Source: Nitrospinaceae bacterium (GTDB lineage Bacteria; Nitrospinota_A; UBA7883; JAJDBK01). Taken from it: a stretch of 64,000 bases of DNA. The stretch is taken from positions 1-64,000 of the forward strand of contig JAJDBK010000047.1 in the NCBI GenBank assembly GCA_029261405.1, written 5' to 3'. Under the pieces are notes generated by a model. It searched no databases. It had not been told where the DNA came from and saw only the letters and a list, made by a program, of their open reading frames with translations. A program made the translations under genes and the position numbers. Shown here in pieces: positions 1 through 64,000 of this stretch; within the stretch, counting starts at the first letter, position 1, and the number at the start of each line of letters is the position of its first letter.

Positions 1-164
1 CGGTTCCGTCTCAGCTCGCGAGTTACGGTACTTTTTGAGCGACCGATATCGAGAGCTATCTCCCCATGGCTCCACTCAAGGCTATTCAGCGCCATGATTC
101 GCTCACGCTCTTCTATCCCTAACTGCTTATACTTCTTTCTCGTAGCCACCAAGCATAACCTCAT
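1..164 (-). CDS. IS30-family transposase, N-terminal part (runs off window)
   Basis: The minus strand from an ATG at 164 reads without a stop to the window edge (54 codons). It shows the N-terminal helix-turn-helix typical of IS30-type DDE transposases: YKQLGIEERERIMAL, then HGEIALDIGRSKSTVTREL. This domain binds the element's terminal repeats; the catalytic DDE core would lie to the left, outside the window. An in-frame TAA lies just upstream of the ATG; a GTG at about 146 is an alternative start. A TATAAT-like box sits at 210-205 on the minus strand, but I find no convincing -35. The right end of the element should lie between the start and the signalling operon at 277, but I could not fix the inverted repeat. 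The element sits beyond the 3' end of the signalling operon. Confidence 0.8.
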   Translation of the reverse strand, partial: MRLCLVATRKKYKQLGIEERERIMALNSLEWSHGEIALDIGRSKSTVTRELRRN

Positions 165-276
165 GCGGGGCGGTGCACTTCCTTATTGAACTGGGGATGG
201 CAATATTATACACTGCTCAAATTGAGAATAACCAACGTTTATAGGGCTATTTCTGCTTTTTCAGGGGCAACATCAA
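165..276. other. IS30 flank, probable element end
   Basis: This short gap separates the transposase start from the stop of the last signalling gene. It holds an 11-bp perfect palindrome, CTCAAATTGAG, at about 217-227 next to a TATAAT-like box on the minus strand. The palindrome could belong to the terminal inverted repeat of the IS30 element. No target-site duplication can be identified because the other end is outside the window. Confidence 0.3.
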
Positions 277-846
277 TTACATGATACGTTTTGTCTGCTT
301 TGTTATCTCTTCGAGTAGTTTGTCTATATCCGTACTTTCAGCCGATTCGTCAAGAACTATTGCGCCGCTGGCGTCCCGCTCAAGCTTGACGATCTCAGGA
401 TGCTCCTGTTGTAGCTTTTCGAGAGTCAAGGTCTGACGTTTCGATGCGGAAAGGAGTAACTGGGCCTTCATTACAAGCTCCCGTTGCTGTAACGCCTGCC
501 GAATAGTAACCGACAGGTCGGCTTCATCACACGGTTTCGTAAAGAACCTGTAGATCCCTCCGTCGTTTATCGCCCTAATGGTCGATTCCAGGCTGGCGTG
601 GCCTGTCAGCATCATACGAATGGTATCGGGATATTTCAGCTTTACGGTCGATAGTAGGTCGGCTCCACCCATGCCCGGCATTTGTTCATCTGAGATGACA
701 ACCGCCACCTGGCGCCGCTCCAGAATATCGAGAGCCTCCCTGGCGGAATTTGCGCAGATGATGTCATACGGTTCTTTATGAAGCGCCCGTTTAAGTCCCT
801 CCGTTACCAGTGGTTCATCATCAACAAACAATACTGTTTCGGCCAT
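277..846 (-). CDS. response regulator, receiver plus short coiled C-terminus
   Basis: A 189-residue protein with a complete receiver domain (residues 4-125): acidic pair D9-D10, phospho-acceptor D53 in ISDEQMPGMGG, the switch Thr in MMLTG and the conserved Lys in FFTKPC. The remaining 60 residues are charged, probably helical, and match no effector domain I know. It is the last gene of the ten-gene signalling operon and starts 17 nt after its upstream neighbour. Receivers with the SDxxMPGMGG and MMLTG signatures usually precede HD-GYP or HDOD outputs, and the next two genes have exactly this. This one may be a truncated or output-less paralogue that acts by protein contact or as a phosphate sink. 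Confidence 0.85.
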   Translation of the reverse strand: MAETVLFVDDEPLVTEGLKRALHKEPYDIICANSAREALDILERRQVAVVISDEQMPGMGGADLLSTVKLKYPDTIRMMLTGHASLESTIRAINDGGIYRFFTKPCDEADLSVTIRQALQQRELVMKAQLLLSASKRQTLTLEKLQQEHPEIVKLERDASGAIVLDESAESTDIDKLLEEITKQTKRIM

Positions 847-863
847 AGTCTCTCTCCTGAATG

Positions 864-2024
864 TTACCGGATGTCGGAAAAATCGTGTTTCTTCAAAATA
901 ACCCGCACCTCATCACCTATGAGTTTATTAAGAAAAAAGTTCTTTATCCGCTCCTTCAATGGATAGGTAATCTCCTGCCCCTTGGGCGCCACGAGCATTC
1001 CTCTTTTTGTATATATATTTTCGGTAAGGGTCATTCCAACATTTATATCCTTGACCTTTATTACACTGACGAGGATTCGAGTTCTACCAGAGTCTATATC
1101 CAAAAGCGCTGAAATAAGCGCAGGATCGCATATGTCAGGTTTTTGCTTCAGTAGTTGGATAATTTTCTCCTGCGTTTGTCCCGCCGACAGAAACTTGTCA
1201 AACTCCAACGCCGCTTTTAACATCTGCGCGCCTATATCCACTTCACTCCTCCTGTCGGGAGGTTGTTTCTCTTCATATTCCCCAAATGGTTTTTCCTGCG
1301 ATTCAATCATCAGCGCAATCGCCTCCATACGAGGGATCCGTTCCAGGAGCTCTTTGCCTACCGACGGATGGGTATTGAACATCTGTCGTTCGTCCTCAGT
1401 AAGCTCCTCTTCAGCATAATACTTTTCGATCACCTCCTGAGGTAGTGTGACGCATCCGATCTGCGAGAGCATACCCGCAAGCTCATATTGCCAGGCATTT
1501 TCAAGATTCAGTTTTGCCGACATATGCTTTATGTAGCGGCGGATTCTGGCCGCCCGGCTGAACGCCACAGAGTTGACCATAGACAAAATATCTATGAGAA
1601 CCTTTATACTGTGGCTCAGGGTCTTTTCGAGAAGTATCCGTTCGGCGGTTATCAGACGGTACTGCTCAAGCGCAGCCAAGAGCGTGGTGGCAAAAAGTTC
1701 CGGGGGACACGGTTTTGAAAGAAACCGGAAGATGTTTCCCTGATTGACGGCGTCTACCGCCGTATCCATATCGGCGTTTCCGGTAAGCATTATCCTGACG
1801 CTATCCGGCGTAATCTCTTTCACCTTCGAGAGAAACTGTACGCCATCCATCCCGGGCATTCGCATATCCGATACGATTACTGCGTACGGTCCTCTGGTTC
1901 TGATGGCTTCCAGCCCTGCCTTCGCCTCCAGAGCCGTGTCGATTATAAATCGTTTTCTAAGGAGACGTTTGAAAGAGTTGAGTATCTCCTTGTCGTCGTC
2001 CACGAACAGTATTTTTTCGCTCAT
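864..2024 (-). CDS. response regulator with degenerate HD-GYP-like output
   Basis: A 386-residue protein. Residues 4-120 form a receiver with D53 in VSDMRMPGMDG, LTG and SKPC signatures. Residues about 165-270 follow the helical pattern of an HD-GYP or HD domain (LENAWQYELAGML, then a stretch beginning LPQEVIEKYY, then THPSVGKELLERIPRM). The metal-binding HD of the usual LHDIG is replaced by SQ in LSQIG, and no HHER or GYP motif follows. The output is therefore probably inactive as a c-di-GMP phosphodiesterase and may bind a partner or ligand. Residues 300-386 are an extra C-terminal domain (INVGMTLTENIYTKRGMLV) like the small beta-rich domain often found after such HD modules. It starts 4 nt after the stop of the upstream HDOD regulator. 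Confidence 0.85.
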   Translation of the reverse strand: MSEKILFVDDDKEILNSFKRLLRKRFIIDTALEAKAGLEAIRTRGPYAVIVSDMRMPGMDGVQFLSKVKEITPDSVRIMLTGNADMDTAVDAVNQGNIFRFLSKPCPPELFATTLLAALEQYRLITAERILLEKTLSHSIKVLIDILSMVNSVAFSRAARIRRYIKHMSAKLNLENAWQYELAGMLSQIGCVTLPQEVIEKYYAEEELTEDERQMFNTHPSVGKELLERIPRMEAIALMIESQEKPFGEYEEKQPPDRRSEVDIGAQMLKAALEFDKFLSAGQTQEKIIQLLKQKPDICDPALISALLDIDSGRTRILVSVIKVKDINVGMTLTENIYTKRGMLVAPKGQEITYPLKERIKNFFLNKLIGDEVRVILKKHDFSDIR

Positions 2025-2028
2025 AGCT

Positions 2029-3237
2029 CTACACTCTATGCAATATTTCCTCGCCCTTCTTCTCCCACACCGGGATCCGGTCTGTCTTGCCGATTCGCTC
2101 TATATGCATTCGGTCGATCTCCGATAACGCGCCTACCGTGTAACCCGGATTTTCCCTCGCCGCAATGGCATTGGCCACATGCACAGCGGTTATCACACCG
2201 AAAGAATTCTCGTGGCTCTCCCCCGGCCTGTGGTGGAAGAAGACCGCTTCTATAATCGAATCTGGCAGACCCCAAAGACCGAGCAGATAGCCGCCCACAC
2301 TGGAATGGTCCGCGCCCAGCGATTTCGTTTCAATATCACTCAGACTCAGATCTGAATCAATCCCCGAGTCAAGGGTCGTTTCATACTTTTCCGCAAGGTT
2401 TGTAATGAAAATAATCTTTCCGATATCGTGCAACATGCCAGCCATAAACGATTCATCCATCAGTCTCGTATCCCCCGACTCCAGTTTCATTATTTCACGA
2501 GCCATAGCTCCAACCGAAAAAAAATGATTCCAGAGGTCTTCAACCCCTATCGGTCCGACCTTTGTCCGCTTGATTTCGGAAAAAATGTGGATCGACGTAA
2601 CGAGAGCTCGGACGGTGTCCAATCCCAAAAGGGTGACCGCCTGGTTGACACTGGTTATCCTGGAGTAGAATCCGAAAAACGCCGAGTTGACCAGTTGCAG
2701 GATTTTCGCCGTCATCCCGGCGTCTTTCGATATTATTTCACCCACCTTTTTTAAGGAACTATCCGACGAACGTATCTCGTTATTTATCTCAATGTAAAGG
2801 TTGGGAAGGCTGGGCAGGGAATCCAACTTAGCCACTATCTGTTTAAGGTCGTTATCGGCCAGCATAGCCCTTAACGAACAGGCCCGTTCTATGGTTGCTT
2901 TCAGAATGGAAGGCTCACACGGTTTCGCCAGGTACTGGTGCGCCGCTCCGACCGACTTTAAGATCATCTCTTTTTTTGAATGGCCGGAAAGGATGATGCG
3001 CACCACTCCCGGGTAGTTTTTCATCACCCCCGTCAACAGTTGGGCGCCGTCCATCCCGGGCATCTGCATATCGGATACGATTACGTCGAAGGAGTGTTCA
3101 GACAGGTGATGGAGAGCTTCGGTCCCACTGTTAACGAAAGTCATGCTCCACTCCTTTCGCATGTCTCTTAACATACGACGAAGCCCGTTCAACACCTCCT
3201 GCTCGTCATCTACGAAGATTATGTTCCGTTTCATCAT
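2029..3237 (-). CDS. response regulator with HDOD output domain
   Basis: A 402-residue protein: receiver (residues 5-125, phospho-acceptor D56 in VSDMQMPGMDG), then an HDOD domain (about 150-350). HDOD signatures are LPSLPNLYIEI, SKDAGMTAKILQLVNSAFFG and AVTLLGLDTVRALV, followed by MLHDIGKIIFI, which keeps an HD pair. HDOD proteins are signalling scaffolds related to HD hydrolases; their biochemical output is largely unsettled. It starts 12 nt downstream of the hybrid kinase at 3250 and is followed 4 nt later by the degenerate HD-GYP regulator. The kinase-HDOD-HD-like order suggests one phosphorelay branch. Confidence 0.9.
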   Translation of the reverse strand: MMKRNIIFVDDEQEVLNGLRRMLRDMRKEWSMTFVNSGTEALHHLSEHSFDVIVSDMQMPGMDGAQLLTGVMKNYPGVVRIILSGHSKKEMILKSVGAAHQYLAKPCEPSILKATIERACSLRAMLADNDLKQIVAKLDSLPSLPNLYIEINNEIRSSDSSLKKVGEIISKDAGMTAKILQLVNSAFFGFYSRITSVNQAVTLLGLDTVRALVTSIHIFSEIKRTKVGPIGVEDLWNHFFSVGAMAREIMKLESGDTRLMDESFMAGMLHDIGKIIFITNLAEKYETTLDSGIDSDLSLSDIETKSLGADHSSVGGYLLGLWGLPDSIIEAVFFHHRPGESHENSFGVITAVHVANAIAARENPGYTVGALSEIDRMHIERIGKTDRIPVWEKKGEEILHRV

Positions 3238-3249
3238 GATAACCGTTTA

Positions 3250-5682
3250 TCATGGCTCCTGATCCATGGGAAGCCGGATAATAAAGGTAGTTCCAACGCC
3301 AACCTCCGAGTGGAGAGTTATGGAGCCCCCATGTTTCTCCACAATAATGGAGCGGGAGATGGAGAGACCTTGACCCGTACCCCTGCCGACCTCCTTTGTA
3401 GTAAAGAAATGGTCGAACACCTTGTCTTTTATGGAATCGGGAATTCCTCCTCCGGTGTCAGAGACCGTTACGACCGCAAAATCCCCTTCACGCGTTGTCT
3501 TTATTGTTATGGTCCCTTTCTCCTCCGAGTTTTCCCCGATTTTTTCGCTGATCGCATGGGCCGCGTTAGTTATAAGGTTTAGGATAACCTGATTGAACTC
3601 GTCCGGATAGCATGGAACCATTCCCATGGTCGGATCGTAATCGGTGGTCAGCTCGGAAACGTATTTCCACTCGTTACGCGAGATGGTAATGGTGCTCTCA
3701 ATGGTCTTGTTAAGATCGACAAGCATTTTCTCTTTCGATCCGGGATGCGAGAAATCCTTCATGGCCCTGACGATGGTGGATACTCTCTCGACACCCTTTA
3801 GCGACGACGAAATAGCTTTCGGAACCTCCTCCTCCAGAAACTCGAGATCGGCGTTTTCCTCCGCCTCACGCATACTTTCTAGGATATCCTCACGACTCTT
3901 CTTCTCGTCACTGTTTTCAATGAGCAGGCGGTATTGTTGTACAAGCTCCATAGTGTCGGAAAAAGCCTCGTCGAGGAAATGGATATTATCCCCTACGAAC
4001 TGGGTAGGAGTATTGATCTCATGGGCGATTCCGGCGGCCAGACTGCCGATCGATTCCAGCTTCTGCGCCTGGGCTAACTGGCTCTCGAGGATTCGGCGTT
4101 CAGTAAGCTCTGATCCGAGCATCAGATAACCGTTACCACTTACCTTGTCGAGTATGGGGTTGATCGAAAAACCGATAAAACCCTCTTTGCCATCGACCCC
4201 CAAATATCTTATGTCTCCCGAGAAAACGGGTTTCCCTGTTTTCCTGCAAGCGTCAATTGATTGTTTAATATCATCCCAGTTCCAGTCGATCCCGGAGTCG
4301 AAAAAATTGGCGTTTAAAACAGCGTCCTGATCTATTCCGAAGGTTTCCATGGCGGCGCTGTTCCAGGTCTTTACCTTGAAACCCGCATCGAGACTTATCA
4401 GTATCGACGGCATGGCCGTAATCAATTGTTCCTTTTCCCTGTTTGCCCTACGAATTTCGTTCTCAGCGTTCTTCCTGGCTGTAATGTCCTGCTGGGTGGC
4501 CACCATTCCCTGGAAATTACCACCCTCGTCGTACAAAGGGGCGGCGTTTATAGATACGGTTATTTCAGTCTCATCCGGTCGACGCGACAATATCTCGATA
4601 CCATATACCGGTCTTCCCGTGGTCTTTACGATGGAAAACGGGTAATCCTCCTGGGACAACACTTTCCCGTTTCCATTTTTAACGTTCCATTTCGAGTCGT
4701 TATAGGTTCTGTTGTAAAGTTCTTCACGAGCGATGCCGAAGATCTCCTCCGCCGCCTGGTTGGCGAAGACAATCTTCCCGTCGGTATCAACGATATAGAT
4801 CCCTTCCGCAATGGTCTCTACGATCCTTGCAAGATATTCCTTGCTCCGCCGCAACTCCTCCTCGGCGGCCTTCCGTTCGGTTACATCCCTGATGACAGCT
4901 ACCGCCTGCCAGTGATCGTCCACCCTTACCGCCGAAAGACCAAGTTCGATGGGAAATTCGGCGCCATCCTTCCTGAGGGCGGTAACTTCCACAGACTTGC
5001 CGATGACACCCCCCTTCCCATCTTTCCTGAAACTCTCAAGACCGTTTAAATGTTGGAGCCTGTAAGCGGCGGGAATGATCCTCCCCTCCAAAGTCGTGCC
5101 GATCATTTCATCCTCTGTGAAACCGAACATCCTCTCTGCGGCGGGATTCCAGAAAATAACTTTCCCATCGCCATTTATCATGATAATCGCGTCGTTGGCC
5201 GAAGAGGTTATCGTTTTCATCATTCTCTCGCTTCGGCGTATCTCCTTTGTTCGCTGGTCGAGTTTTTCCTCCAGCTGTTTCTGGAAGTTTCGGCTCTGTT
5301 CCAGGAACTTCCTTCTCTCAACCGCTTTATCGAGAGAGTGTTTCAACTCGGCGAAGACCACCGGTTTCTGGATATAATCGCTGGCCCCTTCCCTGAGCGC
5401 CGTGACCACAGTATCCGTATCGTGGGTGGCGGTGAGCATTATCACCTCAACGTCCTTGTCGATCTTTCTGATTATTGAGAGAGCTTCCACCCCGCCCATC
5501 ACAGGCATCCTGACATCGAGGATAATTATTTCAGGCCGAGTCGTTTTGACAACGTCTATCGCATCCTGGCCGTTATTCGCTATGGTGACGGCATACCCCT
5601 GCCTGTCCAGGAACTTTTCGATCAACGAACAGAAATCGACCTCGTCATCGACAACGAGCGCCGTCGTTTTTTTATTTTCCAT
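3250..5682 (-). CDS. REC-PAS-PAS-PAS-histidine kinase
   Basis: A soluble 810-residue kinase with no membrane segment. Order: receiver (6-125, D56 in ILDVRMPVMGG), coiled linker, three PAS domains (about 150-275, 280-400 and 410-535), dimerisation/phosphotransfer helix with the His in AAGIAHEINTPTQF, and a C-terminal HATPase with N (LNLITNAAHA), G1 (VSDTGGGIPD) and G2 (GRGTGQGLSI) boxes. The HEINTPTQFVGDN signature marks a family of PAS kinases whose H-box helices carry an acidic insertion; here that stretch runs for about 90 residues. An N-terminal receiver suggests that another kinase's phosphate tunes its activity. The PAS domains may bind heme, flavin or small ligands; the sequence alone does not say which. 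It lies between the heme-c sensor kinase and the HDOD regulator. Confidence 0.9.
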   Translation of the reverse strand: MENKKTTALVVDDEVDFCSLIEKFLDRQGYAVTIANNGQDAIDVVKTTRPEIIILDVRMPVMGGVEALSIIRKIDKDVEVIMLTATHDTDTVVTALREGASDYIQKPVVFAELKHSLDKAVERRKFLEQSRNFQKQLEEKLDQRTKEIRRSERMMKTITSSANDAIIMINGDGKVIFWNPAAERMFGFTEDEMIGTTLEGRIIPAAYRLQHLNGLESFRKDGKGGVIGKSVEVTALRKDGAEFPIELGLSAVRVDDHWQAVAVIRDVTERKAAEEELRRSKEYLARIVETIAEGIYIVDTDGKIVFANQAAEEIFGIAREELYNRTYNDSKWNVKNGNGKVLSQEDYPFSIVKTTGRPVYGIEILSRRPDETEITVSINAAPLYDEGGNFQGMVATQQDITARKNAENEIRRANREKEQLITAMPSILISLDAGFKVKTWNSAAMETFGIDQDAVLNANFFDSGIDWNWDDIKQSIDACRKTGKPVFSGDIRYLGVDGKEGFIGFSINPILDKVSGNGYLMLGSELTERRILESQLAQAQKLESIGSLAAGIAHEINTPTQFVGDNIHFLDEAFSDTMELVQQYRLLIENSDEKKSREDILESMREAEENADLEFLEEEVPKAISSSLKGVERVSTIVRAMKDFSHPGSKEKMLVDLNKTIESTITISRNEWKYVSELTTDYDPTMGMVPCYPDEFNQVILNLITNAAHAISEKIGENSEEKGTITIKTTREGDFAVVTVSDTGGGIPDSIKDKVFDHFFTTKEVGRGTGQGLSISRSIIVEKHGGSITLHSEVGVGTTFIIRLPMDQEP

Positions 5683-5708
5683 AACAATCCAGCCAAATTG
5701 ATTTTGCG

Positions 5709-7610
5709 TTAAACCAGATCGTCCACTTCAACATCCTTTTCGGCAATCCTCAGCGACACAATGATGGTGGCCCCCTCCCCCTCCTCGCTTTGCGCTTCAA
5801 TACTGCCGCCATGACCTTCGAGAATGGAGTTGGCTATGGCAAGTCCCTGTCCTGTATCCACCACTTCGCTCTCCTTGGCGCTATAAAAGGGATGAAATAT
5901 TTTTTCCCGGCAATCCTCCGGGATACCGATACCGGTATCATGAAAACGGATCAGAACAATATCGTTATCCCTTTGCGTGTTAACTGTCAGAGTGTCTGTT
6001 TCGAGAGGATCGGCGGTTTCTGGCGCCATGGCCCGTTTTCGCAATACGCTCTCCCAGGCGTTTGTTAATATGCATGTAAAGGCCTTTCCCAACTGATCTT
6101 GATCACCACTGACTATAATTGGCCCGGAACCAAAACTGCGCTCTATCCTGAACCTGTCAATTTTCAAGTCCGCTTCAAAGTCCGAGAGGACCCGTTCCAG
6201 AAACGGGTGAATGTCGATATCTATCTTCTCCAATGATTGATCTCGGTACAGGTTATGCAACTCATCAATGACATTTGAGGCCCGGTCGACCATCTTAACA
6301 ATGTTTCCGCACGCCTCCCTTACGGAACCGGACAACTTTTCATCCATCATCAGAAGTTGCGTTGTCGAGGAGATAATATTGAGCGGATTCTTGATTTCAT
6401 GCGACAACCCGGATGCGATATTTCCCAGGATGGCCAGATTTTTCGTTCGAACAAGTTGATCCTGCGCCCTTTCGAGTTCCTTGTGCGCTTCTTCCAGTTT
6501 CAGGTTTTTATCGCGCAAGCTATTCTCCCACTTGTATCGTTCGGTGATATCTCGAACTATTCCGACAGCGTTCCAGTGGTCATTTTCCCGGAATGAAGTG
6601 ATGCTAAGTTCCACGGGGATCCTGTGACCGTCCTTATGCAGGCCTTCGATGGTAGTCGTAGTCTCCACAACGGCTCCTATCCCTGTTTCCTGAAATAAAA
6701 CATATTTTTTTTTATGCGCCTCCTTGTACTCCTCGGGAATACAGAAATCGGACAGATTCTTACCGACGATTTCACTTTTCAAAAAACCGAAGATTCGTTC
6801 CGCCGCCGGATTCCAGAACGTTACACAGCTTTTGTGGTCGAGCATGATGATGGCCTCGCCAGCGGAGCGTGTTATGGCGTCAAGAGTGTCCCGGCCTTTC
6901 TTGATCTCGTTGTATCTCTCGTTAAGGGCTTCATTCGACTTCTCAAGTGAGTCATGCGACCGTTTGAGAGAGGCCAGTAACCTGTAAAGCGCAAAACCGA
7001 CAAGAATCGTGATGAGAGCCGTTAATAAAACAGTCGTCCTGGTGTCGGCGGCGATCAAGGCTCCACTCCTTTCAAGGCCCGCCAATGGAACCTTTACCAC
7101 AACAACACTCAAAACATAACCGACTGGAACAGTTGCAAACCCGGTGGGAATATGATGGCATCCAACGCAATTCTCTTCAGCCTTCATGGGCAGGGCTATG
7201 AATAACGAACCACTCTCCTCCCATTCCCTGCGAAGACCGTCTTTTAACGATTTTTTTTCACGGTCGTCACCAGGTTCTTTCTCCTCTTCAAAACCATACT
7301 CACTGGTGATAGATTCGCTATGAACTATTCTTACATTCACACCCACATGAGAGTTGAGCGTATCAAGGAAAGAGTCTACAAACCTCCCCCCCGACTTGGA
7401 TTCACTTGTGACAACGTAGATGGAGTGGTAAACATTCTCGGCCAACAGATTGGCGGAGGAATGAAACTGCTGGCGGGCATTTTCCATGTACCGCCTGTTT
7501 TGCCACGTTTGGTGCAGGGCGATGCATATCAGGATAAAGAGCGCCAACATGTAAAACAAACTGAGCGAAAACGGTTTCGTTTGCGATTTAGACGATATCT
7601 TCTGATCCAT
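5709..7610 (-). CDS. membrane histidine kinase with periplasmic c-type heme motif
   Basis: A 633-residue sensor kinase. I place the start at ATG 7610 because GAGGAG lies 6 nt upstream; a TTG two codons earlier is less likely. TM1 is at about 16-36, a periplasmic domain at 38-190 and TM2 at about 193-213. The periplasmic part ends with CVGCH at 148-152, a c-type heme attachment site, in a context (MKAEENCVGCHHIPTGF) like DUF3365/Tll0287-type redox sensor domains. A cytoplasmic PAS follows (about 245-365), then a His in SGLSHEIKNPLNII and an HATPase with LTNAWES, HDTGIGIPED and DTGQGLAIANS. Attached heme would let the kinase sense redox state, oxygen, NO or a related ligand. It sits in the middle of the signalling operon. 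Confidence 0.88.
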   Translation of the reverse strand: MDQKISSKSQTKPFSLSLFYMLALFILICIALHQTWQNRRYMENARQQFHSSANLLAENVYHSIYVVTSESKSGGRFVDSFLDTLNSHVGVNVRIVHSESITSEYGFEEEKEPGDDREKKSLKDGLRREWEESGSLFIALPMKAEENCVGCHHIPTGFATVPVGYVLSVVVVKVPLAGLERSGALIAADTRTTVLLTALITILVGFALYRLLASLKRSHDSLEKSNEALNERYNEIKKGRDTLDAITRSAGEAIIMLDHKSCVTFWNPAAERIFGFLKSEIVGKNLSDFCIPEEYKEAHKKKYVLFQETGIGAVVETTTTIEGLHKDGHRIPVELSITSFRENDHWNAVGIVRDITERYKWENSLRDKNLKLEEAHKELERAQDQLVRTKNLAILGNIASGLSHEIKNPLNIISSTTQLLMMDEKLSGSVREACGNIVKMVDRASNVIDELHNLYRDQSLEKIDIDIHPFLERVLSDFEADLKIDRFRIERSFGSGPIIVSGDQDQLGKAFTCILTNAWESVLRKRAMAPETADPLETDTLTVNTQRDNDIVLIRFHDTGIGIPEDCREKIFHPFYSAKESEVVDTGQGLAIANSILEGHGGSIEAQSEEGEGATIIVSLRIAEKDVEVDDLV

Positions 7611-7656
7611 GACCAACTCCTCATCTAACCCCTTCTATTTATAAAGGCTTACTTCA

Positions 7657-8061
7657 TCACTGGTTATTTATCGACGCTCCCTCCTCATTTCCTCCACTGG
7701 CAAGGGCTGTCTCGATGGCCTGTTTCAGTTCCCATAACGCTACCGGTTTTCCTACAAAACCATCCGCCAGTTCGTCGAAAGCCTTGTACGCCGTCGATTC
7801 GTCGTATTGCGCCGTCAGCATGATTACCTTGCATTCCTGGGCTATCTCCTTGATACGCCGCAACGCTTCAAGGCCACCCATGCCGGGCATACGAATGTCC
7901 AGGATCACAATATCGGGCCATCCGGTCTTCACCTCATCAACCGCCGCCTCTCCGCTCCGGGCCGATTTCGTGGCAAAGCCCTCATTGGAAAGGAATTTTT
8001 CGACAACCTCACAGGCCAAGATCTCATCGTCAACAACCAATACTTTTAATGGGCCGTTCAT
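7657..8061 (-). CDS. single-domain response regulator
   Basis: A stand-alone receiver of 134 residues: D11-D12, phospho-acceptor D55 in ILDIRMPGMGG, Thr in IMLTAQ and Lys in GFVGKPVALWE. I prefer the ATG at 8061 because GGAGA lies about 8 nt upstream and the protein then starts directly before the first strand. An in-frame ATG at 8097 overlaps the upstream stop as ATGA but has no ribosome site. The domain resembles the receivers at the front of the hybrid kinase (5682) and the HD-GYP regulator (9134), so it likely arose by duplication. With no effector it may act as a phosphate shuttle between the kinases around it. Confidence 0.88.
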   Translation of the reverse strand: MNGPLKVLVVDDEILACEVVEKFLSNEGFATKSARSGEAAVDEVKTGWPDIVILDIRMPGMGGLEALRRIKEIAQECKVIMLTAQYDESTAYKAFDELADGFVGKPVALWELKQAIETALASGGNEEGASINNQ

Positions 8062-8093
8062 CGCTTCGCATCTCCATTTTAACTCTTCCCTCT

Positions 8094-9134
8094 TCATGAA
8101 AGCAGGTAAAGTTGTTTCTCAATAAAAATCGCCACAAGCTCCGGGTCGAACTGTGTGCCACTGTTCTCTTTCAGCTCTTTCAGAGCTTTTTTGATCGGCA
8201 GTCCAGACCGGTACGGCCTGTCACTTGTCATGGCGTCGTATGAATCGACGATTAGAACGATGTTTATCAGCGTGTTCATTTGAAGGTGAGTCCATTGGTC
8301 CGGGTACCCCCGCCCATCATATCTTTCGTGATGATGTAACACTACCTCTTTGGCCTGTTTAAGGAATTCAACACCGTCGATAATCCTGGCTCCTACTACC
8401 GGATGTTGTTTAACCTGCTCATACTCGTCGTCTGTCAGTTTTCCTTTCTTGTTTAACACCGCTCCACGAACACCGATCTTTCCGATATCGTGCAGAATTG
8501 CGCCGTACTCCAGAACTTCCAACTGCTCCTCCGCCAGACCCGCTTCCTTGCCAAGTTTCATGGCGTATGCTGTAACCCTGCTACTGTGACCCCTTGTATA
8601 AGGATCCTTGACCTCAATCGCCTCTGAAAGCGCCCGTACGATGGCAAGGTTGGTCCTTCGCAGGAAAAGGTTCATGGCGCGGACTTCAGCTGTTTGCTCC
8701 GCTATCCTGGTCTCAAGTGTCTTCTGGTAAGTCCGGTTCTCCTCGATCAAACGCCGTTTTTCGATAGCCCTGTTGATGCATATCTTCAACTCCTCGAAGT
8801 GGACAGGTTTCCTGATGTAATCGTCCGCTCCGTTTCGCATGGCTTCCACAATCGTATCGGTGTCATCTACTGCAGTGAGCATAATGACTACGAACTCATC
8901 CTCCCGTTCCCTGATGCTCTTCAGAGTCTCAAGACCGTCGGTCCCGGGCATTCGAACATCGAGTATCATCACGTCCGGTTCGATCTTTTCCGACTCCGCA
9001 AGAGCGTCATCCCCATTGTGGACCGCCACGGTGTCGAATCCGACCTTGTTGAGATATTTCATCATGATTTCGCAGGCTATCACTTCGTCGTCCACGACCA
9101 ACGCCCGCAACTTTCCCTGAACGGGATTATTCAT
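8094..9134 (-). CDS. response regulator with intact HD-GYP output (probable c-di-GMP phosphodiesterase)
   Basis: A 346-residue protein: receiver (9-125, D59 in ILDVRMPGTDG), coiled linker, then an HD-GYP domain with every signature: SRVTAYAMKLGKEAG, ILHDIGKIGV, VLNKKGKL, KQHPVVGARII, HHHERYDGRGYPD and DSYDAMTSDRPYR. Active members of this family hydrolyse cyclic di-GMP to pGpG and GMP at a metal centre, so this is the one output in the operon that looks catalytically complete. The ATG at 9134 is preceded by GAAGGAGAGG and overlaps the upstream stop; two earlier ATGs (from 9155) lack a good site. It follows the PAS kinase at 9127, its most likely phosphodonor. Confidence 0.92.
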   Translation of the reverse strand: MNNPVQGKLRALVVDDEVIACEIMMKYLNKVGFDTVAVHNGDDALAESEKIEPDVMILDVRMPGTDGLETLKSIREREDEFVVIMLTAVDDTDTIVEAMRNGADDYIRKPVHFEELKICINRAIEKRRLIEENRTYQKTLETRIAEQTAEVRAMNLFLRRTNLAIVRALSEAIEVKDPYTRGHSSRVTAYAMKLGKEAGLAEEQLEVLEYGAILHDIGKIGVRGAVLNKKGKLTDDEYEQVKQHPVVGARIIDGVEFLKQAKEVVLHHHERYDGRGYPDQWTHLQMNTLINIVLIVDSYDAMTSDRPYRSGLPIKKALKELKENSGTQFDPELVAIFIEKQLYLLS

Positions 9135-10671
9135 TAGCCGCCTCTCCTTCATCAAGCGGGAGCCAAATAGTAGTCAGTGTCCCCTCTCCCAAAACAGCGC
9201 GGACATCGATATTCCCGCCATTGTTCTCGATTATACCCGACACAATGGAGAGCCCCAGCCCGGTTCCTTTCCCCTCCTCCTTGGTGGTAAAGAAAGGATC
9301 GAAGATTCTCTCCAGGGTTGCCTTCGACATTCCGGTTCCCGTGTCACTGATATCTATCCTGCAGAACTTTCCATCCGGATAACAAGCTAAACTGAGTTCT
9401 CCAGTCCAGTTCACGTAGTCCAGCTCTTTCCTGGAAAGCTTCGACTGAAACTCGTTCATGCTGTCGCGGGAGTTTCCAATAATGTTCAGGAACACCTGAG
9501 CCATCTGGTCCTCGTCACACAATATGGAAATTCCTTCTGTCGCACACTTTATTGAAATCGAAATATTCTCCACCTTCATTTCGTACTCCACCAACGCCAC
9601 AGTCTTTCTGATCAACTCACAAACTTCAACCCGCTTGACCTCCGGTTTTCTTTCCCGCGCGAAATCCCTCAGATTCTCTGTTATCTTGACCGCTCTGGAA
9701 ACCTGGTTCAAAACGGTGTTGTATACGTTCATCGTATCATCCGGAATGTCGTCCTCGATAGTCAGTAGCTGAATAGAAGTGGAGATTATGTTTAGCGGGT
9801 TCTTTATCTCGTGAGCCACACCTGCGGCCAACTGGCCCAGAGCCGCCAGTTTCTCTGAGCGAATCAACATCGAGCGGGTTATTGCCAGTTCGTTCTTGGT
9901 CGCCCGCCACTCGCTGATGTCGCGCATACTTGAACGGCTGTGTAGAATCTTCCCCTCCTCATCCCGGATCGCCCTTACATTGAGGATCACAGGAATTTTC
10001 GACCCGTCCTTCCGCATAAGCTCCAGTTCGGCGTTATCGACCTCGCCAGCCTCAAGGAACGAGCGGGATATCATCCTGGCCTGTTCCCTGCAGTCGGGAT
10101 GATACAGATCAGTAACCAGACGACCAAGGATTTCTTCCTTGGCGTAACCAAGCTTCCTTAAGAGTGTAAGGTTGCACTGCTTTATCCTCATGGTTTTGGC
10201 GTCGGCAGAGATGAACATGTCGGGGGCGTTTTCGTAGAGGTCCTCGTATAACGCCTTCGATTCCTTCAACGCCTTCCAGGTCCGCTCGTGTTCGTAAACC
10301 AGATTGGAGCGTTCGATGGCGTAACGAAGCGCCCGACTCAGGACCAAAGGTTCGACCTGCCCCTTTACCAGGTAGTCCTGGGCGCCTTCGGCCACCGCCA
10401 GGACACCGATTGCGTCGTCGTTGAGGCCGGTTACCACAAGAACGGGGTGATGGGGGGAGACCTCAAGCGTACGCCGCAGGGTGTCGAGACCCTGACTGTC
10501 GGGCAACCCCAGGTCGAGGAGAGTCGCGTCCGGCTCCATCCTCTGAAGCAGGGTGATTCCCTCCTTGAGTGTGGCGACGGTCGTCACCTCATAGGTGGCG
10601 TCCGCTTCGCGCAGAGCCTCCTCGATGAGCCGGGCGTCACCCGGATTGTCCTCGACCTGCAGTATCTTCAT
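9127..10671 (-). CDS. REC-PAS-histidine kinase
   Basis: A soluble 514-residue kinase. It has a receiver of the EDNPGDARLIEEAL type (1-125, phospho-acceptor D53 in LLDLGLPDSQG), a PAS domain (about 140-260, YENAPDMFISAD to DISEWRATK), a HisKA helix with the His in AAGVAHEIKNPLNII, and HATPase boxes IGNSRDSM, ISDTGTGMSK and GTGLGLSIVS. The EDN-type receiver resembles that of the next upstream gene (10686), so the two could exchange phosphate. The downstream HD-GYP regulator overlaps its stop by 8 nt, which suggests translational coupling. Confidence 0.9.
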   Translation of the reverse strand: MKILQVEDNPGDARLIEEALREADATYEVTTVATLKEGITLLQRMEPDATLLDLGLPDSQGLDTLRRTLEVSPHHPVLVVTGLNDDAIGVLAVAEGAQDYLVKGQVEPLVLSRALRYAIERSNLVYEHERTWKALKESKALYEDLYENAPDMFISADAKTMRIKQCNLTLLRKLGYAKEEILGRLVTDLYHPDCREQARMISRSFLEAGEVDNAELELMRKDGSKIPVILNVRAIRDEEGKILHSRSSMRDISEWRATKNELAITRSMLIRSEKLAALGQLAAGVAHEIKNPLNIISTSIQLLTIEDDIPDDTMNVYNTVLNQVSRAVKITENLRDFARERKPEVKRVEVCELIRKTVALVEYEMKVENISISIKCATEGISILCDEDQMAQVFLNIIGNSRDSMNEFQSKLSRKELDYVNWTGELSLACYPDGKFCRIDISDTGTGMSKATLERIFDPFFTTKEEGKGTGLGLSIVSGIIENNGGNIDVRAVLGEGTLTTIWLPLDEGEAANE

Positions 10672-10685
10672 CGACCTACCTTTGA

Positions 10686-11108
10686 TTACCGAGCATCCGG
10701 CAGTTTCACTATGCTAAACCAGAATTCCTCAACGGTCTGTACCACCTTGATGAACTGATCCATGTCTACCGGCTTGGTGATATAACAGTTTGCGTGCAAG
10801 TCGTAGGTTTTCATCACGTCCTCCTCGGCGGATGATGTCGTCAGGATCACCACCGGTATCGACTTGAGGTCATCATCCGCCTTGATTTCCGCCAGCGCCT
10901 CCCGGCCATCCTTGCGCGGCATGTTCAGGTCAAGCAGTATAATGTCGGGCCGGGTCGCATCGGCGAATTTCCCTTCCCGCCGCAGAAACTCCATGGTCTC
11001 TACGCCATCTTTGGCTATGTGGAGGTTGATCGCCAGCTTTCCCTCCTTCATCGCCTCCCGGGTCAGCCGTACATCCCCCTCATTATCTTCCGCCAATAAG
11101 ATATTCAT
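10686..11108 (-). CDS. Rcp1-like single-domain response regulator
   Basis: A 140-residue receiver of the type usually encoded beside phytochrome-like kinases: AEDNEGDVRLTREAM, D60 in ILLDLNMPRKDGREAL, TTSSAEEDV and NCYITKPVDMDQF. The ATG at 11108 is preceded by AAGGAAG at a proper distance; the 13-codon upstream extension would overlap the kinase gene. It begins 10 nt after the stop of the membrane kinase at 11119, matching the common kinase-Rcp1 pair. Known partners form a simple two-component pair in which the regulator has no output domain and passes phosphate on. Confidence 0.9.
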   Translation of the reverse strand: MNILLAEDNEGDVRLTREAMKEGKLAINLHIAKDGVETMEFLRREGKFADATRPDIILLDLNMPRKDGREALAEIKADDDLKSIPVVILTTSSAEEDVMKTYDLHANCYITKPVDMDQFIKVVQTVEEFWFSIVKLPDAR

Positions 11109-11118
11109 GCAATCTTCC

Positions 11119-13707
11119 TTACAAAGAGCTCTCATGCGAATCACCACCTTGTTTTGGTAATGTGAAGTGGAACGTTGAACCTGCGCCCTGTTCCGAGGAG
11201 ACCCAGATTTTCCCGCTATGCCGTTCTACGATCCGTTTGCACAGCGCCAGACCAATCCCTGTGCCGGAAGACTCCTCCCGTTTTTGCAGACGCTGAAAGA
11301 TTACGAAAATACGTTCAAAATAGTCCGCCTCAATGCCGATACCGTTGTCGCGGACCGAGATTTTCCACTCATTCTCCCGATCCTCGGCTGACAGATCGAT
11401 CCGGGGCGGCGCATCTGACCGGAATCTGATCGCGTTGGAGATCAGATTCTGGAACAGATTGACCATCTGACCACCATCCGCCTCGACCGTTGGCAGGTCT
11501 CCGACAACGATCTCGGCGCCGGTCTCCTCGATTAGAATCTTCAGGTTGCTGATCGCCTGATTCACCGCCATTTTCAGGTCGATAGTGGTGAGCTTCGAGC
11601 CTCGTGACTGAACCCGTGAGAAGGCGAGCAGGTCCTGGATCATCTGTTTCATTCTGGTTGCGCCGTCCACCGCGTAATGGATGAACTCGTCGGCGTCGGA
11701 ATCGAGCTGTCCCTTGTATCGCCGCTCCAGGAGTTGGAGATAGCTCGATACCATTCGTAATGGCTCCTGCAGATCGTGGGAGGCGACATAGGCGAACTGC
11801 TGAAGATACTCGTTGGACTGGGTCAACTTATCGTTTGATTCGAGCAAGTCTTTTTCAGCTTCCATGCGGCCCCGCTCGGAAATATCTCGCTGAATACTGG
11901 AGTAGAGGAGCGGGCCGACCTGATCAGCGATGGTCATTAGCGTTGCCAGATCGTCGCTTGTGTAGTCAGACTCCTTGTTGGCCACCTGAAAAAGACCGAC
12001 AGTTTCGTTGTTAAAGATGATTGGCGCAGAAATATGCCGCCGCATCGGGATGTGCCCTTCAGGTATTTTTGTCGATGTCTCGTTGATAACAATGGCCCGC
12101 TTTTCCCGCATGGCGGTGGGCCAGGAACTGTCACCCCACGTCTCCCGAGGAAAAACGAACCGCTTGCCCGGTACCTGGCAGGCTTCCCAGACACGACTTG
12201 TCATGCTGGGGGCAACCAGAGCGCCAGCCTCATCGACATAACCAAAAACACCGAATTCGCTTTGTAGCGTCTCCCGGACGATATCGAGCACATCGCTATA
12301 CATATCCTCATCCGATACTTTCAGGAATACTTCCGATATTTGACTGCGCAAATTCAACGCCACCTCCGCTCGTTTGCGTTCGGTGACATCCATAGAGTAT
12401 TCAATCATCTGTGTTACACGCCCCTCGGCGTCGAGGATCGGAAAGGCGTGGACTTCCACAAAACGCTGATTACCTTCGGAATCAAAATGTAGATGCTCCA
12501 ACTGTGTTGGCCGACCGGTTTTACGCACAATATCGACCGGGCAAGGGTGATCACTACTGGAGCAGGGGGCTGATTCATAGTGGGTTACGGCGTAACAGGT
12601 CTTCGCTCCGGTGGCGGCGTTCTGCTTGGCGGCGCTGTTGGCCAGGCTGATCGAATATGTGTCGGTGTCGATTACATAGAAGGGGTGCGGCAACGATTCG
12701 ATCACTGTTTCGAGGAAAGCGCGTCGAGATTTCGCCTCCTCCTCCGCCTTTTTTCGTGTTGCGTTCTCCAAGGCCAGGTCATCAAGGGCGATCCTGAGCT
12801 CCTCCGCCTTTTGTTCCAGTTCTGCGGTTCGTTCGGCCACCCGCTCTTCGAGCGCCTCATGGGAGCGACCCAACGTAGCAAGGGCCTCTTTACGCTCGAT
12901 AGTGATCGATATCTGGTAGAGGGAAAACCCGAACAACGGCAAGGCGTAGGCTGTGACTTTATAGACATGAGCGACCTCGAAGAATGGGTCAAACAGGACC
13001 TGGGAAAAAGACATGAGGATCTGGCCCACAACATTGACGCCGATGGATAGGGCTATCCACCAGACCAGGGCGTCGCGGGTGTCGATATATTTGCGCACAA
13101 AAGGAATCAGGGCGGCCAGAAATATCAGAGCCGACAAAAAATCCACAGGGCGGGAAATAACCCGCCCCGGATAAATGAAGCCAGGAAGAGGTAAAAGAAA
13201 GGCAAGCGCCGTTGCTATGGCGGTGATGAAAAGAACTAACAGGGAAGCGGTTATCGTCTCTTTTTTTGGATCGGCGCTCTTTATCCAGTCGGAAGAGAGT
13301 GAAACAGCTCCTATGAGGAGAAGCCCCATCAAAATGCGACCCGTGACGTAAGTGCCAGGAATATAACTTTGCAGTGTGGCGGCCGGAAGGCCCAACAATT
13401 CATGCTCCGCGCCAAACGCCAGAGCGCCATGAATAAAATCTTCGGCGCCATTGACAAAAAACGCCAGGCCGATAAGCAGGTGGAACCGGTTCCCCAGCGC
13501 ACAGAACTGACCAACGATCACCATCCCGGCTAATAGCCCGATAACACTGCCGACCATCTCAATGGTGGCGTGAAAATCGGCTGTGCCGATGTGTTCGGAT
13601 ACAACGCAAAACGGATAGATGAGACTGAGAACAAACCAGATCAACGCAAGGCTGAAAAGGTCGTATAGCCCAGATGATTCACGTATACGATCTTGCGTTT
13701 CATTCAC
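11119..13707 (-). CDS. membrane sensor histidine kinase (7-8 TM, PAS, GAF, phytochrome-type kinase core)
   Basis: The first gene of the signalling operon, 862 residues from GTG 13707, which is preceded by GGAGG and 6 nt of spacer; an ATG 9 codons earlier has no such site. Residues about 15-265 form seven or eight membrane helices like the MASE-type input domains of kinases and cyclases. Then come a coiled coil (ERVAERTAELEQKAEEL), a PAS (about 325-450) that contains an odd Cys/His cluster (CSSSDHPCPVDIVRKTGR), a GAF domain (about 465-610), and a kinase core with the His in YVASHDLQEPLRMVSSYLQ and HATPase boxes ISNAIRF, RDNGIGIE and GTGIGLAL. The core resembles bacteriophytochrome kinases but no bilin-binding PHY module is present. 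Its target is probably the Rcp1-like receiver 10 nt downstream. Confidence 0.88.
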   Translation of the reverse strand: MNETQDRIRESSGLYDLFSLALIWFVLSLIYPFCVVSEHIGTADFHATIEMVGSVIGLLAGMVIVGQFCALGNRFHLLIGLAFFVNGAEDFIHGALAFGAEHELLGLPAATLQSYIPGTYVTGRILMGLLLIGAVSLSSDWIKSADPKKETITASLLVLFITAIATALAFLLPLPGFIYPGRVISRPVDFLSALIFLAALIPFVRKYIDTRDALVWWIALSIGVNVVGQILMSFSQVLFDPFFEVAHVYKVTAYALPLFGFSLYQISITIERKEALATLGRSHEALEERVAERTAELEQKAEELRIALDDLALENATRKKAEEEAKSRRAFLETVIESLPHPFYVIDTDTYSISLANSAAKQNAATGAKTCYAVTHYESAPCSSSDHPCPVDIVRKTGRPTQLEHLHFDSEGNQRFVEVHAFPILDAEGRVTQMIEYSMDVTERKRAEVALNLRSQISEVFLKVSDEDMYSDVLDIVRETLQSEFGVFGYVDEAGALVAPSMTSRVWEACQVPGKRFVFPRETWGDSSWPTAMREKRAIVINETSTKIPEGHIPMRRHISAPIIFNNETVGLFQVANKESDYTSDDLATLMTIADQVGPLLYSSIQRDISERGRMEAEKDLLESNDKLTQSNEYLQQFAYVASHDLQEPLRMVSSYLQLLERRYKGQLDSDADEFIHYAVDGATRMKQMIQDLLAFSRVQSRGSKLTTIDLKMAVNQAISNLKILIEETGAEIVVGDLPTVEADGGQMVNLFQNLISNAIRFRSDAPPRIDLSAEDRENEWKISVRDNGIGIEADYFERIFVIFQRLQKREESSGTGIGLALCKRIVERHSGKIWVSSEQGAGSTFHFTLPKQGGDSHESSL

Positions 13708-13862
13708 AGTACACCTCCGCTTATTGACGAGCATATTTTACCACAGTTATAAATAAATACCCATAACTCGTGTCCGGGGAAAAATAAATGGTCTGGCCTG
13801 AATCGCCATAAACGCTGGATATAGAGACCGGCCTTGCCGCTCATTCATCACGTTTGTATCAC

Positions 13863-13880
13863 CCGGGAGTCTGTCGGACT
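13863..13880 (+). repeat. 18-bp dispersed repeat, copy 1
   Basis: CCGGGAGTCTGTCGGACT occurs here and again, identically, at 18166-18183. It contains an inverted repeat (AGTC..GACT). Two identical 18-mers in intergenic DNA 4 kb apart suggest a small dispersed hairpin element of this genome. In this copy the stem is one pair of arms shorter than in copy 2. Confidence 0.6.
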
Positions 13881-13911
13881 TGTGTGTGTGTGTGGGGGGG
13901 GGGGGGGGGGG
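13881..13911 (+). repeat. TG dinucleotide run joined to an 18-G homopolymer
   Basis: About six TG repeats run directly into 18 consecutive G residues (13894-13911). Such long mononucleotide tracts are very rare in bacterial chromosomes and are prone to slipped-strand length change. It lies about 190 bp upstream of the first gene of the signalling operon. The exact length may be affected by sequencing error. Confidence 0.9.
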
Positions 13912-14053
13912 CGTTATGGCTGTGTGGGCCGCACACCGTTAAAGAATGCGGCCCCGCCACCTCTTAATCGCCCCTATAAGCCCGATGGAAGGGGGCATAG
14001 CCCCCGCTACCAGCGCATATTGAATAAGGCATTCAAACAGCGCGGTAGCGGAA

Positions 14054-14107
14054 TGGCTGTGGGCCACCCACTGGCTGTGGCCCTGCCACTGGCTGTGGGC
14101 CTGCCAC
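14054..14107 (+). repeat. 3 x 18-bp tandem repeat (minisatellite)
   Basis: Three head-to-tail 18-bp units at 14054-14071, 14072-14089 and 14090-14107 share the pattern TGGCTGTGGSCCWSCCAC. Each contains GTGG and CCAC arms that could form a small hairpin. The array ends exactly at the pckA stop codon. A closely related unit occurs twice at 42623-42662, so this is a family of repeats rather than a local accident. Confidence 0.8.
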
Positions 14108-15709
14108 CTAGACCTTTGGGGCGGCCGCTTTCACTTCGTCTGAGGTGTCTTCGTCGTACTGCTTAAAGTTTTCCACGAACCTTCCTGCAAGTTCCTTCGC
14201 TTTGGCGTCGTAAGCGTCTTTATCCGCCCAGGTGTTTCTCGGGATAAGGACATCCGCCGGGACACCTGGAGCGCTTGTCGGCGTCTCGACCCCAAACACC
14301 TCGTCTGTGACGAACTCTACGTTATCCAGTTCTCCATTCAGAGCGGCGGTGAGCAGGGCTCTGGAGCGCTGGATTTTCATCCTTTCGCCTACCCCGTAAG
14401 GTCCGCCGGTCCAACCGGTATTCACCAGCCAGCAATTTACGTTGTGCCGGGCGATTTTCTTACCTAGCAGATCGGCGTAAACGGATGGATGAAGGGACAT
14501 AAAAGGAGCGCCGAAACAGGTGGAGAAAGTGGCTACAGGCTCGGTTATTCCTCGTTCCGTACCTGCCACTTTGGCGGTATACCCGGACATAAAATGGTAC
14601 ATGGCCTGGGCTGGTGACATTCTGGAAATTGGTGGCAGAACACCAAACGCGTCGGCGGTCAGCATGAAGATGTTCTTCGGATGGCCTCCCATGCCGGAGA
14701 GCTGGGCGTTAGGCACATGCACATCCGTAATCGGATAGGCCGCCCGGGTATTCTCCGTATGGGTGGCGTCGTCAAGGTCAACCAATCTGGTAACCTGGTT
14801 CATGGCCACATTCTCAAGGATCGTGCCGAACCTTTGGGTATTGTCGTAGATTTCCGGTTCCGCTTCGGGAGAGAGTCGGATAACTTTTGCGTAACATCCG
14901 CCTTCAAAGTTAAAGACCCCGTTATCGGACCAGCCGTGTTCGTCGTCCCCGATAAGTTTTCGGGTCGGATCAGCGGAAAGGGTGGTCTTGCCGGTACCTG
15001 ACAGTCCGAAGAAGACCGCCGTGTCGCCATCCTCCCCGATATTCGCGGAACAGTGCATGGAGAGCACATTTTTCCGGGGCAGGATATAGTTCAAGATAGA
15101 GAATATCGATTTCTTGATCTCGCCCGCATAACTTGTACCACCAATGATTACAAGCTTTTTAGCGAAATGAACGATAATGAACGCTTCAGAGTTTGTACCA
15201 TCTGACTCCGGGTCGGCTGTAAACCTTGGTGCGTTGATTACTGTAAAATCGGGAGAGTGGTTGTTCAGTTCTTCGTCGTCGTGAATCCTGATAAACATGT
15301 TTCTGGCGAACATAGAGTGCCAGGCGTCCTCTGTCACCACACGCAAGGAAAGCCTGTATTCGGGATCGGCGCCTGCGTAGCAGTCCTGGATAAACATATC
15401 CTTACCTTGCCAATACGCCTGCATCCTGTGAAGCAGATGAGTGAATTTCTCCTCATCGATTTCACGGTTTACCTTGCCCCACCAGATGTTCTCCGCTGAA
15501 CTGGGCTCTCTGACCGTAAATTTGTCGTTTGGTGACCGACCTGTGTATTGTCCTGTTCTGACAATAAACGGACCCCTGTGGGAAATGGAGCCTTCACGTC
15601 TTCGTACCGCCTCTTCGTACAGGCTGGGCATACGAAGAGTATCGTAAATATTGCCGAGGTTTCTAAGGCCCAGCTTCGCTATCTCTTCTCTTAACCTAAC
15701 ACCCTTCAT
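14108..15709 (-). CDS. pckA: phosphoenolpyruvate carboxykinase (ATP)
   Basis: A 533-residue protein of normal length for the ATP-dependent enzyme, which converts oxaloacetate and ATP to PEP, CO2 and ADP in gluconeogenesis. Visible signatures are RTGQYTGRSPNDKF near residue 50, the Mn/substrate region YAGEIKKSIFSILNY, the P-loop GLSGTGKTTLSADP (about 235-248), FNFEGGCYAKVI, and FSTCFGAPFMSLHPSVYA. No residue expected for catalysis is obviously missing. It stands alone: the gap on either side is about 370-400 bp, and the divergent efp starts at 16081. The downstream tandem repeat touches its stop codon. Cytoplasmic. Confidence 0.97.
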   Translation of the reverse strand: MKGVRLREEIAKLGLRNLGNIYDTLRMPSLYEEAVRRREGSISHRGPFIVRTGQYTGRSPNDKFTVREPSSAENIWWGKVNREIDEEKFTHLLHRMQAYWQGKDMFIQDCYAGADPEYRLSLRVVTEDAWHSMFARNMFIRIHDDEELNNHSPDFTVINAPRFTADPESDGTNSEAFIIVHFAKKLVIIGGTSYAGEIKKSIFSILNYILPRKNVLSMHCSANIGEDGDTAVFFGLSGTGKTTLSADPTRKLIGDDEHGWSDNGVFNFEGGCYAKVIRLSPEAEPEIYDNTQRFGTILENVAMNQVTRLVDLDDATHTENTRAAYPITDVHVPNAQLSGMGGHPKNIFMLTADAFGVLPPISRMSPAQAMYHFMSGYTAKVAGTERGITEPVATFSTCFGAPFMSLHPSVYADLLGKKIARHNVNCWLVNTGWTGGPYGVGERMKIQRSRALLTAALNGELDNVEFVTDEVFGVETPTSAPGVPADVLIPRNTWADKDAYDAKAKELAGRFVENFKQYDEDTSDEVKAAAPKV

Positions 15710-16080
15710 GACATTCGCTCCTTATGCGATCTGTTTTTCGGACGCTCCAGAAAAAACCGCTGGAGCGAAAACCAACATGGCGGCCTGTCGGAACAGGCGT
15801 GATCCCGCTATTAAAAAGAGAGCGGTTTTGGACTTATTTCGCACACCCCGCAGACAGTCAGCTTCTAAACTGTTCGCCCCGACGGTGAAAAACCTGTCAA
15901 AAACCCCTCTATATCGTAAGCGTTCATTTGCGCTAACGAACTGGTAAGTCCGAAAGACCGCCGTATTAAGATTAACACAACTGGACGGACCTTTACCTTG
16001 AGATAAATGGCATACCTCGGTTATGATGACGCGCACTGCATTCTTTCGTTATTTTTCCCATTTGGAGATCGTCAGGAACA
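15710..16080. other. divergent intergenic region pckA-efp
   Basis: These 371 bp separate two divergent genes and must contain the promoters of both. Several overlapping reading frames exist on both strands but none has a ribosome site or a recognisable product. A minus-strand TTGACA at about 15895-15900 has no good -10 at the right distance, so I do not call a promoter. I see no repeat or RNA element. Confidence 0.5.
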
Positions 16081-16653
16081 ATGGCTGTTTATTTAAACGC
16101 CGGCCAGTTAAAGGTCGGATACAATATAATATACGACAAGCAACTCTATCGTGTCATGACCATGGATAGGGTAAAACCGGGCAAAGGAGGAGCCTACGCC
16201 CAGGTAAAACTTCGAAACGTCATCCAGGGGAATCAGACCGATGTTCGTCTCCGGACCGAAGAAAAGGTGGAACGGGCTGTATTAGAGCAGACAGAGATGG
16301 AATACCTCTACGAAGATCCCGCCGGGTTTTGTTTCATGAACTCCGAAAATTATGAGCAGATTTTTTTAAACGGTGAGTTTATAGGGGATAACGTCGGTTA
16401 CCTTATTCCCAATATCAAGGTTAGAATAGAATATTTCGACGGCAAGCCGATCGGTATCGAGATGCCCAGGGTGGTGGAGCTTACCATCGAAGAGACCGAC
16501 CCTGTAATGAAAACGGCCACCATCACTAGTTCCCCGAAACACGCAAGGCTCGAAACGGGGATATCGATTATGGTTCCCCAGTTTATCGAAGTGGGTGAAA
16601 AGGTGAGGGTCGATACCGCCGAAGGAAAATACGTCGAACGGGTAAAACAGTAA
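16081..16653 (+). CDS. efp: translation elongation factor P
   Basis: A 190-residue EF-P that enters stalled ribosomes between P and E sites and stimulates peptide bond formation at polyproline stretches. The three beta-barrel domains are complete: KOW-like N-terminal domain with the tip loop KPGKGGAY (Lys35 is the residue modified in many bacteria), the middle OB domain (residues about 65-125) and the C-terminal OB domain with TATITSSPKHARLETG and VDTAEGKYVERV. The start ATG lies directly after GGAACA. No efp-modifying gene (epmA or epmB) is visible in this window. tRNA-Val follows 68 nt downstream. Confidence 0.97.
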   Translation: MAVYLNAGQLKVGYNIIYDKQLYRVMTMDRVKPGKGGAYAQVKLRNVIQGNQTDVRLRTEEKVERAVLEQTEMEYLYEDPAGFCFMNSENYEQIFLNGEFIGDNVGYLIPNIKVRIEYFDGKPIGIEMPRVVELTIEETDPVMKTATITSSPKHARLETGISIMVPQFIEVGEKVRVDTAEGKYVERVKQ

Positions 16654-16680
16654 AGATTAACAACTTCCTTGCAGTCGGTA

Positions 16681-16709
16681 TTGACTTTGTCTCGCTCTTA
16701 CTGCAAAAT
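16681..16709 (+). promoter_or_regulatory. probable sigma-70 promoter of tRNA-Val
   Basis: TTGACT at 16681-16686, a 17-nt spacer and CAAAAT at 16704-16709 place transcription start a few bases before the tRNA 5' end at 16722. The -35 box is strong, the -10 box moderate. Confidence 0.5.
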
Positions 16710-16721
16710 TGTTTGTTTCGC

Positions 16722-16796
16722 AGGCGCGTAGCTCAGGGGGAGAGCGCTACCTTGACACGGTAGAAGTCGGCGGTTCGAAACCGCCCGCGCCTACCA
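16722..16796 (+). tRNA. tRNA-Val (anticodon GAC)
   Basis: A full cloverleaf of 75 nt can be drawn: acceptor AGGCGCG/CGCGCCT, D stem GCTC/GAGC, anticodon stem CTACC/GGTAG around the loop TTGACAC (anticodon GAC, reading GUC and GUU), a 5-nt variable loop, T stem GGCGG/CCGCC with loop TTCGAAA, discriminator A and an encoded CCA. All stems are fully paired. It lies between efp and the infC operon on the same strand. Confidence 0.96.
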
Positions 16797-16798
16797 TA

Positions 16799-16886
16799 CA
16801 GACCGCCAGGTAAATAAACCAGGGGGGCGCATGGTGGTGTTCATTGTATTTGAACGAATAAATAGGTCGTCTGGTGGGACGGTCTG
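16799..16886 (+). promoter_or_regulatory. structured leader upstream of infC
   Basis: Two distant arms pair: CAGACCG (16799-16805) with CGGTCTG (16880-16886), and CCAG (16806-16809) with CTGG (16871-16874), leaving a TGGGA bulge. The loop between them holds an inner stem GTTCA/TGAAC. No T-run follows, so this is not a terminator. It lies 40 nt before the infC start and could be a cis-regulatory leader of the infC-rpmI-rplT mRNA, for example a ribosomal protein L20 target. That role is inference. Confidence 0.45.
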
Positions 16887-16927
16887 ATTAAGATATTGAG
16901 ACATAAACAGCTTTAGGAGGAAGTGGT

Positions 16928-17509
16928 ATTCAAAAGAAGTCGAGGATAAACGGCATGATCCGCGCCAGTTCGGTGATGGTTGTCGGGCTTGAGGGTGAGC
17001 AACTCGGTGTCATGGAATTGCAGGACGCTATTGATGTTGCCAGCGAGGCCGAGATGGATCTTGTGGAGGTAGCGCCGAACGCCGATCCTCCAGTATGCAA
17101 GATCATGGACTTCGGTAAATATAAGTACCGTCTCAATAAAAAAGCGCACGACGCCAAGAAGCGGCAGAAAATCGTAAAACTAAAAGAAGTAAAAGTAAGA
17201 CCGAATACAGATACACACGATTACGATTTTAAACTCAACCACTCCAAACGGTTTTTGGCCGATGGATCGAAGGTGAAAGTCTCTGTCTTTTTCAGAGGTC
17301 GGCAGATCACCCACTCTGAGCTGGGCTTGAAAGTACTCGACAGGTTCGTTGCGGACCTGGACGGACTTGCTGTTGTGGAGCAGGAAGCGAAACGTGAAGG
17401 CAGAAACATGTTCATCATCATGGCGCCTAAGGTCGCTGACGAGACTAAAACGAAACAAAATGTCGAGGAACAGGAGATCGACATCGAAAATATTAGCGAG
17501 GAAGAGTAG
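16928..17509 (+). CDS. infC: translation initiation factor IF-3 (AUU start codon)
   Basis: IF-3 binds the 30S subunit, blocks premature 50S joining and proofreads start codons. The 193-residue protein has the N-terminal domain ([39 protein letters not shown]), the lysine-rich linker ([11 protein letters not shown]) and the C-terminal domain ([15 protein letters not shown] to [12 protein letters not shown]). The first in-frame ATG (16955) would cut off the conserved start region RINGMIRA. An ATT at 16928, 7 nt after AGGAGG, restores it; AUU is the known rare start codon through which IF-3 represses its own synthesis. First gene of infC-rpmI-rplT, followed by pheST. Confidence 0.93.
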
Positions 17510-17517
17510 AAAGCAAG

Positions 17518-17715
17518 ATGCCAAAGCATAAGAGTAGCCGGGGCGCGGCCAAGAGATTCAGCAAAACCGCCAACGGTAAGATCAAGCGGAAAAAAGCGTT
17601 CCTCCGCCATATACTGACCACCAAGAGCGCAAAAACCAAACGGAACCTGCGACAGGCGGGTCAAATCGCCAAGGCGGATGTCAAGTCAGTCAGGAAACTG
17701 CTTCCTTACCTATAA
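17518..17715 (+). CDS. rpmI: 50S ribosomal protein L35
   Basis: A 65-residue, very basic protein with the L35 pattern: [29 protein letters not shown] split around the middle, then [14 protein letters not shown]. It is a small component of the large subunit. It begins 8 nt after infC, with an AAGCAAG-type site overlapping the end of infC, and precedes rplT in the conserved order. Confidence 0.96.
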
Positions 17716-17750
17716 CGGCGACACTATTCAAGCGGGAGAGATAAAGCAAG

Positions 17751-18119
17751 ATGCCACGAGCGACAAACGGACCTGTTACCAAGGCCCGGCACAAGAAGGT
17801 ACTTAAAAGGGCCAAAGGTTTCCAGGGCGCCCGAAGCCGACAGTTTAAAAAAGCCAAAGAGGCTATCACCAAGGCGATGAAATACGCCTACCGTGACAGG
17901 CGCAACAGAAAAAGGGATTTCAGGGCTTTGTGGATCGTGCGGATCAACGCCGCTGTCCGGGAGCAGGGGATGACCTATAGCAGGTTTATCAACGGTCTTC
18001 TCAAAGCCGGCGTTGAAGTTGACCGGAAAGTTATGGCCGACCTGGCTGTTAACGAACCTGCAGCTTTTGCCAAACTGGTTGAAACGGCGAAAAACAGCCT
18101 CGAAAAAGCGGCCGCATAG
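17751..18119 (+). CDS. rplT: 50S ribosomal protein L20
   Basis: A 122-residue L20 with the family sequence: [40 protein letters not shown] and [18 protein letters not shown]20 is an early assembly protein of the large subunit and, in several bacteria, the repressor of its own operon by binding the mRNA leader. The gene starts 35 nt after rpmI with a GGGAGAG site. A compound hairpin with a T7 tract lies between it and pheS. Confidence 0.97.
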
Positions 18120-18151
18120 AGCCCGATTTAATTACCTGAATATACGGATCA

Positions 18152-18207
18152 GGGGTTGCGGTTCTCCGGGAGTCTGTCGGACTCCTTGGGCCGTAGCCCC
18201 TTTTTTT
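18152..18207 (+). terminator. compound hairpin plus T7: terminator/attenuator before pheS
   Basis: The outer arms GGGGTTGCGG (18152-18161) and CCGTAGCCCC (18191-18200) pair over 10 positions, two of them G-U. Nested inside is a perfect stem GGAGTC-TGTCG-GACTCC (18169-18185). Seven T residues (18201-18207) follow at once, which is the shape of an intrinsic terminator. The pheS ATG is only 6 nt past the T tract, so pheS transcripts arriving from rplT must read through. This points to regulated attenuation of pheST rather than a simple operon end. Confidence 0.7.
18166..18183 (+). repeat. 18-bp dispersed repeat, copy 2
   Basis: Identical to 13863-13880. Here the repeat forms the inner hairpin of the terminator/attenuator upstream of pheS, and its stem is extended to six pairs by the following CC. 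Confidence 0.6.
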
Positions 18208-18213
18208 ATTGTA

Positions 18214-19251
18214 ATGACAAAAGAAAACAGTGTGATAGAAGAGCTTGCCGAACTAAAAGAGCAAGCGTTGTCGAAGATTTCAGACTCCGCAAGCCTTGCC
18301 GACCTCGAAGAGATAAGGCTCGCTTACCTTGGGCGGAAGGGTGAAGTCACTTCGCGCTTGAAGAGCCTCGGAAAGCTGCCTCCCGATCTGCGACCATCCG
18401 CCGGACAAGAGCTTAATCGTGTAAAGAGAGCCATAGACGAAGAAATCACTGGTCGGAAAGAGAGTCTGCAACAAAAAGAACTCAATGATCGGCTCGTTAA
18501 CGAATCTTTCGATATATCCCAGCCGGGCCGTCACAAGAGCCTCGGTGTATTTCACCCGGTGGCGGGTATAATGGAAGAGTTGATCGACATCTTCACCAGA
18601 TTGGGATTCGTGGTGGTGGAGGGTCCTGAGGTGGAGACCGACGAGTTTAACTTCAAAAAGCTCAATTTCCCGGACGATCACCCCGCCCGCGACATGCAGG
18701 ATACATTCTACGTCAAGAACGGTGCGAAACTGCTCCGAACCCATACCTCACCGGTGCAGATCCACGCCATGCTCAAACGCAACCCCCCGATGTCGATCAT
18801 AGCGCCCGGAAGGGTATACCGGTGCGACTCCGATGTGACCCACTCCCCTGTTTTCCACCAGATTGAAGGGTTTCATATCGACAAAAACGTTACCATGGCA
18901 CACCTCAAGGGGACGCTGGAGCTTTTCGTTCACAGGCTTTACGGCAAAAATACCGGCATCAGGTTGCGACCAAGTTTTTTCCCCTTCACAGAACCATCCG
19001 CAGAGGTAGACATCAGTTGCATGCTCTGCAAAGGGAAAGGGTGCAGGTTATGTAAAGGAACCGGATGGATCGAAATCCTCGGCGCTGGAATGATCGACCC
19101 TAACGTACTCAAAGAGGTCGATATCGACCCCGAGAAATGGACCGGCTTCGCTTTTGGTATCGGGATAGAGCGGGTGGCGATGCTAAAATACGCCATTGAT
19201 GATATCCGCCTCCTTTTCGAGAACGATCCTGAGTTCCTGAGGCAGTTCTGA
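18214..19251 (+). CDS. pheS: phenylalanyl-tRNA synthetase alpha subunit
   Basis: A 345-residue class II synthetase subunit that, with PheT, charges tRNA-Phe. It has the N-terminal coiled-coil (ELAELKEQALSKISD to RKESLQQKELNDRL), motif 2 (RVYRCDSDVTHSPVFHQIEGF), the FFPFTEPSAEVDISC region, the cysteine-rich CMLCKGKGCRLCKGTGW and motif 3 (GFAFGIGIERVAMLKY). An upstream ORF start at 18013 only translates the rplT end and the leader out of frame. The ATG at 18214 lies 6 nt after the T-run of the attenuator and has no visible ribosome site. pheT starts 1 nt after its stop. Confidence 0.96.
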   Translation: MTKENSVIEELAELKEQALSKISDSASLADLEEIRLAYLGRKGEVTSRLKSLGKLPPDLRPSAGQELNRVKRAIDEEITGRKESLQQKELNDRLVNESFDISQPGRHKSLGVFHPVAGIMEELIDIFTRLGFVVVEGPEVETDEFNFKKLNFPDDHPARDMQDTFYVKNGAKLLRTHTSPVQIHAMLKRNPPMSIIAPGRVYRCDSDVTHSPVFHQIEGFHIDKNVTMAHLKGTLELFVHRLYGKNTGIRLRPSFFPFTEPSAEVDISCMLCKGKGCRLCKGTGWIEILGAGMIDPNVLKEVDIDPEKWTGFAFGIGIERVAMLKYAIDDIRLLFENDPEFLRQF

Positions 19252-19252
19252 C

Positions 19253-21634
19253 ATGCTTGTATCGTATCTGTGGTTAAAAGAACTGGTTGAATTCGACGAA
19301 ACGCCTGAAGGTATTGCAAAAGTTCTGACCTCACTGGGGTTGGAGGCGGCCATCGTTGATGACCGGCGCGACTGGTATGGCGACATTGTTACAGGCAAGG
19401 TTATGAGTGTCGAAAAACATCCGGACGCTGACCGGTTGAACCTGACAAAGGTCGATGTAGGGGTGGAGACCCTTGAGATAGTCTGTGGAGCGCCCAACGT
19501 GGCGGTGGGCCTATCTGTCCCGGTGGCGCTGATCGGCGCTGTAACTCCCGACGGCTTAAAGATAAAAAAGCGAAAAGTGCGCGGTCAGACATCGTTGGGT
19601 ATGATTCTCTCCGAGTCGGAGTTAAAACTCTCTGATGACCATGACGGTATCATGGCGCTCGACGGCGATCCCGCCCCTGGCGAAAATTTCGCCGGGCGTT
19701 ACGAGCTGTGCGATACGGTTCTGGAAATAGACCTGACACCCAATCGGGGTGACGCGGCGTCGATGATCGGTGTGGCGCGTGAGATAGCGGCCTACTACGG
19801 CGCGAAGCTTAAAAAACCGCCCACGCCGATAGATGAGAGCGATACTTCGACAGAGAGTCTGGTAAATGTTGAAATAACAGCCCCCGACCTCTGCCCACGG
19901 TACAGCGCACGAGCAATACGGAATATCACCCTGGCCCCATCGCCGTTCTGGATGCGAAGACGGCTTGCGGCTGTGGGTATTCGTTCAATCAACAACATCG
20001 TCGATATCACCAACTATATCCTGATAGAAACCGGGCATCCGCTCCACGCTTTCGATTACGATAAGGTAGCTGATGGAAAAATAGTTGTGCGGCGAGCTAA
20101 TGACGGTGAACGGTTCACAACTCTCGATGGTAAAGAGCATAAACTTTCAAACGACCAGATGGTTATAGCTGATGGCGAGCGGGCTGTGGCCCTGGCCGGA
20201 ATAATGGGCGGCCAGAACTCTGAAGTTTCAGGCGGCACAAAAAACATTCTGCTCGAATCGGCCTTCTTTACTCCATCGTCGATCCGCAAAACCGGTAAGG
20301 AGCTTGGTGTATTCTCCGAATCGTCCTACAGGTTCGAGCGGGGTACGGATATCGAAGGTCTAATTTACGCCCAGGATAGAGCCACAAGCCTGATGGCCTC
20401 TCTCGGCGGAGGATCTGTCGCCAAAGGACGGGTAGACAAATACCCCTCCCCTGTCGAACGTCGATTGGTACCGATGCGGGTGGCCAGGATGAACGGTGTC
20501 ATAGGCCTTGATATCGATAAGGAAAAAGCTGTCGAAATATTACAACGGCTTGAGATGGCGCCTGAAACGGATAACGGTGTCATCACAGTAAAAGCGCCCA
20601 CTTTCAGGTTCGACATAGAAAGGGAGATCGACCTCATTGAGGAGATAGCCCGCCATACAGGTTACGACAAGATAGACTCTTCCATTCCGAGAGTGGCGGC
20701 AAGCGACGAATCTGTCTCTCCCCTCTTTGCGCTCCGTTCAAAACTGCGTTACGGTTTTCTGGCGGGCGGCATGTTGGAAGGGTTGCGATACAGCTTTATG
20801 AACGAAAGCGACCTCGACCGGCTCCTCATACCGACCGGGGAGAGGCTCCGAAGCATGGTCCCGATAGACAACCCGCTCAGTTCCGAATGGACACACTTGA
20901 GGACCACCCTTCTTCCCGGCATGATTTCGCCGATGAAAGGTGTGGAGGACGCGTCTATTTTCGAGATCGGCGTTGTATTCCGGGACGATGGTGAGTCGGT
21001 GACAGAAAGGTGGATGGCAGGTGGTGTATTGAGCGAAAGTGTCGCCCCGTCCCTCTATACCGGGCGCTCCGGTAAACGCGATTTCTTCGACCTTAAAGGG
21101 GTGATCGAATCGAGCCTCGTCTACGCCGGTTACAGTGGACGGTTCACGTTCGGGCCGTCGAACGAACCGTACCTCTACCCGAAACGACAGGCCGTGATAA
21201 AAGTCGATTCTGTCGATATCGGTTATATGGGTCAGGCGCACCCATCCGTTTCTGAAAATTATGAAGTCGATGGCGAACTGTTCGTTTTCGAACTCGACAT
21301 TGACACCCTCTCCAGGCTTGCTGTGAGTGTGGTTCGTCATAGGGGAAAATCAAAATTCCCTTCGGCGAAACGGGATCTTGCCGTCGTGGCGCCCGAAGAG
21401 ATGTCGATAGAGCGGATGGTTGAATCGATCCGGAAGCATGGTGGAAAATCCCTCGACGATGTGGCGTTGTTCGACCTGTTCCGTTCAGACAAAATAGGCG
21501 AAGATAAAAAGAGTGCCGCCTTTGCGTTAAAATTCCGCAATGAAGAGCGGACCCTGACCGACGATGAGGCGGATAACACATTCGCCAAAATTGTTGATGG
21601 TCTTGCAAAAGAGTGTAACGCCAGACTGCGTTGA
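19253..21634 (+). CDS. pheT: phenylalanyl-tRNA synthetase beta subunit
   Basis: A 793-residue beta subunit of normal length. Domains in order: tRNA-binding OB domain (about 40-150, VMSVEKHPDADRLNLTKVDV), B3/B4 editing region (about 210-380, with NNIVDITNYILIETGHPLHAFD), B5 (about 405-475, DIEREIDLIEEIARHTGYDKI), the catalytic-like core, and a C-terminal FDX-ACB anticodon-binding domain (about 700-793, GKSKFPSAKRDLAVV). It forms the (alpha-beta)2 enzyme with PheS and edits mischarged Tyr-tRNA. No ihfA-like gene follows; instead the next gene is a murein transglycosylase. Confidence 0.97.
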   Translation: MLVSYLWLKELVEFDETPEGIAKVLTSLGLEAAIVDDRRDWYGDIVTGKVMSVEKHPDADRLNLTKVDVGVETLEIVCGAPNVAVGLSVPVALIGAVTPDGLKIKKRKVRGQTSLGMILSESELKLSDDHDGIMALDGDPAPGENFAGRYELCDTVLEIDLTPNRGDAASMIGVAREIAAYYGAKLKKPPTPIDESDTSTESLVNVEITAPDLCPRYSARAIRNITLAPSPFWMRRRLAAVGIRSINNIVDITNYILIETGHPLHAFDYDKVADGKIVVRRANDGERFTTLDGKEHKLSNDQMVIADGERAVALAGIMGGQNSEVSGGTKNILLESAFFTPSSIRKTGKELGVFSESSYRFERGTDIEGLIYAQDRATSLMASLGGGSVAKGRVDKYPSPVERRLVPMRVARMNGVIGLDIDKEKAVEILQRLEMAPETDNGVITVKAPTFRFDIEREIDLIEEIARHTGYDKIDSSIPRVAASDESVSPLFALRSKLRYGFLAGGMLEGLRYSFMNESDLDRLLIPTGERLRSMVPIDNPLSSEWTHLRTTLLPGMISPMKGVEDASIFEIGVVFRDDGESVTERWMAGGVLSESVAPSLYTGRSGKRDFFDLKGVIESSLVYAGYSGRFTFGPSNEPYLYPKRQAVIKVDSVDIGYMGQAHPSVSENYEVDGELFVFELDIDTLSRLAVSVVRHRGKSKFPSAKRDLAVVAPEEMSIERMVESIRKHGGKSLDDVALFDLFRSDKIGEDKKSAAFALKFRNEERTLTDDEADNTFAKIVDGLAKECNARLR

Positions 21635-21636
21635 TC

Positions 21637-23544
21637 ATGAAACGCTCCGGTCTCTTCTGGTCGTTCCTTTTTTTTATTCTCTTTGTTCCGGGAATAGCTC
21701 TGGCTGAAACCGTCTCCCTGCCGGTTGTTATCGAATATCCCCTTCTCCGCTCCATTATTGTGCAGAGCTTCTTTACCGGGGCGGAGACGACTCTCGTAGC
21801 CCTGGATCAGGACAACGGATGCAGGAAAGTTGTCTTGTCTGAGCCATCGTTCAAACCAGATGATGGCACCATAAAAACCCGTGTGGCGGTATCGGTAAAA
21901 TTCGGTGCTTATTTCATGGGTCGCTGTATCGGCACCCTTAAATGGAAAGGGGTTGTGGAGGCGAGGCAAAAGCTCAGGATCGAACCTGCCACCTGGGCGA
22001 TCCGGTTCACCACCATCGACTCTGCTCTCTACGACAGGAACGGTCAGCCCGCCACTCTGACAGGTATAGTCTGGTCGGTGGTCAAGCGGAGCGTTCATAG
22101 CCGACTCGACACCCTTGAAACGCCGCTTGGTAATATTCTAATCGAGATGGAATCGATCATGCCCGCCATGTTTCCAGACGAACGGAAGCATATCGCCGAA
22201 AAATTAATGGCAAGTTTACGGCCTGGAGAAGTGTTTACAGAGGATAGCTGTGTCAAAACATCGATCCTTGCCGATATTCCCGATTTGCCCGCTCCCGACC
22301 AGAAACAAGATCTGGAATCGACCTCTTTTACCGAAGAGGAGATTGATCGGCTGACGAAAGTCTGGGAGACCTGGGACGCTTATCTGACCCACGAGATAAC
22401 CACCCTTTCGACAAACCTGCTAAACGAGGATGATCGGCAGGAGCTTCTCGACCTGCTCCTTGAAACCAGAATCCGGTTTGTCACAGCCCTTGATAACGGT
22501 CTGCTTGATGCCGATTTCCTGCGACGACAGTTTGTCGATGGATGGATGGTTCTCTCCCCCATAATCAGGACGGAACTGCTGACGCGACCGGAGGGGAAAA
22601 ACCCGATTGACCTCTTTTCGTTCTTTTTCATGTCCGACACCATAGTAACCCTGGAAGCCTACTCTGAAAGACTCGGTTTGAATTTCACCCGCTCCGGTCT
22701 TTTTCGTCTGGCGCAACTGATGGAAGGTGGGGAGCCGGTCGATCTGTCGTATGCCAGTGGTGAAAATTCCGACCTGCGTAAAGCCATAGGAATTGAAGAG
22801 GCTGGGGACGAAGTAACTGACCCTCCAGAACCGGGCACCATTGATAAACAAAAAGGGAAACCTGATATGGAGGGGAGGCTCGAAATGTTCCCGCTCCTTT
22901 TCGGAGGTTTAATCTGGCGAATCGCTTTTTCCGATGTTCCCGAAAACAAACCTGCGCTCCCCGACGTTTCGGAGTGGCTTTTCAAAAAACATGACGTTAT
23001 GAGTTATATAAAAAAAACCGGGAAACTTATCGAGGATTCGGCGGAAGTGGTCGTTTCAAAAGGGAAACTTCCAGCAAAATATAACCCGCTATACAAAACC
23101 ATCGTCACCGCCACAGCGTGGCAGGAGAGCTGTTTCAGACAGTTCAGTGTAAAGAAGGGGAAAGCGGGGCCGTTGGTTTCGTACAACAACTCATCAGTAG
23201 GCATAATGCAGATCCACCTCCGGGTCTGGCGCGGCATATACGACGCTCAAAAACTTCAGTGGGATATACACTACAACGCCAATGCCGGAGCGGAGATCGC
23301 GGAACTCTACCTGCGGCGTTACGCCTTGCGCAAAATGAAAAAGTTAAAAAACCCGATAGACAATGACACACTGGCAAGATCGGTCTACGCCATGTATAAC
23401 GGCGGCCCGGGCCAGTTTTATAAATTCGTCAAACGGGCGAAGAACAAGAAGTTCTACTTGAGCGACAAACTTTTCGCCGAAAAATACGAATGGACAAAAG
23501 CCCAGGAGTTCTACAAGACTAAAAAATGCCTTGTGGGTGGGTGA
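21637..23544 (+). CDS. lytic transglycosylase with long N-terminal region
   Basis: A 635-residue exported protein. The signal peptide is clear (KRSGLFWSFLFFILFVPGIALA, cleavage after ALA). The N-terminal 450 residues match no family I know. The C-terminal 170 residues carry an SLT-type lysozyme fold: TATAWQESCFRQF with the catalytic Glu at residue 497, NNSSVGIMQIHLRVWRGIYD, YNANAGAEIAELYLRRY and VYAMYNGGPGQFYKF. These enzymes cleave the MurNAc-GlcNAc bond with 1,6-anhydro ring formation. ATG 21637 follows the pheT stop by 2 nt; a TTG two codons earlier overlaps it. The spacing suggests cotranscription with pheST. The large N-terminal region could be a binding or scaffolding domain. Confidence 0.85.
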   Translation: MKRSGLFWSFLFFILFVPGIALAETVSLPVVIEYPLLRSIIVQSFFTGAETTLVALDQDNGCRKVVLSEPSFKPDDGTIKTRVAVSVKFGAYFMGRCIGTLKWKGVVEARQKLRIEPATWAIRFTTIDSALYDRNGQPATLTGIVWSVVKRSVHSRLDTLETPLGNILIEMESIMPAMFPDERKHIAEKLMASLRPGEVFTEDSCVKTSILADIPDLPAPDQKQDLESTSFTEEEIDRLTKVWETWDAYLTHEITTLSTNLLNEDDRQELLDLLLETRIRFVTALDNGLLDADFLRRQFVDGWMVLSPIIRTELLTRPEGKNPIDLFSFFFMSDTIVTLEAYSERLGLNFTRSGLFRLAQLMEGGEPVDLSYASGENSDLRKAIGIEEAGDEVTDPPEPGTIDKQKGKPDMEGRLEMFPLLFGGLIWRIAFSDVPENKPALPDVSEWLFKKHDVMSYIKKTGKLIEDSAEVVVSKGKLPAKYNPLYKTIVTATAWQESCFRQFSVKKGKAGPLVSYNNSSVGIMQIHLRVWRGIYDAQKLQWDIHYNANAGAEIAELYLRRYALRKMKKLKNPIDNDTLARSVYAMYNGGPGQFYKFVKRAKNKKFYLSDKLFAEKYEWTKAQEFYKTKKCLVGG

Positions 23545-23561
23545 TTATGACCCTGCGGGTT

Positions 23562-24020
23562 TCACGACTCTTTGACGATGGCTCTTATTATGTCGGAGCG
23601 GTCGATTACGCCGACGAGTTGCGTCTCCTCACGCATGACCGGCAGGAGGTGTTTCCCCTCTTCGATCATGATCGTGGCTATATCCTCAAGCGGGGTATCC
23701 TCGTCAATGGTTATGACCTGGTCGCTCATGATATCGGCCACCGTGGAGCCGAGGATCTTTTTCATCTGGTTATCAACATCGTGCGATCCGGTCAAGGCTA
23801 TCGGTGAGTCGAAGAGGGTTATGACCGTTGGCAGGTGCAGGTTTTTCTTCTGATAGATAAGATCGCTCGTGGTAACCACACCAATAAGTTTCCCATCCTT
23901 ATCCACCACAGGCGCTCCGCTGTAGTTTTTTTCCGCAAGCTGTCGGGTGACTTCCCGCACTTCATCATCAGGCGAGAAGGTCAGAATGTCCCCCGTCATT
24001 ATCTCTTTTGCTGTTGGCAT
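23562..24020 (-). CDS. CBS-domain pair protein
   Basis: A 152-residue protein that consists of two CBS domains (about 7-65 and 90-148): MTGDILTFSPDDEVREVTRQL with YSGAPVVDKDGKLIGVVTTSDL, then MSDQVITIDEDTPLEDIATIM with LLPVMREETQLVGVIDRSDIIRAI. CBS pairs bind adenine nucleotides and act as energy or ligand sensors, usually in larger complexes. It converges on the transglycosylase gene (17 nt apart). The partner cannot be told from context. Confidence 0.9.
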   Translation of the reverse strand: MPTAKEIMTGDILTFSPDDEVREVTRQLAEKNYSGAPVVDKDGKLIGVVTTSDLIYQKKNLHLPTVITLFDSPIALTGSHDVDNQMKKILGSTVADIMSDQVITIDEDTPLEDIATIMIEEGKHLLPVMREETQLVGVIDRSDIIRAIVKES

Positions 24021-24120
24021 GTCGTCCTTACATCAGGTAATAGGTAGGGCCACAGGATACTACATTTTTTCTTTCGAAAATTGTAAAATGTGGAGTCACA
24101 AATAATCGGGAATATCAAAT

Positions 24121-24588
24121 ATGGACACTCTTACTTTTGGTCTTTTGTCAGAGCATAAGGAGCTGGTTCCGGTTCTTGCGGAGTGGTTCAAGAAGACGTG
24201 GGAGCCTTATTATGGCAAGGAGGGTCCTGGAGACGCCACAGCCGACCTTATGGCCTGTTGCAACAGCGATAAAATACCACTTGCGCTTGTGGCGTTTCTA
24301 CATGGAGAACCGTGCGGTACCGTTTCACTTAAAAATGAATCGATCAGTACTCATACTCATTTATCACCATGGGTGGCCGCCCTCGTTGTGGAGCCATCCT
24401 TTAGGGAGAAAGGGGTTGCAACACTTCTCAATAGAGAAATAGAAGTTAAGGCTCGCGAACTCGGTTACCAAAAACTGTATGTGGGAGCGGACAAGTTTTC
24501 GGGACCGCTGGAACAAAACGGCTGGATATTTATGGAGCCTGTCAGCTACCTCGTGGGTGACGGATCGATACTATTTAAGGAGCTTTGA
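24121..24588 (+). CDS. GNAT-family N-acetyltransferase
   Basis: A 155-residue protein with the acetyl-CoA binding core: VAALVVEPSFREKGVATLLNREIEVKARELGYQKLYVGAD, listed here as motif A (VVEPSFREKGVATLL) and motif B (GYQKLYVGAD). The N-terminal part has the usual strand-helix pattern (LVPVLAEWFKKTWEPYYG). The substrate is unknown; such proteins acetylate amino groups of small molecules or proteins. Monocistronic, ending at the A-run of the terminator used by the convergent neighbour. Confidence 0.85.
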   Translation: MDTLTFGLLSEHKELVPVLAEWFKKTWEPYYGKEGPGDATADLMACCNSDKIPLALVAFLHGEPCGTVSLKNESISTHTHLSPWVAALVVEPSFREKGVATLLNREIEVKARELGYQKLYVGADKFSGPLEQNGWIFMEPVSYLVGDGSILFKEL

Positions 24589-24617
24589 AAAAATGGGCGG
24601 CCTGAATCAGACCGCCC
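24588..24617 (-). terminator. intrinsic terminator of the small secreted-protein gene
   Basis: On the minus strand, the arms GGGCGG and CCGCCC (24617-24612 and 24600-24595) enclose a loop with a minor CTG/CAG stem, followed by A and six T (plus-strand A6 at 24588-24593). It lies 17 nt past the stop of the gene at 24634, and also abuts the end of the convergent GNAT gene. Confidence 0.8.
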
Positions 24618-24633
24618 CTCTAACCCGGATTAA

Positions 24634-24987
24634 TCACGCGAACATCGTATAATCGATTGGTGTATATGCGTAAGAACTATCCTGTACCTTGAAGTAGAGA
24701 GCCAGGTTCGGGATGGTCTGCTTTTTTGCCGTCCTCACAAGGTCGCTCTTCCCGAGCATCAGGTCGAACGACTCCGCGAGATAAGTGTGTGTATCGTGAT
24801 CTTTATCCTTATCGGTAAGGAGTCTTTTGTAAGCGGCTACGACGTGGGAAAAATCGACAGCCTTCTCCGAAACGCCAAAGCCTCTGTCAAAAGAATCCAT
24901 TAACTGGTACTGATCCTGTGCGTGGGCGGTGTTGGCGCCGATGGCAAAGACAGAAACCGCGATAAACGAAAAAATTATTTGTTTCAT
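24634..24987 (-). CDS. small secreted protein, unknown function
   Basis: A 117-residue protein with a typical signal peptide (KQIIFSFIAVSVFAIGANTAHA, cleavage at AHA-QD). The mature part of about 95 residues is acidic to neutral, without cysteines, transmembrane segments or repeats, and matches no family I recognise. A ribosome site GGAGAG lies just upstream and an intrinsic terminator just downstream, so it is a genuine monocistronic gene. It is divergent from rsh. Probably periplasmic. Confidence 0.75.
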   Translation of the reverse strand: MKQIIFSFIAVSVFAIGANTAHAQDQYQLMDSFDRGFGVSEKAVDFSHVVAAYKRLLTDKDKDHDTHTYLAESFDLMLGKSDLVRTAKKQTIPNLALYFKVQDSSYAYTPIDYTMFA

Positions 24988-25274
24988 TGTTTTCTCTCCT
25001 TAATAATAACGCCTGCTGGCGAATTCTCTTTTTGTTTCTCGCCAACTTAAGAAGCATATTCCTTGCCAAAATTTTATTCTCTTACAATTCAATAAGTTAA
25101 ACGTATTCATCAGGTATGGTTGTTCTCCATCCCGTCAAACGATGTCTCGTTTGCGCACAAATCGAAAGGTGATTGTCTGAAAACTGGACCATAAGAGATG
25201 TAAAGTGCGATTTGAAACTAAACGAGGTCAGCGCTAACATTCTAATAACAAAGACTTTACGGTAGTAGCACAGG
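24988..25274. other. divergent gap between the secreted-protein gene and rsh
   Basis: These 287 bp carry the promoters of two divergent genes. The part next to the secreted-protein gene is AT-rich. No clear paired -35/-10, repeat or RNA element is visible, and the overlapping short reading frames have no ribosome sites. Confidence 0.5.
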
Positions 25275-27476
25275 ATGATAAGACCAGAGTTTATTATAGA
25301 AGAGCTTCGCAAGAACATGCCGGACGCCGATTTCGACATGGTCTGGAGGGCTTACGCCTTCGCCGCCAAGTGCCACAAGGGCCAAAAACGGGTCTCCGGT
25401 GAAGCCTACCTGAACCATCCCCTTGAAGTGGCCAACATTCTGGCGAAAATGAAACTTGGTCATATCTCCATCTCAGTGGGACTCCTTCACGACACCCTTG
25501 AAGACACTTTCGCCACCGAGGATGAGATAAAGGAGAAGTTCGGCGATGAGGTCTTTCAGATTGTCGATGGCGTAACAAAGATCTCGATGATCGAAACGTC
25601 CAATAAAGAGCATCAACAGTCGGAGAATATCCGGAAGATGATTCTCGCCATGGCGAAGGATATAAGGGTCATTCTGGTCAAACTGGCGGACCGGGTACAC
25701 AACGTCCGGACGTTGCACTACCTGAAACCTGCCAAACAGAAAAAAATCGCCCAGGAAACCCTGGACATCTACGCGCCACTGGCCAACCGGCTCGGCATAG
25801 GCTGGATCAAAACAGAGCTTGAGAACAACTCGTTCAAATACCTGTGGCCAAACGAATATTCCGAAATAAAACATAAATTAGCGGCCCTGGAGTTGGAACG
25901 GGATAAGTATATCGACCAGATAGTTGAACAGATATCTGAGCGGTTGAGACTGGATGGAGTAGCCGCCGATGTCAAAGGCCGCCCAAAACACTACTATTCG
26001 ATCTTCTCGAAGATGCGTAGCCAGAATATCTCGTTTGAGGAAGTCTACGACATCATGGGCATCCGTGTCATCACTCCTACCGATCAGGAGTGTTATGCAA
26101 TTCTCGGGATTCTCCACTCGATGTTCAAACCGATTCCGGGCAAACTCAAAGACTATATCGCCCTGCCGAAAGCGAATATGTACCAATCCCTCCACACAAC
26201 CGTTGTCGGGTCCGGGGGGAAACCTGTTGAGGTGCAGATAAGGTCGCAACGAATGGACGTGTTGTGCGAAGAGGGGATAGCCTCCCACTGGCGTTACAAG
26301 GAGGGGGGAGACAAGAAGAGCGACCGGCACGATGAACAGATCACCTGGATAAGACGACTGCTAGAATGGCAACAGGAGGTGAAGGATCCGAGAGAGTTTC
26401 TCGAAAAGGTCAAGATCGACCTGTTCCCGGATGAGGTCTACATTTTCACACCGAGACAGGAGGTAAAATCGTTCCCACGTGGAGCCACGCCTATAGATTT
26501 CGCTTTCTCCGTTCACTCCGATGTGGGAGAACGCTGTATCGGCGCCAAGGTAAACGGCAAACTCGTTTCTCTCAAGACCCAGTTGAGAAACGGCGATATC
26601 GTAGAAATCCTTACATCAACCCAGGCCAGACCTAGCAGGGACTGGTTGAAACATGTCAAGACCTCCAAGGCCAGAACAAAAATCTCCTCCTACTTGAACC
26701 AGGCGGAGAGACAACGCGCGCTTAATCTTGGACGCGAATTGCTGGTTGGGGAGCTTGAGAAATATAACCTTTCGCCGGGTGATTATATGGAGGAATCCAA
26801 ACTTGCCGCAGGCGCCAGGTCGGTCGGTTACAACACCGGCGACTCCATGGTGGTCGCCCTCGGCCTCGGCAAACTGAAACTTTCGGCGGTCTTTGCGAGG
26901 CTTGTGCCGAAAGAGGCGATCACAGAACCTGAAGTCACACCAGAATCTATAGTCTCCCCCACCACGGTAAAGCGGAACAGCGCTCAGATGGGGGTCAAGG
27001 TCAGCGATATCGACGACATACTGATCCGGTTCGCGCAATGTTGCAATCCACTACCGGGTGACGATATCGTCGGTTTCATTTCGAGAGGCCGGGGTCTTAT
27101 CGTTCACACCAAAGACTGCGCCAACTCCACCAACATGGGTTCCGACTCAGACCGATGCGTCGATGTGGTCTGGGACAAGAAGACCTCCGGGAAACGGGAA
27201 GCCATGCTGTTGGTGAAAACCGAAGACAGACCAGGAACCCTCGCCAACGTCTCCGTGGCCATCGCCGATAATGGGGCGAACATTACGGAAGCGAACGTGC
27301 TTACCGCAAAAGGGGGTAATGGGCATATCTACCTGACTGTGGAGATATCCGACCTGTCACAGTTGCAGAGGATAATGGGCGCCGTCATGAGGCTCTCTGG
27401 AGTTCACTCCGTGGAAAGGATCAGAAACCTCCGCTCATTCAGCGCCCAGATGAGAAAATCGAAAAAGAAACATTAA
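25275..27476 (+). CDS. spoT: bifunctional (p)ppGpp synthetase/hydrolase, RelA/SpoT family
   Basis: A 733-residue long RSH protein controlling the stringent response. Order: HD hydrolase domain (about 25-200, AAKCHKGQKRVSGEAYLNHP, LLHDTLEDT, VKLADRVHNVRTL), synthetase domain (about 240-370, GRPKHYYSIFSKM, EEVYDIMGIRVI, YQSLHTTVVG, EVQIRSQRMD), TGS (about 390-450, VYIFTPRQEVKSFPRGATPIDFAF), helical and CC regions (QCCNPLPGDDIVGFI) and ACT (about 655-733, RPGTLANVSVAIADNGANI). Both catalytic halves look intact, so it should make and degrade (p)ppGpp. It is the only long RSH in this window. Only a weak CAGG ribosome site precedes the ATG. Confidence 0.95.
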   Translation: MIRPEFIIEELRKNMPDADFDMVWRAYAFAAKCHKGQKRVSGEAYLNHPLEVANILAKMKLGHISISVGLLHDTLEDTFATEDEIKEKFGDEVFQIVDGVTKISMIETSNKEHQQSENIRKMILAMAKDIRVILVKLADRVHNVRTLHYLKPAKQKKIAQETLDIYAPLANRLGIGWIKTELENNSFKYLWPNEYSEIKHKLAALELERDKYIDQIVEQISERLRLDGVAADVKGRPKHYYSIFSKMRSQNISFEEVYDIMGIRVITPTDQECYAILGILHSMFKPIPGKLKDYIALPKANMYQSLHTTVVGSGGKPVEVQIRSQRMDVLCEEGIASHWRYKEGGDKKSDRHDEQITWIRRLLEWQQEVKDPREFLEKVKIDLFPDEVYIFTPRQEVKSFPRGATPIDFAFSVHSDVGERCIGAKVNGKLVSLKTQLRNGDIVEILTSTQARPSRDWLKHVKTSKARTKISSYLNQAERQRALNLGRELLVGELEKYNLSPGDYMEESKLAAGARSVGYNTGDSMVVALGLGKLKLSAVFARLVPKEAITEPEVTPESIVSPTTVKRNSAQMGVKVSDIDDILIRFAQCCNPLPGDDIVGFISRGRGLIVHTKDCANSTNMGSDSDRCVDVVWDKKTSGKREAMLLVKTEDRPGTLANVSVAIADNGANITEANVLTAKGGNGHIYLTVEISDLSQLQRIMGAVMRLSGVHSVERIRNLRSFSAQMRKSKKKH

Positions 27477-27557
27477 CCGAAAGTCAAAGTGTCGAACATG
27501 ATTCGTTCAGGTTAGGGAAAAGTCGCACTGGATAAGGCTGTGCATTTACTACTTGAG

Positions 27558-28475
27558 TTAGGCGGAGATGTTATCCAGTGATTCCAATGTGTATCTGGGT
27601 TGACCCTTCCCAAACTGTATCACATGAAATTCTGCATTTACCGCTTGATGTAAAAATTTACGATTCAAGACATCCGCATCATCAATCTTAACTCCAACTT
27701 TTCCTTTGATAATATTTTTATCACCTGATTTCTTGAATTCAAAAGCTCTCCCTTTTGGCAACACCCCCTGAAATTCCCCACGATACGATTCATCCCTTTC
27801 ATCTATGTTATCTTCTTTAAGACGATCAGCCGAAAAACGAAGTTGGTCTATATTACTGAAACGAAAATACTCATCTTTGAATTCAACCCCGCACCAAGCG
27901 CCATTTTCGGCCAAATATTCAAGAAATTCAGCGGCATTTTTTACAGCGCGAGGATGGATTTCATCAATAAGCTCTGCAACTTCATCATCTGTCCCATTAG
28001 CGGCCAGACGAAATAGCTCTTTTATTTTTTGAAGGGCATCTTCAGCCTTGCTTCGCACTGGAAATATCTCATTATTATCAGGATTTGGAAGCTCGAATTC
28101 AAATCCGAAAGAGCCTATGGCTGTTCCGGTAATAAGCAGTTGATTCTCTTGCCTGTTCGGAATTGGCCCTTTATCCCTTAAATTATCAGAGATGCTTGCC
28201 GCAACAGCAGTAACCGCTTTTGCAAAGCTTCCTGCGGCTACAGCGGCAAAATCCGCCACTATTCCATGGCTACCAACAACTGGCGGCCCCCGAAAAGTGA
28301 GCCGAGCTTTATTGACAATGACTTCTTCTGGAACAGAGGCAATTAAGCTACGGGCTTCTTCCAGGCGAGACTCAAGCCCTAGTCGGTCAATAACATTTTC
28401 TTCAGGAATTTCTGCGAGCAAGGATTCCAGCTCTTGAATTTCTGAAGCAACAGATATGTAATGTTCGTGTCTCAC
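27558..28475 (-). CDS. conserved protein of a DUF6932-linked pair, unknown function
   Basis: A 305-residue soluble protein from a GTG at 28475 that overlaps the upstream gene's stop in a GTGA arrangement, so the two are translationally coupled. Features: an N-terminal acidic helical hairpin (EIQELESLLAEIPEENVIDRL), a middle domain with TFRGPPVVGSHGIVADFA and LLITGTAIGSFGFEFELP, and a C-terminal part with beta character and GEFQGVLPKGRAFEFK and DVLNRKFLHQAVNAEFHVI. From memory, proteins with this layout accompany DUF6932 proteins in many unrelated genomes; I cannot confirm it here. AT-rich relative to its neighbours, hence probably acquired. No catalytic motif is recognisable; a toxin, effector or defence role is speculation. 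Confidence 0.75.
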   Translation of the reverse strand: MRHEHYISVASEIQELESLLAEIPEENVIDRLGLESRLEEARSLIASVPEEVIVNKARLTFRGPPVVGSHGIVADFAAVAAGSFAKAVTAVAASISDNLRDKGPIPNRQENQLLITGTAIGSFGFEFELPNPDNNEIFPVRSKAEDALQKIKELFRLAANGTDDEVAELIDEIHPRAVKNAAEFLEYLAENGAWCGVEFKDEYFRFSNIDQLRFSADRLKEDNIDERDESYRGEFQGVLPKGRAFEFKKSGDKNIIKGKVGVKIDDADVLNRKFLHQAVNAEFHVIQFGKGQPRYTLESLDNISA

Positions 28476-29047
28476 AGCTTAGCGCCACTTGATTGAATCG
28501 AATCCAGCCTCTCTTTCATTATCTCATCATTAGCCGAAGAAATATCAACTTGAATAAATCCCTTCCAAGTTTTCAGATCACGACGATGTGACCATAAGCT
28601 GTACCAATAGGATATTTGTTTGACCTGCAATTTATTCATCTTCTCGCCAAGGACATGATAAAAGGCATCAACATTATACTAGTCTTTTGTGTTGCTACTC
28701 TGAAATAGCGCAGGCTGTTTTATTAACAATGACTGTTGGGTTTCGCCTTCGGGTAGATAATAAAACGTAACGACATCAATATCTCGTGGTGAACGTGACT
28801 CAAGGTCTTCAACATTTTCAAGAAAGCTCTCATCCAGCCATTGAAAGCCCTTAGTGATTCCAACCTTGGAAAGTTCCAACCTAAAATCAAGAAGCCCTTT
28901 TAGCATTTTAATTCTATCAGGCGAAGTCGCAAACTGGTCGATTACGTGATCCAAATCAGTTTCGTAGGGTGACCGGTTAGGATGCGCTCCTGGAAGTCCG
29001 GGAGATACTGGTGGCAGTACGCCTGCCATATTCCATTCAGGAATCAT
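28472..29047 (-). pseudogene. DUF6932-like nucleotidyltransferase-fold protein split by an in-frame amber codon
   Basis: Codons 1-122 run from ATG 29047 to a TAG at 28681-28679; the same frame then continues for 68 codons to TGA at 28474-28472. Both halves fit one family: IPEWNMAGVLPP, GFQWLDESFLENVE, SPRDIDVVTFYYLPEG before the stop, and YNVDAFYHVLGEKM, ISYWYSLWSHRRDL, WKGFIQVD after it. The GSF-x(n)-DxD pattern of nucleotidyltransferases is present, but as DESF (72-75) and D89-x-D91, so the usual Gly is changed too. Either the gene is decaying, or the amber is read through or a sequencing error. An ATG at codon 137 could restart the tail, whose stop overlaps the downstream GTG. Confidence 0.75.
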
Positions 29048-29180
29048 ACACGTCTCTGAATCTGGGCCTTAAGATCAGGTCGCCAAAAAAAAAAGTTCAA
29101 ACGGTAACAACGAACAACACCCACACAATAAGCCATGATTGTACAACATATTTACATAAAGAAGGCATGTAGCAAAAACC

Positions 29181-29861
29181 CTACTCCGAATAGTGGGCGT
29201 TTGTGATTGTGAACGTTGGGGAGATACGTTTTACCCCTTCGTCCAGCTCGAATGTGGCTTTTGTCGCTTCTCCCGGCGGGAAGGGGCCGGGCACCTCCGC
29301 AAGAGAGTGTTTGTACGATTCGGCGTTATCGAGGTAATCATCAAACACTTCTGTCACCTTGATTTTTATGTAAAAGCTGGATATCTCCTTGTCGCCGTTA
29401 TTCCTGACGTTGCATTCCATTGAACCTTTCATATCCGGGAAACAGCCGAACCTTATATATCTTTTTGCGTAATCAAAAGCGGTGGCAACCTCCTCTTCCC
29501 CTCTTCTCGATTGGCCTTTGAGTTTGTTTATCCGGCTGATGGTCTTCTGCAGTTCGCTCGGTTCCTTTTCCGTCACTACATCTTCTTTTTGCTTATCAAT
29601 GTAGAACAGGTATCCACCCCCCACTACAATCAGCAGTATTATCAGGTTTTTTATGGTCTGGGTGTAGTTGACCATTTCAGCCGGTTCATTGACCGGCAGG
29701 GAGCTTCGAGGGGGTTGTTTCACCTTTTGTGTTGAGTATTTTGGCTGGGCGGATTTGGAACGCGCTTTATTGTAGAAAACTCCACACTTCGGGCACTCAT
29801 CGGCGGACCCCACATCGTTTTCTGACCGTGTGTATCCGCATTTAGGACATGACAGGTCCAT
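29181..29861 (-). CDS. zinc-ribbon membrane protein
   Basis: A 226-residue protein. Residues 4-30 form a zinc ribbon (CPKCGYTRSENDVGSADECPKCGVFY is split by its linker: CPKCG at 5-9 and CPKCG at 23-27). A basic, proline-containing linker follows, one membrane helix (about 70-90, IKNLIILLIVVGGGYLFYI), then an extracytoplasmic domain of about 130 residues ending in strands (FELDEGVKRISPTFTITNAH). The C-terminal part has the pattern of FxLYD-like or DUF3426-like beta domains often anchored behind a zinc ribbon (GSMECNVRNNGDKEISSFYIKIKV). Function unknown. Monocistronic, with a GGGAG-like site before the ATG. Confidence 0.8.
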   Translation of the reverse strand: MDLSCPKCGYTRSENDVGSADECPKCGVFYNKARSKSAQPKYSTQKVKQPPRSSLPVNEPAEMVNYTQTIKNLIILLIVVGGGYLFYIDKQKEDVVTEKEPSELQKTISRINKLKGQSRRGEEEVATAFDYAKRYIRFGCFPDMKGSMECNVRNNGDKEISSFYIKIKVTEVFDDYLDNAESYKHSLAEVPGPFPPGEATKATFELDEGVKRISPTFTITNAHYSE

Positions 29862-29992
29862 GACTCCCTCCTAGGCGTTTCAGACTGTACTTAAGTATAC
29901 GGGACCTATATCAACTTAATAAACAAAAAACAGAAGAAGTGTCCGTTCGTATCGATTAACAGAGAAAGTAATGTTGATGGGATGCAAGAAAA

Positions 29993-30304
29993 GTGAAAAC
30001 AAAAACTCTCGTAATGGCTCTACTGGTGTGTCTGGTAATGGTAACCACAGCCTCGGCCCACAGGGGCGGACCCGGATTCCGGGCGGGGTTCCATTTCAGT
30101 CCCGCGCCTTTCCACTCGGTTTTGCGGCTGCTCTTTATTCCGCCTCCGGTGGCTTTCCGATATGTGGAGCCTCGCGCGGTGGTTGTAGAGTCTCGCAAGG
30201 ATACTGCCATCGATCTGACCGATCCTTACGTCTATCCCGATCAGCGCCTTTGCAAAGGGAATTGGGAATGGGAGGTGACTTCTCGACATTGGATCTGCCG
30301 GTAG
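29993..30304 (+). CDS. small secreted protein, unknown function
   Basis: A 103-residue protein from GTG 29993. The signal peptide is clear (KTKTLVMALLVCLVMVTTASA, cleavage before HRGG). The mature part starts glycine- and histidine-rich (HRGGPGFRAGFHFSPAPFH), has a hydrophobic proline-rich middle and ends in LCKGNWEWEVTSRHWICR with two cysteines that could form a disulfide. The short C-terminal aromatic pattern resembles small periplasmic proteins of bacteria with YXXP-rich coats, but I assign no family. No ATG is available in frame. Confidence 0.6.
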   Translation: MKTKTLVMALLVCLVMVTTASAHRGGPGFRAGFHFSPAPFHSVLRLLFIPPPVAFRYVEPRAVVVESRKDTAIDLTDPYVYPDQRLCKGNWEWEVTSRHWICR

Positions 30305-30338
30305 AGCTTATTTTATTCAGGGTCGGCGCTCCCCTTCC

Positions 30339-30347
30339 TGATATAAT
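30339..30347 (+). promoter_or_regulatory. extended -10 promoter of the CheB-type receiver gene
   Basis: TGATATAAT is a perfect extended -10 (TGn-TATAAT), 45 nt upstream of the ATG at 30392. No -35 matches well, as expected for this promoter class. Confidence 0.5.
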
Positions 30348-30391
30348 CGGCTATTGTAAATCGTCGTTGTTTCACCGTTAATGGACCAGAT

Positions 30392-30796
30392 ATGAAAACG
30401 AAAGTTATGATAGTCGATGACTCCGCCATGATGCGGGGCATCATAGCGGGGATCGTTTCTTCCGACCCCGATCTTGAGGTGTGCGGCAAGTACCCCAATG
30501 GCGAAGAAGCCCTGCTGGCGCTGGACAAGGTTACTCCCGATATCATCATGCTCGACATCGAAATGCCGGTGATGAACGGCATAGAGTTCTTGCGGCGAAT
30601 AAAAACCGTAAGCTCCGCCAAGGTGATAGTCCTCTCGGTACTGACCCAGGCTTCGTCCAAGGTCTCCATCGACGCTCTCGACCTTGGCGCGGTGGCGCTG
30701 GTGGCCAAACCGTCCGGCGCAGTGAGTCTCGACCTGGAAGCGAAAAAAGGTCACGAACTGGTCAAGACGATACGGGAAGCGGCGGGACTCGATTAA
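30392..30796 (+). CDS. stand-alone receiver of CheB type
   Basis: A 134-residue receiver: VMIVDDSAMMRGIIAGIVSSDPDLEVCG, listed by parts as VDDSAMMRGI and SSDPDLEV, then D55 in IIMLDIEMPVMNGIEFLRRI, a VLSVLTQ switch and ALVAKPSGA. Sequence style, and the tail (SGAVSLDLEAKKGHELVKTI), match the receiver and start of the linker of CheB methylesterases, but the methylesterase domain is absent. No chemotaxis gene lies nearby. It may be a remnant of CheB or a dedicated CheY-like regulator acting elsewhere. It precedes the HAD-type gene by 27 nt and may be cotranscribed. Confidence 0.85.
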   Translation: MKTKVMIVDDSAMMRGIIAGIVSSDPDLEVCGKYPNGEEALLALDKVTPDIIMLDIEMPVMNGIEFLRRIKTVSSAKVIVLSVLTQASSKVSIDALDLGAVALVAKPSGAVSLDLEAKKGHELVKTIREAAGLD

Positions 30797-30823
30797 TTTA
30801 ACCCCCTCCCATCGCTACCAGTA

Positions 30824-31387
30824 ATGCCCCTTCTAAACCGCATAAAAGATAACCTTGCCCCGCTGTTTGCGGTTTATGAAAATCGAATTTTTGTAGAGAA
30901 TATAACTCCCGAATACCTTGCCGGAAAAGGGGCGAAGGCTGTTATCTTCGATCATGACGGAGTTTTAAGCCCCAGCCTGGCGAACTGTCCAGATACTACG
31001 GGTGAGAAACTTCTACTAGCTACGGTTAAGAGCTTCGATGAAGACACCGTTTTTGTCCTGTCGAACACACGCAGAAGGAAAAAGGAGCGAACCAAACTTT
31101 TCCAGGGCTCTTTTCCGGGGGTGACCTATCTTGTCGCAAAGGCGAAACCTGACCCGGAAGGTTTATTTACAGCCGCACATATTTCCGGGGTCGATACGTC
31201 TTCCATCGCGGTGGTGGACGATGGGCTTTTGACAGGTGTGTTGATGGCTGTTGAGATGGGCGCCATACCGGTCTACGCCATCCGCAAATCTCTGGATGAA
31301 ACCATTGAGGCCAAATTGACCAGGCTCGTAACCACTTGGCCCCAGATCGCCCTGCTCAAGGTTGTACAGTTCTTATTTGGCAGGTGA
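30824..31387 (+). CDS. YqeG-like HAD-superfamily phosphatase
   Basis: A 187-residue protein of the YqeG (HAD class IIIA) type. Motif I is VIFDHDGVLSP, with the two catalytic Asp in DHD; motif II is VFVLSNTRR; motif III Lys lies in YLVAKAKPDPEGL; motif IV is IAVVDDGLLTGVLMA. The N-terminal YENRIFVENITPEYL matches the family's lead-in. Relatives dephosphorylate phosphatidylglycerophosphate or are of unknown substrate; which applies here is open. Converges with the glycosyltransferase gene, the two overlapping by 15 nt. Confidence 0.82.
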   Translation: MPLLNRIKDNLAPLFAVYENRIFVENITPEYLAGKGAKAVIFDHDGVLSPSLANCPDTTGEKLLLATVKSFDEDTVFVLSNTRRRKKERTKLFQGSFPGVTYLVAKAKPDPEGLFTAAHISGVDTSSIAVVDDGLLTGVLMAVEMGAIPVYAIRKSLDETIEAKLTRLVTTWPQIALLKVVQFLFGR

Positions 31388-32452
31388 TTTATCGCAAAGG
31401 TGTAAAAAGATATCCTCAAGGCCGGTGGTGATACTCTTCGCATCGTATAAACTTCGCGCTTTATTGTAGCCGTTCAGGCCGACCCGCTTTGCGTTCTCCG
31501 GGTTGTTGAGCAGGGCAACCACGGCGGATGCGTACTGCTCCGGATTTTGAGCCACAAATCCGTTGTAACCGGAGCTGACGAGTTCGGCCTGAGCGGAGTC
31601 TTTCGGGTGCGGGGTGTAGTGGGTTACCACCGGGAGTTTCGCCGCCATCGCCTCGGCAAGCGTAAGGCCGAACGTCTCACCCATTGACGCAAAGTGGGTA
31701 AAGAGAGATACCCCTTTCAGAAAACTCATTATCTCCGTCTCGACACCTGTCATCGGGTGAAGGACAAGGTTGTCGGCTATACCCTTCTCTTCGAAAAATC
31801 TGTGTGCCTCCGGAGTTATCCCGATGATATGAAATTTGCACTCCGGGACTTCGGCAACTATGGCGGGCGCCGCTGAAAGAAATGTAAACTCCCATTTCGT
31901 ATTATCCGGTCGCCCTATCCTGCCAACCGCTTTTACTCCGTAATCACGGTCATCGAATCCGAACTTATCGAAATTATCGATATCGAGCGGGTAGTAGAGA
32001 ACTTCATACCGGGGACCGACAAGTGGCTTGCCCAACCACATCTGATATCTGGCGGCGCAACTGTAGGAGATGAGAATATGGCAGTCGATCATCTCGTTCT
32101 CTCTGGAGGTGTCGAGTCTGCCGAAGACGTTATGCTCCACCACAATCTGTATTCCCGCCTCTTTCGCCGCTGTTATGGCGCCCTCTTCGGCCCATCCGGC
32201 GCGGTGAATATGAAAAATATCGGCGTTTAGGGTGGATAGATATTTGCCTAGGTAACGGGGGGAGGAGACTCGCAAGTCTATACCGAGTTCTTCTAAAACC
32301 TTCTCTTTTCCCGCGCTCCTGTCGAGTTCGAAAACGCAAACGGACACGTCAAACTTATCCTTGTCGAGGTATTTACAGAAAGTAAGAAGTGTCTTTTCCG
32401 TTCCTCCGAATCCAAGCGCGGGAGTAAACTGAACAACTTTAAGCTTTCTCAT
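31373..32452 (-). CDS. glycosyltransferase, family 4 type
   Basis: A 359-residue GT-B glycosyltransferase. The N-terminal domain begins VVQFTPALGFGGTEKTLLTF, a typical acceptor-side GGTE loop. The C-terminal donor domain contains the GT4 E-x7-E motif in GETFGLTLAEAMAAKLPVV followed by GYNGFVAQNPEQYASAVVALL. It probably transfers a sugar from a nucleotide donor to a surface glycan or lipid; the acceptor is unknown. No membrane segment; cytoplasmic or peripheral. Last gene of a leftward group with the TPR protein 15 nt upstream. Confidence 0.88.
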   Translation of the reverse strand: MRKLKVVQFTPALGFGGTEKTLLTFCKYLDKDKFDVSVCVFELDRSAGKEKVLEELGIDLRVSSPRYLGKYLSTLNADIFHIHRAGWAEEGAITAAKEAGIQIVVEHNVFGRLDTSRENEMIDCHILISYSCAARYQMWLGKPLVGPRYEVLYYPLDIDNFDKFGFDDRDYGVKAVGRIGRPDNTKWEFTFLSAAPAIVAEVPECKFHIIGITPEAHRFFEEKGIADNLVLHPMTGVETEIMSFLKGVSLFTHFASMGETFGLTLAEAMAAKLPVVTHYTPHPKDSAQAELVSSGYNGFVAQNPEQYASAVVALLNNPENAKRVGLNGYNKARSLYDAKSITTGLEDIFLHLCDKSPAK

Positions 32453-32467
32453 TTCCAGAGTCTTTCC

Positions 32468-34159
32468 TTACCTGATATCCTCTCCGAAAAAAGCCTCTTT
32501 GATCTTCTTTATTATCTCTTTGGCCAAATTCGCCAGGTCGCCATACTCAGCAAACTCTTCGGCAAGGGTAAGTTTAGGGTTTATATATAAAGCCTCCGTC
32601 AGCCTCGAAGCGGCCCCGGCCTGGTTTTGAAGCTCCAGATCCATCATCGCCATTTCACACAGTACGAATTCCCGTTTTTTTGGTCGATAGCTCATCACCT
32701 TTTTATAAGCTGACTTGGCTTTTTTATAATCGCCCTCTTCCCGAAAATTGCGGGCAAGTATTAAACCTGTCTGCTTCAGGTTTTCTATCACCACCTGTTT
32801 TCCCTCGTTACCCAGATCGTACTGCATAAGCTCCACAAATATCATAAAGGCTCTTCCGTGCTCTTTGGCTTTGTTAAGTTCATTTGCAAAATTGTTGAAT
32901 ACAGGGCCTGCTTTCGTCGGGTCTTCTTTTGCGACCAACCGGAAAATCTTCTCCGCCATAGAATACTCCCCTTGCCGCGCCAGCAGTGTAGCCCTGTTGA
33001 TGCGAAAATCGAGGTTTGTGGATGAATCAAGGCAATTTACCGAGCCGGTTTTTTCAAGGACCGCTCTGGTCAGGCCATCCACCTGCTCTCCGGCTCCCTG
33101 CACAAAACCGAGATCGTCACTGTCGATCTCAGCAAGCGCCTTCACTACGTTACGGTATGGATCTTTTAGCATGGTTTCGTTCTGGCCCAGTTCCTCCTCC
33201 ATCCGTGTTATGGTCGAAGTGGCGGATTCAAGATTGGTAAGCCCCATCAAAACTATTCGCTGTACATCCTTGAGGTCCTTCTTTCCTTTTTTGGTTTTCA
33301 GCATGGAAAAACAGCATAGCCCGACCTTTGCATAAGGTTCCGCCGAGCTTTTTTTAAGGAGAGCCGCTTCCCTGTAATCTTTCAAGGCGTGCAGATAATC
33401 CATCAGACTGTAGTAGGCGTCTCCCCTTTCAATCAGCAGTTCGTAGTTGCTACCTATGTTGATGGCTATGGAAAAGGCGTCGATAGCCTCCTGGTATTTC
33501 CTCTCGGTCATGGCTTTTTCAGCGATGGCGATCAGGGACTGGTATTTTTCTGTTTGTCCCGTATCTGGCCCCGGAGCCTTTTTCGCCTCTGGCGCCACAG
33601 GCAAGTTTTTCATCAAGCCGCATATTCCGGTCAACCCTTCGAACAACTCCTCGTAGTTTCTTTCCACCCCCGCATTGGGTGAAAGAAACAGTGCGTACCG
33701 GACGTTGTAGTTCCCCAGAATCTGGAATATTTCCTGCTGTTTTTTCAAGGATGGCTGGGCGATCATAAGGGGTATGACACGTTCCAGATATTCATCCGGC
33801 AGGATCAGGGACAATCCTTTCAGCATGGTAACAAGACTACCCCTACCTGGAGGTGGCTGGTATTGCAGTAGCGCCAGATACCCCTTATCAAGATTCGTGA
33901 AAAGATTTTTCGATACTTGTGTATTGTCGCTACTCACAATACTGTGACACTCGAATCCGGTTTTTTTCAGAACATCGGGAATATTTCCCGCCAGGGTTTT
34001 GTCGGAAAAACAGGTAAAAAGAACCGGAAATTTCTTTACGAGAGGCGCAAGTTTGCCTTTGTACTTTAACGCGAGCTGCTGTTTGTAAGGCAGGTGTTTA
34101 AAGCTTGAGGAATCGGAGATCATACTAAAAAGCTCTTTAACGTTTTGTTTATTTTCCAC
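32468..34159 (-). CDS. TPR-repeat protein
   Basis: A 563-residue soluble protein from a GTG at 34159. Residues 1-180 form an alpha/beta-looking N-terminal domain (FPVLFTCFSDKTLAGNIPDVL, GYLALLQYQPPPGRGS, NYNVRYALFLSPNAGVE) without known family. From about 205 on there are TPR repeats (EKAMTERKYQEAIDAFSIAI, GDAYYSLMDYLHALKDYREA, and again FREEGDYKKAKSAYKKVM). The layout suggests a protein-protein scaffold. It is placed 7 nt after the truncated aquaporin gene and 15 nt before the glycosyltransferase. Confidence 0.8.
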   Translation of the reverse strand: MENKQNVKELFSMISDSSSFKHLPYKQQLALKYKGKLAPLVKKFPVLFTCFSDKTLAGNIPDVLKKTGFECHSIVSSDNTQVSKNLFTNLDKGYLALLQYQPPPGRGSLVTMLKGLSLILPDEYLERVIPLMIAQPSLKKQQEIFQILGNYNVRYALFLSPNAGVERNYEELFEGLTGICGLMKNLPVAPEAKKAPGPDTGQTEKYQSLIAIAEKAMTERKYQEAIDAFSIAINIGSNYELLIERGDAYYSLMDYLHALKDYREAALLKKSSAEPYAKVGLCCFSMLKTKKGKKDLKDVQRIVLMGLTNLESATSTITRMEEELGQNETMLKDPYRNVVKALAEIDSDDLGFVQGAGEQVDGLTRAVLEKTGSVNCLDSSTNLDFRINRATLLARQGEYSMAEKIFRLVAKEDPTKAGPVFNNFANELNKAKEHGRAFMIFVELMQYDLGNEGKQVVIENLKQTGLILARNFREEGDYKKAKSAYKKVMSYRPKKREFVLCEMAMMDLELQNQAGAASRLTEALYINPKLTLAEEFAEYGDLANLAKEIIKKIKEAFFGEDIR

Positions 34160-34166
34160 CCGCTGG

Positions 34167-34613
34167 CTACTGAATACTACTCTTCTCCATCGCCCCTGTT
34201 GATACGGAGAATATCACAAATACCAGAATAAAGGTCAGAATCACCTCCATGACAAACGACTGAAACACGCTCCCGGAAGGGAGTGTCGCGCCGAGGGTGA
34301 CGCTCTCCGGGAACATCAGTTTCAAGACCAGACTGGCCAGAATGGCGCCAGCAAGTTGACCTGCGATGTAATAAATCAGGTCAGTCTTCGACAACCTTCC
34401 AGCGGTCCAGAAAGCGATACTTACAGCCGGGTTGATATGCGCCCCGGATACGTTGCCGATCGAATAGATCATGGCTGTGACGATCAGGCCGAATGTCGCC
34501 GATATCCCCACGTGGGTTACCACGCCACCATACAGCTCGTTTGTCATGATCGCTCCTGTTCCGGCGAAAACCAGACAGAAGGTTCCTCTCGTTTCGGAGA
34601 TATATTTGTTCAT
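34167..34613 (-). pseudogene. half-length aquaporin-family channel (first hemipore only)
   Basis: A 148-residue protein that starts like a normal MIP channel (NKYISETRGTFCLVFAGTGA) and contains the first NPA box (GAHINPAVS, NPA at 61-63) and four membrane helices. It stops after FVIFSVSTGAMEKSSIQ, where family members continue with the second half and second NPA box (usual length 220-240). The stop lies only 7 nt before the GTG of the TPR gene, so the missing half is not present in another frame. It looks like a deletion that joined the channel to the TPR gene. It is probably non-functional, unless a half channel can dimerise, which I consider unlikely. Confidence 0.8.
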
Positions 34614-34806
34614 TGTTTTAATGGGCGCCTCAGGATATTCGCAATGGTATCACGGCGCCAAATCAAATAAGTGACCTTAATTGGAATGGTGTTATCATGG
34701 AGGCCGCAAAAGGGGATAATGGAGAAACCTTCACTGAGTTCTTCCCCCTTATAATCAACTGTTTTTTCTTTATTATTCGTAAGCTCCATGAGCGGGGGAC
34801 ACAAAT
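34614..34806. other. divergent gap aquaporin fragment - TMEM43-like gene
   Basis: These 193 bp separate two divergent genes. The stretch is AT-rich near the TMEM43-like start. No clear promoter pair or repeat was found. Confidence 0.4.
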
Positions 34807-35976
34807 ATGAGTAACAACAAAAAAAGCGGCGGTCTTGGCGGCATTATTCTTGGGCTGGGGCTTTTCCTGGGCGCGTTTCCATTGCTTTTCCTTAACGAAG
34901 GGCGGGCGGTGCAGACTGCAAGGGCGCTCGACGAGGGCGCCGGACTGGTTATATCCCTTCCCGCCCCTACTATCGAGCAGGCAAACTCCGGCAAACTGAT
35001 CCATGCGTCGGGCGAAGTTGTCACCGAAGACATACTGCAAGATCAGATGTTTGGTATTTCGACCAACGCTATCAAGCTAAAACGTTCGGTTCAGATGTAC
35101 CAGTGGGAGGAGGTTGAGGAGAAGCGGAGTGAGGATAAAAACCCCACATACAGTTATAAAAAAGTCTGGTCCAGCTCCACGATAGATTCCGGCGGTTTCA
35201 GGCAAAAAGGTTACAATAATCCCGGCTCGTTTCGGGTTGAAGGTCAATCCCAAAAAGCTGGCATTGTAACTTTCGGTGAGTTCTCCCTGGGTGGCAACCT
35301 GATTGACATGATAGATTTCTATTCCAATCTGAACGTCACCGACGAAAATCTGGCCGCCGTCTCCGGGTCGATGAAGGGGCTTTTGCATCTGATTCCCAAC
35401 GGATATTATCTTGGAAAAGCGTCCGGCGCTCCGATGATCGGCGACCACAAAATCACCTTCTCCCAGGTGCGACCCCATACGATGAGTCTGCTTGCAAAAC
35501 AGGTCGGCTCCACCCTCACCGCCTACACCACCACCAACGGCACAGATATCCTGATGATTGATGATGGTGTCCATACAGCCGAGAGCATGTTCAAGGCGGC
35601 CCATACACGAAATACCATGCTGACATGGGCTATCCGTGTTGGCGGATTTTTCATGATGTACATCGGGCTTATGATGTGCATGTCTCCCATGCTGGCCCTG
35701 ACCAGTTTCATTCCGGTTTTGGGACGGGTGGTGGAGAACGCCGCAAGTCTCGTGGCGGGTATTCTGGCGTTTTCGTTCTCATTTATCACGGCGGCTTCCG
35801 CATGGGTGATTTACAGGCCGGTACTTGGGGTTTCATTGCTGGCTGTTGGCGGAGCCGCCCTTTTTGCCATAGTGTCGATGGTGAACAAGGAGAAGAAAAC
35901 TTTTGCGCCACCACCAACGCCGAACGCAGGGCCTACGGCGCCACCACCTCCACTACCCGGAGGCGGACAGGGTTAA
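34807..35976 (+). CDS. TMEM43-like membrane protein
   Basis: A 389-residue protein. One membrane helix near the N-terminus (about 9-29, LGGIILGLGLFLGAFPLLFL) is followed by NEGRAVQTARALDEGAG, a large extracytoplasmic domain (about 45-270, with GEVVTEDILQDQMFGI and LKRSVQMYQWEE) and three or four C-terminal helices (about 275-365), ending in a proline-rich tail. This is the layout of the TMEM43 (LUMA) family, whose bacterial role is not established. Its 3' end overlaps the convergent PAS/GGDEF gene by 4 nt. Confidence 0.85.
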   Translation: MSNNKKSGGLGGIILGLGLFLGAFPLLFLNEGRAVQTARALDEGAGLVISLPAPTIEQANSGKLIHASGEVVTEDILQDQMFGISTNAIKLKRSVQMYQWEEVEEKRSEDKNPTYSYKKVWSSSTIDSGGFRQKGYNNPGSFRVEGQSQKAGIVTFGEFSLGGNLIDMIDFYSNLNVTDENLAAVSGSMKGLLHLIPNGYYLGKASGAPMIGDHKITFSQVRPHTMSLLAKQVGSTLTAYTTTNGTDILMIDDGVHTAESMFKAAHTRNTMLTWAIRVGGFFMMYIGLMMCMSPMLALTSFIPVLGRVVENAASLVAGILAFSFSFITAASAWVIYRPVLGVSLLAVGGAALFAIVSMVNKEKKTFAPPPTPNAGPTAPPPPLPGGGQG

Positions 35977-37736
35977 CCAGGAAAATCCTCGGAGGCCCGC
36001 TTGAGCATAATTACCGAATCGTCTCCTTCGCTCGGAAACTTCGAAATGGCGAAGGAGACGTTGACGGCAAGCGATTGCCCCTCCAGTTCCAGCGGGGTTT
36101 TGAGGCGCTCGGTAATTCTGTCCGATACGATCTTGTAGCCTTGATGATCTCCGGTTTCGTTAAGTAACAGTTTGAACTCGCAGATACCGGTTCTAGCCGC
36201 CGTTTCAGATTTCCTGACCGACTCTTTTGCTATCTCCGCCACCCCTTTTAACACCAGATCGCCAGTCCTGAAACCGTGTTCATTATTGATATCGTCAAAA
36301 TCGTCGATCCGGAAAGTCACAACCGACAGCTCCTCCTTGTTACGAATAGCTACAGATGACGCTCTTTCAAACCGGTCCCTGAACAGAATCATGTTCGGCA
36401 ATCCGGTCAGGGCGTCGTGGTACTGGTTATATTTGGTCTGGGCGCTACCTTTGTCGATGTCCGTAATGTTGTGGAAAACGCCGATATAGTTCTTCGTCTC
36501 GCCACGCGCCCCTGTTACCGACGTTATCGACAACCAAGCCGGGTATGCGGCGCCATCCTTGTGCCTGTTCCATACCTCGCCTTGCCACTTGCCGTTTAGC
36601 ACAATCTCTTTCCACATACCCTTGTAGAACTCGCTGTCGTGGTAGTGTGATTTCAAGATACCGGTCTTTTGGCCCACAGCCTCTTCGGAGCAAAACCCTG
36701 TGATTGATGTGAAAGCGGGATTGACGTACTGCATGATCGTCTCCTGATCGGTAATCATGATGCCTTCGACGGAATCGTGGAACACCTTATACGCGACGGT
36801 CAGTTTATCCTCCGCCTCCTTGAGGTCGGTTATATCCTGCACGGCTCCGATGACTCTGGCGGGGACCTGATGGGAATCGTAGAAAAGCTCTATGAACGCA
36901 TTTGCCATCCGTTTGCCAAGATCGGGTCTGATGATTTTGTATTCGAGACAGTTCGATTTTCTGGTATGGATAACACCTTTGATCGCGTCGAGGAGCGGCG
37001 TTTTGTCCTCCGGGGCGGAAGACTCCACTATGGCCGACAGTGTCGGTTTGGTGGTCGCTTTGTCGAGTCCGAGGATGTTGAACAGTTCGTCCGACCAGGT
37101 TATGGCGTTGGAGTGCAGATCAAGATCCCAGTGTCCGACATGGGCTAACGCTTGCGCCTTGTTCATGCCATCGCGTATCTTGTTCATCTCTTCTTCGTAG
37201 GCTCTCCGTTCACTTATGTCGTGGGCGACACCGACATATTTGTTTTCGTTCCCCAGTTTCATCTCCCCGATGGATAGATGGATGGGGAAACAGTCGCCGT
37301 TTTTCCTGATACCGTGAACGTCACGGTAGACACCACCTGCGTTGACTAAGGAGAGGAGCTGGTAGAAATCAATTTCGCCGCTTCTCTGGGTTTTGTAGGT
37401 CATCATGGTGGCGACCGAATGGCCTACAGCCTCATCATTTTTGTAGCCGAATATTTTCAGGAACATCGGGTTGACGTATTCGACAATCCCTTTGCTGTTC
37501 ATGATGACGATGCCGTCGGGCGCGACGTTGAGTCTCCCGCCGGAAGACTTTGAAGGGGATTTGTTTGCGTATGGATCGTCTTCCACAAAGAAATCGCGTG
37601 TCTCAGCCTCGTAAGGATTCCGTTCCCGAGGTTTCTTTTTGACTACTTCGCTAAACTCAAAAGCCTCAGTCTTGACGGAATTAATCCGCTTGGCCATATA
37701 ATCGTGAAGCTTTTTCTTGTCGCCCTTTTCCGTCAT
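35973..37736 (-). CDS. multi-PAS protein with degenerate GGDEF domain
   Basis: A 587-residue soluble protein from ATG 37736 (a TTG 14 codons earlier is less likely). Three PAS domains lie at about 50-185, 190-310 and 315-440 (GIVIMNSKGIVEYVNPMF, HVGHWDLDLHSNAITWSDEL, GIMITDQETIMQYVNPAF). A GGDEF-type domain follows (about 445-585), starting normally with HDALTGLPNMILFRDR. Its active-site loop reads TGICEF instead of RxGGDEF, so diguanylate cyclase activity is unlikely; no EAL domain follows. It may bind a ligand or regulate by protein contact. Confidence 0.85.
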   Translation of the reverse strand: MTEKGDKKKLHDYMAKRINSVKTEAFEFSEVVKKKPRERNPYEAETRDFFVEDDPYANKSPSKSSGGRLNVAPDGIVIMNSKGIVEYVNPMFLKIFGYKNDEAVGHSVATMMTYKTQRSGEIDFYQLLSLVNAGGVYRDVHGIRKNGDCFPIHLSIGEMKLGNENKYVGVAHDISERRAYEEEMNKIRDGMNKAQALAHVGHWDLDLHSNAITWSDELFNILGLDKATTKPTLSAIVESSAPEDKTPLLDAIKGVIHTRKSNCLEYKIIRPDLGKRMANAFIELFYDSHQVPARVIGAVQDITDLKEAEDKLTVAYKVFHDSVEGIMITDQETIMQYVNPAFTSITGFCSEEAVGQKTGILKSHYHDSEFYKGMWKEIVLNGKWQGEVWNRHKDGAAYPAWLSITSVTGARGETKNYIGVFHNITDIDKGSAQTKYNQYHDALTGLPNMILFRDRFERASSVAIRNKEELSVVTFRIDDFDDINNEHGFRTGDLVLKGVAEIAKESVRKSETAARTGICEFKLLLNETGDHQGYKIVSDRITERLKTPLELEGQSLAVNVSFAISKFPSEGDDSVIMLKRASEDFPG

Positions 37737-37978
37737 ACCAGAACCCGCAAAAGTGAAGAATCGCCAACACCCACGCAAGACGTTGACCGCAATGAAGTAT
37801 TGTAGGTTTACAACGCAATATTTGCAAACTGCGGGGGGAGATGGGAGTGGTTATTTCTATTCGTCAGCGTTTATCATTCTATGGGCTTCGGGATTGAAGA
37901 CTTTTGGGGATTATGTCTTGTTGTTATATAAGCCGCCGTTCAGATGAGCGCTTTCAAGATGCTTTGTTTCTCCAATAT

Positions 37979-38989
37979 CTATGTAAATTTAACTGCTTGA
38001 GTAAAATCCTGAAACCACTCTGGTTGCTTTGCTTCTTGACCATAGATATGCTCCATGAGAGCCTGGATCAGCTTGGTTATTATTGACACAGTGTCCTTAG
38101 CTTTTTCAGCGTCAATTCTATAAAGATATTGGAGTTTGTCATAACCTCCAAATTTCTCAGGAGCGCTGAAAGGAGAGGGATGAACTAATGAGTCTCGATA
38201 GGGTTTCACTTTTTCCAGAAAGCTTTTAACTGGATCGTCTTGTTCTGTCCAGAGCTGAGAACCCCCTATAATATCTGGATATTTCAGCAGTTTATTCCGT
38301 ATGGATCCGTCTTGTATTATTTTCTTCTGGTTATTCGACAAGGCGAGCATTTTTTTTTCATCTTTTGAAAAGTCCCACGCGAGCCCATTTAGAAACGCCT
38401 CAACAAGATTAAAACAGCACAATATACATATACGAGAAGCAAAAAAATGCTCACTTAACAGCTTTGACAAGTTTTCTGCTTCATCTTTAAGCTTAGCGTG
38501 ATTTTTTTCCTTGAAACTATCAAGGTTCTCTTCTGTTCGCTGAATGATGGTCAATGATTCTACAATATCATTTGCAAAAAAATGTTCAGGGTATTTGAAT
38601 TTAAGCCCCCAAAGTGATATTTCAACCGTGGCGTGTTTAGGATGACCGCGCAGGACTTCAGTCTTAATCTTTGCGAATTCCACTTCAAAACATTCCAAAG
38701 ACATTTCCAGCCCACGGTCTGCTTTAATTCTTTCATAAAGAGAAGACAGTTTGGGTTGGTTCATCCCGACGAAGTTCTTGCCACAGAATTTTCCGATCTC
38801 ACCAGATAACCGTTTCTTAATATCAGATTTACGAGCTTTCAACATTCTTCGTGGCAGAGATTCCAAATCCTCAATATCCGCCTTGAGAAAATCATACCAG
38901 TCATCATATTCACCCAACATCAGCTTCCCAACCGCTGACGCGCGATTGGCTTGCCGGATAATCAAGGCTTCTTTTTCTCGAGATTTCAT
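37979..38989 (-). CDS. HEPN-like protein, candidate RNase or defence factor
   Basis: A soluble protein of 336 residues (start chosen at ATG 38989; other in-frame starts at 39004 and TTG 39037). Mostly helical. The C-terminal part has a helix around ICILCCFNLVEAFLNGLAW followed later by KPYRDSLVHPSPFSAPEKFGG, where R265 and H270 form the R-x4-H pattern of HEPN ribonucleases. The segment is AT-richer than its surroundings and stands alone between two large gaps, so it is probably horizontally acquired. HEPN proteins often act as toxins or in antiviral defence; no cognate antitoxin gene is adjacent. The family assignment is an inference from one motif. Confidence 0.55.
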   Translation of the reverse strand: MKSREKEALIIRQANRASAVGKLMLGEYDDWYDFLKADIEDLESLPRRMLKARKSDIKKRLSGEIGKFCGKNFVGMNQPKLSSLYERIKADRGLEMSLECFEVEFAKIKTEVLRGHPKHATVEISLWGLKFKYPEHFFANDIVESLTIIQRTEENLDSFKEKNHAKLKDEAENLSKLLSEHFFASRICILCCFNLVEAFLNGLAWDFSKDEKKMLALSNNQKKIIQDGSIRNKLLKYPDIIGGSQLWTEQDDPVKSFLEKVKPYRDSLVHPSPFSAPEKFGGYDKLQYLYRIDAEKAKDTVSIITKLIQALMEHIYGQEAKQPEWFQDFTQAVKFT

Positions 38990-39245
38990 GTGTGACAGTA
39001 TCATCCTGACTATGAGGAGTGGTCTTTGTAAGAACAATAATATTTTGGTGTTGCTACAATTGAAACGAAGTACAGCAACGGAATTGACCTGACAGTGGTT
39101 CCTGTAAGGTGTGGAGCTACCACCAGCTTTTTGCTATGGCGGCGCCATACAGGACACCTTATCATTCAAAAAGCCGCTTCCCCTTACGATACGGTAAAAT
39201 CATACACCCAATATTGTGGCATACGAAGAGGAATTTGACAGGCTG

Positions 39246-40010
39246 TTACCCTCCTTCGGTCTCTATGAATATGATTTTACCGCAATGTTTGCAATGGCTG
39301 GCGTCCGGATCGTGTTTCTTTAAGCCGCAGTCGGTACACAAAAACCTGACCTTTTTCGGTGAAAAAAGGCTCCGGGCGAGGTTCACGAAGAGCGTTATGC
39401 CGAAGACCATTATCAGGATCGCCAGCAGTTTCCCCTCCTGGCCCGCTGGTGTTATATCGCCGAACCCTGTTGTGGTCAGCGTCGTCAACGTAAAATACAG
39501 AGCGTCGATATAAGAATTGATTCCGTCGTTGATCTTCACCTGCATCACATAAACGATGTCGGTCATCACAAAGACAAAAACTATCAGGTTGACCGTGCCG
39601 GTGATGATCTCCTCGTTACGGTTGAACCAGGTATCCTCGTCGGTGTGCAGACTCTTCAATACCCTGTATGTCCGCAAGATCCTGAGCGACCGGGCCACCC
39701 TCAAGAACGCATATTCACCTAACGCCAGTGGCGCAAACAACGAAACGATAACGATCAGATCGACCAGACTGAGTAGACTGAAAACATACGACATCCGTCG
39801 AGGAGCGATCCAGAGCCTGAGAAAATATTCCGCCAGAAAGAAAACGCCGAACGAAAATTCGAGGTAATGAACGACAATGCCGTGTTCGTACGCCGGATCG
39901 AGAAGAAAAAGAAAAATCGCCAGAACATTAACGGCAAGCAGTACCCGGTTAAACCAGATACTTTTTTGCGTTTTGGAGTAGAAAAGCTCCCGAACCTGAG
40001 TTTTGACCAT
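39246..40010 (-). CDS. voltage-gated K+ channel with C-terminal zinc ribbon
   Basis: A 254-residue six-helix channel. S4 (about 104-119) carries a charge every third residue (RVARSLRILRTYRVLK), the pore loop at 174-188 ends in TLTTTGFGDITP, close to the T-x-G-[YF]-G filter, and S6 follows (AILIMVFGITLFVNLARSLF). This is the Kv-type architecture (voltage sensor S1-S4 plus pore). After S6 is a short soluble tail with two CxxC knuckles, LCTDCG (C225, C228) and HCKHCG (C240, C243), a zinc ribbon not usual in this family. It could gate the channel or sense metal or redox state. DUF502 protein upstream by 15 nt. Confidence 0.87.
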   Translation of the reverse strand: MVKTQVRELFYSKTQKSIWFNRVLLAVNVLAIFLFLLDPAYEHGIVVHYLEFSFGVFFLAEYFLRLWIAPRRMSYVFSLLSLVDLIVIVSLFAPLALGEYAFLRVARSLRILRTYRVLKSLHTDEDTWFNRNEEIITGTVNLIVFVFVMTDIVYVMQVKINDGINSYIDALYFTLTTLTTTGFGDITPAGQEGKLLAILIMVFGITLFVNLARSLFSPKKVRFLCTDCGLKKHDPDASHCKHCGKIIFIETEGG

Positions 40011-40025
40011 TATCAGGGGCCGGGG

Positions 40026-40709
40026 TTATTTATCGTCCCCATCAACATTCTTTGCGTCCACCGGGATGTAATCCGGTGTGACTATACCGCCCGACACGAT
40101 CATCTTGATCCCCTCTTCGATACTCATCTCAAGCTCGATAACGTCATCTTTCGGTATCATCAAAAGAAAACCGGATGTCGGGTTCGGAGTTGTCGGAACG
40201 AAAATGTTCACAAGGTTCCGGCCCACATTCGCCTGAACCTCCCCTTCGGTGCCACCCGTGATAAACGCCAGACAGTAGATACCGTGGCGTGGATATTCGA
40301 GCATGACAACTTTCGAGAACGCCTGTGTGTTTGATGTGGAGAAGGTGTCGATGACCTGTTTTGCGCCGATATATACCGTTCTGATAATCGGGATCTGGGT
40401 GACGATCCGCTCGCCCAAATCCCACAGTTTCCGCCCCAGATAGTTGGTTGTAAAAACCCCCACGCCAAAAACGAGGGCCAACGTGGTGATAACCCCAACA
40501 CCCGGCAACGTATACCCAGCCGCCCCCGGGATGCCGACGAGCACAAGAATCTCCATCACCAGAGGACCCAACAGGTTGTCGAGACTTCTGAATATGAAAA
40601 CAAAAACAACCGCCGTGATGGCCAGAGGCAGACTTACCAGAAGACCGGTAAGGAAAGTACGACGGACAGCTTTCACCCATTCCGGGCGATATTTTGGACT
40701 AGTTGGCAA
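40026..40709 (-). CDS. DUF502-family membrane protein
   Basis: A 227-residue protein with two hydrophobic hairpins (about 16-36 and 55-80): RTFLTGLLVSLPLAITAVVF and GAAGYTLPGVGVITTLALVF, then ERIVTQIPIIRTVYIGAKQVIDTF and VNIFVPTTPNPTSGFLLMIPKDDVIELEMSIEEGIKMIVSGGI by sections (FVPTTPNPTSGFLL, IEEGIKMIVSGG). This matches DUF502, a widespread inner-membrane family of unsettled function. It is followed 15 nt later by the K+ channel gene, and preceded by the MBL hydrolase gene 17 nt upstream, so the three may be cotranscribed. Confidence 0.88.
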   Translation of the reverse strand: MPTSPKYRPEWVKAVRRTFLTGLLVSLPLAITAVVFVFIFRSLDNLLGPLVMEILVLVGIPGAAGYTLPGVGVITTLALVFGVGVFTTNYLGRKLWDLGERIVTQIPIIRTVYIGAKQVIDTFSTSNTQAFSKVVMLEYPRHGIYCLAFITGGTEGEVQANVGRNLVNIFVPTTPNPTSGFLLMIPKDDVIELEMSIEEGIKMIVSGGIVTPDYIPVDAKNVDGDDK

Positions 40710-40726
40710 TTTACGATGAACCGTTA

Positions 40727-41620
40727 TTAAAGATGGATGTTGAATTGCTCCCGCGCAAGACGCACGGGAACGTTATCCTGGTCAGGGCTCCACGAAATAT
40801 CGTGCAGGTTGCTGAGCATTTTTTGCAGGTCGGAGTCGGACCGGTCGGGATCGTGGTGGAAGATTATCATCTCCTTGACCCCCGCTTCCCGTGCAAGGTC
40901 GTAGGAGGCTATGGTGGAGGAGTGGCCCCACCCTATTCTGGACGGATCGTATTCCTCTGCGGTGTACTGCGCGTCAACGCAGAATATGTCAACGCCCCTG
41001 ACGAACTCCACCAGGGCTTCGTTCTGATCCTTGGCCACCTGACGGCCCTCTTCACAGCTCAGTTCGTCGGCGTCGGCAAAAAGGTTGCGATACGGCTCGT
41101 GATCGGTCATGTAGACGAACGATTTGCCATCCTTCTCGATCTTGTATGAAAGGCATACCACGGGATGGTTGACAAATTTTGTTGTCACCTTCACATCTTC
41201 GCCGATGGTGATCTCCTGCTCGATAATGTCGTTGAACGATATCTTCGCCGCCAGTTCCTCCACCCGCACAGGGAAATAGGTGTATTCCATCTGCTGGGAG
41301 AGAATCTGCTCCAGGTTTTTTGAGTAGTGGACCGGGCCGTACAGCGTGATGTCGTACTTCGGTATCAGTAACGGAGTGAAGAATGGCAGTCCCTGGATAT
41401 GGTCCCAGTGGGTGTGTGAGAAGAAAAGGTGGATATCCTTGATATCCGGGCGCTTTAAAATATCCATGCCCAGCTTGCGGATACCGGTACCCGCGTCAAG
41501 GATGATAAGCGGCTCACCTTCGTTGATTACTTCGACACATGGAGTGTTTCCACCGAATTGAGCGGTATTCGGTCCCGGAGAAGGGATCGACCCCCTGACA
41601 CCCCAAAACTTTATTTCCAT
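40727..41620 (-). CDS. metallo-beta-lactamase-fold hydrolase
   Basis: A 297-residue protein (ATG 41620; a TTG two codons earlier is possible). It starts IKFWGVRGSIPSPG and carries the metal site HTHWDHIQG, further His and Asp in KFVNHPVV, TDHE and FHHDPDRSD, and the substrate-side GGNTPCVEV. The GVRGS-(P/S)-start and GGNT motif belong to an MBL subgroup whose members include phosphodiesterase-like enzymes, often fused to or near receivers. The substrate is unknown. It follows the HDOD gene by 11 nt, and both run leftward. Confidence 0.85.
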   Translation of the reverse strand: MEIKFWGVRGSIPSPGPNTAQFGGNTPCVEVINEGEPLIILDAGTGIRKLGMDILKRPDIKDIHLFFSHTHWDHIQGLPFFTPLLIPKYDITLYGPVHYSKNLEQILSQQMEYTYFPVRVEELAAKISFNDIIEQEITIGEDVKVTTKFVNHPVVCLSYKIEKDGKSFVYMTDHEPYRNLFADADELSCEEGRQVAKDQNEALVEFVRGVDIFCVDAQYTAEEYDPSRIGWGHSSTIASYDLAREAGVKEMIIFHHDPDRSDSDLQKMLSNLHDISWSPDQDNVPVRLAREQFNIHL

Positions 41621-41631
41621 CTTCAATACAC

Positions 41632-42507
41632 CTATCTGGACCCACGCAGGAAAGACTTCGCTTCTTCGACAGCTTTCGGCAGATCCTCGGTTAATTCATC
41701 CATATCTGAAGGGGAGAGCGGAAATCCCTCCATAGCCTCATCGGAGATAGTATCAAGATCCGAGGATGTTTCAATACCGATTTTGAGATTATGCGCCATT
41801 TTGTTGGCAAAATGTATCGAATAGGCCATTTTTTTTCTGTCGTCAGGCGCCTTTTCGGGGGTGTGGTGGAATTCTACGGCATTGCACATGGTTTCCGGGA
41901 ATCGCCATTTCGAGGCAATCCTGGCGCCAAGAGTCGCATGGGATATCCCGAAACGCTCCTCTTCAAGCTCCACCGCCACTGTTTTACCAAACGACGCCTG
42001 TTCATATATCTCTTCACATACCACCGCGTGTTTTGAAATGAGGACCACCTTTCCGATATCGTGCATCAGCCCCGACACGAAATACTCCTCAACCTCTATA
42101 GCCGGTATTGCCATTTTTTTTGCCATCGCCTTTGCCAGGATCGAGCAGGCCACACTATGTTCCCAGAACTGTTCGTTGTTGAAACTTTTAAAGGAGCTTT
42201 GCACGTTGATGGAACTTGTCATGGCCGCTGAAAGGGCGATATTTTTTATGGTGTTAAAACCGAGCAGGATCACGGCCCTTTGTAGTGAAACAATAGCTTT
42301 GCCCAACCCGAAATAGGCCGAGTTGACCAGCTTTAAAACCTTGCCCATCAATAGCGGATCCATATTGATGGCGTTTACCAGATCGGCAGGCTCTGCGTTA
42401 AGATTGCTGGAGATCGATATTATTTTGGTGGCCGCAGGGGATAACGCCGCCATCTGGTCTATCGAATCTATCAGCTCTTTTGCTTCGGCCTGTACAATAT
42501 CGCTCAT
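41632..42507 (-). CDS. HDOD-domain protein (stand-alone)
   Basis: A 291-residue protein that consists of one HDOD domain: LSPAATKIISISSN, INMDPLLMGKVLKLVNSAYFG, RAVILLGFNTIKNIALS, SGLMHDIGKVVLI and a C-terminal helix-rich part with FHHTPEKAP. It resembles the HDOD of the regulator at 2029 but has no receiver. It heads a leftward group with the MBL hydrolase, DUF502 protein and K+ channel. Confidence 0.9.
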   Translation of the reverse strand: MSDIVQAEAKELIDSIDQMAALSPAATKIISISSNLNAEPADLVNAINMDPLLMGKVLKLVNSAYFGLGKAIVSLQRAVILLGFNTIKNIALSAAMTSSINVQSSFKSFNNEQFWEHSVACSILAKAMAKKMAIPAIEVEEYFVSGLMHDIGKVVLISKHAVVCEEIYEQASFGKTVAVELEEERFGISHATLGARIASKWRFPETMCNAVEFHHTPEKAPDDRKKMAYSIHFANKMAHNLKIGIETSSDLDTISDEAMEGFPLSPSDMDELTEDLPKAVEEAKSFLRGSR

Positions 42508-42726
42508 GTCAGATGGGCTGTTGATGTTTCCCTGATTATACCATAATATCTTTCAATCACTTGAAAGTGGTTAACCCAGGTGGTTCATGAATGTATGTAA
42601 TAAAGGTGGCGCTGTGGTATGTCATGGCAGTGGCCCAGCCACCATGGCAGTGGCCCAGCCACCGTTGTAATGGAACCTTCATGAATTATCCTGACCAAGT
42701 TCAACATAAAAAGAGTTATAGGTACA
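42508..42726. other. divergent gap with tandem repeat
   Basis: A 219-bp gap between the divergent HDOD and Dabb genes. It contains the 2 x 20-bp repeat annotated separately. I could not find a clear promoter. Confidence 0.4.
42623..42662 (+). repeat. 2 x 20-bp tandem repeat related to the pckA minisatellite
   Basis: Two perfect copies of CATGGCAGTGGCCCAGCCAC at 42623-42642 and 42643-42662. The 18-nt core TGGCAGTGGCCCAGCCAC matches the pckA-side unit (14054-14107) in nearly every position. Confidence 0.8.
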
Positions 42727-43026
42727 ATGATACGACACATAGTGTTTTTCAGGTTCAAGAAAGAAGTTGATGTAACCGGAAAAGATTTTCTGGCAAAAGA
42801 GTTGTATCAACTGAAGGGGAAAATTTCACAGGTGCGCTCTATTGAGGTAGCCACAGACGTGGGTCTCAAGGAGAATTCATACGACATGGTATTAAACACC
42901 CTTTTTAGTTCAATGGAGGACGTGGAGGTATATGCCCTCCACCCGGATCATCTTGCAGTCATCGGCCTGATAAAGGAGATGTGCGATTCGGCGGTGAAAA
43001 TCGACTACGAGACCACCGAAGAGTAA
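42727..43026 (+). CDS. Dabb-family (stress-responsive A/B barrel) protein
   Basis: A 99-residue alpha/beta-barrel protein with the Dabb pattern: IRHIVFFRFKKEV at the start, SIEVATDVGLKENSYDMVLN in the middle and VYALHPDHLAVIGLIKEM at the end. Members form dimers; their biochemical role is often unknown. Convergent with the receiver-cyclase gene, 8 nt apart. Confidence 0.85.
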   Translation: MIRHIVFFRFKKEVDVTGKDFLAKELYQLKGKISQVRSIEVATDVGLKENSYDMVLNTLFSSMEDVEVYALHPDHLAVIGLIKEMCDSAVKIDYETTEE

Positions 43027-43034
43027 CGGTTCTG

Positions 43035-44495
43035 TCATTCTGCCAGCGCTTCCTTGAGCAGTGTCTCGACACGGCCTGTAAGCGACGTAAAATGTAGCAG
43101 ACAGGAGTTTTCTTCCGGGTGGCCTGTTTTCACTACTTTCGCATAAAAACACTCCGTTTCGGACGATTGCCTGTCCAGACCTAGCCTGAGCTTCAGGTTG
43201 CTTAGCGGCGCAACCTCCCGCTCCATTTTCAGTACCGCCTTATTATGGGCGAGAGCCACAATCTCTCCCGGCTCAAACGGTCCATCGGCGACCTTGTCGA
43301 GCAGTTCGGTAAACTCCACCTTGATGGCGCGCGCCAGATCGACCGGCTCGTCCGTGTCGTCAGGGAGGTGGATATCATACTCTCCACCAAGCCCCTTGAT
43401 ATCGTAAATCGTCACCGACTCGTCGATCCCTTTTAAGGCCACCTGCATTTTATTTCTCATCTTGGCCATTGGCCATGCGTCGTTGAAGGTAGACTGGGAT
43501 ACTAGGATCTGCCCGCCAACGGTGTACGACTCTATACGGGAGGCCAGGTTGACCGTCCCTCCTACCACGGCGTACTTGACCCGTTTTGAAGAGCCGATGT
43601 TACCTGCGATAACATCACCTGTATTAACTCCGATCCCCATGGAGAGTTCGGGGAACCCTTTCTCCGCGTTGCTATCGTTCACCTTTTTCATCGCAAGTTG
43701 CATCTCAATAGCGCATGCCAGGGAGCGAATCGTGTCGTCTTCCCGGAGAATCGGGGCGCCGAAAAGGACCATCAGGGCGTCACCGTAGAAGTCGTTGATG
43801 ACACCGCCATGTTTGACGATAACTTCAGTCATCACTTCAAAGTAGTCGTTGAGCATCTCCACAACACTCTCAGGGGGCCATTTCTCGGCAAGAACGGCGA
43901 AACCACGTAGATCGCTCATGACCACCGTAACTTTTCTTTTGTCTCCGCCGAGCTTGAGCCCATCGGACGACTCCAGCAGGTTATCCACAACCTCGTCTGA
44001 CATATATCTTCCGAAAACGGACCTGATGAACCGGGTTTTCTTTTCGAGTTCTCCGTTCAGTTCCTTAAGCTCGGCGTTCGATTTTTTCAATTTTTCGGAA
44101 AGCTTGCTCTCCCGGACACTTGCGGCGACCCTGGCCAGCAGTTCGACCCGGTTGATCGGTTTGGTGACATAATCGTTGGCGCCCGCATGAAGCCCCGCCT
44201 TGATAGACTCGGGTGAACTCAAGGCTGTCACCATGATGACCGGAATCGATCTGAGTTCTTCACTCGCTTTAAGTTTCTGTAGAACTTCGATACCTGACAT
44301 TCCGGGCATCATCCAGTCGAGCAGAACCACATCCACGCGGGTGGTGGATAGTATTTCGAGGGCTTCCTGACCTGAACTGGCTGTTATCAGGTGGTACCCC
44401 TCCTTTCGCATCGGCATTTTCAGGACAAGAAGATTGCTCTCCTCGTCATCGACGGCCAAAGCGACCGGTTTTCCCGCCGTCTCTTCGTTATCCAT
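43035..44495 (-). CDS. receiver - class III nucleotide cyclase - PilZ-like protein
   Basis: A 486-residue soluble protein. Receiver at 10-130 (D60 in VLLDWMMPGMSG, VTALSS, DYVTKPI), coiled linker (ELKELNGELEKKTRFI), then a class III cyclase domain (about 185-365): metal Asp in VVMSDLRGFAVLAE, second metal Asp in FYGDALMVLFG and Asn/Arg in VNLASRIES. The adenine-selecting position of GDxVN reads GG, so substrate choice (ATP or GTP) is open. The last 100 residues have a beta-barrel pattern like PilZ (EIVALAHNKAVLKMEREVA). Phosphorylation of D60 would couple a kinase to cyclic nucleotide synthesis. Confidence 0.88.
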   Translation of the reverse strand: MDNEETAGKPVALAVDDEESNLLVLKMPMRKEGYHLITASSGQEALEILSTTRVDVVLLDWMMPGMSGIEVLQKLKASEELRSIPVIMVTALSSPESIKAGLHAGANDYVTKPINRVELLARVAASVRESKLSEKLKKSNAELKELNGELEKKTRFIRSVFGRYMSDEVVDNLLESSDGLKLGGDKRKVTVVMSDLRGFAVLAEKWPPESVVEMLNDYFEVMTEVIVKHGGVINDFYGDALMVLFGAPILREDDTIRSLACAIEMQLAMKKVNDSNAEKGFPELSMGIGVNTGDVIAGNIGSSKRVKYAVVGGTVNLASRIESYTVGGQILVSQSTFNDAWPMAKMRNKMQVALKGIDESVTIYDIKGLGGEYDIHLPDDTDEPVDLARAIKVEFTELLDKVADGPFEPGEIVALAHNKAVLKMEREVAPLSNLKLRLGLDRQSSETECFYAKVVKTGHPEENSCLLHFTSLTGRVETLLKEALAE

Positions 44496-44672
44496 GACTC
44501 TCCATGCTAATGGCTACACTCCTGATGGACGTTTGTCGATCTGGTAAGTTACCATACTGTATCGGAAACATATTGGATATTTTGGTCCATGTTACAACAG
44601 TGTATTCTACGACATTTCGGAGAATAAAGAGTATTCTGCCAAAAAAGCTTCAATTATCAGGATTTTTGATTA

Positions 44673-45803
44673 ATGGAAAATAGAGAGTCGATTATAGAGA
44701 ACTTTTCGGACCACAAACCGGGCCTAGCTCCGCTTCTGATTCTGGTCAACGAAGAGGGAAACATATATGACATCAGTCAACTGCGGGGCGATGGAAGGGA
44801 AAAAAAGGTCTCTACGATAATCGGGATAGAGTTCTCGGCCGAAGAAATCAAGGGGGAGAAGGGGGATTATCCTGTCAATATTGTGGAATACCTCAAGAAC
44901 AGCAAACTTGTAATCATGAGCGAGAGCGCCAGAAGAATAATAATCGGTTATATAGAAAAGCTGGTCCAGCAAGGGGTGGAATTTGAAATTCACCCGGGAG
45001 ACAAAAGAGATACTTTTCTAACCATTAACGGCACAGATATACATCTGCATATCAAGGGTTTCAGGAGCCTGCTCAATGGTAATTACGCCATCCTGATAGC
45101 CCCGCAAACTGGCGTGGTCAGGCACAAGATCAAGAGCGAAAGAATGGCCCTCATCGGCGGCTATCTTTCCGGCCTGCTCCACGACCTGGTAAACAACATC
45201 AACCTTATAAAGGGACTCTCGGAGCATATCATGACCACTGGCCCGAAAGAGGTACAGTCGTTAGCCAAAGCGATATACGAATCGGGCGAAAAGATCGAGC
45301 AGATGAGAAGCTCGGTACTCCACTTTCTTAAAACCGGCGATATGAACATCGTTACCCAGGACCTGGCAAGCCTGGTCTCCCGATATTATGTTCACTCCGT
45401 GCAGTACGATTCCAAAAAGGAGGTCGTCCTCGGAGAGATGGTTAACGGCCTTCTGATTGATGTGGACGAACTTTACCTTAACAGGGTCTTTAACAACCTG
45501 GTCGATAACGCCACCCACGCCGGCGCCAGCCGTGTGGAGATAAAAGTCTTCTCGAGCGGTGGATACGGTGTCATGACTGTTACGGACAACGGTTGCGGCA
45601 TCCCCGGCGACAAGATCGACGGTATCTTCGACCCTCTCTACACCACATCGGAGAACGGGACAGGATTGGGCCTCTCCAACTGTATTGAGATAGTGAAAAA
45701 ACATAACGGTTTTATCGATGTCGAAAGCGAGCTTGCCACGGAGACGAGTTCGGGAAAAACCACCTTTTCCGTCCTCCTTCCTTTGAGTAAAGGTGGGCGC
45801 TAA
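44673..45803 (+). CDS. soluble sensor histidine kinase
   Basis: A 376-residue soluble protein with an unassigned N-terminal sensor part (1-170) and a kinase core: phospho-acceptor His in GYLSGLLHDLVNNINLIKG, N box VDNATHAGA, G1 VTDNGCGIPGDKID, and the G2 box in TTSENGTGLGLSN. The residue after the His is Asp rather than the common Glu. No receiver is fused. It diverges from the receiver-cyclase gene 177 bp away, and could be its kinase, but that is inferred from proximity. Confidence 0.85.
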   Translation: MENRESIIENFSDHKPGLAPLLILVNEEGNIYDISQLRGDGREKKVSTIIGIEFSAEEIKGEKGDYPVNIVEYLKNSKLVIMSESARRIIIGYIEKLVQQGVEFEIHPGDKRDTFLTINGTDIHLHIKGFRSLLNGNYAILIAPQTGVVRHKIKSERMALIGGYLSGLLHDLVNNINLIKGLSEHIMTTGPKEVQSLAKAIYESGEKIEQMRSSVLHFLKTGDMNIVTQDLASLVSRYYVHSVQYDSKKEVVLGEMVNGLLIDVDELYLNRVFNNLVDNATHAGASRVEIKVFSSGGYGVMTVTDNGCGIPGDKIDGIFDPLYTTSENGTGLGLSNCIEIVKKHNGFIDVESELATETSSGKTTFSVLLPLSKGGR

Positions 45804-46043
45804 CCGCAACCTTAGGGGTCTGTCCGTGGCTGGCTGTTATGGTATATTATAGTAGCGTGCGCATTATGCTAATATTACTATAATTTCACAGGAGAGATAA
45901 GGGCGTGACTTTGGGGACGACGAAGTAGTGTCAAGGTCGGACTTAGTGGACCCCTGGGGAGGGGCCGGAGGACAACCGACTTCAATGCTCTGTTAGTTGC
46001 CCTCATTATGAAAGAAGGCCACTTTGGCAGGCGCCTCCTGTAG
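45804..46043. other. intergenic region, unassigned structured-looking DNA
   Basis: A 240-bp gap between a kinase gene and the convergent purF. It has an AT-rich part (about 45840-45890) with a direct inverted motif TAGTA..., then a GC-rich part with several short inverted repeats (CCCTGGGGAGGGG and AGGAGGCGCCT). No reading frame with a ribosome site. It may hold a terminator for purF: an inverted repeat GCCA-CTT-TGGC sits at about 46019-46029 beside a pyrimidine-rich stretch on the minus strand, but the stem is short. Confidence 0.35.
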
Positions 46044-47489
46044 TCAGGCGGGTTTCTTTAAACCCTGGTTTGCCGTGACGTGGGCTGTTGGTTGAATGTC
46101 CATCAGACTAGTCTGTGATTCGGTTACATGAGTCTCTACCGGGTACTCACCGTCGAAACACGCTTTGCAAAAATGGTTCTCCCTACCCTTCACGGCGTTT
46201 AACATTCGCTCTATCGACAGGTACGCAAGGGAGTCGGCCCCCAGAAACTGCCGGGTCTCCTCCACGCTGTAAGTGGAGGCGATCAGTTCCGAGCGGGTCG
46301 GAGTGTCGATCCCGTAAAAACATGGGTGTGTCGTAGGGGGTGACGATATGCGGACGTGAATCTCTCTCGCCCCTGCGTCCCGGACCATCTTTACCAGCTT
46401 GCGGGAGGTGGTGCCTCTCACTATAGAGTCGTCCACCAGGACAACGCTTTTTCCTTTGATCAACTCCCGGATCGGGTTAAGTTTGATCTTCACACCAAAA
46501 TGGCGGATCGACTGGACCGGTTCGATGAAAGTCCGCCCGACGTAGTGGTTCCTGATGATCGCTTTCTCATAGGTGATTTTGGCCCGCTCGGCGTACCCCA
46601 AAGCCGCCACAATGCCCGAATCGGGTACCGGAACCACAAAATCGGCCTCCACCGGAGCGGTAAGCGCCAGTTGTTTACCGAACTCTTTTCTCACCTTATG
46701 CGTGTTGGCGCCGAAAATGTTGGAATCGGGTCTGGCGAAGTAGATATATTCAAAAATACAGTGTTTTGGCTCCTGCTTGGCGAACGGGGTGAGGCTCACC
46801 ATTCCCTCTTCGTTGACCACTATGATCTCACCCGGCTCTACCTCCCGCACGAAAGTGGCGTCGATCAGGTCGAAAGCGCACGTCTCCGATGCAAAGACAT
46901 AGGCGTTATCGAGCCGTCCCATGACAAGGGGTCTGAAACCGTGCGGGTCTCTTGCAACGATCAATTCGTTTTCGCCCATAATGGCAAGGGAATACGCGCC
47001 TTCCACCGTTGAGAGAGCGTCGGCCACCTGATCCTGCAACCGGGTTTCGCGGCTCTTGGCGATCAGGTGGATAACGACTTCCGAATCCATGGTGGACCGG
47101 AAAATCGAACCATGTTTCTCCAGATCGGTTCTGATAATGTCGGCGTTGACAAGGTTCCCATTGTGGGCCAGAGCGAGCGGGCCTTTGTAGTAATTTATTG
47201 CAAACGGCTGTGCGTTTTTTAACATCGAAGCGCCGTGGGTCGAATAACGGTTGTGGCCGATGGATATCTCACCTTTCAGCCGTTCAATCCGCTCACCGTT
47301 AAAAATCTCCGAAACGAGTCCAAGACCTATCTCGGAGTAGTGCCGCTTTGTATCACTGGAGACTATTCCCGCCGCCTCCTGCCCCCTGTGCTGAAGGGCG
47401 TAGAGACCAAGGTATGTCAGGTTGGCCGCCTCTTTGTGACCATACACCGCCATTACAGCGCACTCTTCCTTAAAACCGTCTAAAGCCAT
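46044..47489 (-). CDS. purF: amidophosphoribosyltransferase
   Basis: The first committed purine enzyme: PRPP plus glutamine gives 5-phosphoribosylamine. From ATG 47489 (SD GGAAG) the protein has a short propeptide MALDGFKEE that ends before the catalytic Cys (ECAVMAVYG), as in the Bacillus-type enzyme whose propeptide is cleaved. Glutaminase motifs follow (IGHNRYSTHGAS, HNGNLVN, SMDSEVVIHLIA), then the PRTase site VVLVDDSIVRGTTSRKLV. Near the C-terminus the motif HFCKACFDGEYP matches the Cys pair that binds a [4Fe-4S] cluster in that group. An upstream TTG/ATG (47519) extension of ten codons is unlikely. Confidence 0.96.
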   Translation of the reverse strand: MALDGFKEECAVMAVYGHKEAANLTYLGLYALQHRGQEAAGIVSSDTKRHYSEIGLGLVSEIFNGERIERLKGEISIGHNRYSTHGASMLKNAQPFAINYYKGPLALAHNGNLVNADIIRTDLEKHGSIFRSTMDSEVVIHLIAKSRETRLQDQVADALSTVEGAYSLAIMGENELIVARDPHGFRPLVMGRLDNAYVFASETCAFDLIDATFVREVEPGEIIVVNEEGMVSLTPFAKQEPKHCIFEYIYFARPDSNIFGANTHKVRKEFGKQLALTAPVEADFVVPVPDSGIVAALGYAERAKITYEKAIIRNHYVGRTFIEPVQSIRHFGVKIKLNPIRELIKGKSVVLVDDSIVRGTTSRKLVKMVRDAGAREIHVRISSPPTTHPCFYGIDTPTRSELIASTYSVEETRQFLGADSLAYLSIERMLNAVKGRENHFCKACFDGEYPVETHVTESQTSLMDIQPTAHVTANQGLKKPA

Positions 47490-47548
47490 GTTCTTCCGAC
47501 CGCAGAGTATTGTGAGCAAATAAAAGTCGCTACAGTATATCGTTCTAT

Positions 47549-47576
47549 TTGACAGATGCGAAGCGTTCTGTAGAAT
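47549..47576 (+). promoter_or_regulatory. sigma-70 promoter of the yqaA-like gene
   Basis: TTGACA at 47549-47554, a 16-nt spacer and TAGAAT at 47571-47576. It places transcription start near 47583, where the first in-frame ATG lies. This supports the later ATG (47619) as the start. Confidence 0.6.
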
Positions 47577-47618
47577 ACGCCGATGACTTCGAGCGAAATA
47601 ACACCCCGAACAGGGGTA

Positions 47619-48200
47619 ATGACACGGATCTACAGATGGACCCTCTCCTGGGCCGACACTCCATACGGTTCACCGGCATTGTTCTTTCTGGCCCTGATCG
47701 AATCCTCCTTCTTCCCCGTACCGCCAGATCCGCTTCTCATGGCGCTAGGGGTGGCGAAACCTTCAAGAGCCATCTGGTACGGCTTTATATGCACGGTCGC
47801 ATCGGTGATTGGCGGCGCTTTGGGTTACGCCATCGGCATGTTCTTCATCGACTCGATAGGGATCAAGATAATAGAGTTTTATGGTCTGCTCGAAAAATAC
47901 TCCACTATTCAGGCTCTCTACGATGAATATAATGCGCTGGTGGTGCTTGTGGCCGGAGTCTCACCCATACCATACAAGGTATTCACCATCGCCGCCGGAG
48001 CGTTCAAGGTCAATTTCGCCACCTTCCTCCTCGCTTCCGTTGTTGGCAGAGGATTTCGTTTCATGGCTGAAGGGGTTCTGCTCTATTATTACGGCGACAA
48101 GATCAAGGATTTTATTGACAGGTACATAACTATCATCTCATGGGCAGTCGGAATTCTGGTAATCCTCGGATTTGTAGCCATCAAATACCTGATCCCCTGA
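47619..48200 (+). CDS. YqaA-like VTT/SNARE-associated inner membrane protein
   Basis: A 193-residue protein with four or five membrane helices of the DedA/VTT superfamily, YqaA branch. Signatures: RIYRWTLSWADTPYGSPALFF, IESSFFPVPPDPLLMALGVAK, IGGALGYAIGMFFID, VLVAGVSPIPYKVFTIAAGAF and VVGRGFRFMAEGVLLYYYG. I start it at ATG 47619 because the family begins here; the earlier ATG (47583) lies too close to the -10 box. DedA relatives act in lipid translocation or membrane potential; YqaA's role is not firm. Confidence 0.85.
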   Translation: MTRIYRWTLSWADTPYGSPALFFLALIESSFFPVPPDPLLMALGVAKPSRAIWYGFICTVASVIGGALGYAIGMFFIDSIGIKIIEFYGLLEKYSTIQALYDEYNALVVLVAGVSPIPYKVFTIAAGAFKVNFATFLLASVVGRGFRFMAEGVLLYYYGDKIKDFIDRYITIISWAVGILVILGFVAIKYLIP

Positions 48201-48592
48201 TTACAGACTCCGGCCTCTACGTTGTCACCCTGCGCCTTGGCCGAAAGAAGCGGATAAGGATCGGCAAACTGGGTGTTATCGAGTTCCAACCAGGATGTTA
48301 TCTATACGTGGGAAGCGCCAGCAAAAACCTTCGCAAAAGAATCGAACGCCACAAACGCCGCGAAAAACCATTACAATGGCACATTGACTATATACGACGG
48401 CATTGCCGGTTCATCGGCGTTACATTGGCTGGTATTGACGAGGGGGAATGCTCGTTGGCCGAAAGGGTCATACGGTCTGTGGATGGTAAAATCGCATATC
48501 CCCGCTTTGGCGCCAGCGACTGCAACTGCGCAGGACACCTGATATTCAGTGAGGAGATTAAGTCGTGGAAAGAAACCTTTTTGAGCATATAA
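48140..48592 (+). CDS. DUF123-type GIY-YIG-like protein
   Basis: A protein of up to 150 residues; the true start may be later because the first 20 codons overlap the yqaA-like gene in another frame. The core is clear: SGLYVVTLRLGRKKRIRIGKLG, the YLYVGSASKNLRKRIERHKR motif of the GIY-YIG fold, and LQWHIDYIRRH. This DUF123 group is related to nuclease domains fused to Nth or found alone. The catalytic Arg and Tyr positions seem present (YLYVGSA and RIERH). Substrate unknown. Confidence 0.8.
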   Translation: MGSRNSGNPRICSHQIPDPLITDSGLYVVTLRLGRKKRIRIGKLGVIEFQPGCYLYVGSASKNLRKRIERHKRREKPLQWHIDYIRRHCRFIGVTLAGIDEGECSLAERVIRSVDGKIAYPRFGASDCNCAGHLIFSEEIKSWKETFLSI

Positions 48593-49182
48593 CCTGGTTA
48601 CAGGGGCAAAATAGCGACCCCGTTACGCAAAAAGAGAAGATCTGGCGAATTTTCGGATGTAACAAGGCTATTCTGGTTCTCGACTCGTCCGGTTTCACGA
48701 TGATAACAAAAGAATTCGGTATCGTACATTTTCTCTCTGCGCTTATGAGAATGAGAAGTGTTAATACACAGGTGTTCAAGGAGAATGGATGCGGATACCT
48801 GCACTGTCAGGCAGACAACATAATCGCTTCGTTTAACACCCCGCAAACAGCCCTGAAAGCGGCTATCGAGGCCAATATCGCCTTGAAAAAAGAGTTTAAA
48901 ACCTCCCCGGAGAACGAACGTCTCTCCGTCTGTATCGGTATAGGGTACGGAAAACTGCTCGACACAAAAACGGTTGAAGGTTTCTACGGTGACGAGATGA
49001 ACATGGCCTCCAAGCTTGGGGAAGACGAAGCCGGGGCCGAAGAGATTTTAGTCACCCCCGCCGCGTTTGAAGGGCTTTCAGAAAAATACCGGGAACTTTT
49101 TGCGATAGGCGAGTTTTCCATATCGGGCAAACCGGCGACCTATTACAAAACGAACCTTTCACAAGCGCAAAACGCTGGATAA
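48565..49182 (+). CDS. cyclase-homology domain protein
   Basis: A 205-residue protein from GTG 48565, overlapping the previous gene by 28 nt. It is a single class III cyclase-homology domain: AILVLDSSGFTMITKEFG with the first metal Asp, CQADNIIASFNTPQTALKAAI with the second, GIGYGKLLDTKTVEGFYG and DEMNMASKLGED, where the catalytic Asn is kept but the following Arg of NxxxR is Lys. Activity is doubtful but cannot be excluded. The N-terminal 30 residues may be a small regulatory helix. Confidence 0.75.
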   Translation: MERNLFEHITWLQGQNSDPVTQKEKIWRIFGCNKAILVLDSSGFTMITKEFGIVHFLSALMRMRSVNTQVFKENGCGYLHCQADNIIASFNTPQTALKAAIEANIALKKEFKTSPENERLSVCIGIGYGKLLDTKTVEGFYGDEMNMASKLGEDEAGAEEILVTPAAFEGLSEKYRELFAIGEFSISGKPATYYKTNLSQAQNAG

Positions 49183-49194
49183 ACGGAAAATGAT

Positions 49195-50013
49195 ATGACC
49201 AACGCCAGCGGTGATTTTTCCACTGTGGGGAGCCGTTACGACACGATAAGTCTCGTCCAGGCGGACCACCATCAGACATTGATCGACCTTGCGGATCTGA
49301 AACACGATAGCGATATCCTCGATATCGGATGCGGGACCGGCGCCCTTCTGGAAAAACTTCGCGGAATCACATCGGGTCGGCTGACAGGCGTAGACCCGTC
49401 ACCGGGCATGATAGATGTGGCGAGAGGGAAAAATATCGAAGGCGCAAGTTTCATAAACGGTTCAGTCGACGCCGTTGTGTGTGAAGAAGAGTTTAACGTG
49501 GTCTTCTCAAACTCCTCCCTCCAATGGTTCACCGATCCCGACACCGCCATAAAAAAAATCGGAACAGCATTGAGAATCGACGGAACATTTGTAGCCCAGG
49601 CTCCGGCGACAAGCGCCTACTGCCCGGTTTTTATCGCCGCCACCGAAAGGATAGCGCAGGATGAAGTTGCGGGGCCGATCTTCACCCGATATAAAAACCC
49701 GTGGTTTTTTCTGGAGACAGAAGAGATGTATGGCGCCTGGCTTGAGCGGGGCGCATTGATTACGGAAATGGTCAGAATCGTCTCCGTCAAACATCGGGTT
49801 ACCATTGAAAAAGCCATGGATGTTTTCGAATCGGGAGCCGCTATAGGTTACCTCGCAGACGCGCGCTACGACACTCCCATAGACGATTCATACAAGGCCC
49901 GATTCAGGGCTATCTTGCGGTCGGTTCTATCCGGGGTGGCGAATACAGAGGGTCTTCTCGACCTCTCTTTTAACCGCGTCTTTCTGGTGGGGAGAAGATG
50001 CGTGGGCGTTTGA
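49195..50013 (+). CDS. SAM-dependent methyltransferase
   Basis: A 272-residue class I methyltransferase. The SAM-binding motif I is ILDIGCGTGALLEKL, motif II/acidic loop GVDPSPGMIDVA, then FNVVFSNSSLQWF typical of the trans-aconitate or BioC-like group. It follows the cyclase-homology gene by 12 nt. The substrate is unknown; a biotin-pathway role (BioC) is possible but no other bio gene is close. Confidence 0.85.
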   Translation: MTNASGDFSTVGSRYDTISLVQADHHQTLIDLADLKHDSDILDIGCGTGALLEKLRGITSGRLTGVDPSPGMIDVARGKNIEGASFINGSVDAVVCEEEFNVVFSNSSLQWFTDPDTAIKKIGTALRIDGTFVAQAPATSAYCPVFIAATERIAQDEVAGPIFTRYKNPWFFLETEEMYGAWLERGALITEMVRIVSVKHRVTIEKAMDVFESGAAIGYLADARYDTPIDDSYKARFRAILRSVLSGVANTEGLLDLSFNRVFLVGRRCVGV

Positions 50014-50038
50014 CGCTGACTCCTCAAAACTGCTGAAT

Positions 50039-51025
50039 ATGGACAAACAATCGATAGAGCCGTGGGCCACGAAACCTGAAATAGCGCTTTTTGTTTTGCT
50101 CCTGTCTACAGTAGTGGTAACGGCGTTATCTTATCCCCAACATCTGTTAGCTCCGGGCGCGAGGTCCCCTGTGCACGCCGGGATAAAAGAGTGTTCCGCC
50201 TGCCATCTCCCCTTTACCCAGCCCCGGGGCGAAACGTGTGTATCATCCGGTTGTCACGACGATATTTTCTGGAATAAAAGAGCGGGGATTTTCAAAGGTC
50301 ATCTCCTTGACAAGGGGTGTATGGGTTGTCACAGCGAACATGTGGGCGCCAAAGGGAAGGTGACATTCGTGGCTCCTCACTCTTTTGTAAAACCGTACAG
50401 TAGTTGTACCGACTGTCACGCGATGAATCCGGGTCACGCGAAGACTAACGAACCAGAGTGCAGTACCTGTCACCTGATGAGTAATTGGAAACTGGCCTGG
50501 TATTCCCATCAAGGCGTGGACTCATCCAGCCCATGTACGGATTGTCACGAATTACCCGGCTATCATTTTAAAACACGGGTGAAATGCATAAACTGTCACA
50601 GCTTTACGAAATGGAAGAGCGAAAAATTTCGCCATAAAAGGGAAAAGAAAAAGATATGCTCCGAGTGCCACAGCTTCAACCAGGATCACCATAAAACCAC
50701 AAAGGGTTGCGATTCCTGCCATCACACCGGAAAGTGGGGATCGATAAAAATAGAGCACTCATTCCCGATTCAACACGGCGCAAAATATTACAATAACAAG
50801 TGCGTCGTTTGTCACCCGGAGTCTCTCGATAAAGCCGACTGTTATTCAGGATGCCATCATCACTCATCACCCGAAGTTATCAAACTTCATGTTGATAATG
50901 GGATAACCGAGGTCTTGACATCATGCAACGATTGCCATAAATCGGGGACGGAGCATTCAGCCAGATCGGGCGATTCCGGCGAGAAATATCGGCTCAGGGA
51001 CCTGTTCATGAAGATGTACGAATGA
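50039..51025 (+). CDS. multiheme c-type cytochrome (10 canonical plus 2 variant heme sites)
   Basis: A 328-residue protein with an N-terminal membrane anchor or uncleaved signal (about 14-31, EIALFVLLLSTVVVTALS). Ten CXXCH motifs are at residues 52, 94, 123, 141, 166, 183, 207, 224, 255 and 296. Two more sites have wider spacing: C67-x4-C72-H73 and C268-x3-C272-H273. The protein thus may bind up to 12 hemes, with many extra His as distal ligands (such as SEHVGAKG, HSFVKP, HHHSS). Such periplasmic wires carry electrons between inner and outer membrane. It is directly upstream of a b-type membrane cytochrome. Confidence 0.92.
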   Translation: MDKQSIEPWATKPEIALFVLLLSTVVVTALSYPQHLLAPGARSPVHAGIKECSACHLPFTQPRGETCVSSGCHDDIFWNKRAGIFKGHLLDKGCMGCHSEHVGAKGKVTFVAPHSFVKPYSSCTDCHAMNPGHAKTNEPECSTCHLMSNWKLAWYSHQGVDSSSPCTDCHELPGYHFKTRVKCINCHSFTKWKSEKFRHKREKKKICSECHSFNQDHHKTTKGCDSCHHTGKWGSIKIEHSFPIQHGAKYYNNKCVVCHPESLDKADCYSGCHHHSSPEVIKLHVDNGITEVLTSCNDCHKSGTEHSARSGDSGEKYRLRDLFMKMYE

Positions 51026-51050
51026 TTAATCGTAAACTTTTGTCCGGGAG

Positions 51051-51695
51051 ATGCGGTTTAATATATTTCCCGAAAATATCTGGCGCATGGAGGCGAATTT
51101 GAATCAGCGGGCAAGGAGGTTCTCCCGGCTACCTATCCTGTTAATGATACTGGCGTTGACCCTTGTCATTACAGTTGTTAGCGAGATCATGATAGACAGG
51201 CTGTTGAATCAGCCACGAAGTGATTTCCATCTGCTTGTGCATTCCATGGGGAGTATAGGGGTGTTGATGGCAATACTCTCTCTTGCCGGATATGTGATTA
51301 AAAAAAACTGGTCAGCGTTTCCGTTGATGCAGAAAGACTGGCTCGACGCGCACCAGGTTCTCGCCGTATTGGGAGTCGTTTTTATCCTGCTACATACCCG
51401 TTTTTACTTCAGATCCTCTATAGCCAGTTTCACGTTTTTATATTACCTGCTCTGTGTGGTAAGTGGATTCGCTGGACGAATTATTTTCACCACGGTCAAA
51501 AACAGGATAAGAAAAAGCAGAGATGAACTGACGGGAAAGGAGATCTCTGAAGATGAAGTGGAGGATAAGCGGGTTGTAGACACTGCGTTATCAGATACAA
51601 TGGCAAAGTGGCGAAAGGTTCACCGGACCCTGACCATGATCCTCGTTGTGTTTCTTGTATTGCATATTGTTTCGTCCCTCTATTTTGGTGGTTAA
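51051..51695 (+). CDS. b-type cytochrome-like membrane protein
   Basis: A 214-residue protein with about five membrane helices (27-47, 60-82, 100-116, 125-146, 190-211). Histidines are placed as in diheme b-type cytochromes: H101 and H115, 14 apart in one helix, and H191 and H205, 14 apart in another, plus H60/H64. It probably passes electrons from the quinone pool to the adjacent periplasmic multiheme cytochrome (25 nt upstream). The start is uncertain: ATG 51051 directly follows a GGGAG, ATG 51087 has no better site. Confidence 0.75.
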   Translation: MRFNIFPENIWRMEANLNQRARRFSRLPILLMILALTLVITVVSEIMIDRLLNQPRSDFHLLVHSMGSIGVLMAILSLAGYVIKKNWSAFPLMQKDWLDAHQVLAVLGVVFILLHTRFYFRSSIASFTFLYYLLCVVSGFAGRIIFTTVKNRIRKSRDELTGKEISEDEVEDKRVVDTALSDTMAKWRKVHRTLTMILVVFLVLHIVSSLYFGG

Positions 51696-51701
51696 ACCCT
51701 G

Positions 51702-52502
51702 ATGCGACAGATAAACTTTTATTCCACAACACTGCTTCTGGTTTCGCAGGTTATATGCGCGTCTTTCCTTATCGCCGGAGCGGAAAGCCGGGGCGGGAAA
51801 GGGGACACACCCCTGATAATGGCGGCTCGCGCAGGGCGGATTGCCACTGTGAAAAAACTTGTCGTGGCGGGGGCTGATATTGACGCAGTAAACTCGTTCG
51901 GAATGACCGCTCTCTCCTGGGCCGGTAATAGAGGGAAAGTGGAGGTCGTAAGGTTTCTACTCGATTCCGGCGCCGATCTGTCTATCCGTAATATCGAAGG
52001 AAAGACAGCATTGATGGGCGCCGCTTATTCGGCCAATCAGAAGATCACGCAGATGTTGCTCGATAGCGGGGCCGACATTCACGCCATGGATAACAAAGGA
52101 AGGACGGCGTTCGGCTGGGCGATCCTGAAGGGTGACACCGCTCTGGTTCGACTCCTTCTCTCTGCGGGAGGCGCCGTGAACGGATCGGACAGATGGGGGG
52201 TAACAGGCCTGATGTATGCGATACAGTGTAACCACCACGAGATCATCGACATATTGATAAAAAAGGGCGCCGAACCAAACGCCCGGGATATTGCAGGCTA
52301 TACACCCCTCATCCACGCCGCTTTCCGGGAGGACGAAAGGTCTGTCAGGACGCTTCTTGAAAACGGAGCGGACCCCAATTTGCGCAGTTTCGAACTGAGT
52401 CCTGACGGCGAAAAAATTCGAAGTTGGACCGCACTTGAAATAGCGAAGAAGAACCGCTCTTCAGGTATAGTAAAGGCTCTGGTAAACGCGGGCGCAAAAT
52501 AA
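51702..52502 (+). CDS. secreted ankyrin-repeat protein
   Basis: A 266-residue exported protein with a signal peptide (QINFYSTTLLLVSQVICASFLIAGA). From residue 34 on there are about six ankyrin repeats, for example GDTPLIMAARAGRIATVKKL, GMTALSWAGNRGKVEVVRFL and GYTPLIHAAFREDERSVRTL. Ankyrin modules bind other proteins; a periplasmic partner is likely. It starts 6 nt after the b-type cytochrome gene, so it may belong to the same unit and shield or assemble the electron-transfer pair, but this is inference. Confidence 0.85.
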   Translation: MRQINFYSTTLLLVSQVICASFLIAGAESRGGKGDTPLIMAARAGRIATVKKLVVAGADIDAVNSFGMTALSWAGNRGKVEVVRFLLDSGADLSIRNIEGKTALMGAAYSANQKITQMLLDSGADIHAMDNKGRTAFGWAILKGDTALVRLLLSAGGAVNGSDRWGVTGLMYAIQCNHHEIIDILIKKGAEPNARDIAGYTPLIHAAFREDERSVRTLLENGADPNLRSFELSPDGEKIRSWTALEIAKKNRSSGIVKALVNAGAK

Positions 52503-52562
52503 CCGGATGAATGCGTTATCGCGTGGCAAATGGTATGCTGGAACGGCTTTTTTGGATTGATT

Positions 52563-53204
52563 ATGCGAAAATACAGACTTTTGGTTTCGGTTCTTCTTGT
52601 GGTATCTCTTTGCGCGTGCGGAGGGTATCGAAAGGGATTTTTCAGCGCCCCTTATGTTGGCGATCCACCAACCAGCAAACCTACCGCCAGAACTAAGACT
52701 GAAACCCGGCAAATGCAGGTTGTTGATCTTGGCGACATCCGCATCCGTGTAGACCTCTATAACGCTGTGGCCACGTCAAACGAGGTCTGGGTCGGTATCG
52801 GCATCCCAATGGTCCCGGTTTCCGTTGATAAAAATGAAGCGAGAAAACCGTCTACCAAAAAAATCGAGCGCTGTATCACCGTTGATTTCTCTCCGAAGTC
52901 CCGCGACATCACAATAAAGCCGGGGCTGGCTCTACTTCTGGTCAACAAGGAGTACCGCAAGGTAAAGAGTGTAAAAACCTTTCGCAAAATTGACGAGGCC
53001 AAAAGAAGGTGGGAATTTGTGGATGAAAGCGCAGAGTCGCTGAATGTAAAACAGGAAAAGAGACTCTATTTCAGGCTCTGTTTCCTGACAGAGCCATTTA
53101 CTCCAGACGATGAGATTGAACTTGAGCTGAATAATACGGTCCCGGAAATCGATATTCCGGTGATACGTTTCCAGAAACGGAAGTACATACATCCATATAG
53201 CTAA
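52563..53204 (+). CDS. lipoprotein, unknown function
   Basis: A 213-residue protein from ATG 52563 that begins with a lipoprotein signal (RKYRLLVSVLLVVSLCACGG; lipobox L-C-A-C, lipidation at the second Cys). The mature part is basic at first, then two beta-rich blocks (VDLGDIRIRVDLYNAVATSN, CITVDFSPKSRDITIKPG). No family recognised. An 11-codon upstream extension (52530) would place the signal inside and is unlikely. Confidence 0.75.
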   Translation: MRKYRLLVSVLLVVSLCACGGYRKGFFSAPYVGDPPTSKPTARTKTETRQMQVVDLGDIRIRVDLYNAVATSNEVWVGIGIPMVPVSVDKNEARKPSTKKIERCITVDFSPKSRDITIKPGLALLLVNKEYRKVKSVKTFRKIDEAKRRWEFVDESAESLNVKQEKRLYFRLCFLTEPFTPDDEIELELNNTVPEIDIPVIRFQKRKYIHPYS

Positions 53205-53223
53205 CATGCTGTGAGGTTTAACG

Positions 53224-54654
53224 ATGACTGATGACGCTTATACCGGCTGGATCGACCGGGAGATGGTGGCCTATTATATGGCGCCTGTGGTGGGTGAGTT
53301 ATTCAACCGCCAGGGAATCGAGATAAAGGTGTTCGGGAAATCGTTGATAAACGAAACGCCCCTCTCCGTTCTGAAGATCATTGAGCGGGGAAACCTGATA
53401 AGTGGCGAGACTCTGGAAATCCAGGTTTATAAGGATTTGCTCGATGCTGTTAGCGGCATGGGCCTTGCCTTAAGCAAGATCGACCTGGGTAAGCTGGTTC
53501 TCCGTTACAGCCACGAAAAAGAGAAATTTCCATCCGCCAAACAGTTTATCAGGTCGGAGTTGCCCGATATTTTCTTTAATACCGACGCCGGGCCGGAGAG
53601 ACCCAAAGACGTGGTGTTGTACGGTTTTGGGCGGATAGGTCGTGTCCTGATGCGTCTTCTGGTCCAGACCACAGGCGCAGGACGGTTCTTCAGAATCAGG
53701 GCTGTGGTGGTTCGCGGTGAAGGTGGAGCGAAAGATCTGGTCAAACGGGCTGAGTTGTTGAGACACGACTCGATCCATGGCACGTTTGAAGGCATAATCC
53801 GCGAAGACCCGGAAAACTCGGAACTGATCGTAAACGGCGCCCGGATAAAATTTATCTTTGCAAACAACCTTGATGAGCTTGATTACGCCTCATACGGATA
53901 CGAAAACGTTGTAGTGGTCGACAACACCGGCAGGTGGCGTGACCGGGAGGGGTTATCACAACACCTTAGCGGGGTTGTGAGAAAAGTGATCCTGACAGCT
54001 CCCGGCAAGGGGGATATTCCGAATATCGTTTACGGTTTGAACCATGAGGGAAACTGCAAGGACAGCGTTATATCGTGCGCAAGTTGCACCACCAACGCTG
54101 TCTCACCCGTGCTGAAAGTCTTGAGTGACGAGTATGGCGTGGAGTCGGGCCATATAGAGACGATCCACTCCTTTACCAACGATCAGAACCTGCTCGATAA
54201 CTTTCACAACGCCGACAGGAGGGGACGGGCCGCTCCCATGAACATGGTGATTACCACCACCGGCGCCGCCTCTGCGGTAGCCAAAGTGCTTCCTGAGTAT
54301 GCGGGAAAGCTGACCGGCAACTCGGTACGGGTGCCGACTCCCAACGTCTCGCTGGCGATTCTGAATCTTGCGTTTTCACAACCGGTCGGCCTTGCGGAAC
54401 TTAACGAGTTCCTCCGAAAATCGGCGGTCCACTCGAAATTGCAGAAACAGATCGACTATACGATCTATCCTGTAGTAAGCGCCGACCTGGGGAAATCGGT
54501 CTATTCTGGGATCGTAGACAGTCTGGCGACGATCGTCCGGGAGAACCACGCCGTTATCTATGTTTGGTACGACAACGAGTTCGGGTACAGCCATCAGGTC
54601 AAACGACTTATCAAGTATGTTTGTGGCGATACGGTCCCGGAATACAACGGATAA
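53224..54654 (+). CDS. glyceraldehyde-3-phosphate dehydrogenase, long form
   Basis: A 476-residue GAPDH. Residues 1-125 are an N-terminal extension (WIDREMVAYYMAPVVGELFN, and a helix-rich remainder) not found in the usual 330-residue enzyme. Residues from 128 show the Rossmann start VVLYGFGRIGR, the catalytic Cys in SCASCTTNAVSP (about 288), HSFTNDQNLLDNFH and WYDNEFGYSHQVKRL. Long GAPDHs of this kind occur in marine gamma- and deltaproteobacteria; their physiological role (glycolytic or gluconeogenic) differs. Ribosome site GAGG 9 nt before the ATG. Confidence 0.93.
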   Translation: MTDDAYTGWIDREMVAYYMAPVVGELFNRQGIEIKVFGKSLINETPLSVLKIIERGNLISGETLEIQVYKDLLDAVSGMGLALSKIDLGKLVLRYSHEKEKFPSAKQFIRSELPDIFFNTDAGPERPKDVVLYGFGRIGRVLMRLLVQTTGAGRFFRIRAVVVRGEGGAKDLVKRAELLRHDSIHGTFEGIIREDPENSELIVNGARIKFIFANNLDELDYASYGYENVVVVDNTGRWRDREGLSQHLSGVVRKVILTAPGKGDIPNIVYGLNHEGNCKDSVISCASCTTNAVSPVLKVLSDEYGVESGHIETIHSFTNDQNLLDNFHNADRRGRAAPMNMVITTTGAASAVAKVLPEYAGKLTGNSVRVPTPNVSLAILNLAFSQPVGLAELNEFLRKSAVHSKLQKQIDYTIYPVVSADLGKSVYSGIVDSLATIVRENHAVIYVWYDNEFGYSHQVKRLIKYVCGDTVPEYNG

Positions 54655-54680
54655 AAATTTAGTGGTAGACTGTGAGGGTT

Positions 54681-54932
54681 ATGGAAAAAAAAGAAGAAGT
54701 CCCGTTTGAAAAGGCCCTCAAAAGGCTCGAGACCATAGTGGACAAGCTCGAACAGGGTGACCTGGAACTTGAGAAAGCTATCGCGCTTTTCGAGGAGGGG
54801 AACGGCATGGCGAAGGTTTGCCGGGAGAAACTCGACCTTGCGGAAAAGAAGATAGAGAAACTGGTAAAAGACCGGGATGGAGCGCCCGCCACGGAACCGA
54901 TGGACGACCCGACCGGGGACGCTCCGTTTTAG
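54681..54932 (+). CDS. xseB: exodeoxyribonuclease VII small subunit
   Basis: An 83-residue acidic, helical protein with the family signature FEKALKRLETIVDKLEQGDLELEKAIALFEEG (split here as FEKALKRLETIV and LELEKAIALFEEG). XseB forms helical pairs that coat and regulate the large subunit XseA, which cleaves single-stranded DNA. I chose ATG 54681 with GAGGG upstream, rather than the GTG 3 codons earlier. ispA begins directly at the stop. No xseA is in the window. Confidence 0.9.
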   Translation: MEKKEEVPFEKALKRLETIVDKLEQGDLELEKAIALFEEGNGMAKVCREKLDLAEKKIEKLVKDRDGAPATEPMDDPTGDAPF

Positions 54933-55826
54933 ATGCCGCTTAATAGCTACTTTGCGGAAATATCAGAAGATGTCGAGAAACGACTCGATATCCTGACACC
55001 GCCAGCGGACCTCTACCCCCCAAGCATCCATCAGGCGATGCGATACTCCCTTTTTGCGGGTGGTAAAAGGTTGCGACCTGTCCTGGCGGTAACCGCCTGT
55101 GAGATGTTTGGCGCCAGCCGTGAGACCGCTCTTCCGTTTGGCGTGGCCCTGGAGATGATCCATACCTATACTCTGATTCATGACGACCTGCCAGCTCTCG
55201 ACGATGACGATCTTAGACGTGGGAAACCTGCAAGCCATATAAAATTCGGCGAATCGACCGCCATACTTGCAGGGGACGCGCTCCTTACCCTCTCGTTCAA
55301 ACTTTTAAGTGACACCAGGCTCTTCCCGGAAGTTTCCGCAGAGACCCTGCTAAAAGTGTCGGCCATGACAGCGGAGGCTATCGGGTCTACCGGAACCATT
55401 GGCGGACAGGTGGTGGACCTAGATATGGAGGGGGCGGAGCCTGATATGGCCGCCCTCGAATATATACATACCCATAAAACCGGCAAACTGATAGTCGCCG
55501 CCGTTAAAGGGGGCGCCCTTCTGGGGGGCGCCGACGAACCTGCGGTGAAAGCGATAACCACCTACGGCAGGAATATCGGTCTGGCGTTTCAGGTGACCGA
55601 TGACATTCTCGATGTAGAAGGGGATGCGAAACTTCTGGGCAAGAACCCCGGCGCCGATCAGGCCAGCGGAAAACTTACCTACCCTGCGCTCCTTGGAATG
55701 GACGAGTCGAAACAGTTCGCCGGAAGGCTGGTGGCCAACGCCATCGATTCGCTGAGTAGTTTCCCGGACGAGAGATCAAAACATCTGAAAAGTCTCGCCG
55801 AATATATTGCAAAACGAACCCACTAA
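54933..55826 (+). CDS. ispA: polyprenyl (farnesyl/geranylgeranyl) diphosphate synthase
   Basis: A 297-residue trans-isoprenyl diphosphate synthase. The first aspartate-rich motif is DDLPALDDDDLRRGKP (DDxxxxD), the second DDILDVEGD; LFAGGKRLRPVL and HTYTLIHDDLP surround the allylic site. These condense IPP with DMAPP and longer allylic diphosphates. Chain length cannot be fixed from sequence alone, but C15 to C20 is typical for this group. It follows xseB, the common arrangement; the usual dxs is not next to it. Confidence 0.93.
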   Translation: MPLNSYFAEISEDVEKRLDILTPPADLYPPSIHQAMRYSLFAGGKRLRPVLAVTACEMFGASRETALPFGVALEMIHTYTLIHDDLPALDDDDLRRGKPASHIKFGESTAILAGDALLTLSFKLLSDTRLFPEVSAETLLKVSAMTAEAIGSTGTIGGQVVDLDMEGAEPDMAALEYIHTHKTGKLIVAAVKGGALLGGADEPAVKAITTYGRNIGLAFQVTDDILDVEGDAKLLGKNPGADQASGKLTYPALLGMDESKQFAGRLVANAIDSLSSFPDERSKHLKSLAEYIAKRTH

Positions 55827-55838
55827 CCCGTTTATTTC

Positions 55839-56405
55839 ATGAGTGGCCTCTTTTCAATAACCAGAAATATAATTCTTCTGGGCGCCATTGCTGTGACGAT
55901 CTATTTTGTCGTCACGCCATCCCACGACCACAATAAAGAGAAGGGGGCGATTCCGACAGATGATCGCCATTACGACAAAGCGCCCGACTTTTCCCTGACC
56001 ACCATGAATGGGGAGGAGGTGTCGCTCGAAAGTTATCGTGGAGGGTGGTTATTACTCAATTTCTGGGCGACCTGGTGCAAGCCGTGTCTCTACGAGATGC
56101 CCTCCCTGCAACGTCTGAAGGAGAAGATGGCCGGAAAAAGCTTCACGATTCTGGCGGTCCATTCGGGTAGTGAGACGCTGGGAAACATCGCCCGTTATTT
56201 CACAGCCGAAGGACTAGACTTCAGCGTGGCTATCGACGGCAGGGAGGATGTATCACGAGCCTACGGTGTCACCTCATTGCCGACTACCTTTCTTATAAAC
56301 CATAAAGGTGAAGTAGTCGGCAGAGCCGAAGGCATGAGGGAGTGGGACGGCGCCGAGATGTCCGACTATTTTTCAGGGGCTGTCAATTCGACAGGTTCAG
56401 ATTAG
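55839..56405 (+). CDS. TlpA-like membrane-anchored thioredoxin
   Basis: A 188-residue protein with an N-terminal anchor (about 8-26) and a periplasmic thioredoxin fold: APDFSLTTMNGEEVSLESYRG, the active site LLNFWATWCKPCLYEMP and the cis-Pro region VTSLPTTFLINHKGEVVGRAEG. TlpA or ResA relatives reduce cysteines, for instance apocytochrome c CXXCH motifs before heme attachment, which would fit the multiheme cytochromes encoded here. Converges with purM (9-nt overlap). Confidence 0.9.
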   Translation: MSGLFSITRNIILLGAIAVTIYFVVTPSHDHNKEKGAIPTDDRHYDKAPDFSLTTMNGEEVSLESYRGGWLLLNFWATWCKPCLYEMPSLQRLKEKMAGKSFTILAVHSGSETLGNIARYFTAEGLDFSVAIDGREDVSRAYGVTSLPTTFLINHKGEVVGRAEGMREWDGAEMSDYFSGAVNSTGSD

Positions 56406-57437
56406 CCGCGTCTTTCCCCTCCCTTCAACGATCTCACCCAAGGTATAGACTTTCTCTCCTTTTTCCCGCAAAGCTTCTGCGAACAGGTCTGAGCCTTCGT
56501 TTCCGATCACCACGATCATGCCGATTCCCATGTTCAACGAGCGGAACATATCTTCATCGGGAACCGACCCCCCTTTTTGTATCATTGCAAAGAGGGGAGG
56601 AACCCGCCACGCCGATTTATTTATAAGCGCATCGACATTTTTCGGGAGGATTCTTGGTGGATTATCGATCAATCCTCCTCCGGTGATATGCGCCAGCCCT
56701 TTCACCCGATACTTTTGCAAAAGGGGCCAGATGGTTTTGGAGTAGTCGCGATGGGGTACCAGCAGAGCCTCCCCAACGGTAGCGCCCAGTTCTTCCACAT
56801 ATGTATCGACCGAGTGGCCGAATATATCGAAAAACACTTTCCGCGCCAGAGTATAACCGTTAGTGTGCAGACCGTCCGATTCGATTCCCAAGACAACATC
56901 ACCCACTGAAATTTCCTCGCCGGTGAGGGTTTTTGATTTTTCCACCACGCCTGTTATGGTTCCGGCCAGATCAAACTCCCCCTTCACATATACACCCGGC
57001 AACTCGGCGGTCTCCCCCCCCACCAGAGCGACTCCGTTCTCTTTGCACGCTATTGCCATGCCGCCAACCAGATCTTCTATCTGATCGGGGCGGAGCGATT
57101 CGACAGCGATATAGTCGAGGAATGTCAGCGGTTTGGCGCCTTGACACAAGATATCGTTACAGGAGTGGTTCACGATATCCATGCCGACGGTGTCGAATTT
57201 CCCCGCCATGACCGCCACCATCAGCTTGGTCCCTACCCCGTCCACGCTCTGGACCAAAACCGGCTCTTTATACTCTTTTACGACAGAAGAGAGGTCGAAC
57301 AGGGAACCGAAACTTCCAAGCCCGGTCAGCACCTGAGGCCCGTGAGTCGATTTTGCCTTCAGCTTGATTCTTTCGAGCGATTCAAGTCCAGCGTCGATAT
57401 CCACTCCAGCGCTCTTATAGGTAACCTGCTTTTCCAT
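56397..57437 (-). CDS. purM: phosphoribosylformylglycinamidine cyclo-ligase
   Basis: AIR synthetase, 346 residues, the fifth step in purine synthesis (FGAM plus ATP to AIR). Signatures: KSAGVDIDAGLESLERIK, VQSVDGVGTKLMVA, DIVNHSCNDILCQGAKPLTFLDY, GGETAELPGVY, LGIESDGLHTNGYTLAR and AHITGGGLIDNPPRILP. It diverges from the ntrC-type gene with only 52 bp between starts. purF is 9 kb away in the same window. Confidence 0.96.
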   Translation of the reverse strand: MEKQVTYKSAGVDIDAGLESLERIKLKAKSTHGPQVLTGLGSFGSLFDLSSVVKEYKEPVLVQSVDGVGTKLMVAVMAGKFDTVGMDIVNHSCNDILCQGAKPLTFLDYIAVESLRPDQIEDLVGGMAIACKENGVALVGGETAELPGVYVKGEFDLAGTITGVVEKSKTLTGEEISVGDVVLGIESDGLHTNGYTLARKVFFDIFGHSVDTYVEELGATVGEALLVPHRDYSKTIWPLLQKYRVKGLAHITGGGLIDNPPRILPKNVDALINKSAWRVPPLFAMIQKGGSVPDEDMFRSLNMGIGMIVVIGNEGSDLFAEALREKGEKVYTLGEIVEGRGKTRLI

Positions 57438-57489
57438 GTTAATCTTTATAAACCTTTATTCGGACGACAATAATAGTTACTCTTTTCTC

Positions 57490-58926
57490 ATGAGCGATTA
57501 TAACAAAGAGCGTGTGCTGGTGGTTGATGACGAACCTGGTATGCGGTTTGTCCTGTCTAAAAGTTTTGAGAAGAACGGTTATAAGGTTGACGCCGCCAGC
57601 AATATTGGCGAGGCGGGCGAGTACCTGAACGAATATTCGTACAGTTCGGCGTTTGTAGACATAATATTGCCCGATGGCTCCGGCCTGGAACTTCTTGACC
57701 GACTGAAAAGACGCCCCCGCGCTCCGTCTGTTGTGATAATGACTGCTGAGGCTACCATGCAAAACGCTATCGAAGCGATGAAACGGGGCGCTTTTGATTA
57801 TCTTACAAAACCGTTCGACCTCGACGACGCTGTGCGCCTTGCCGGGAAAATCGCCGACTACAGGCGCACCTCCAAATCTCTCGAAGAGGAGGAGCCAGAG
57901 GAGCTGACCCCGGTAGCCAGCGGAGAACTGGTGGGCAGGTCGCCTTTGATACAGAATGTTTTCAAACTTATAGGCCGGACCGCCGGATCAGATGTTTCGA
58001 TTCTCATTACCGGGCCGACCGGTTCCGGCAAGGAGTTGGTGGCGCACGCTTTCCACAAAAACTCTCATCGCTCCCACGGACCTTTTGTTACCGTCAACTG
58101 CGCCGCTATCCCGTCGGAACTGTTGGAGTCGGAGCTTTTTGGTCATGTCAAAGGGGCGTTTACCGGGGCTGTGGAGAACCGGCGAGGGAAATTCGCCCAG
58201 GCGGACGGAGGCACGCTCCTGCTCGACGAAGTGGGGGAGACATCCCTGCCTCTGCAGGCGAAGATGTTACGCGCCTTGCAGGAGAAGGTTGTCTACCCTG
58301 TGGGAGCCACGAAATCTGTCAGGGCCAATGCGCGGGTCATTGCCGCCACCAACCGAAACCTGACCGTAGAGATCGCGTCGGGTCGATTCCGGGAAGACCT
58401 GTTTCACAGGCTTAATGTGACCACCGTAAAACTTCCTCCCCTTGACAATAGAAGAGAGGATATCCCCGCTCTGGCAAAACATTTCCTCGGCGCCGTAGCA
58501 AAATCGCTCGGTGAACCGACAAAAAGTCTGACACGAGAGGCGGTAGATCTGTTAATCGAACACTCGTGGCCCGGAAACGTCAGGGAGCTTGAAAACTCCA
58601 TACGCAGGGCGGTCCTTATGGCTCCCGGAATGGCGGTCACACCAGACGAGTTCCCGGAAGAGATTACTGGGGTTGTGGAGAGGGAGCCTGCGGTAACAAA
58701 CCTGAAATCGGCGCTAAAAAGGGTGGTGGAGGCTAGTTCGGAGGGAAATATCCATGCCGATGTCATGAAAGCCGTGGAAAAAGCGCTCTACGGGGAGGCG
58801 CTGAAAAAGTGTGGATGGAATCAGGCCAAGGCGGCCCGCTATCTCGGGGTCAACCGAAATACCATGATGAAAAAAACGACAGAACTTAACCTGAGAAATA
58901 CCGGGATAATAAGCGATGAATCGTAA
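57490..58926 (+). CDS. NtrC-family sigma-54-dependent response regulator
   Basis: A 478-residue activator. Receiver at 5-120 (D57 in AFVDIILPDGSG, MTAEAT, DYLTKPFDL), AAA+ domain at about 150-390 with Walker A GPTGSGKELVAHA, the sigma-54 contact GAFTGA in VKGAFTGAVENR, Walker B TLLLDEVGE, and sensor regions (FREDLFHRLNV, WPGNVRELEN). The C-terminal FIS-type helix-turn-helix is KAARYLGVNRNTMMKK. All activation residues are intact. glnE overlaps its stop by 11 nt, so nitrogen control is likely (NtrC proper or a paralogue). No cognate kinase is adjacent. Confidence 0.93.
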   Translation: MSDYNKERVLVVDDEPGMRFVLSKSFEKNGYKVDAASNIGEAGEYLNEYSYSSAFVDIILPDGSGLELLDRLKRRPRAPSVVIMTAEATMQNAIEAMKRGAFDYLTKPFDLDDAVRLAGKIADYRRTSKSLEEEEPEELTPVASGELVGRSPLIQNVFKLIGRTAGSDVSILITGPTGSGKELVAHAFHKNSHRSHGPFVTVNCAAIPSELLESELFGHVKGAFTGAVENRRGKFAQADGGTLLLDEVGETSLPLQAKMLRALQEKVVYPVGATKSVRANARVIAATNRNLTVEIASGRFREDLFHRLNVTTVKLPPLDNRREDIPALAKHFLGAVAKSLGEPTKSLTREAVDLLIEHSWPGNVRELENSIRRAVLMAPGMAVTPDEFPEEITGVVEREPAVTNLKSALKRVVEASSEGNIHADVMKAVEKALYGEALKKCGWNQAKAARYLGVNRNTMMKKTTELNLRNTGIISDES

Positions 58927-61819
58927 AACTATAGCCGACGAGACCGCCGACCCCGAATCCGCCCTCGGTTTTCTCGAAGACGCCTCCCGGATTCGCCCTG
59001 AATTACTTTCTATAGATGAGAACGCCCGCCCGCTTGCCCATCTTTTTGCGGGGAGCGGGTTTTTGGGGAACTGGCTTATCCGCAGACCGGAGGATATCGA
59101 CTGGCTCTTTGAAGACGAAAAACTGTCCCGCCGGAGATCGGTAGAGGAGATGGTCGGTCATATAGATAAGATACACGCCTCCCTCCCTGACGACCCTGTA
59201 AAGGCGCTCCGGGTTTTTAAACATAAGGAGCTTGCGCGGATAGCGATAAGGGAACTTGCTGGTAGCGCCGAACTTGTCGAAACCCTTCTCGAATGGTCGA
59301 ACGTTGCGGATATCGCCATAGACTCCGCAATCAGGGTCACAGAGAAAAAATCGCGCGAAAAATATGGAGTTCCAATCTATACGGAGAAAGAGACCGACGA
59401 AAAAAAGGAGGGTTACCTAAGCGCCATAGCCATGGGAAAATTAGGTGGCGGCGAGCTTAACATCTCCTCTGATGTCGATCTGATATTCGTTCATTCATCC
59501 GACAACGGAACCACGGAGGGGGGTACCGGCCCCGGTTTGTCGTTACACGAATTTTTCGTCCGGACCGCGCGCGAGTCGGCGAAACTTCTAAACGAAGTCA
59601 CACAGGACGGTTTTGTGTTTCGTGTCGATCTTGACTTGAGACCTGAAGGGCGGTCTGGCGAGGTTACAAACTCCATCGGGGCCATGGAGATCTATTACGA
59701 ATCGTGGGGGAGAGTGTGGGAACGGCAGGCTCTCATCAAAGGGCGACACAGCGGCGGATCAGCGGAAGTTACCGAAGAGATTCTGGAAAGGCTGACACCC
59801 TTCGTATTCAGGAAATATCTCGATCAGCGGGCCATCGAACAGATTGCCGATATGAAGAGCAAAATCGATGTTTCGCTTGCAACCGGCAAGAGAGCCAAAA
59901 AATCAAAACAGAATATAAAGCTGGGCCGGGGAGGCATCAGGGAGATAGAGTTTGTAGTGCAGACCCTGCAACTTCTCTACGGCGCCCGATATCCGGAATT
60001 AAAAGTCCGTAGCACCATGCAGGCTCTTGACGCCGCCGTCTCGTTGGGACTGCTCTCACAGCCGCATCATAACGATCTCCAGGAAGCGTATCAGCTTTTC
60101 AGAAAAATAGAGAACAGGGTGCAGTACCATCAGCTCCTCCAGACTCACTCCATCCCGGAGCCGGGTCATATGCTCAATGTCCTGGCAAGACAGCTCGGTG
60201 TTACAGGTGATGATCCGGGGGGTGAGCTGACCGAAAAAACAGAAAAAACCCGCGAACGTGTCCGATCAATCTTCGATCTCTTTTTCGCCCATGATAAGGA
60301 GGGGAAGAGCGATTCGTTTCCAGTCTCCCTTGACGACAGGGAGGCGACCGCTCATTGGCTTGACTCGCTAAGTTTCGATACTCCCGGCAAATCTGCGGAG
60401 ATCCTCGATGTCCTGCGTAACGGCAGACCATATAAACGACCGTCGGAGCGAAGCGAAGCGCAGTTTGATTCGTTCGGTCCGGAACTTATCGACTGCGCCA
60501 CAAAAACCTCCTGGCCAGATCAGGTGTTAGTGGGGTTCGAGCGGTTTGTCAAAGCCAGAGGGGACCGGGAATCCCTCTACGACCTTCTGGACAAAAACAG
60601 GGCCCTGCTAAAACTTCTGTCTGCGATCTTTTCAAACTCCGACTACCTGACATCCATCCTGGTGCGTCAACCCGACCTTTTTGACCGGCTGGTGGCGTCA
60701 GAGCCTGTGGGGAAACCGCCCGACAAGAAGGAGTATAAACGGCGATTCCTGGAAGTTCTTTCCGCAGAACAGCCTGCGCTAAAATCGATGGCGAACCTGA
60801 ACGTAATTAAAACCTCAGAATCACTTCGCCTCGGATTGAGGAGGATACTCAACTTTTCCGACCGGTTTGAGGTAATGGAGGGTCTGACGTTTCTCGCGGA
60901 CGAATATGTCAAGGCGCTGGCGGTTATCGCCAGCAGGGAGGTAGAAAAGACCACCGACATAATCGAGGATGCGAAATGGACAATTCTTTCCGGTGGTAAA
61001 CTTGGCAGACGGGAGATGAACTACGGCTCCGACATAGACATGATTGTGGTATACGAAGGTGGGGGAGAAGCCCGGGATTTCGCCACCAGACTGATTCAGA
61101 ACATCATACGTCTCTCCAAGGCAATCACACCATACGGCGCCGGTTACGATATCGACCTGAGCCTGCGACCTGACGGAGATAAAGGCCCGCTCGTGCCATC
61201 CCTTTCAGCTATCAGCGAATATTACAAAACAAGAGGACAAGCGTGGGAACGGCTCGCTCTTGCGGGAGTACGGCCCATAACCGGGGATGAAGAGTTTTCC
61301 GCTGAGGTTATGGAGACAGTTCGCCGGTTCATACAGTCCCCCCCCCTTACTGAAAGCCAGGTTAAAAAGATCGCCTTCATACGAGACAGAATAATAAGTG
61401 AGAAGACAAGGCCGGGTCTAATAAATATAAAGCTGGGCAGGGGCGGATTGATAGAAATTGAGTTTATCTGCCAGATTTTACGGATGGAGAACCATCAGGA
61501 TGAATACCGGGGATGGGACGGTGGGCCTTTCACCACAACTGTTCTTGCCAGGGCGACAGAGAAGGGTTGGCTCGAAAAAGAGGAGGGCGAAACTCTAAAA
61601 GACGCTTACGGACTGTTCCGCTCCATCGAAGACGCTCTGAGAATGGACATGCAAAGATCGGTAAACGTTACGCCGAAAAAGGGGCCGGAGCTATCCCGGC
61701 TGGCAAGACGTATCGCTCTACCCGGAATCGGGCCGGAGCTTTTTACTGCAAAGCTTAAAGACACCATGAAATCTGTCAACGCAATTTATACCCGGTTCAT
61801 GGCCGAAAGAAGCGGTTAG
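58916..61819 (+). CDS. glnE: glutamine synthetase adenylyltransferase/removase
   Basis: A 967-residue bifunctional enzyme that adenylylates (C-terminal half) and deadenylylates (N-terminal half) glutamine synthetase in response to PII. Both nucleotidyltransferase sites are visible: GKLGGGELNISSDVDLIFVH near residue 178 and GKLGRREMNYGSDIDMIVVYE (split GKLGRREMNYG, SDIDMIVVY) near 698, each with G-S/D-x-D. It follows the ntrC-type gene with an 11-nt overlap and precedes dprA by 3 nt. No glnA or glnB is in the window. Confidence 0.95.
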   Translation: MNRKTIADETADPESALGFLEDASRIRPELLSIDENARPLAHLFAGSGFLGNWLIRRPEDIDWLFEDEKLSRRRSVEEMVGHIDKIHASLPDDPVKALRVFKHKELARIAIRELAGSAELVETLLEWSNVADIAIDSAIRVTEKKSREKYGVPIYTEKETDEKKEGYLSAIAMGKLGGGELNISSDVDLIFVHSSDNGTTEGGTGPGLSLHEFFVRTARESAKLLNEVTQDGFVFRVDLDLRPEGRSGEVTNSIGAMEIYYESWGRVWERQALIKGRHSGGSAEVTEEILERLTPFVFRKYLDQRAIEQIADMKSKIDVSLATGKRAKKSKQNIKLGRGGIREIEFVVQTLQLLYGARYPELKVRSTMQALDAAVSLGLLSQPHHNDLQEAYQLFRKIENRVQYHQLLQTHSIPEPGHMLNVLARQLGVTGDDPGGELTEKTEKTRERVRSIFDLFFAHDKEGKSDSFPVSLDDREATAHWLDSLSFDTPGKSAEILDVLRNGRPYKRPSERSEAQFDSFGPELIDCATKTSWPDQVLVGFERFVKARGDRESLYDLLDKNRALLKLLSAIFSNSDYLTSILVRQPDLFDRLVASEPVGKPPDKKEYKRRFLEVLSAEQPALKSMANLNVIKTSESLRLGLRRILNFSDRFEVMEGLTFLADEYVKALAVIASREVEKTTDIIEDAKWTILSGGKLGRREMNYGSDIDMIVVYEGGGEARDFATRLIQNIIRLSKAITPYGAGYDIDLSLRPDGDKGPLVPSLSAISEYYKTRGQAWERLALAGVRPITGDEEFSAEVMETVRRFIQSPPLTESQVKKIAFIRDRIISEKTRPGLINIKLGRGGLIEIEFICQILRMENHQDEYRGWDGGPFTTTVLARATEKGWLEKEEGETLKDAYGLFRSIEDALRMDMQRSVNVTPKKGPELSRLARRIALPGIGPELFTAKLKDTMKSVNAIYTRFMAERSG

Positions 61820-61822
61820 GGC

Positions 61823-62941
61823 ATGGATTCTACCGACGCTGAGGAGAAAGAGCGCCTCATTGCGTTAAATTCCGTTCCTTATATTACACCCGAGACGACG
61901 CACTCCCTGCTCGATGAGTTCGGATCGGCCAGAGCCGTATTCAGGGCGAAAACTGCGAGGGTTGCGGAAACCGCCAACGTAACTCAAGGTATCGCCAACT
62001 GCATAAATGAGATGGAGCCTGCGAAGGTGGCCCAGCGGGAGCTTGATTATGCGGACCGGGTCGGGGCGTCCATAGTTACCCACGACGAGACCGCATACCC
62101 CAAACTTCTTTCAGAAACTTATGCGCCGCCACCTGTTATCTCCATCGCTGGTGAATTACTTGCGGAGGACCGTTTCGTCCTGGCGGTGGTAGGTCCTCGA
62201 CGACCGACGAGTTATGGAAACATGCTGACAGAAAAACTTGTGACAGGATTGGTTAAAGCCGGTGTCACTATCGTTTCAGGGCTGGCGTCCGGTATCGATG
62301 GCCTTGCCCATAAAACCGCCCTGAGAGAAGGGGGCAGGACTATCGCTGTCATCGGTTGCGGGCTTAACATATATTACCCACCGCACCACCGGGAGTTGCA
62401 GAAAAGGATCGCACAAGGGAGGGACGGAGCTGTGATCAGCCAGTTTCCCTTCACCACCGAACCTTCCAAAGTCACTTTCCCGATGCGAAACCGGATTATT
62501 TCGGGTCTTTCCCTCGGTACCCTGATAATAGAAGCGGCCCAAAAAAGCGGAGCCCTTATTACAGCCTATGCGTCTCTTAATGAAAACAGGGGAGTATTCG
62601 CCCTGCCGGGGCAGGTGAACTCAAAGACAAGTTACGGAACCAACAGCATGATAAAAAAAGGCCACGCCAAACTTGTCCAGGATGTCGATGACATTCTGGA
62701 GGAGCTACCGGGATACGAAAAACAACGTTTAAAACAGAAACAGATTCCACTTATCCCTGAAGAGCCGCTGACCGATGAAGAAGAGCGCATTTTCAAAATC
62801 CTTGATCATAAGGAGACGCATATCGACCGGATAACACAAGAGACTGGTTTGCCTGCCCAAATGGTATCTGCTATACTTTTGGCCCTTGAACTCAAGGAGA
62901 GAGTTAAACAGGCTCCGGGTAAGTTTTTTATCAAGGTTTAA
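61823..62941 (+). CDS. dprA: DNA-processing protein DprA
   Basis: A 372-residue DprA/Smf. The Rossmann core has the family features VVGPRRPTSYG, GVTIVSGLASGIDGLAHKTAL, AVIGCGLNIYYPPHHRELQKRI, FPMRNRIISGLSLGTLIIEAA and SGALITAYASLNENRGVFALPGQ. An N-terminal helix-hairpin-helix part (1-70) and a C-terminal winged helix (HIDRITQETGLPAQMVSAILL) complete it. It protects incoming single-stranded DNA and loads RecA in natural transformation. No comEC-type genes are visible. Confidence 0.93.
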   Translation: MDSTDAEEKERLIALNSVPYITPETTHSLLDEFGSARAVFRAKTARVAETANVTQGIANCINEMEPAKVAQRELDYADRVGASIVTHDETAYPKLLSETYAPPPVISIAGELLAEDRFVLAVVGPRRPTSYGNMLTEKLVTGLVKAGVTIVSGLASGIDGLAHKTALREGGRTIAVIGCGLNIYYPPHHRELQKRIAQGRDGAVISQFPFTTEPSKVTFPMRNRIISGLSLGTLIIEAAQKSGALITAYASLNENRGVFALPGQVNSKTSYGTNSMIKKGHAKLVQDVDDILEELPGYEKQRLKQKQIPLIPEEPLTDEEERIFKILDHKETHIDRITQETGLPAQMVSAILLALELKERVKQAPGKFFIKV

Positions 62942-62995
62942 ACTAAAACGCCAAGCCGGCCCTTCATGGAATACCGGCAATAAAATGTAGAAAAT

Positions 62996-64000
62996 ATGGG
63001 CAAGAAACTAGTTATCGTCGAGTCCCCCGCCAAGGCTACGACACTTAAGAAATATCTCAGAGGAGTGACCGTCTTGGCGTCGGTCGGTCATATCAAGAAT
63101 CTTCCCAAATCAAAACTCGGTGTCGATATCGATAACGGCTTTACGCCGGAGTTCGTTACCATCAAGGGGAAAGCAAAGGTAATCAAGGATATAAAGAGCG
63201 CCGCAAAGAAAGCGGACGAGATCTACCTCGCTCCTGATCCGGATCGTGAAGGGGAGGCCATAGCCGCCCATATAGCAACAGAGATCGGCGAGGGTAAAGT
63301 GATCTACCGGGTGATGTTCAACGAGATTACGAAAAAAGCTGTAGTTGAGGCGATGAAAAACCCGGGCAAAATCAACACTGACCGGGTCAAGGCGCAGAAC
63401 GCCCGCAGGATTCTCGATCGGCTGGTCGGTTATAAACTCTCCCCACTGCTGTGGGAAAAAGTCCGCAAGGGGCTCTCCGCAGGCAGGGTTCAGTCTGTGG
63501 CGTTGCGGGTTGTCGTGGAGCGGGAAAAGGAGCGGATAGCCTTTAAACCTGTCGAGTACTGGACACTCGAAGGGGATGTAGAGGGAAGTTCGCCCCCACC
63601 ATTTACGCTGAAGTTATTACACTACAAAGGTAAAAAAGCCGAGATCGGGAACGCCGAAGAGGCGGACAAAGCCGAAACCGCCATAAAAGAATCAGACCTT
63701 AAAATCTCGAAGATCGAGAAAAAAGAGCGGAAAAGAAACCCTGCGGCGCCTTTTATAACCTCCACCCTCCAGCAGGAAGCCAGCCGTAAACTCCGGTTCA
63801 ACGCCAAGAGAACCATGTCGGTGGCCCAGAAGCTGTACGAGGGAATCGCCATAGGATCAGAGGGGCAAGAGGGTCTGATTACCTACATGAGAACAGACTC
63901 CACGCGCGTCTCTGACGATGCTGTCAACGAGACCAGAACTTATGTCGAGACAGAATTCGGAAAAAGCTACATACCCGTTAAGCCGAACGTTTTCAGAACG
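62996..64000 (+). CDS. topA: DNA topoisomerase I, N-terminal part (cut by window edge)
   Basis: 335 codons from ATG 62996 to the edge with no stop. The Toprim start KKLVIVESPAKATTLKKYL, the metal motif DPDREGEAIAAHI, FNEITKKAV, NARRILDRLVGYKLSP and the catalytic region GLITYMRTDST (the Tyr attacks DNA) are all present. Relaxes negative supercoils. It follows dprA by 54 nt, the common dprA-topA order. The C-terminal zinc part is outside. Confidence 0.97.
   Translation, partial: MGKKLVIVESPAKATTLKKYLRGVTVLASVGHIKNLPKSKLGVDIDNGFTPEFVTIKGKAKVIKDIKSAAKKADEIYLAPDPDREGEAIAAHIATEIGEGKVIYRVMFNEITKKAVVEAMKNPGKINTDRVKAQNARRILDRLVGYKLSPLLWEKVRKGLSAGRVQSVALRVVVEREKERIAFKPVEYWTLEGDVEGSSPPPFTLKLLHYKGKKAEIGNAEEADKAETAIKESDLKISKIEKKERKRNPAAPFITSTLQQEASRKLRFNAKRTMSVAQKLYEGIAIGSEGQEGLITYMRTDSTRVSDDAVNETRTYVETEFGKSYIPVKPNVFRT

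Follow-up and report, generated by a model that had tools for sequence, protein, structure and literature searches.

A conserved gene pair for a predicted dodecaheme c-type cytochrome and a small diheme b-type cytochrome in a Nitrospinaceae bacterium

Two adjacent genes in a 64,000-nucleotide stretch of a Nitrospinaceae genome (the stretch analyzed is called the window throughout) encode a predicted membrane-anchored c-type cytochrome with 12 heme sites and a small, five-helix b-type cytochrome (Table 1). With a probability of roughly 0.6, we read this pair as an inner-membrane electron-exit module, most likely fed by quinol, that would send electrons outward to a periplasmic or outer-membrane acceptor. 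The sequences show the pairing of the two genes, the conservation of their His and Cys residues, the modular spacing of the heme sites, and a kinship between the b protein and inner-membrane b proteins of the PCC-like kind. Among the steps of extracellular and periplasmic electron transfer, the entry points at the inner membrane are little understood, and the pair supplies a Nitrospinota-like lineage with a concrete respiratory module. The host genome comprises 3.27 Mb in 81 contigs and is 99.5% complete.

Table 1. Positions in the window of the two cytochrome genes and their sequence features
Feature	Position	Strand	Remarks
Membrane-anchored dodecaheme c-type cytochrome gene	50039..51025	+	328 aa, 10 CXXCH + CX4CH + CX3CH
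N-terminal hydrophobic helix of c protein	50075..50131	+	residues 13-31; hydropathy; confident part of model
CX4CH, second site of c protein	50237..50257	+	residues 67-73
Conserved C-terminal three-heme block of c protein, CXXCH - CX3CH - CXXCH	50747..50959	+	
CX3CH, next-to-last site (11 of 12) of c protein	50840..50857	+	residues 268-273
Five-helix diheme b-type cytochrome gene	51051..51695	+	214 aa as listed; likely start TTG 51099, giving 198 aa
GGAGG, ribosome-binding-like, before TTG 51099	51089..51093	+	sequence, five bases upstream
WX3HX13H of b-protein helix 3	51339..51395	+	W97, H101, H115
SGXXG (SGFAG) of b-protein helix 4	51462..51476	+	residues 138-142
WX3HX13H of b-protein helix 5	51609..51665	+	W187, H191, H205

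The ten CXXCH motifs of the c protein lie at residues 52, 94, 123, 141, 166, 183, 207, 224, 255, and 296. When the residues of the protein were shuffled 5000 times, the mean numbers of motifs per protein were 0.15 for CXXCH, 0.15 for CX3CH, and 0.16 for CX4CH. The CXXCH array is thus far above chance expectation, while a lone CX4CH and a lone CX3CH in one protein are by themselves weak evidence. The two wide-spaced sites nevertheless recur at fixed positions: CX4CH is the second site and CX3CH the next-to-last site in all eight full-length c proteins of the phylum, that of the window included. In an alignment with seven c relatives from outside the phylum, both positions are occupied by ordinary CXXCH (7/7), and the aligned blocks place the CX4CH and CX3CH at the same points with two and one extra residues, respectively. 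Since they align with ordinary CXXCH motifs in these seven relatives, the wide-spaced sites are very probably heme sites, and we rejected the idea that they are degenerate, non-heme motifs, given also that their Cys, Cys, and His residues are kept in 8/8 in-phylum proteins. The earlier note had listed the same motifs and placed the heme number at 10 to 12; its motif list stood, and the protein is best described as having 12 predicted heme sites. Histidines that lie in the heme region but outside the motifs outnumber the sites in all 15 c proteins compared (17 for 12 sites in the window protein), which would be enough for bis-His ligation throughout. Wide-spaced heme sites are known from cytochrome c3. 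The CX3CH is not a trait of this phylum only, an idea that we discarded because a 16-site protein from another genome (G350, locus L116), which has a related C-terminal block, also carries CX3CH as its next-to-last site.

Hydropathy analysis revealed a single hydrophobic stretch in the c protein, near the N-terminus. It falls within the sole confident part of a predicted model whose mean pLDDT of 50 and pTM of 0.23 make it unusable, and we take this stretch to be an uncleaved inner-membrane anchor. The N-termini of 15 c-protein relatives likewise appeared hydrophobic when inspected by eye. Among Pfam families, the c protein matched Cytochrom_CIII (PF02085) with 28.4 bits (cut-off, 22.9) and the c7 cytochromes (PF14522) with 25.9 bits (cut-off, 24.8). 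These matches are weak and just over the curated cut-offs, and the resemblance has its limits, in that c3 and c7 cytochromes are tetraheme and triheme proteins, whereas the heme sites of the window protein form an extended linear series closed by end blocks peculiar to its family. The protein scored only 17.1 bits against the NrfH model (cut-off, 134.2), used as the profile for the small tetraheme quinol dehydrogenases of the NapC/NirT/NrfH/CymA group, and 14.4 bits against TIGR03508, the MtrA/DmsE decaheme model (cut-off, 192.2). The best E value against PDB sequences was 0.034.

The b protein as listed begins at ATG 51051. We consider TTG 51099 the likelier start because the match to the b-family profile begins there and a GGAGG sequence precedes it; the resulting protein of ~198 aa resembles its relatives in length, and TTG 51099 is probably the true start. 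Five helices were modeled with a mean pLDDT of 78, in agreement with hydropathy, and 20 of the 23 counted Lys and Arg residues fall in loops on the N-terminal side. The two pairs of His residues 14 apart, which the earlier note had also observed, held up in the family comparison: both HX13H pairs (four His) and the SGXXG motif are kept in 15/15 b proteins, 14 of them aligned and one (G048) read from its sequence. The Trp before the first HX13H pair is present in eight of these proteins, including that of the window, and missing from seven. We identified no quinone site in the b protein.

Pfam matches to the b protein were marginal, and fold searches added little. Prokaryotic cytochrome b561 and DUF4405 were matched at 31.6 versus 30.1 bits and 26.9 versus 26.7 bits (score versus cut-off), a Foldseek search returned nothing at E ≤ 0.001, and the best E value of the b-family profile against PDB sequences was 0.59. 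The top 20 hits of a VIA search included NADPH oxidase, STEAP, b561, and b6f proteins with Z scores of 10-11 and root mean square deviations of 3.2-8.1 over 137-172 residues, a range in which designed helix bundles score equally. Profile comparison with hhalign linked the family to a PCC-like b protein of 289 aa, encoded ahead of 20-site and 10-site cytochromes (97.7% probability, E 1.8e-12), to a 242-aa plasmid-encoded b protein (96.0%), and, more weakly, to a 275-aa protein of the own genome (88.8%).

The published signature that the b protein fits is that of the inner-membrane proteins of the proposed PCC3 and PCC4 clusters, which join a porin with periplasmic or extracellular multiheme cytochromes. 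The inner-membrane proteins carry SGXXG in helix 4 and WX3HX13H in helices 3 and 5, and two hemes b and quinone activity have been inferred for them in the available text of He et al. (2017; PMC5566968). The window protein shares the five helices, SGXXG, both WX3HX13H motifs, and the adjoining multiheme gene; the correspondence is to the published signature rather than to the PCC sequences themselves. It differs in length (198-214 aa, against the approximately 300 aa given for the PCC3 protein in the same portion of PMC5566968), and the pair differs from a PCC conduit in that the partner is an inner-membrane-anchored, 12-site c protein with no porin-like gene adjacent. A second comparison, by partial published descriptions, is with CbcL, MtrH, and MtoC, which likewise combine a multiheme c part with a diheme b part in an inner-membrane, quinone-active unit of variable heme number (3-23 hemes among CbcL homologues, according to the part of PMC6295460 available). 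Those proteins are, however, single fused polypeptides with mostly six membrane helices, as opposed to two genes and five helices. ImcH, as far as the descriptions available extend, is also a membrane-anchored multiheme c protein with one CX3CH, but it has three N-terminal helices, the CX3CH by the membrane part, and 6-10 sites, whereas the window c protein has one helix, the CX3CH in next-to-last position, and 12 sites. On these comparisons, the window pair would work like CbcL or like a PCC inner-membrane unit, although it is not fused in the manner of CbcL and no porin cluster can be seen around it. The earlier note's proposal of an inner-membrane b/c electron module is supported, as judged from the conserved pairing described below and the PCC3/PCC4 signature. 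No description of this gene pair was found among the titles and passages covered, which included PMC10734462 and PMC9769843, both in part, and covered few subscription journals.

The two genes travel together. Relatives of the c protein were found at E ≤ 1e-15 in 8 of the 60 genomes searched, the own genome included, all within the phylum. With the b profile, the same threshold gave matches in 6 of the phylum's 24 genomes, and E ≤ 1e-10 gave matches in 38 of 385 genomes. Two pairs each occur in the own genome and in G004. All eight in-phylum b genes directly follow a c gene (at one locus, G011, the c gene is cut by the contig end), and in seven genomes outside the phylum (G372, G102, G347, G076, G074, G048, and G243; b match E ≤ 2.2e-23) a multiheme c gene directly follows the b gene (7/7). 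The b and c genes therefore form a conserved pair, in the order c-b within the phylum and b-c outside it. Two of ten in-phylum c loci have no adjacent b gene, one encoding an 18-site protein (G018) and the other a 158-aa protein with 5 sites (G021). The b and c trees concur in a supported split between in-phylum and outside proteins, a supported G347-G074 fork, and groupings of the second G004 pair (G004b) with G012 and of G007 with G008; they leave the order of two in-phylum pairs unsettled, and long branches were flagged in the c tree. A contig search with an alignment gave six loci, apparently in genomes already counted, where an earlier scan had given none.

Five of the weaker b-profile matches were inspected (L064, L065, L066, L068, and L070) and proved to be open frames of ~290-440 aa, with a multiheme gene following at L064 only. 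Among 31 plasmid records with a match, three were inspected: in Sphingobium, both HX13H pairs of the b protein are present but SGXXG is not, and the Legionella anisa protein shows one HX13H pair only. On the Sphingobium and Caulobacter plasmids (L100 6252-9609 and L101 6273-9606), the b protein, 242 or 240 aa long, is encoded between a 2Fe-2S protein and a c protein with 7 sites, and the Sphingobium reductase has NAD, FAD, and 2Fe-2S domains. These plasmid trios of reductase, b, and 7-site c genes adjoin copper and heavy-metal resistance genes.

We compared 15 full-length c proteins, eight from within the phylum and seven from outside it, and found that their lengths follow a modular plan. The spacers of all eight in-phylum proteins follow the pattern 2-4-2...2-3-2, while all seven outside proteins contain CXXCH only. 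The in-phylum proteins have 10, 12, 12, 12, 16, 18, 19, and 22 sites; seven of these counts equal 8 + 2k, with k = 1, 2, 2, 2, 4, 5, and 7, and the 19-site protein (G012) is the irregular one. The outside proteins have 8 or 10 sites. Distances between in-phylum sites are 15, 27, 28-30, and 18 at the start and 30-31, 13, and 27-28 at the end, with repeats of ~25 + ~17 in the middle, such that fixed end blocks flank one to seven copies of a ~42-residue, two-heme unit (one irregular). Two members of one genus, G007 and G008, have wires of unequal length (22 and 16 sites), and the array of the former is still a DNA tandem repeat with a period of 126 bases, three copies, and 82% matches. The same repeat search found no DNA tandem repeat in the window c gene. 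Ten of the 15 c proteins end in at least three consecutive Asp residues (e.g., L039 10490 and L043 10997); the window protein does not, and a 9-site cytochrome at the G076 locus likewise ends in an Asp run.

The C-terminal block was also used alone as a query against 385 genomes (E ≤ 1e-8). It was found in 17, ten of them outside the phylum, while missing G347 and G243. Five further outside matches comprise four long multiheme proteins (L110, L116, L117, and L119) and a short, 4-site frame (L113), and the short stretches read there showed no gene for a b protein of the family type. The type of module is known as such; what is unusual here is the ladder of lengths between fixed caps, together with the lineage-wide CX4CH and CX3CH positions. 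These patterns suggest that heme-chain length in the c family is an evolving property, set by the number of repeats between fixed blocks. We tentatively propose that the proteins form an unnamed family of inner-membrane-anchored heme wires, built of ~42-residue, two-heme repeats between fixed caps (8-22 sites), each with a dedicated small diheme b protein and with varied terminal partners, and that wire length may be tuned to the distance of the acceptor across the periplasm. With its constant caps and repeats that can be counted, the family offers the same heme wire in several naturally occurring lengths, on which the effect of length on electron transfer could be tested directly.

In the outward-directed module that we favor, the b protein, through its four invariant His residues in two HX13H pairs, would bind two hemes b stacked one above the other through the membrane. 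It would draw electrons most likely from quinol, or less likely from a cytoplasmic donor, and deliver them to the c protein, whose N-terminal helix would anchor it while its 12 bis-His hemes c form a chain into the periplasm. From there, electrons would be handed to a soluble or outer-membrane acceptor. Heme loading, quinol as the donor, the outward direction, and the acceptor are the parts of this scheme that we infer.

The same module could run inward: Fe(II), a partner cell, or some other outer donor would feed electrons into the c wire, and the b protein would reduce quinone. We judge this unlikely, despite precedents: PCC3 and PCC4 clusters of iron oxidizers have been proposed to carry electrons toward the quinone pool (PMC5566968, in the part available), and CbcL/MtoC-type proteins are thought to work in both directions (PMC6295460, likewise in part). 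The own genome also contains a candidate for an outer-membrane conduit of the porin-cytochrome kind. On contig C45 (57953-60712; L089 8953-11712, - strand), a 919-aa open reading frame with 33 heme-type sites (29 CXXCH and 4 wider) is followed by a gene whose product has a signal-like stretch, ends in F, has no Pfam match, and by eye looks like an outer-membrane beta-barrel. However, no sign of an external donor was seen among the neighboring genes in the window, and the paralogous pair of the own genome shares its run of genes with an oxidase-family protein, an arrangement that suggests electrons flowing outward to a terminal reductase.

That paralogous locus also suggests a quite unlikely alternative, in which the pair is not extracellular in purpose and is instead a small, private quinol:cytochrome c oxidoreductase feeding a heme-copper oxidase or an NO-reductase-like enzyme. 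On contig C57 (41505-45073; L037 7505-11073, + strand), a row of genes on one strand encodes a 448-aa protein of the COX1 family, a pair of monoheme cytochromes c, a 10-site c protein, and a b protein, with neighbors from 4 bases overlapping to 58 bases apart; the genome has three COX1 places above the cut-off. The 448-aa protein is divergent, with no NCBIfam match and no PDB match at 0.01. Against this alternative, tblastn at E ≤ 1e-3 with the 448-aa protein and both monoheme cytochromes found no relative in the window or at the eight other in-phylum loci (with flanks of 73 to 12305 bases, both one-sided extremes), and 12-22 hemes would be more than a brief transfer to cytochrome c calls for.

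The donor of the exit module need not be quinol, since distant b proteins adjoin NAD/FAD/2Fe-2S or 4Fe-4S proteins. Besides the plasmid trios, the G076 locus has an FAD/4Fe-4S protein upstream of 292-aa and 190-aa b proteins and a 10-site c protein, followed by 20- and 9-site cytochromes, and in the own genome (contig C73 31779-34782; L090 9779-12782, + strand) a cyclic-nucleotide-binding/4Fe-4S protein precedes the 275-aa b protein and an 8-site c protein. At the G243 locus, a hemerythrin gene adjoins the c gene. A fully quinone-free route, from a cytoplasmic NAD(P)H/FAD/Fe-S reductase through b to c as in ferric-reductase or NOX systems, would suit these loci and the HX13H arrangement, which the ferric reductase domain shares (PMC5566968, part seen), but it is improbable for the window pair, given that neither the Sphingobium nor the G076 reductase has a relative in the window or at the nine in-phylum loci (E ≤ 1e-3) and that the sole match of the C73 protein is to a gene for cyclic-nucleotide binding in L037, which lies 6.5 kb ahead of the pair at that locus.

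In the window, the pair is flanked by a methyltransferase gene upstream and by ankyrin and lipoprotein genes downstream, followed by genes for GAPDH, the exonuclease VII small subunit, and a polyprenyl synthetase. We assessed the conservation of these neighbors by tblastn (E ≤ 1e-3) over 18 loci, 16 with other family members and two with other cytochrome genes of the own genome, with flanks that vary and are short at three loci. Neither the lipoprotein nor the upstream methyltransferase had a match at any of the 18 loci, and the sole ankyrin match, at L041, lies ~7 kb from the pair there and probably reflects just shared repeats. We therefore rejected the ankyrin protein and the lipoprotein as conserved parts of the module, contrary to the suggestion in the earlier note that they might be accessory. 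Of the gene order for which that note had advised a search, only the b/c pair is conserved (15/15 b loci inspected); the ankyrin and lipoprotein genes are not, as judged over these 18 loci. No porin family was found among the 17 neighboring genes between 43.0 and 58.9 kb, all of which match some family except the 224-aa lipoprotein, and no terminal electron partner was seen among the window's neighboring genes.

The nearby TlpA-like protein is a generic thioredoxin-fold match (114 bits against the ResA model; cut-off, 170). CcmF is present in the own genome and ResB was not found, which indicates System I-type cytochrome c maturation. Two further observations concern the neighborhood. A short open reading frame upstream of the pair (48565-49182, + strand) matches guanylate cyclase just below the Pfam cut-off (20.9 versus 21.9 bits). 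GAPDH proteins are usually ~335 aa long; that of the window (53224-54654, + strand) has 476 aa, with ~125 residues ahead of the NAD-binding domain.
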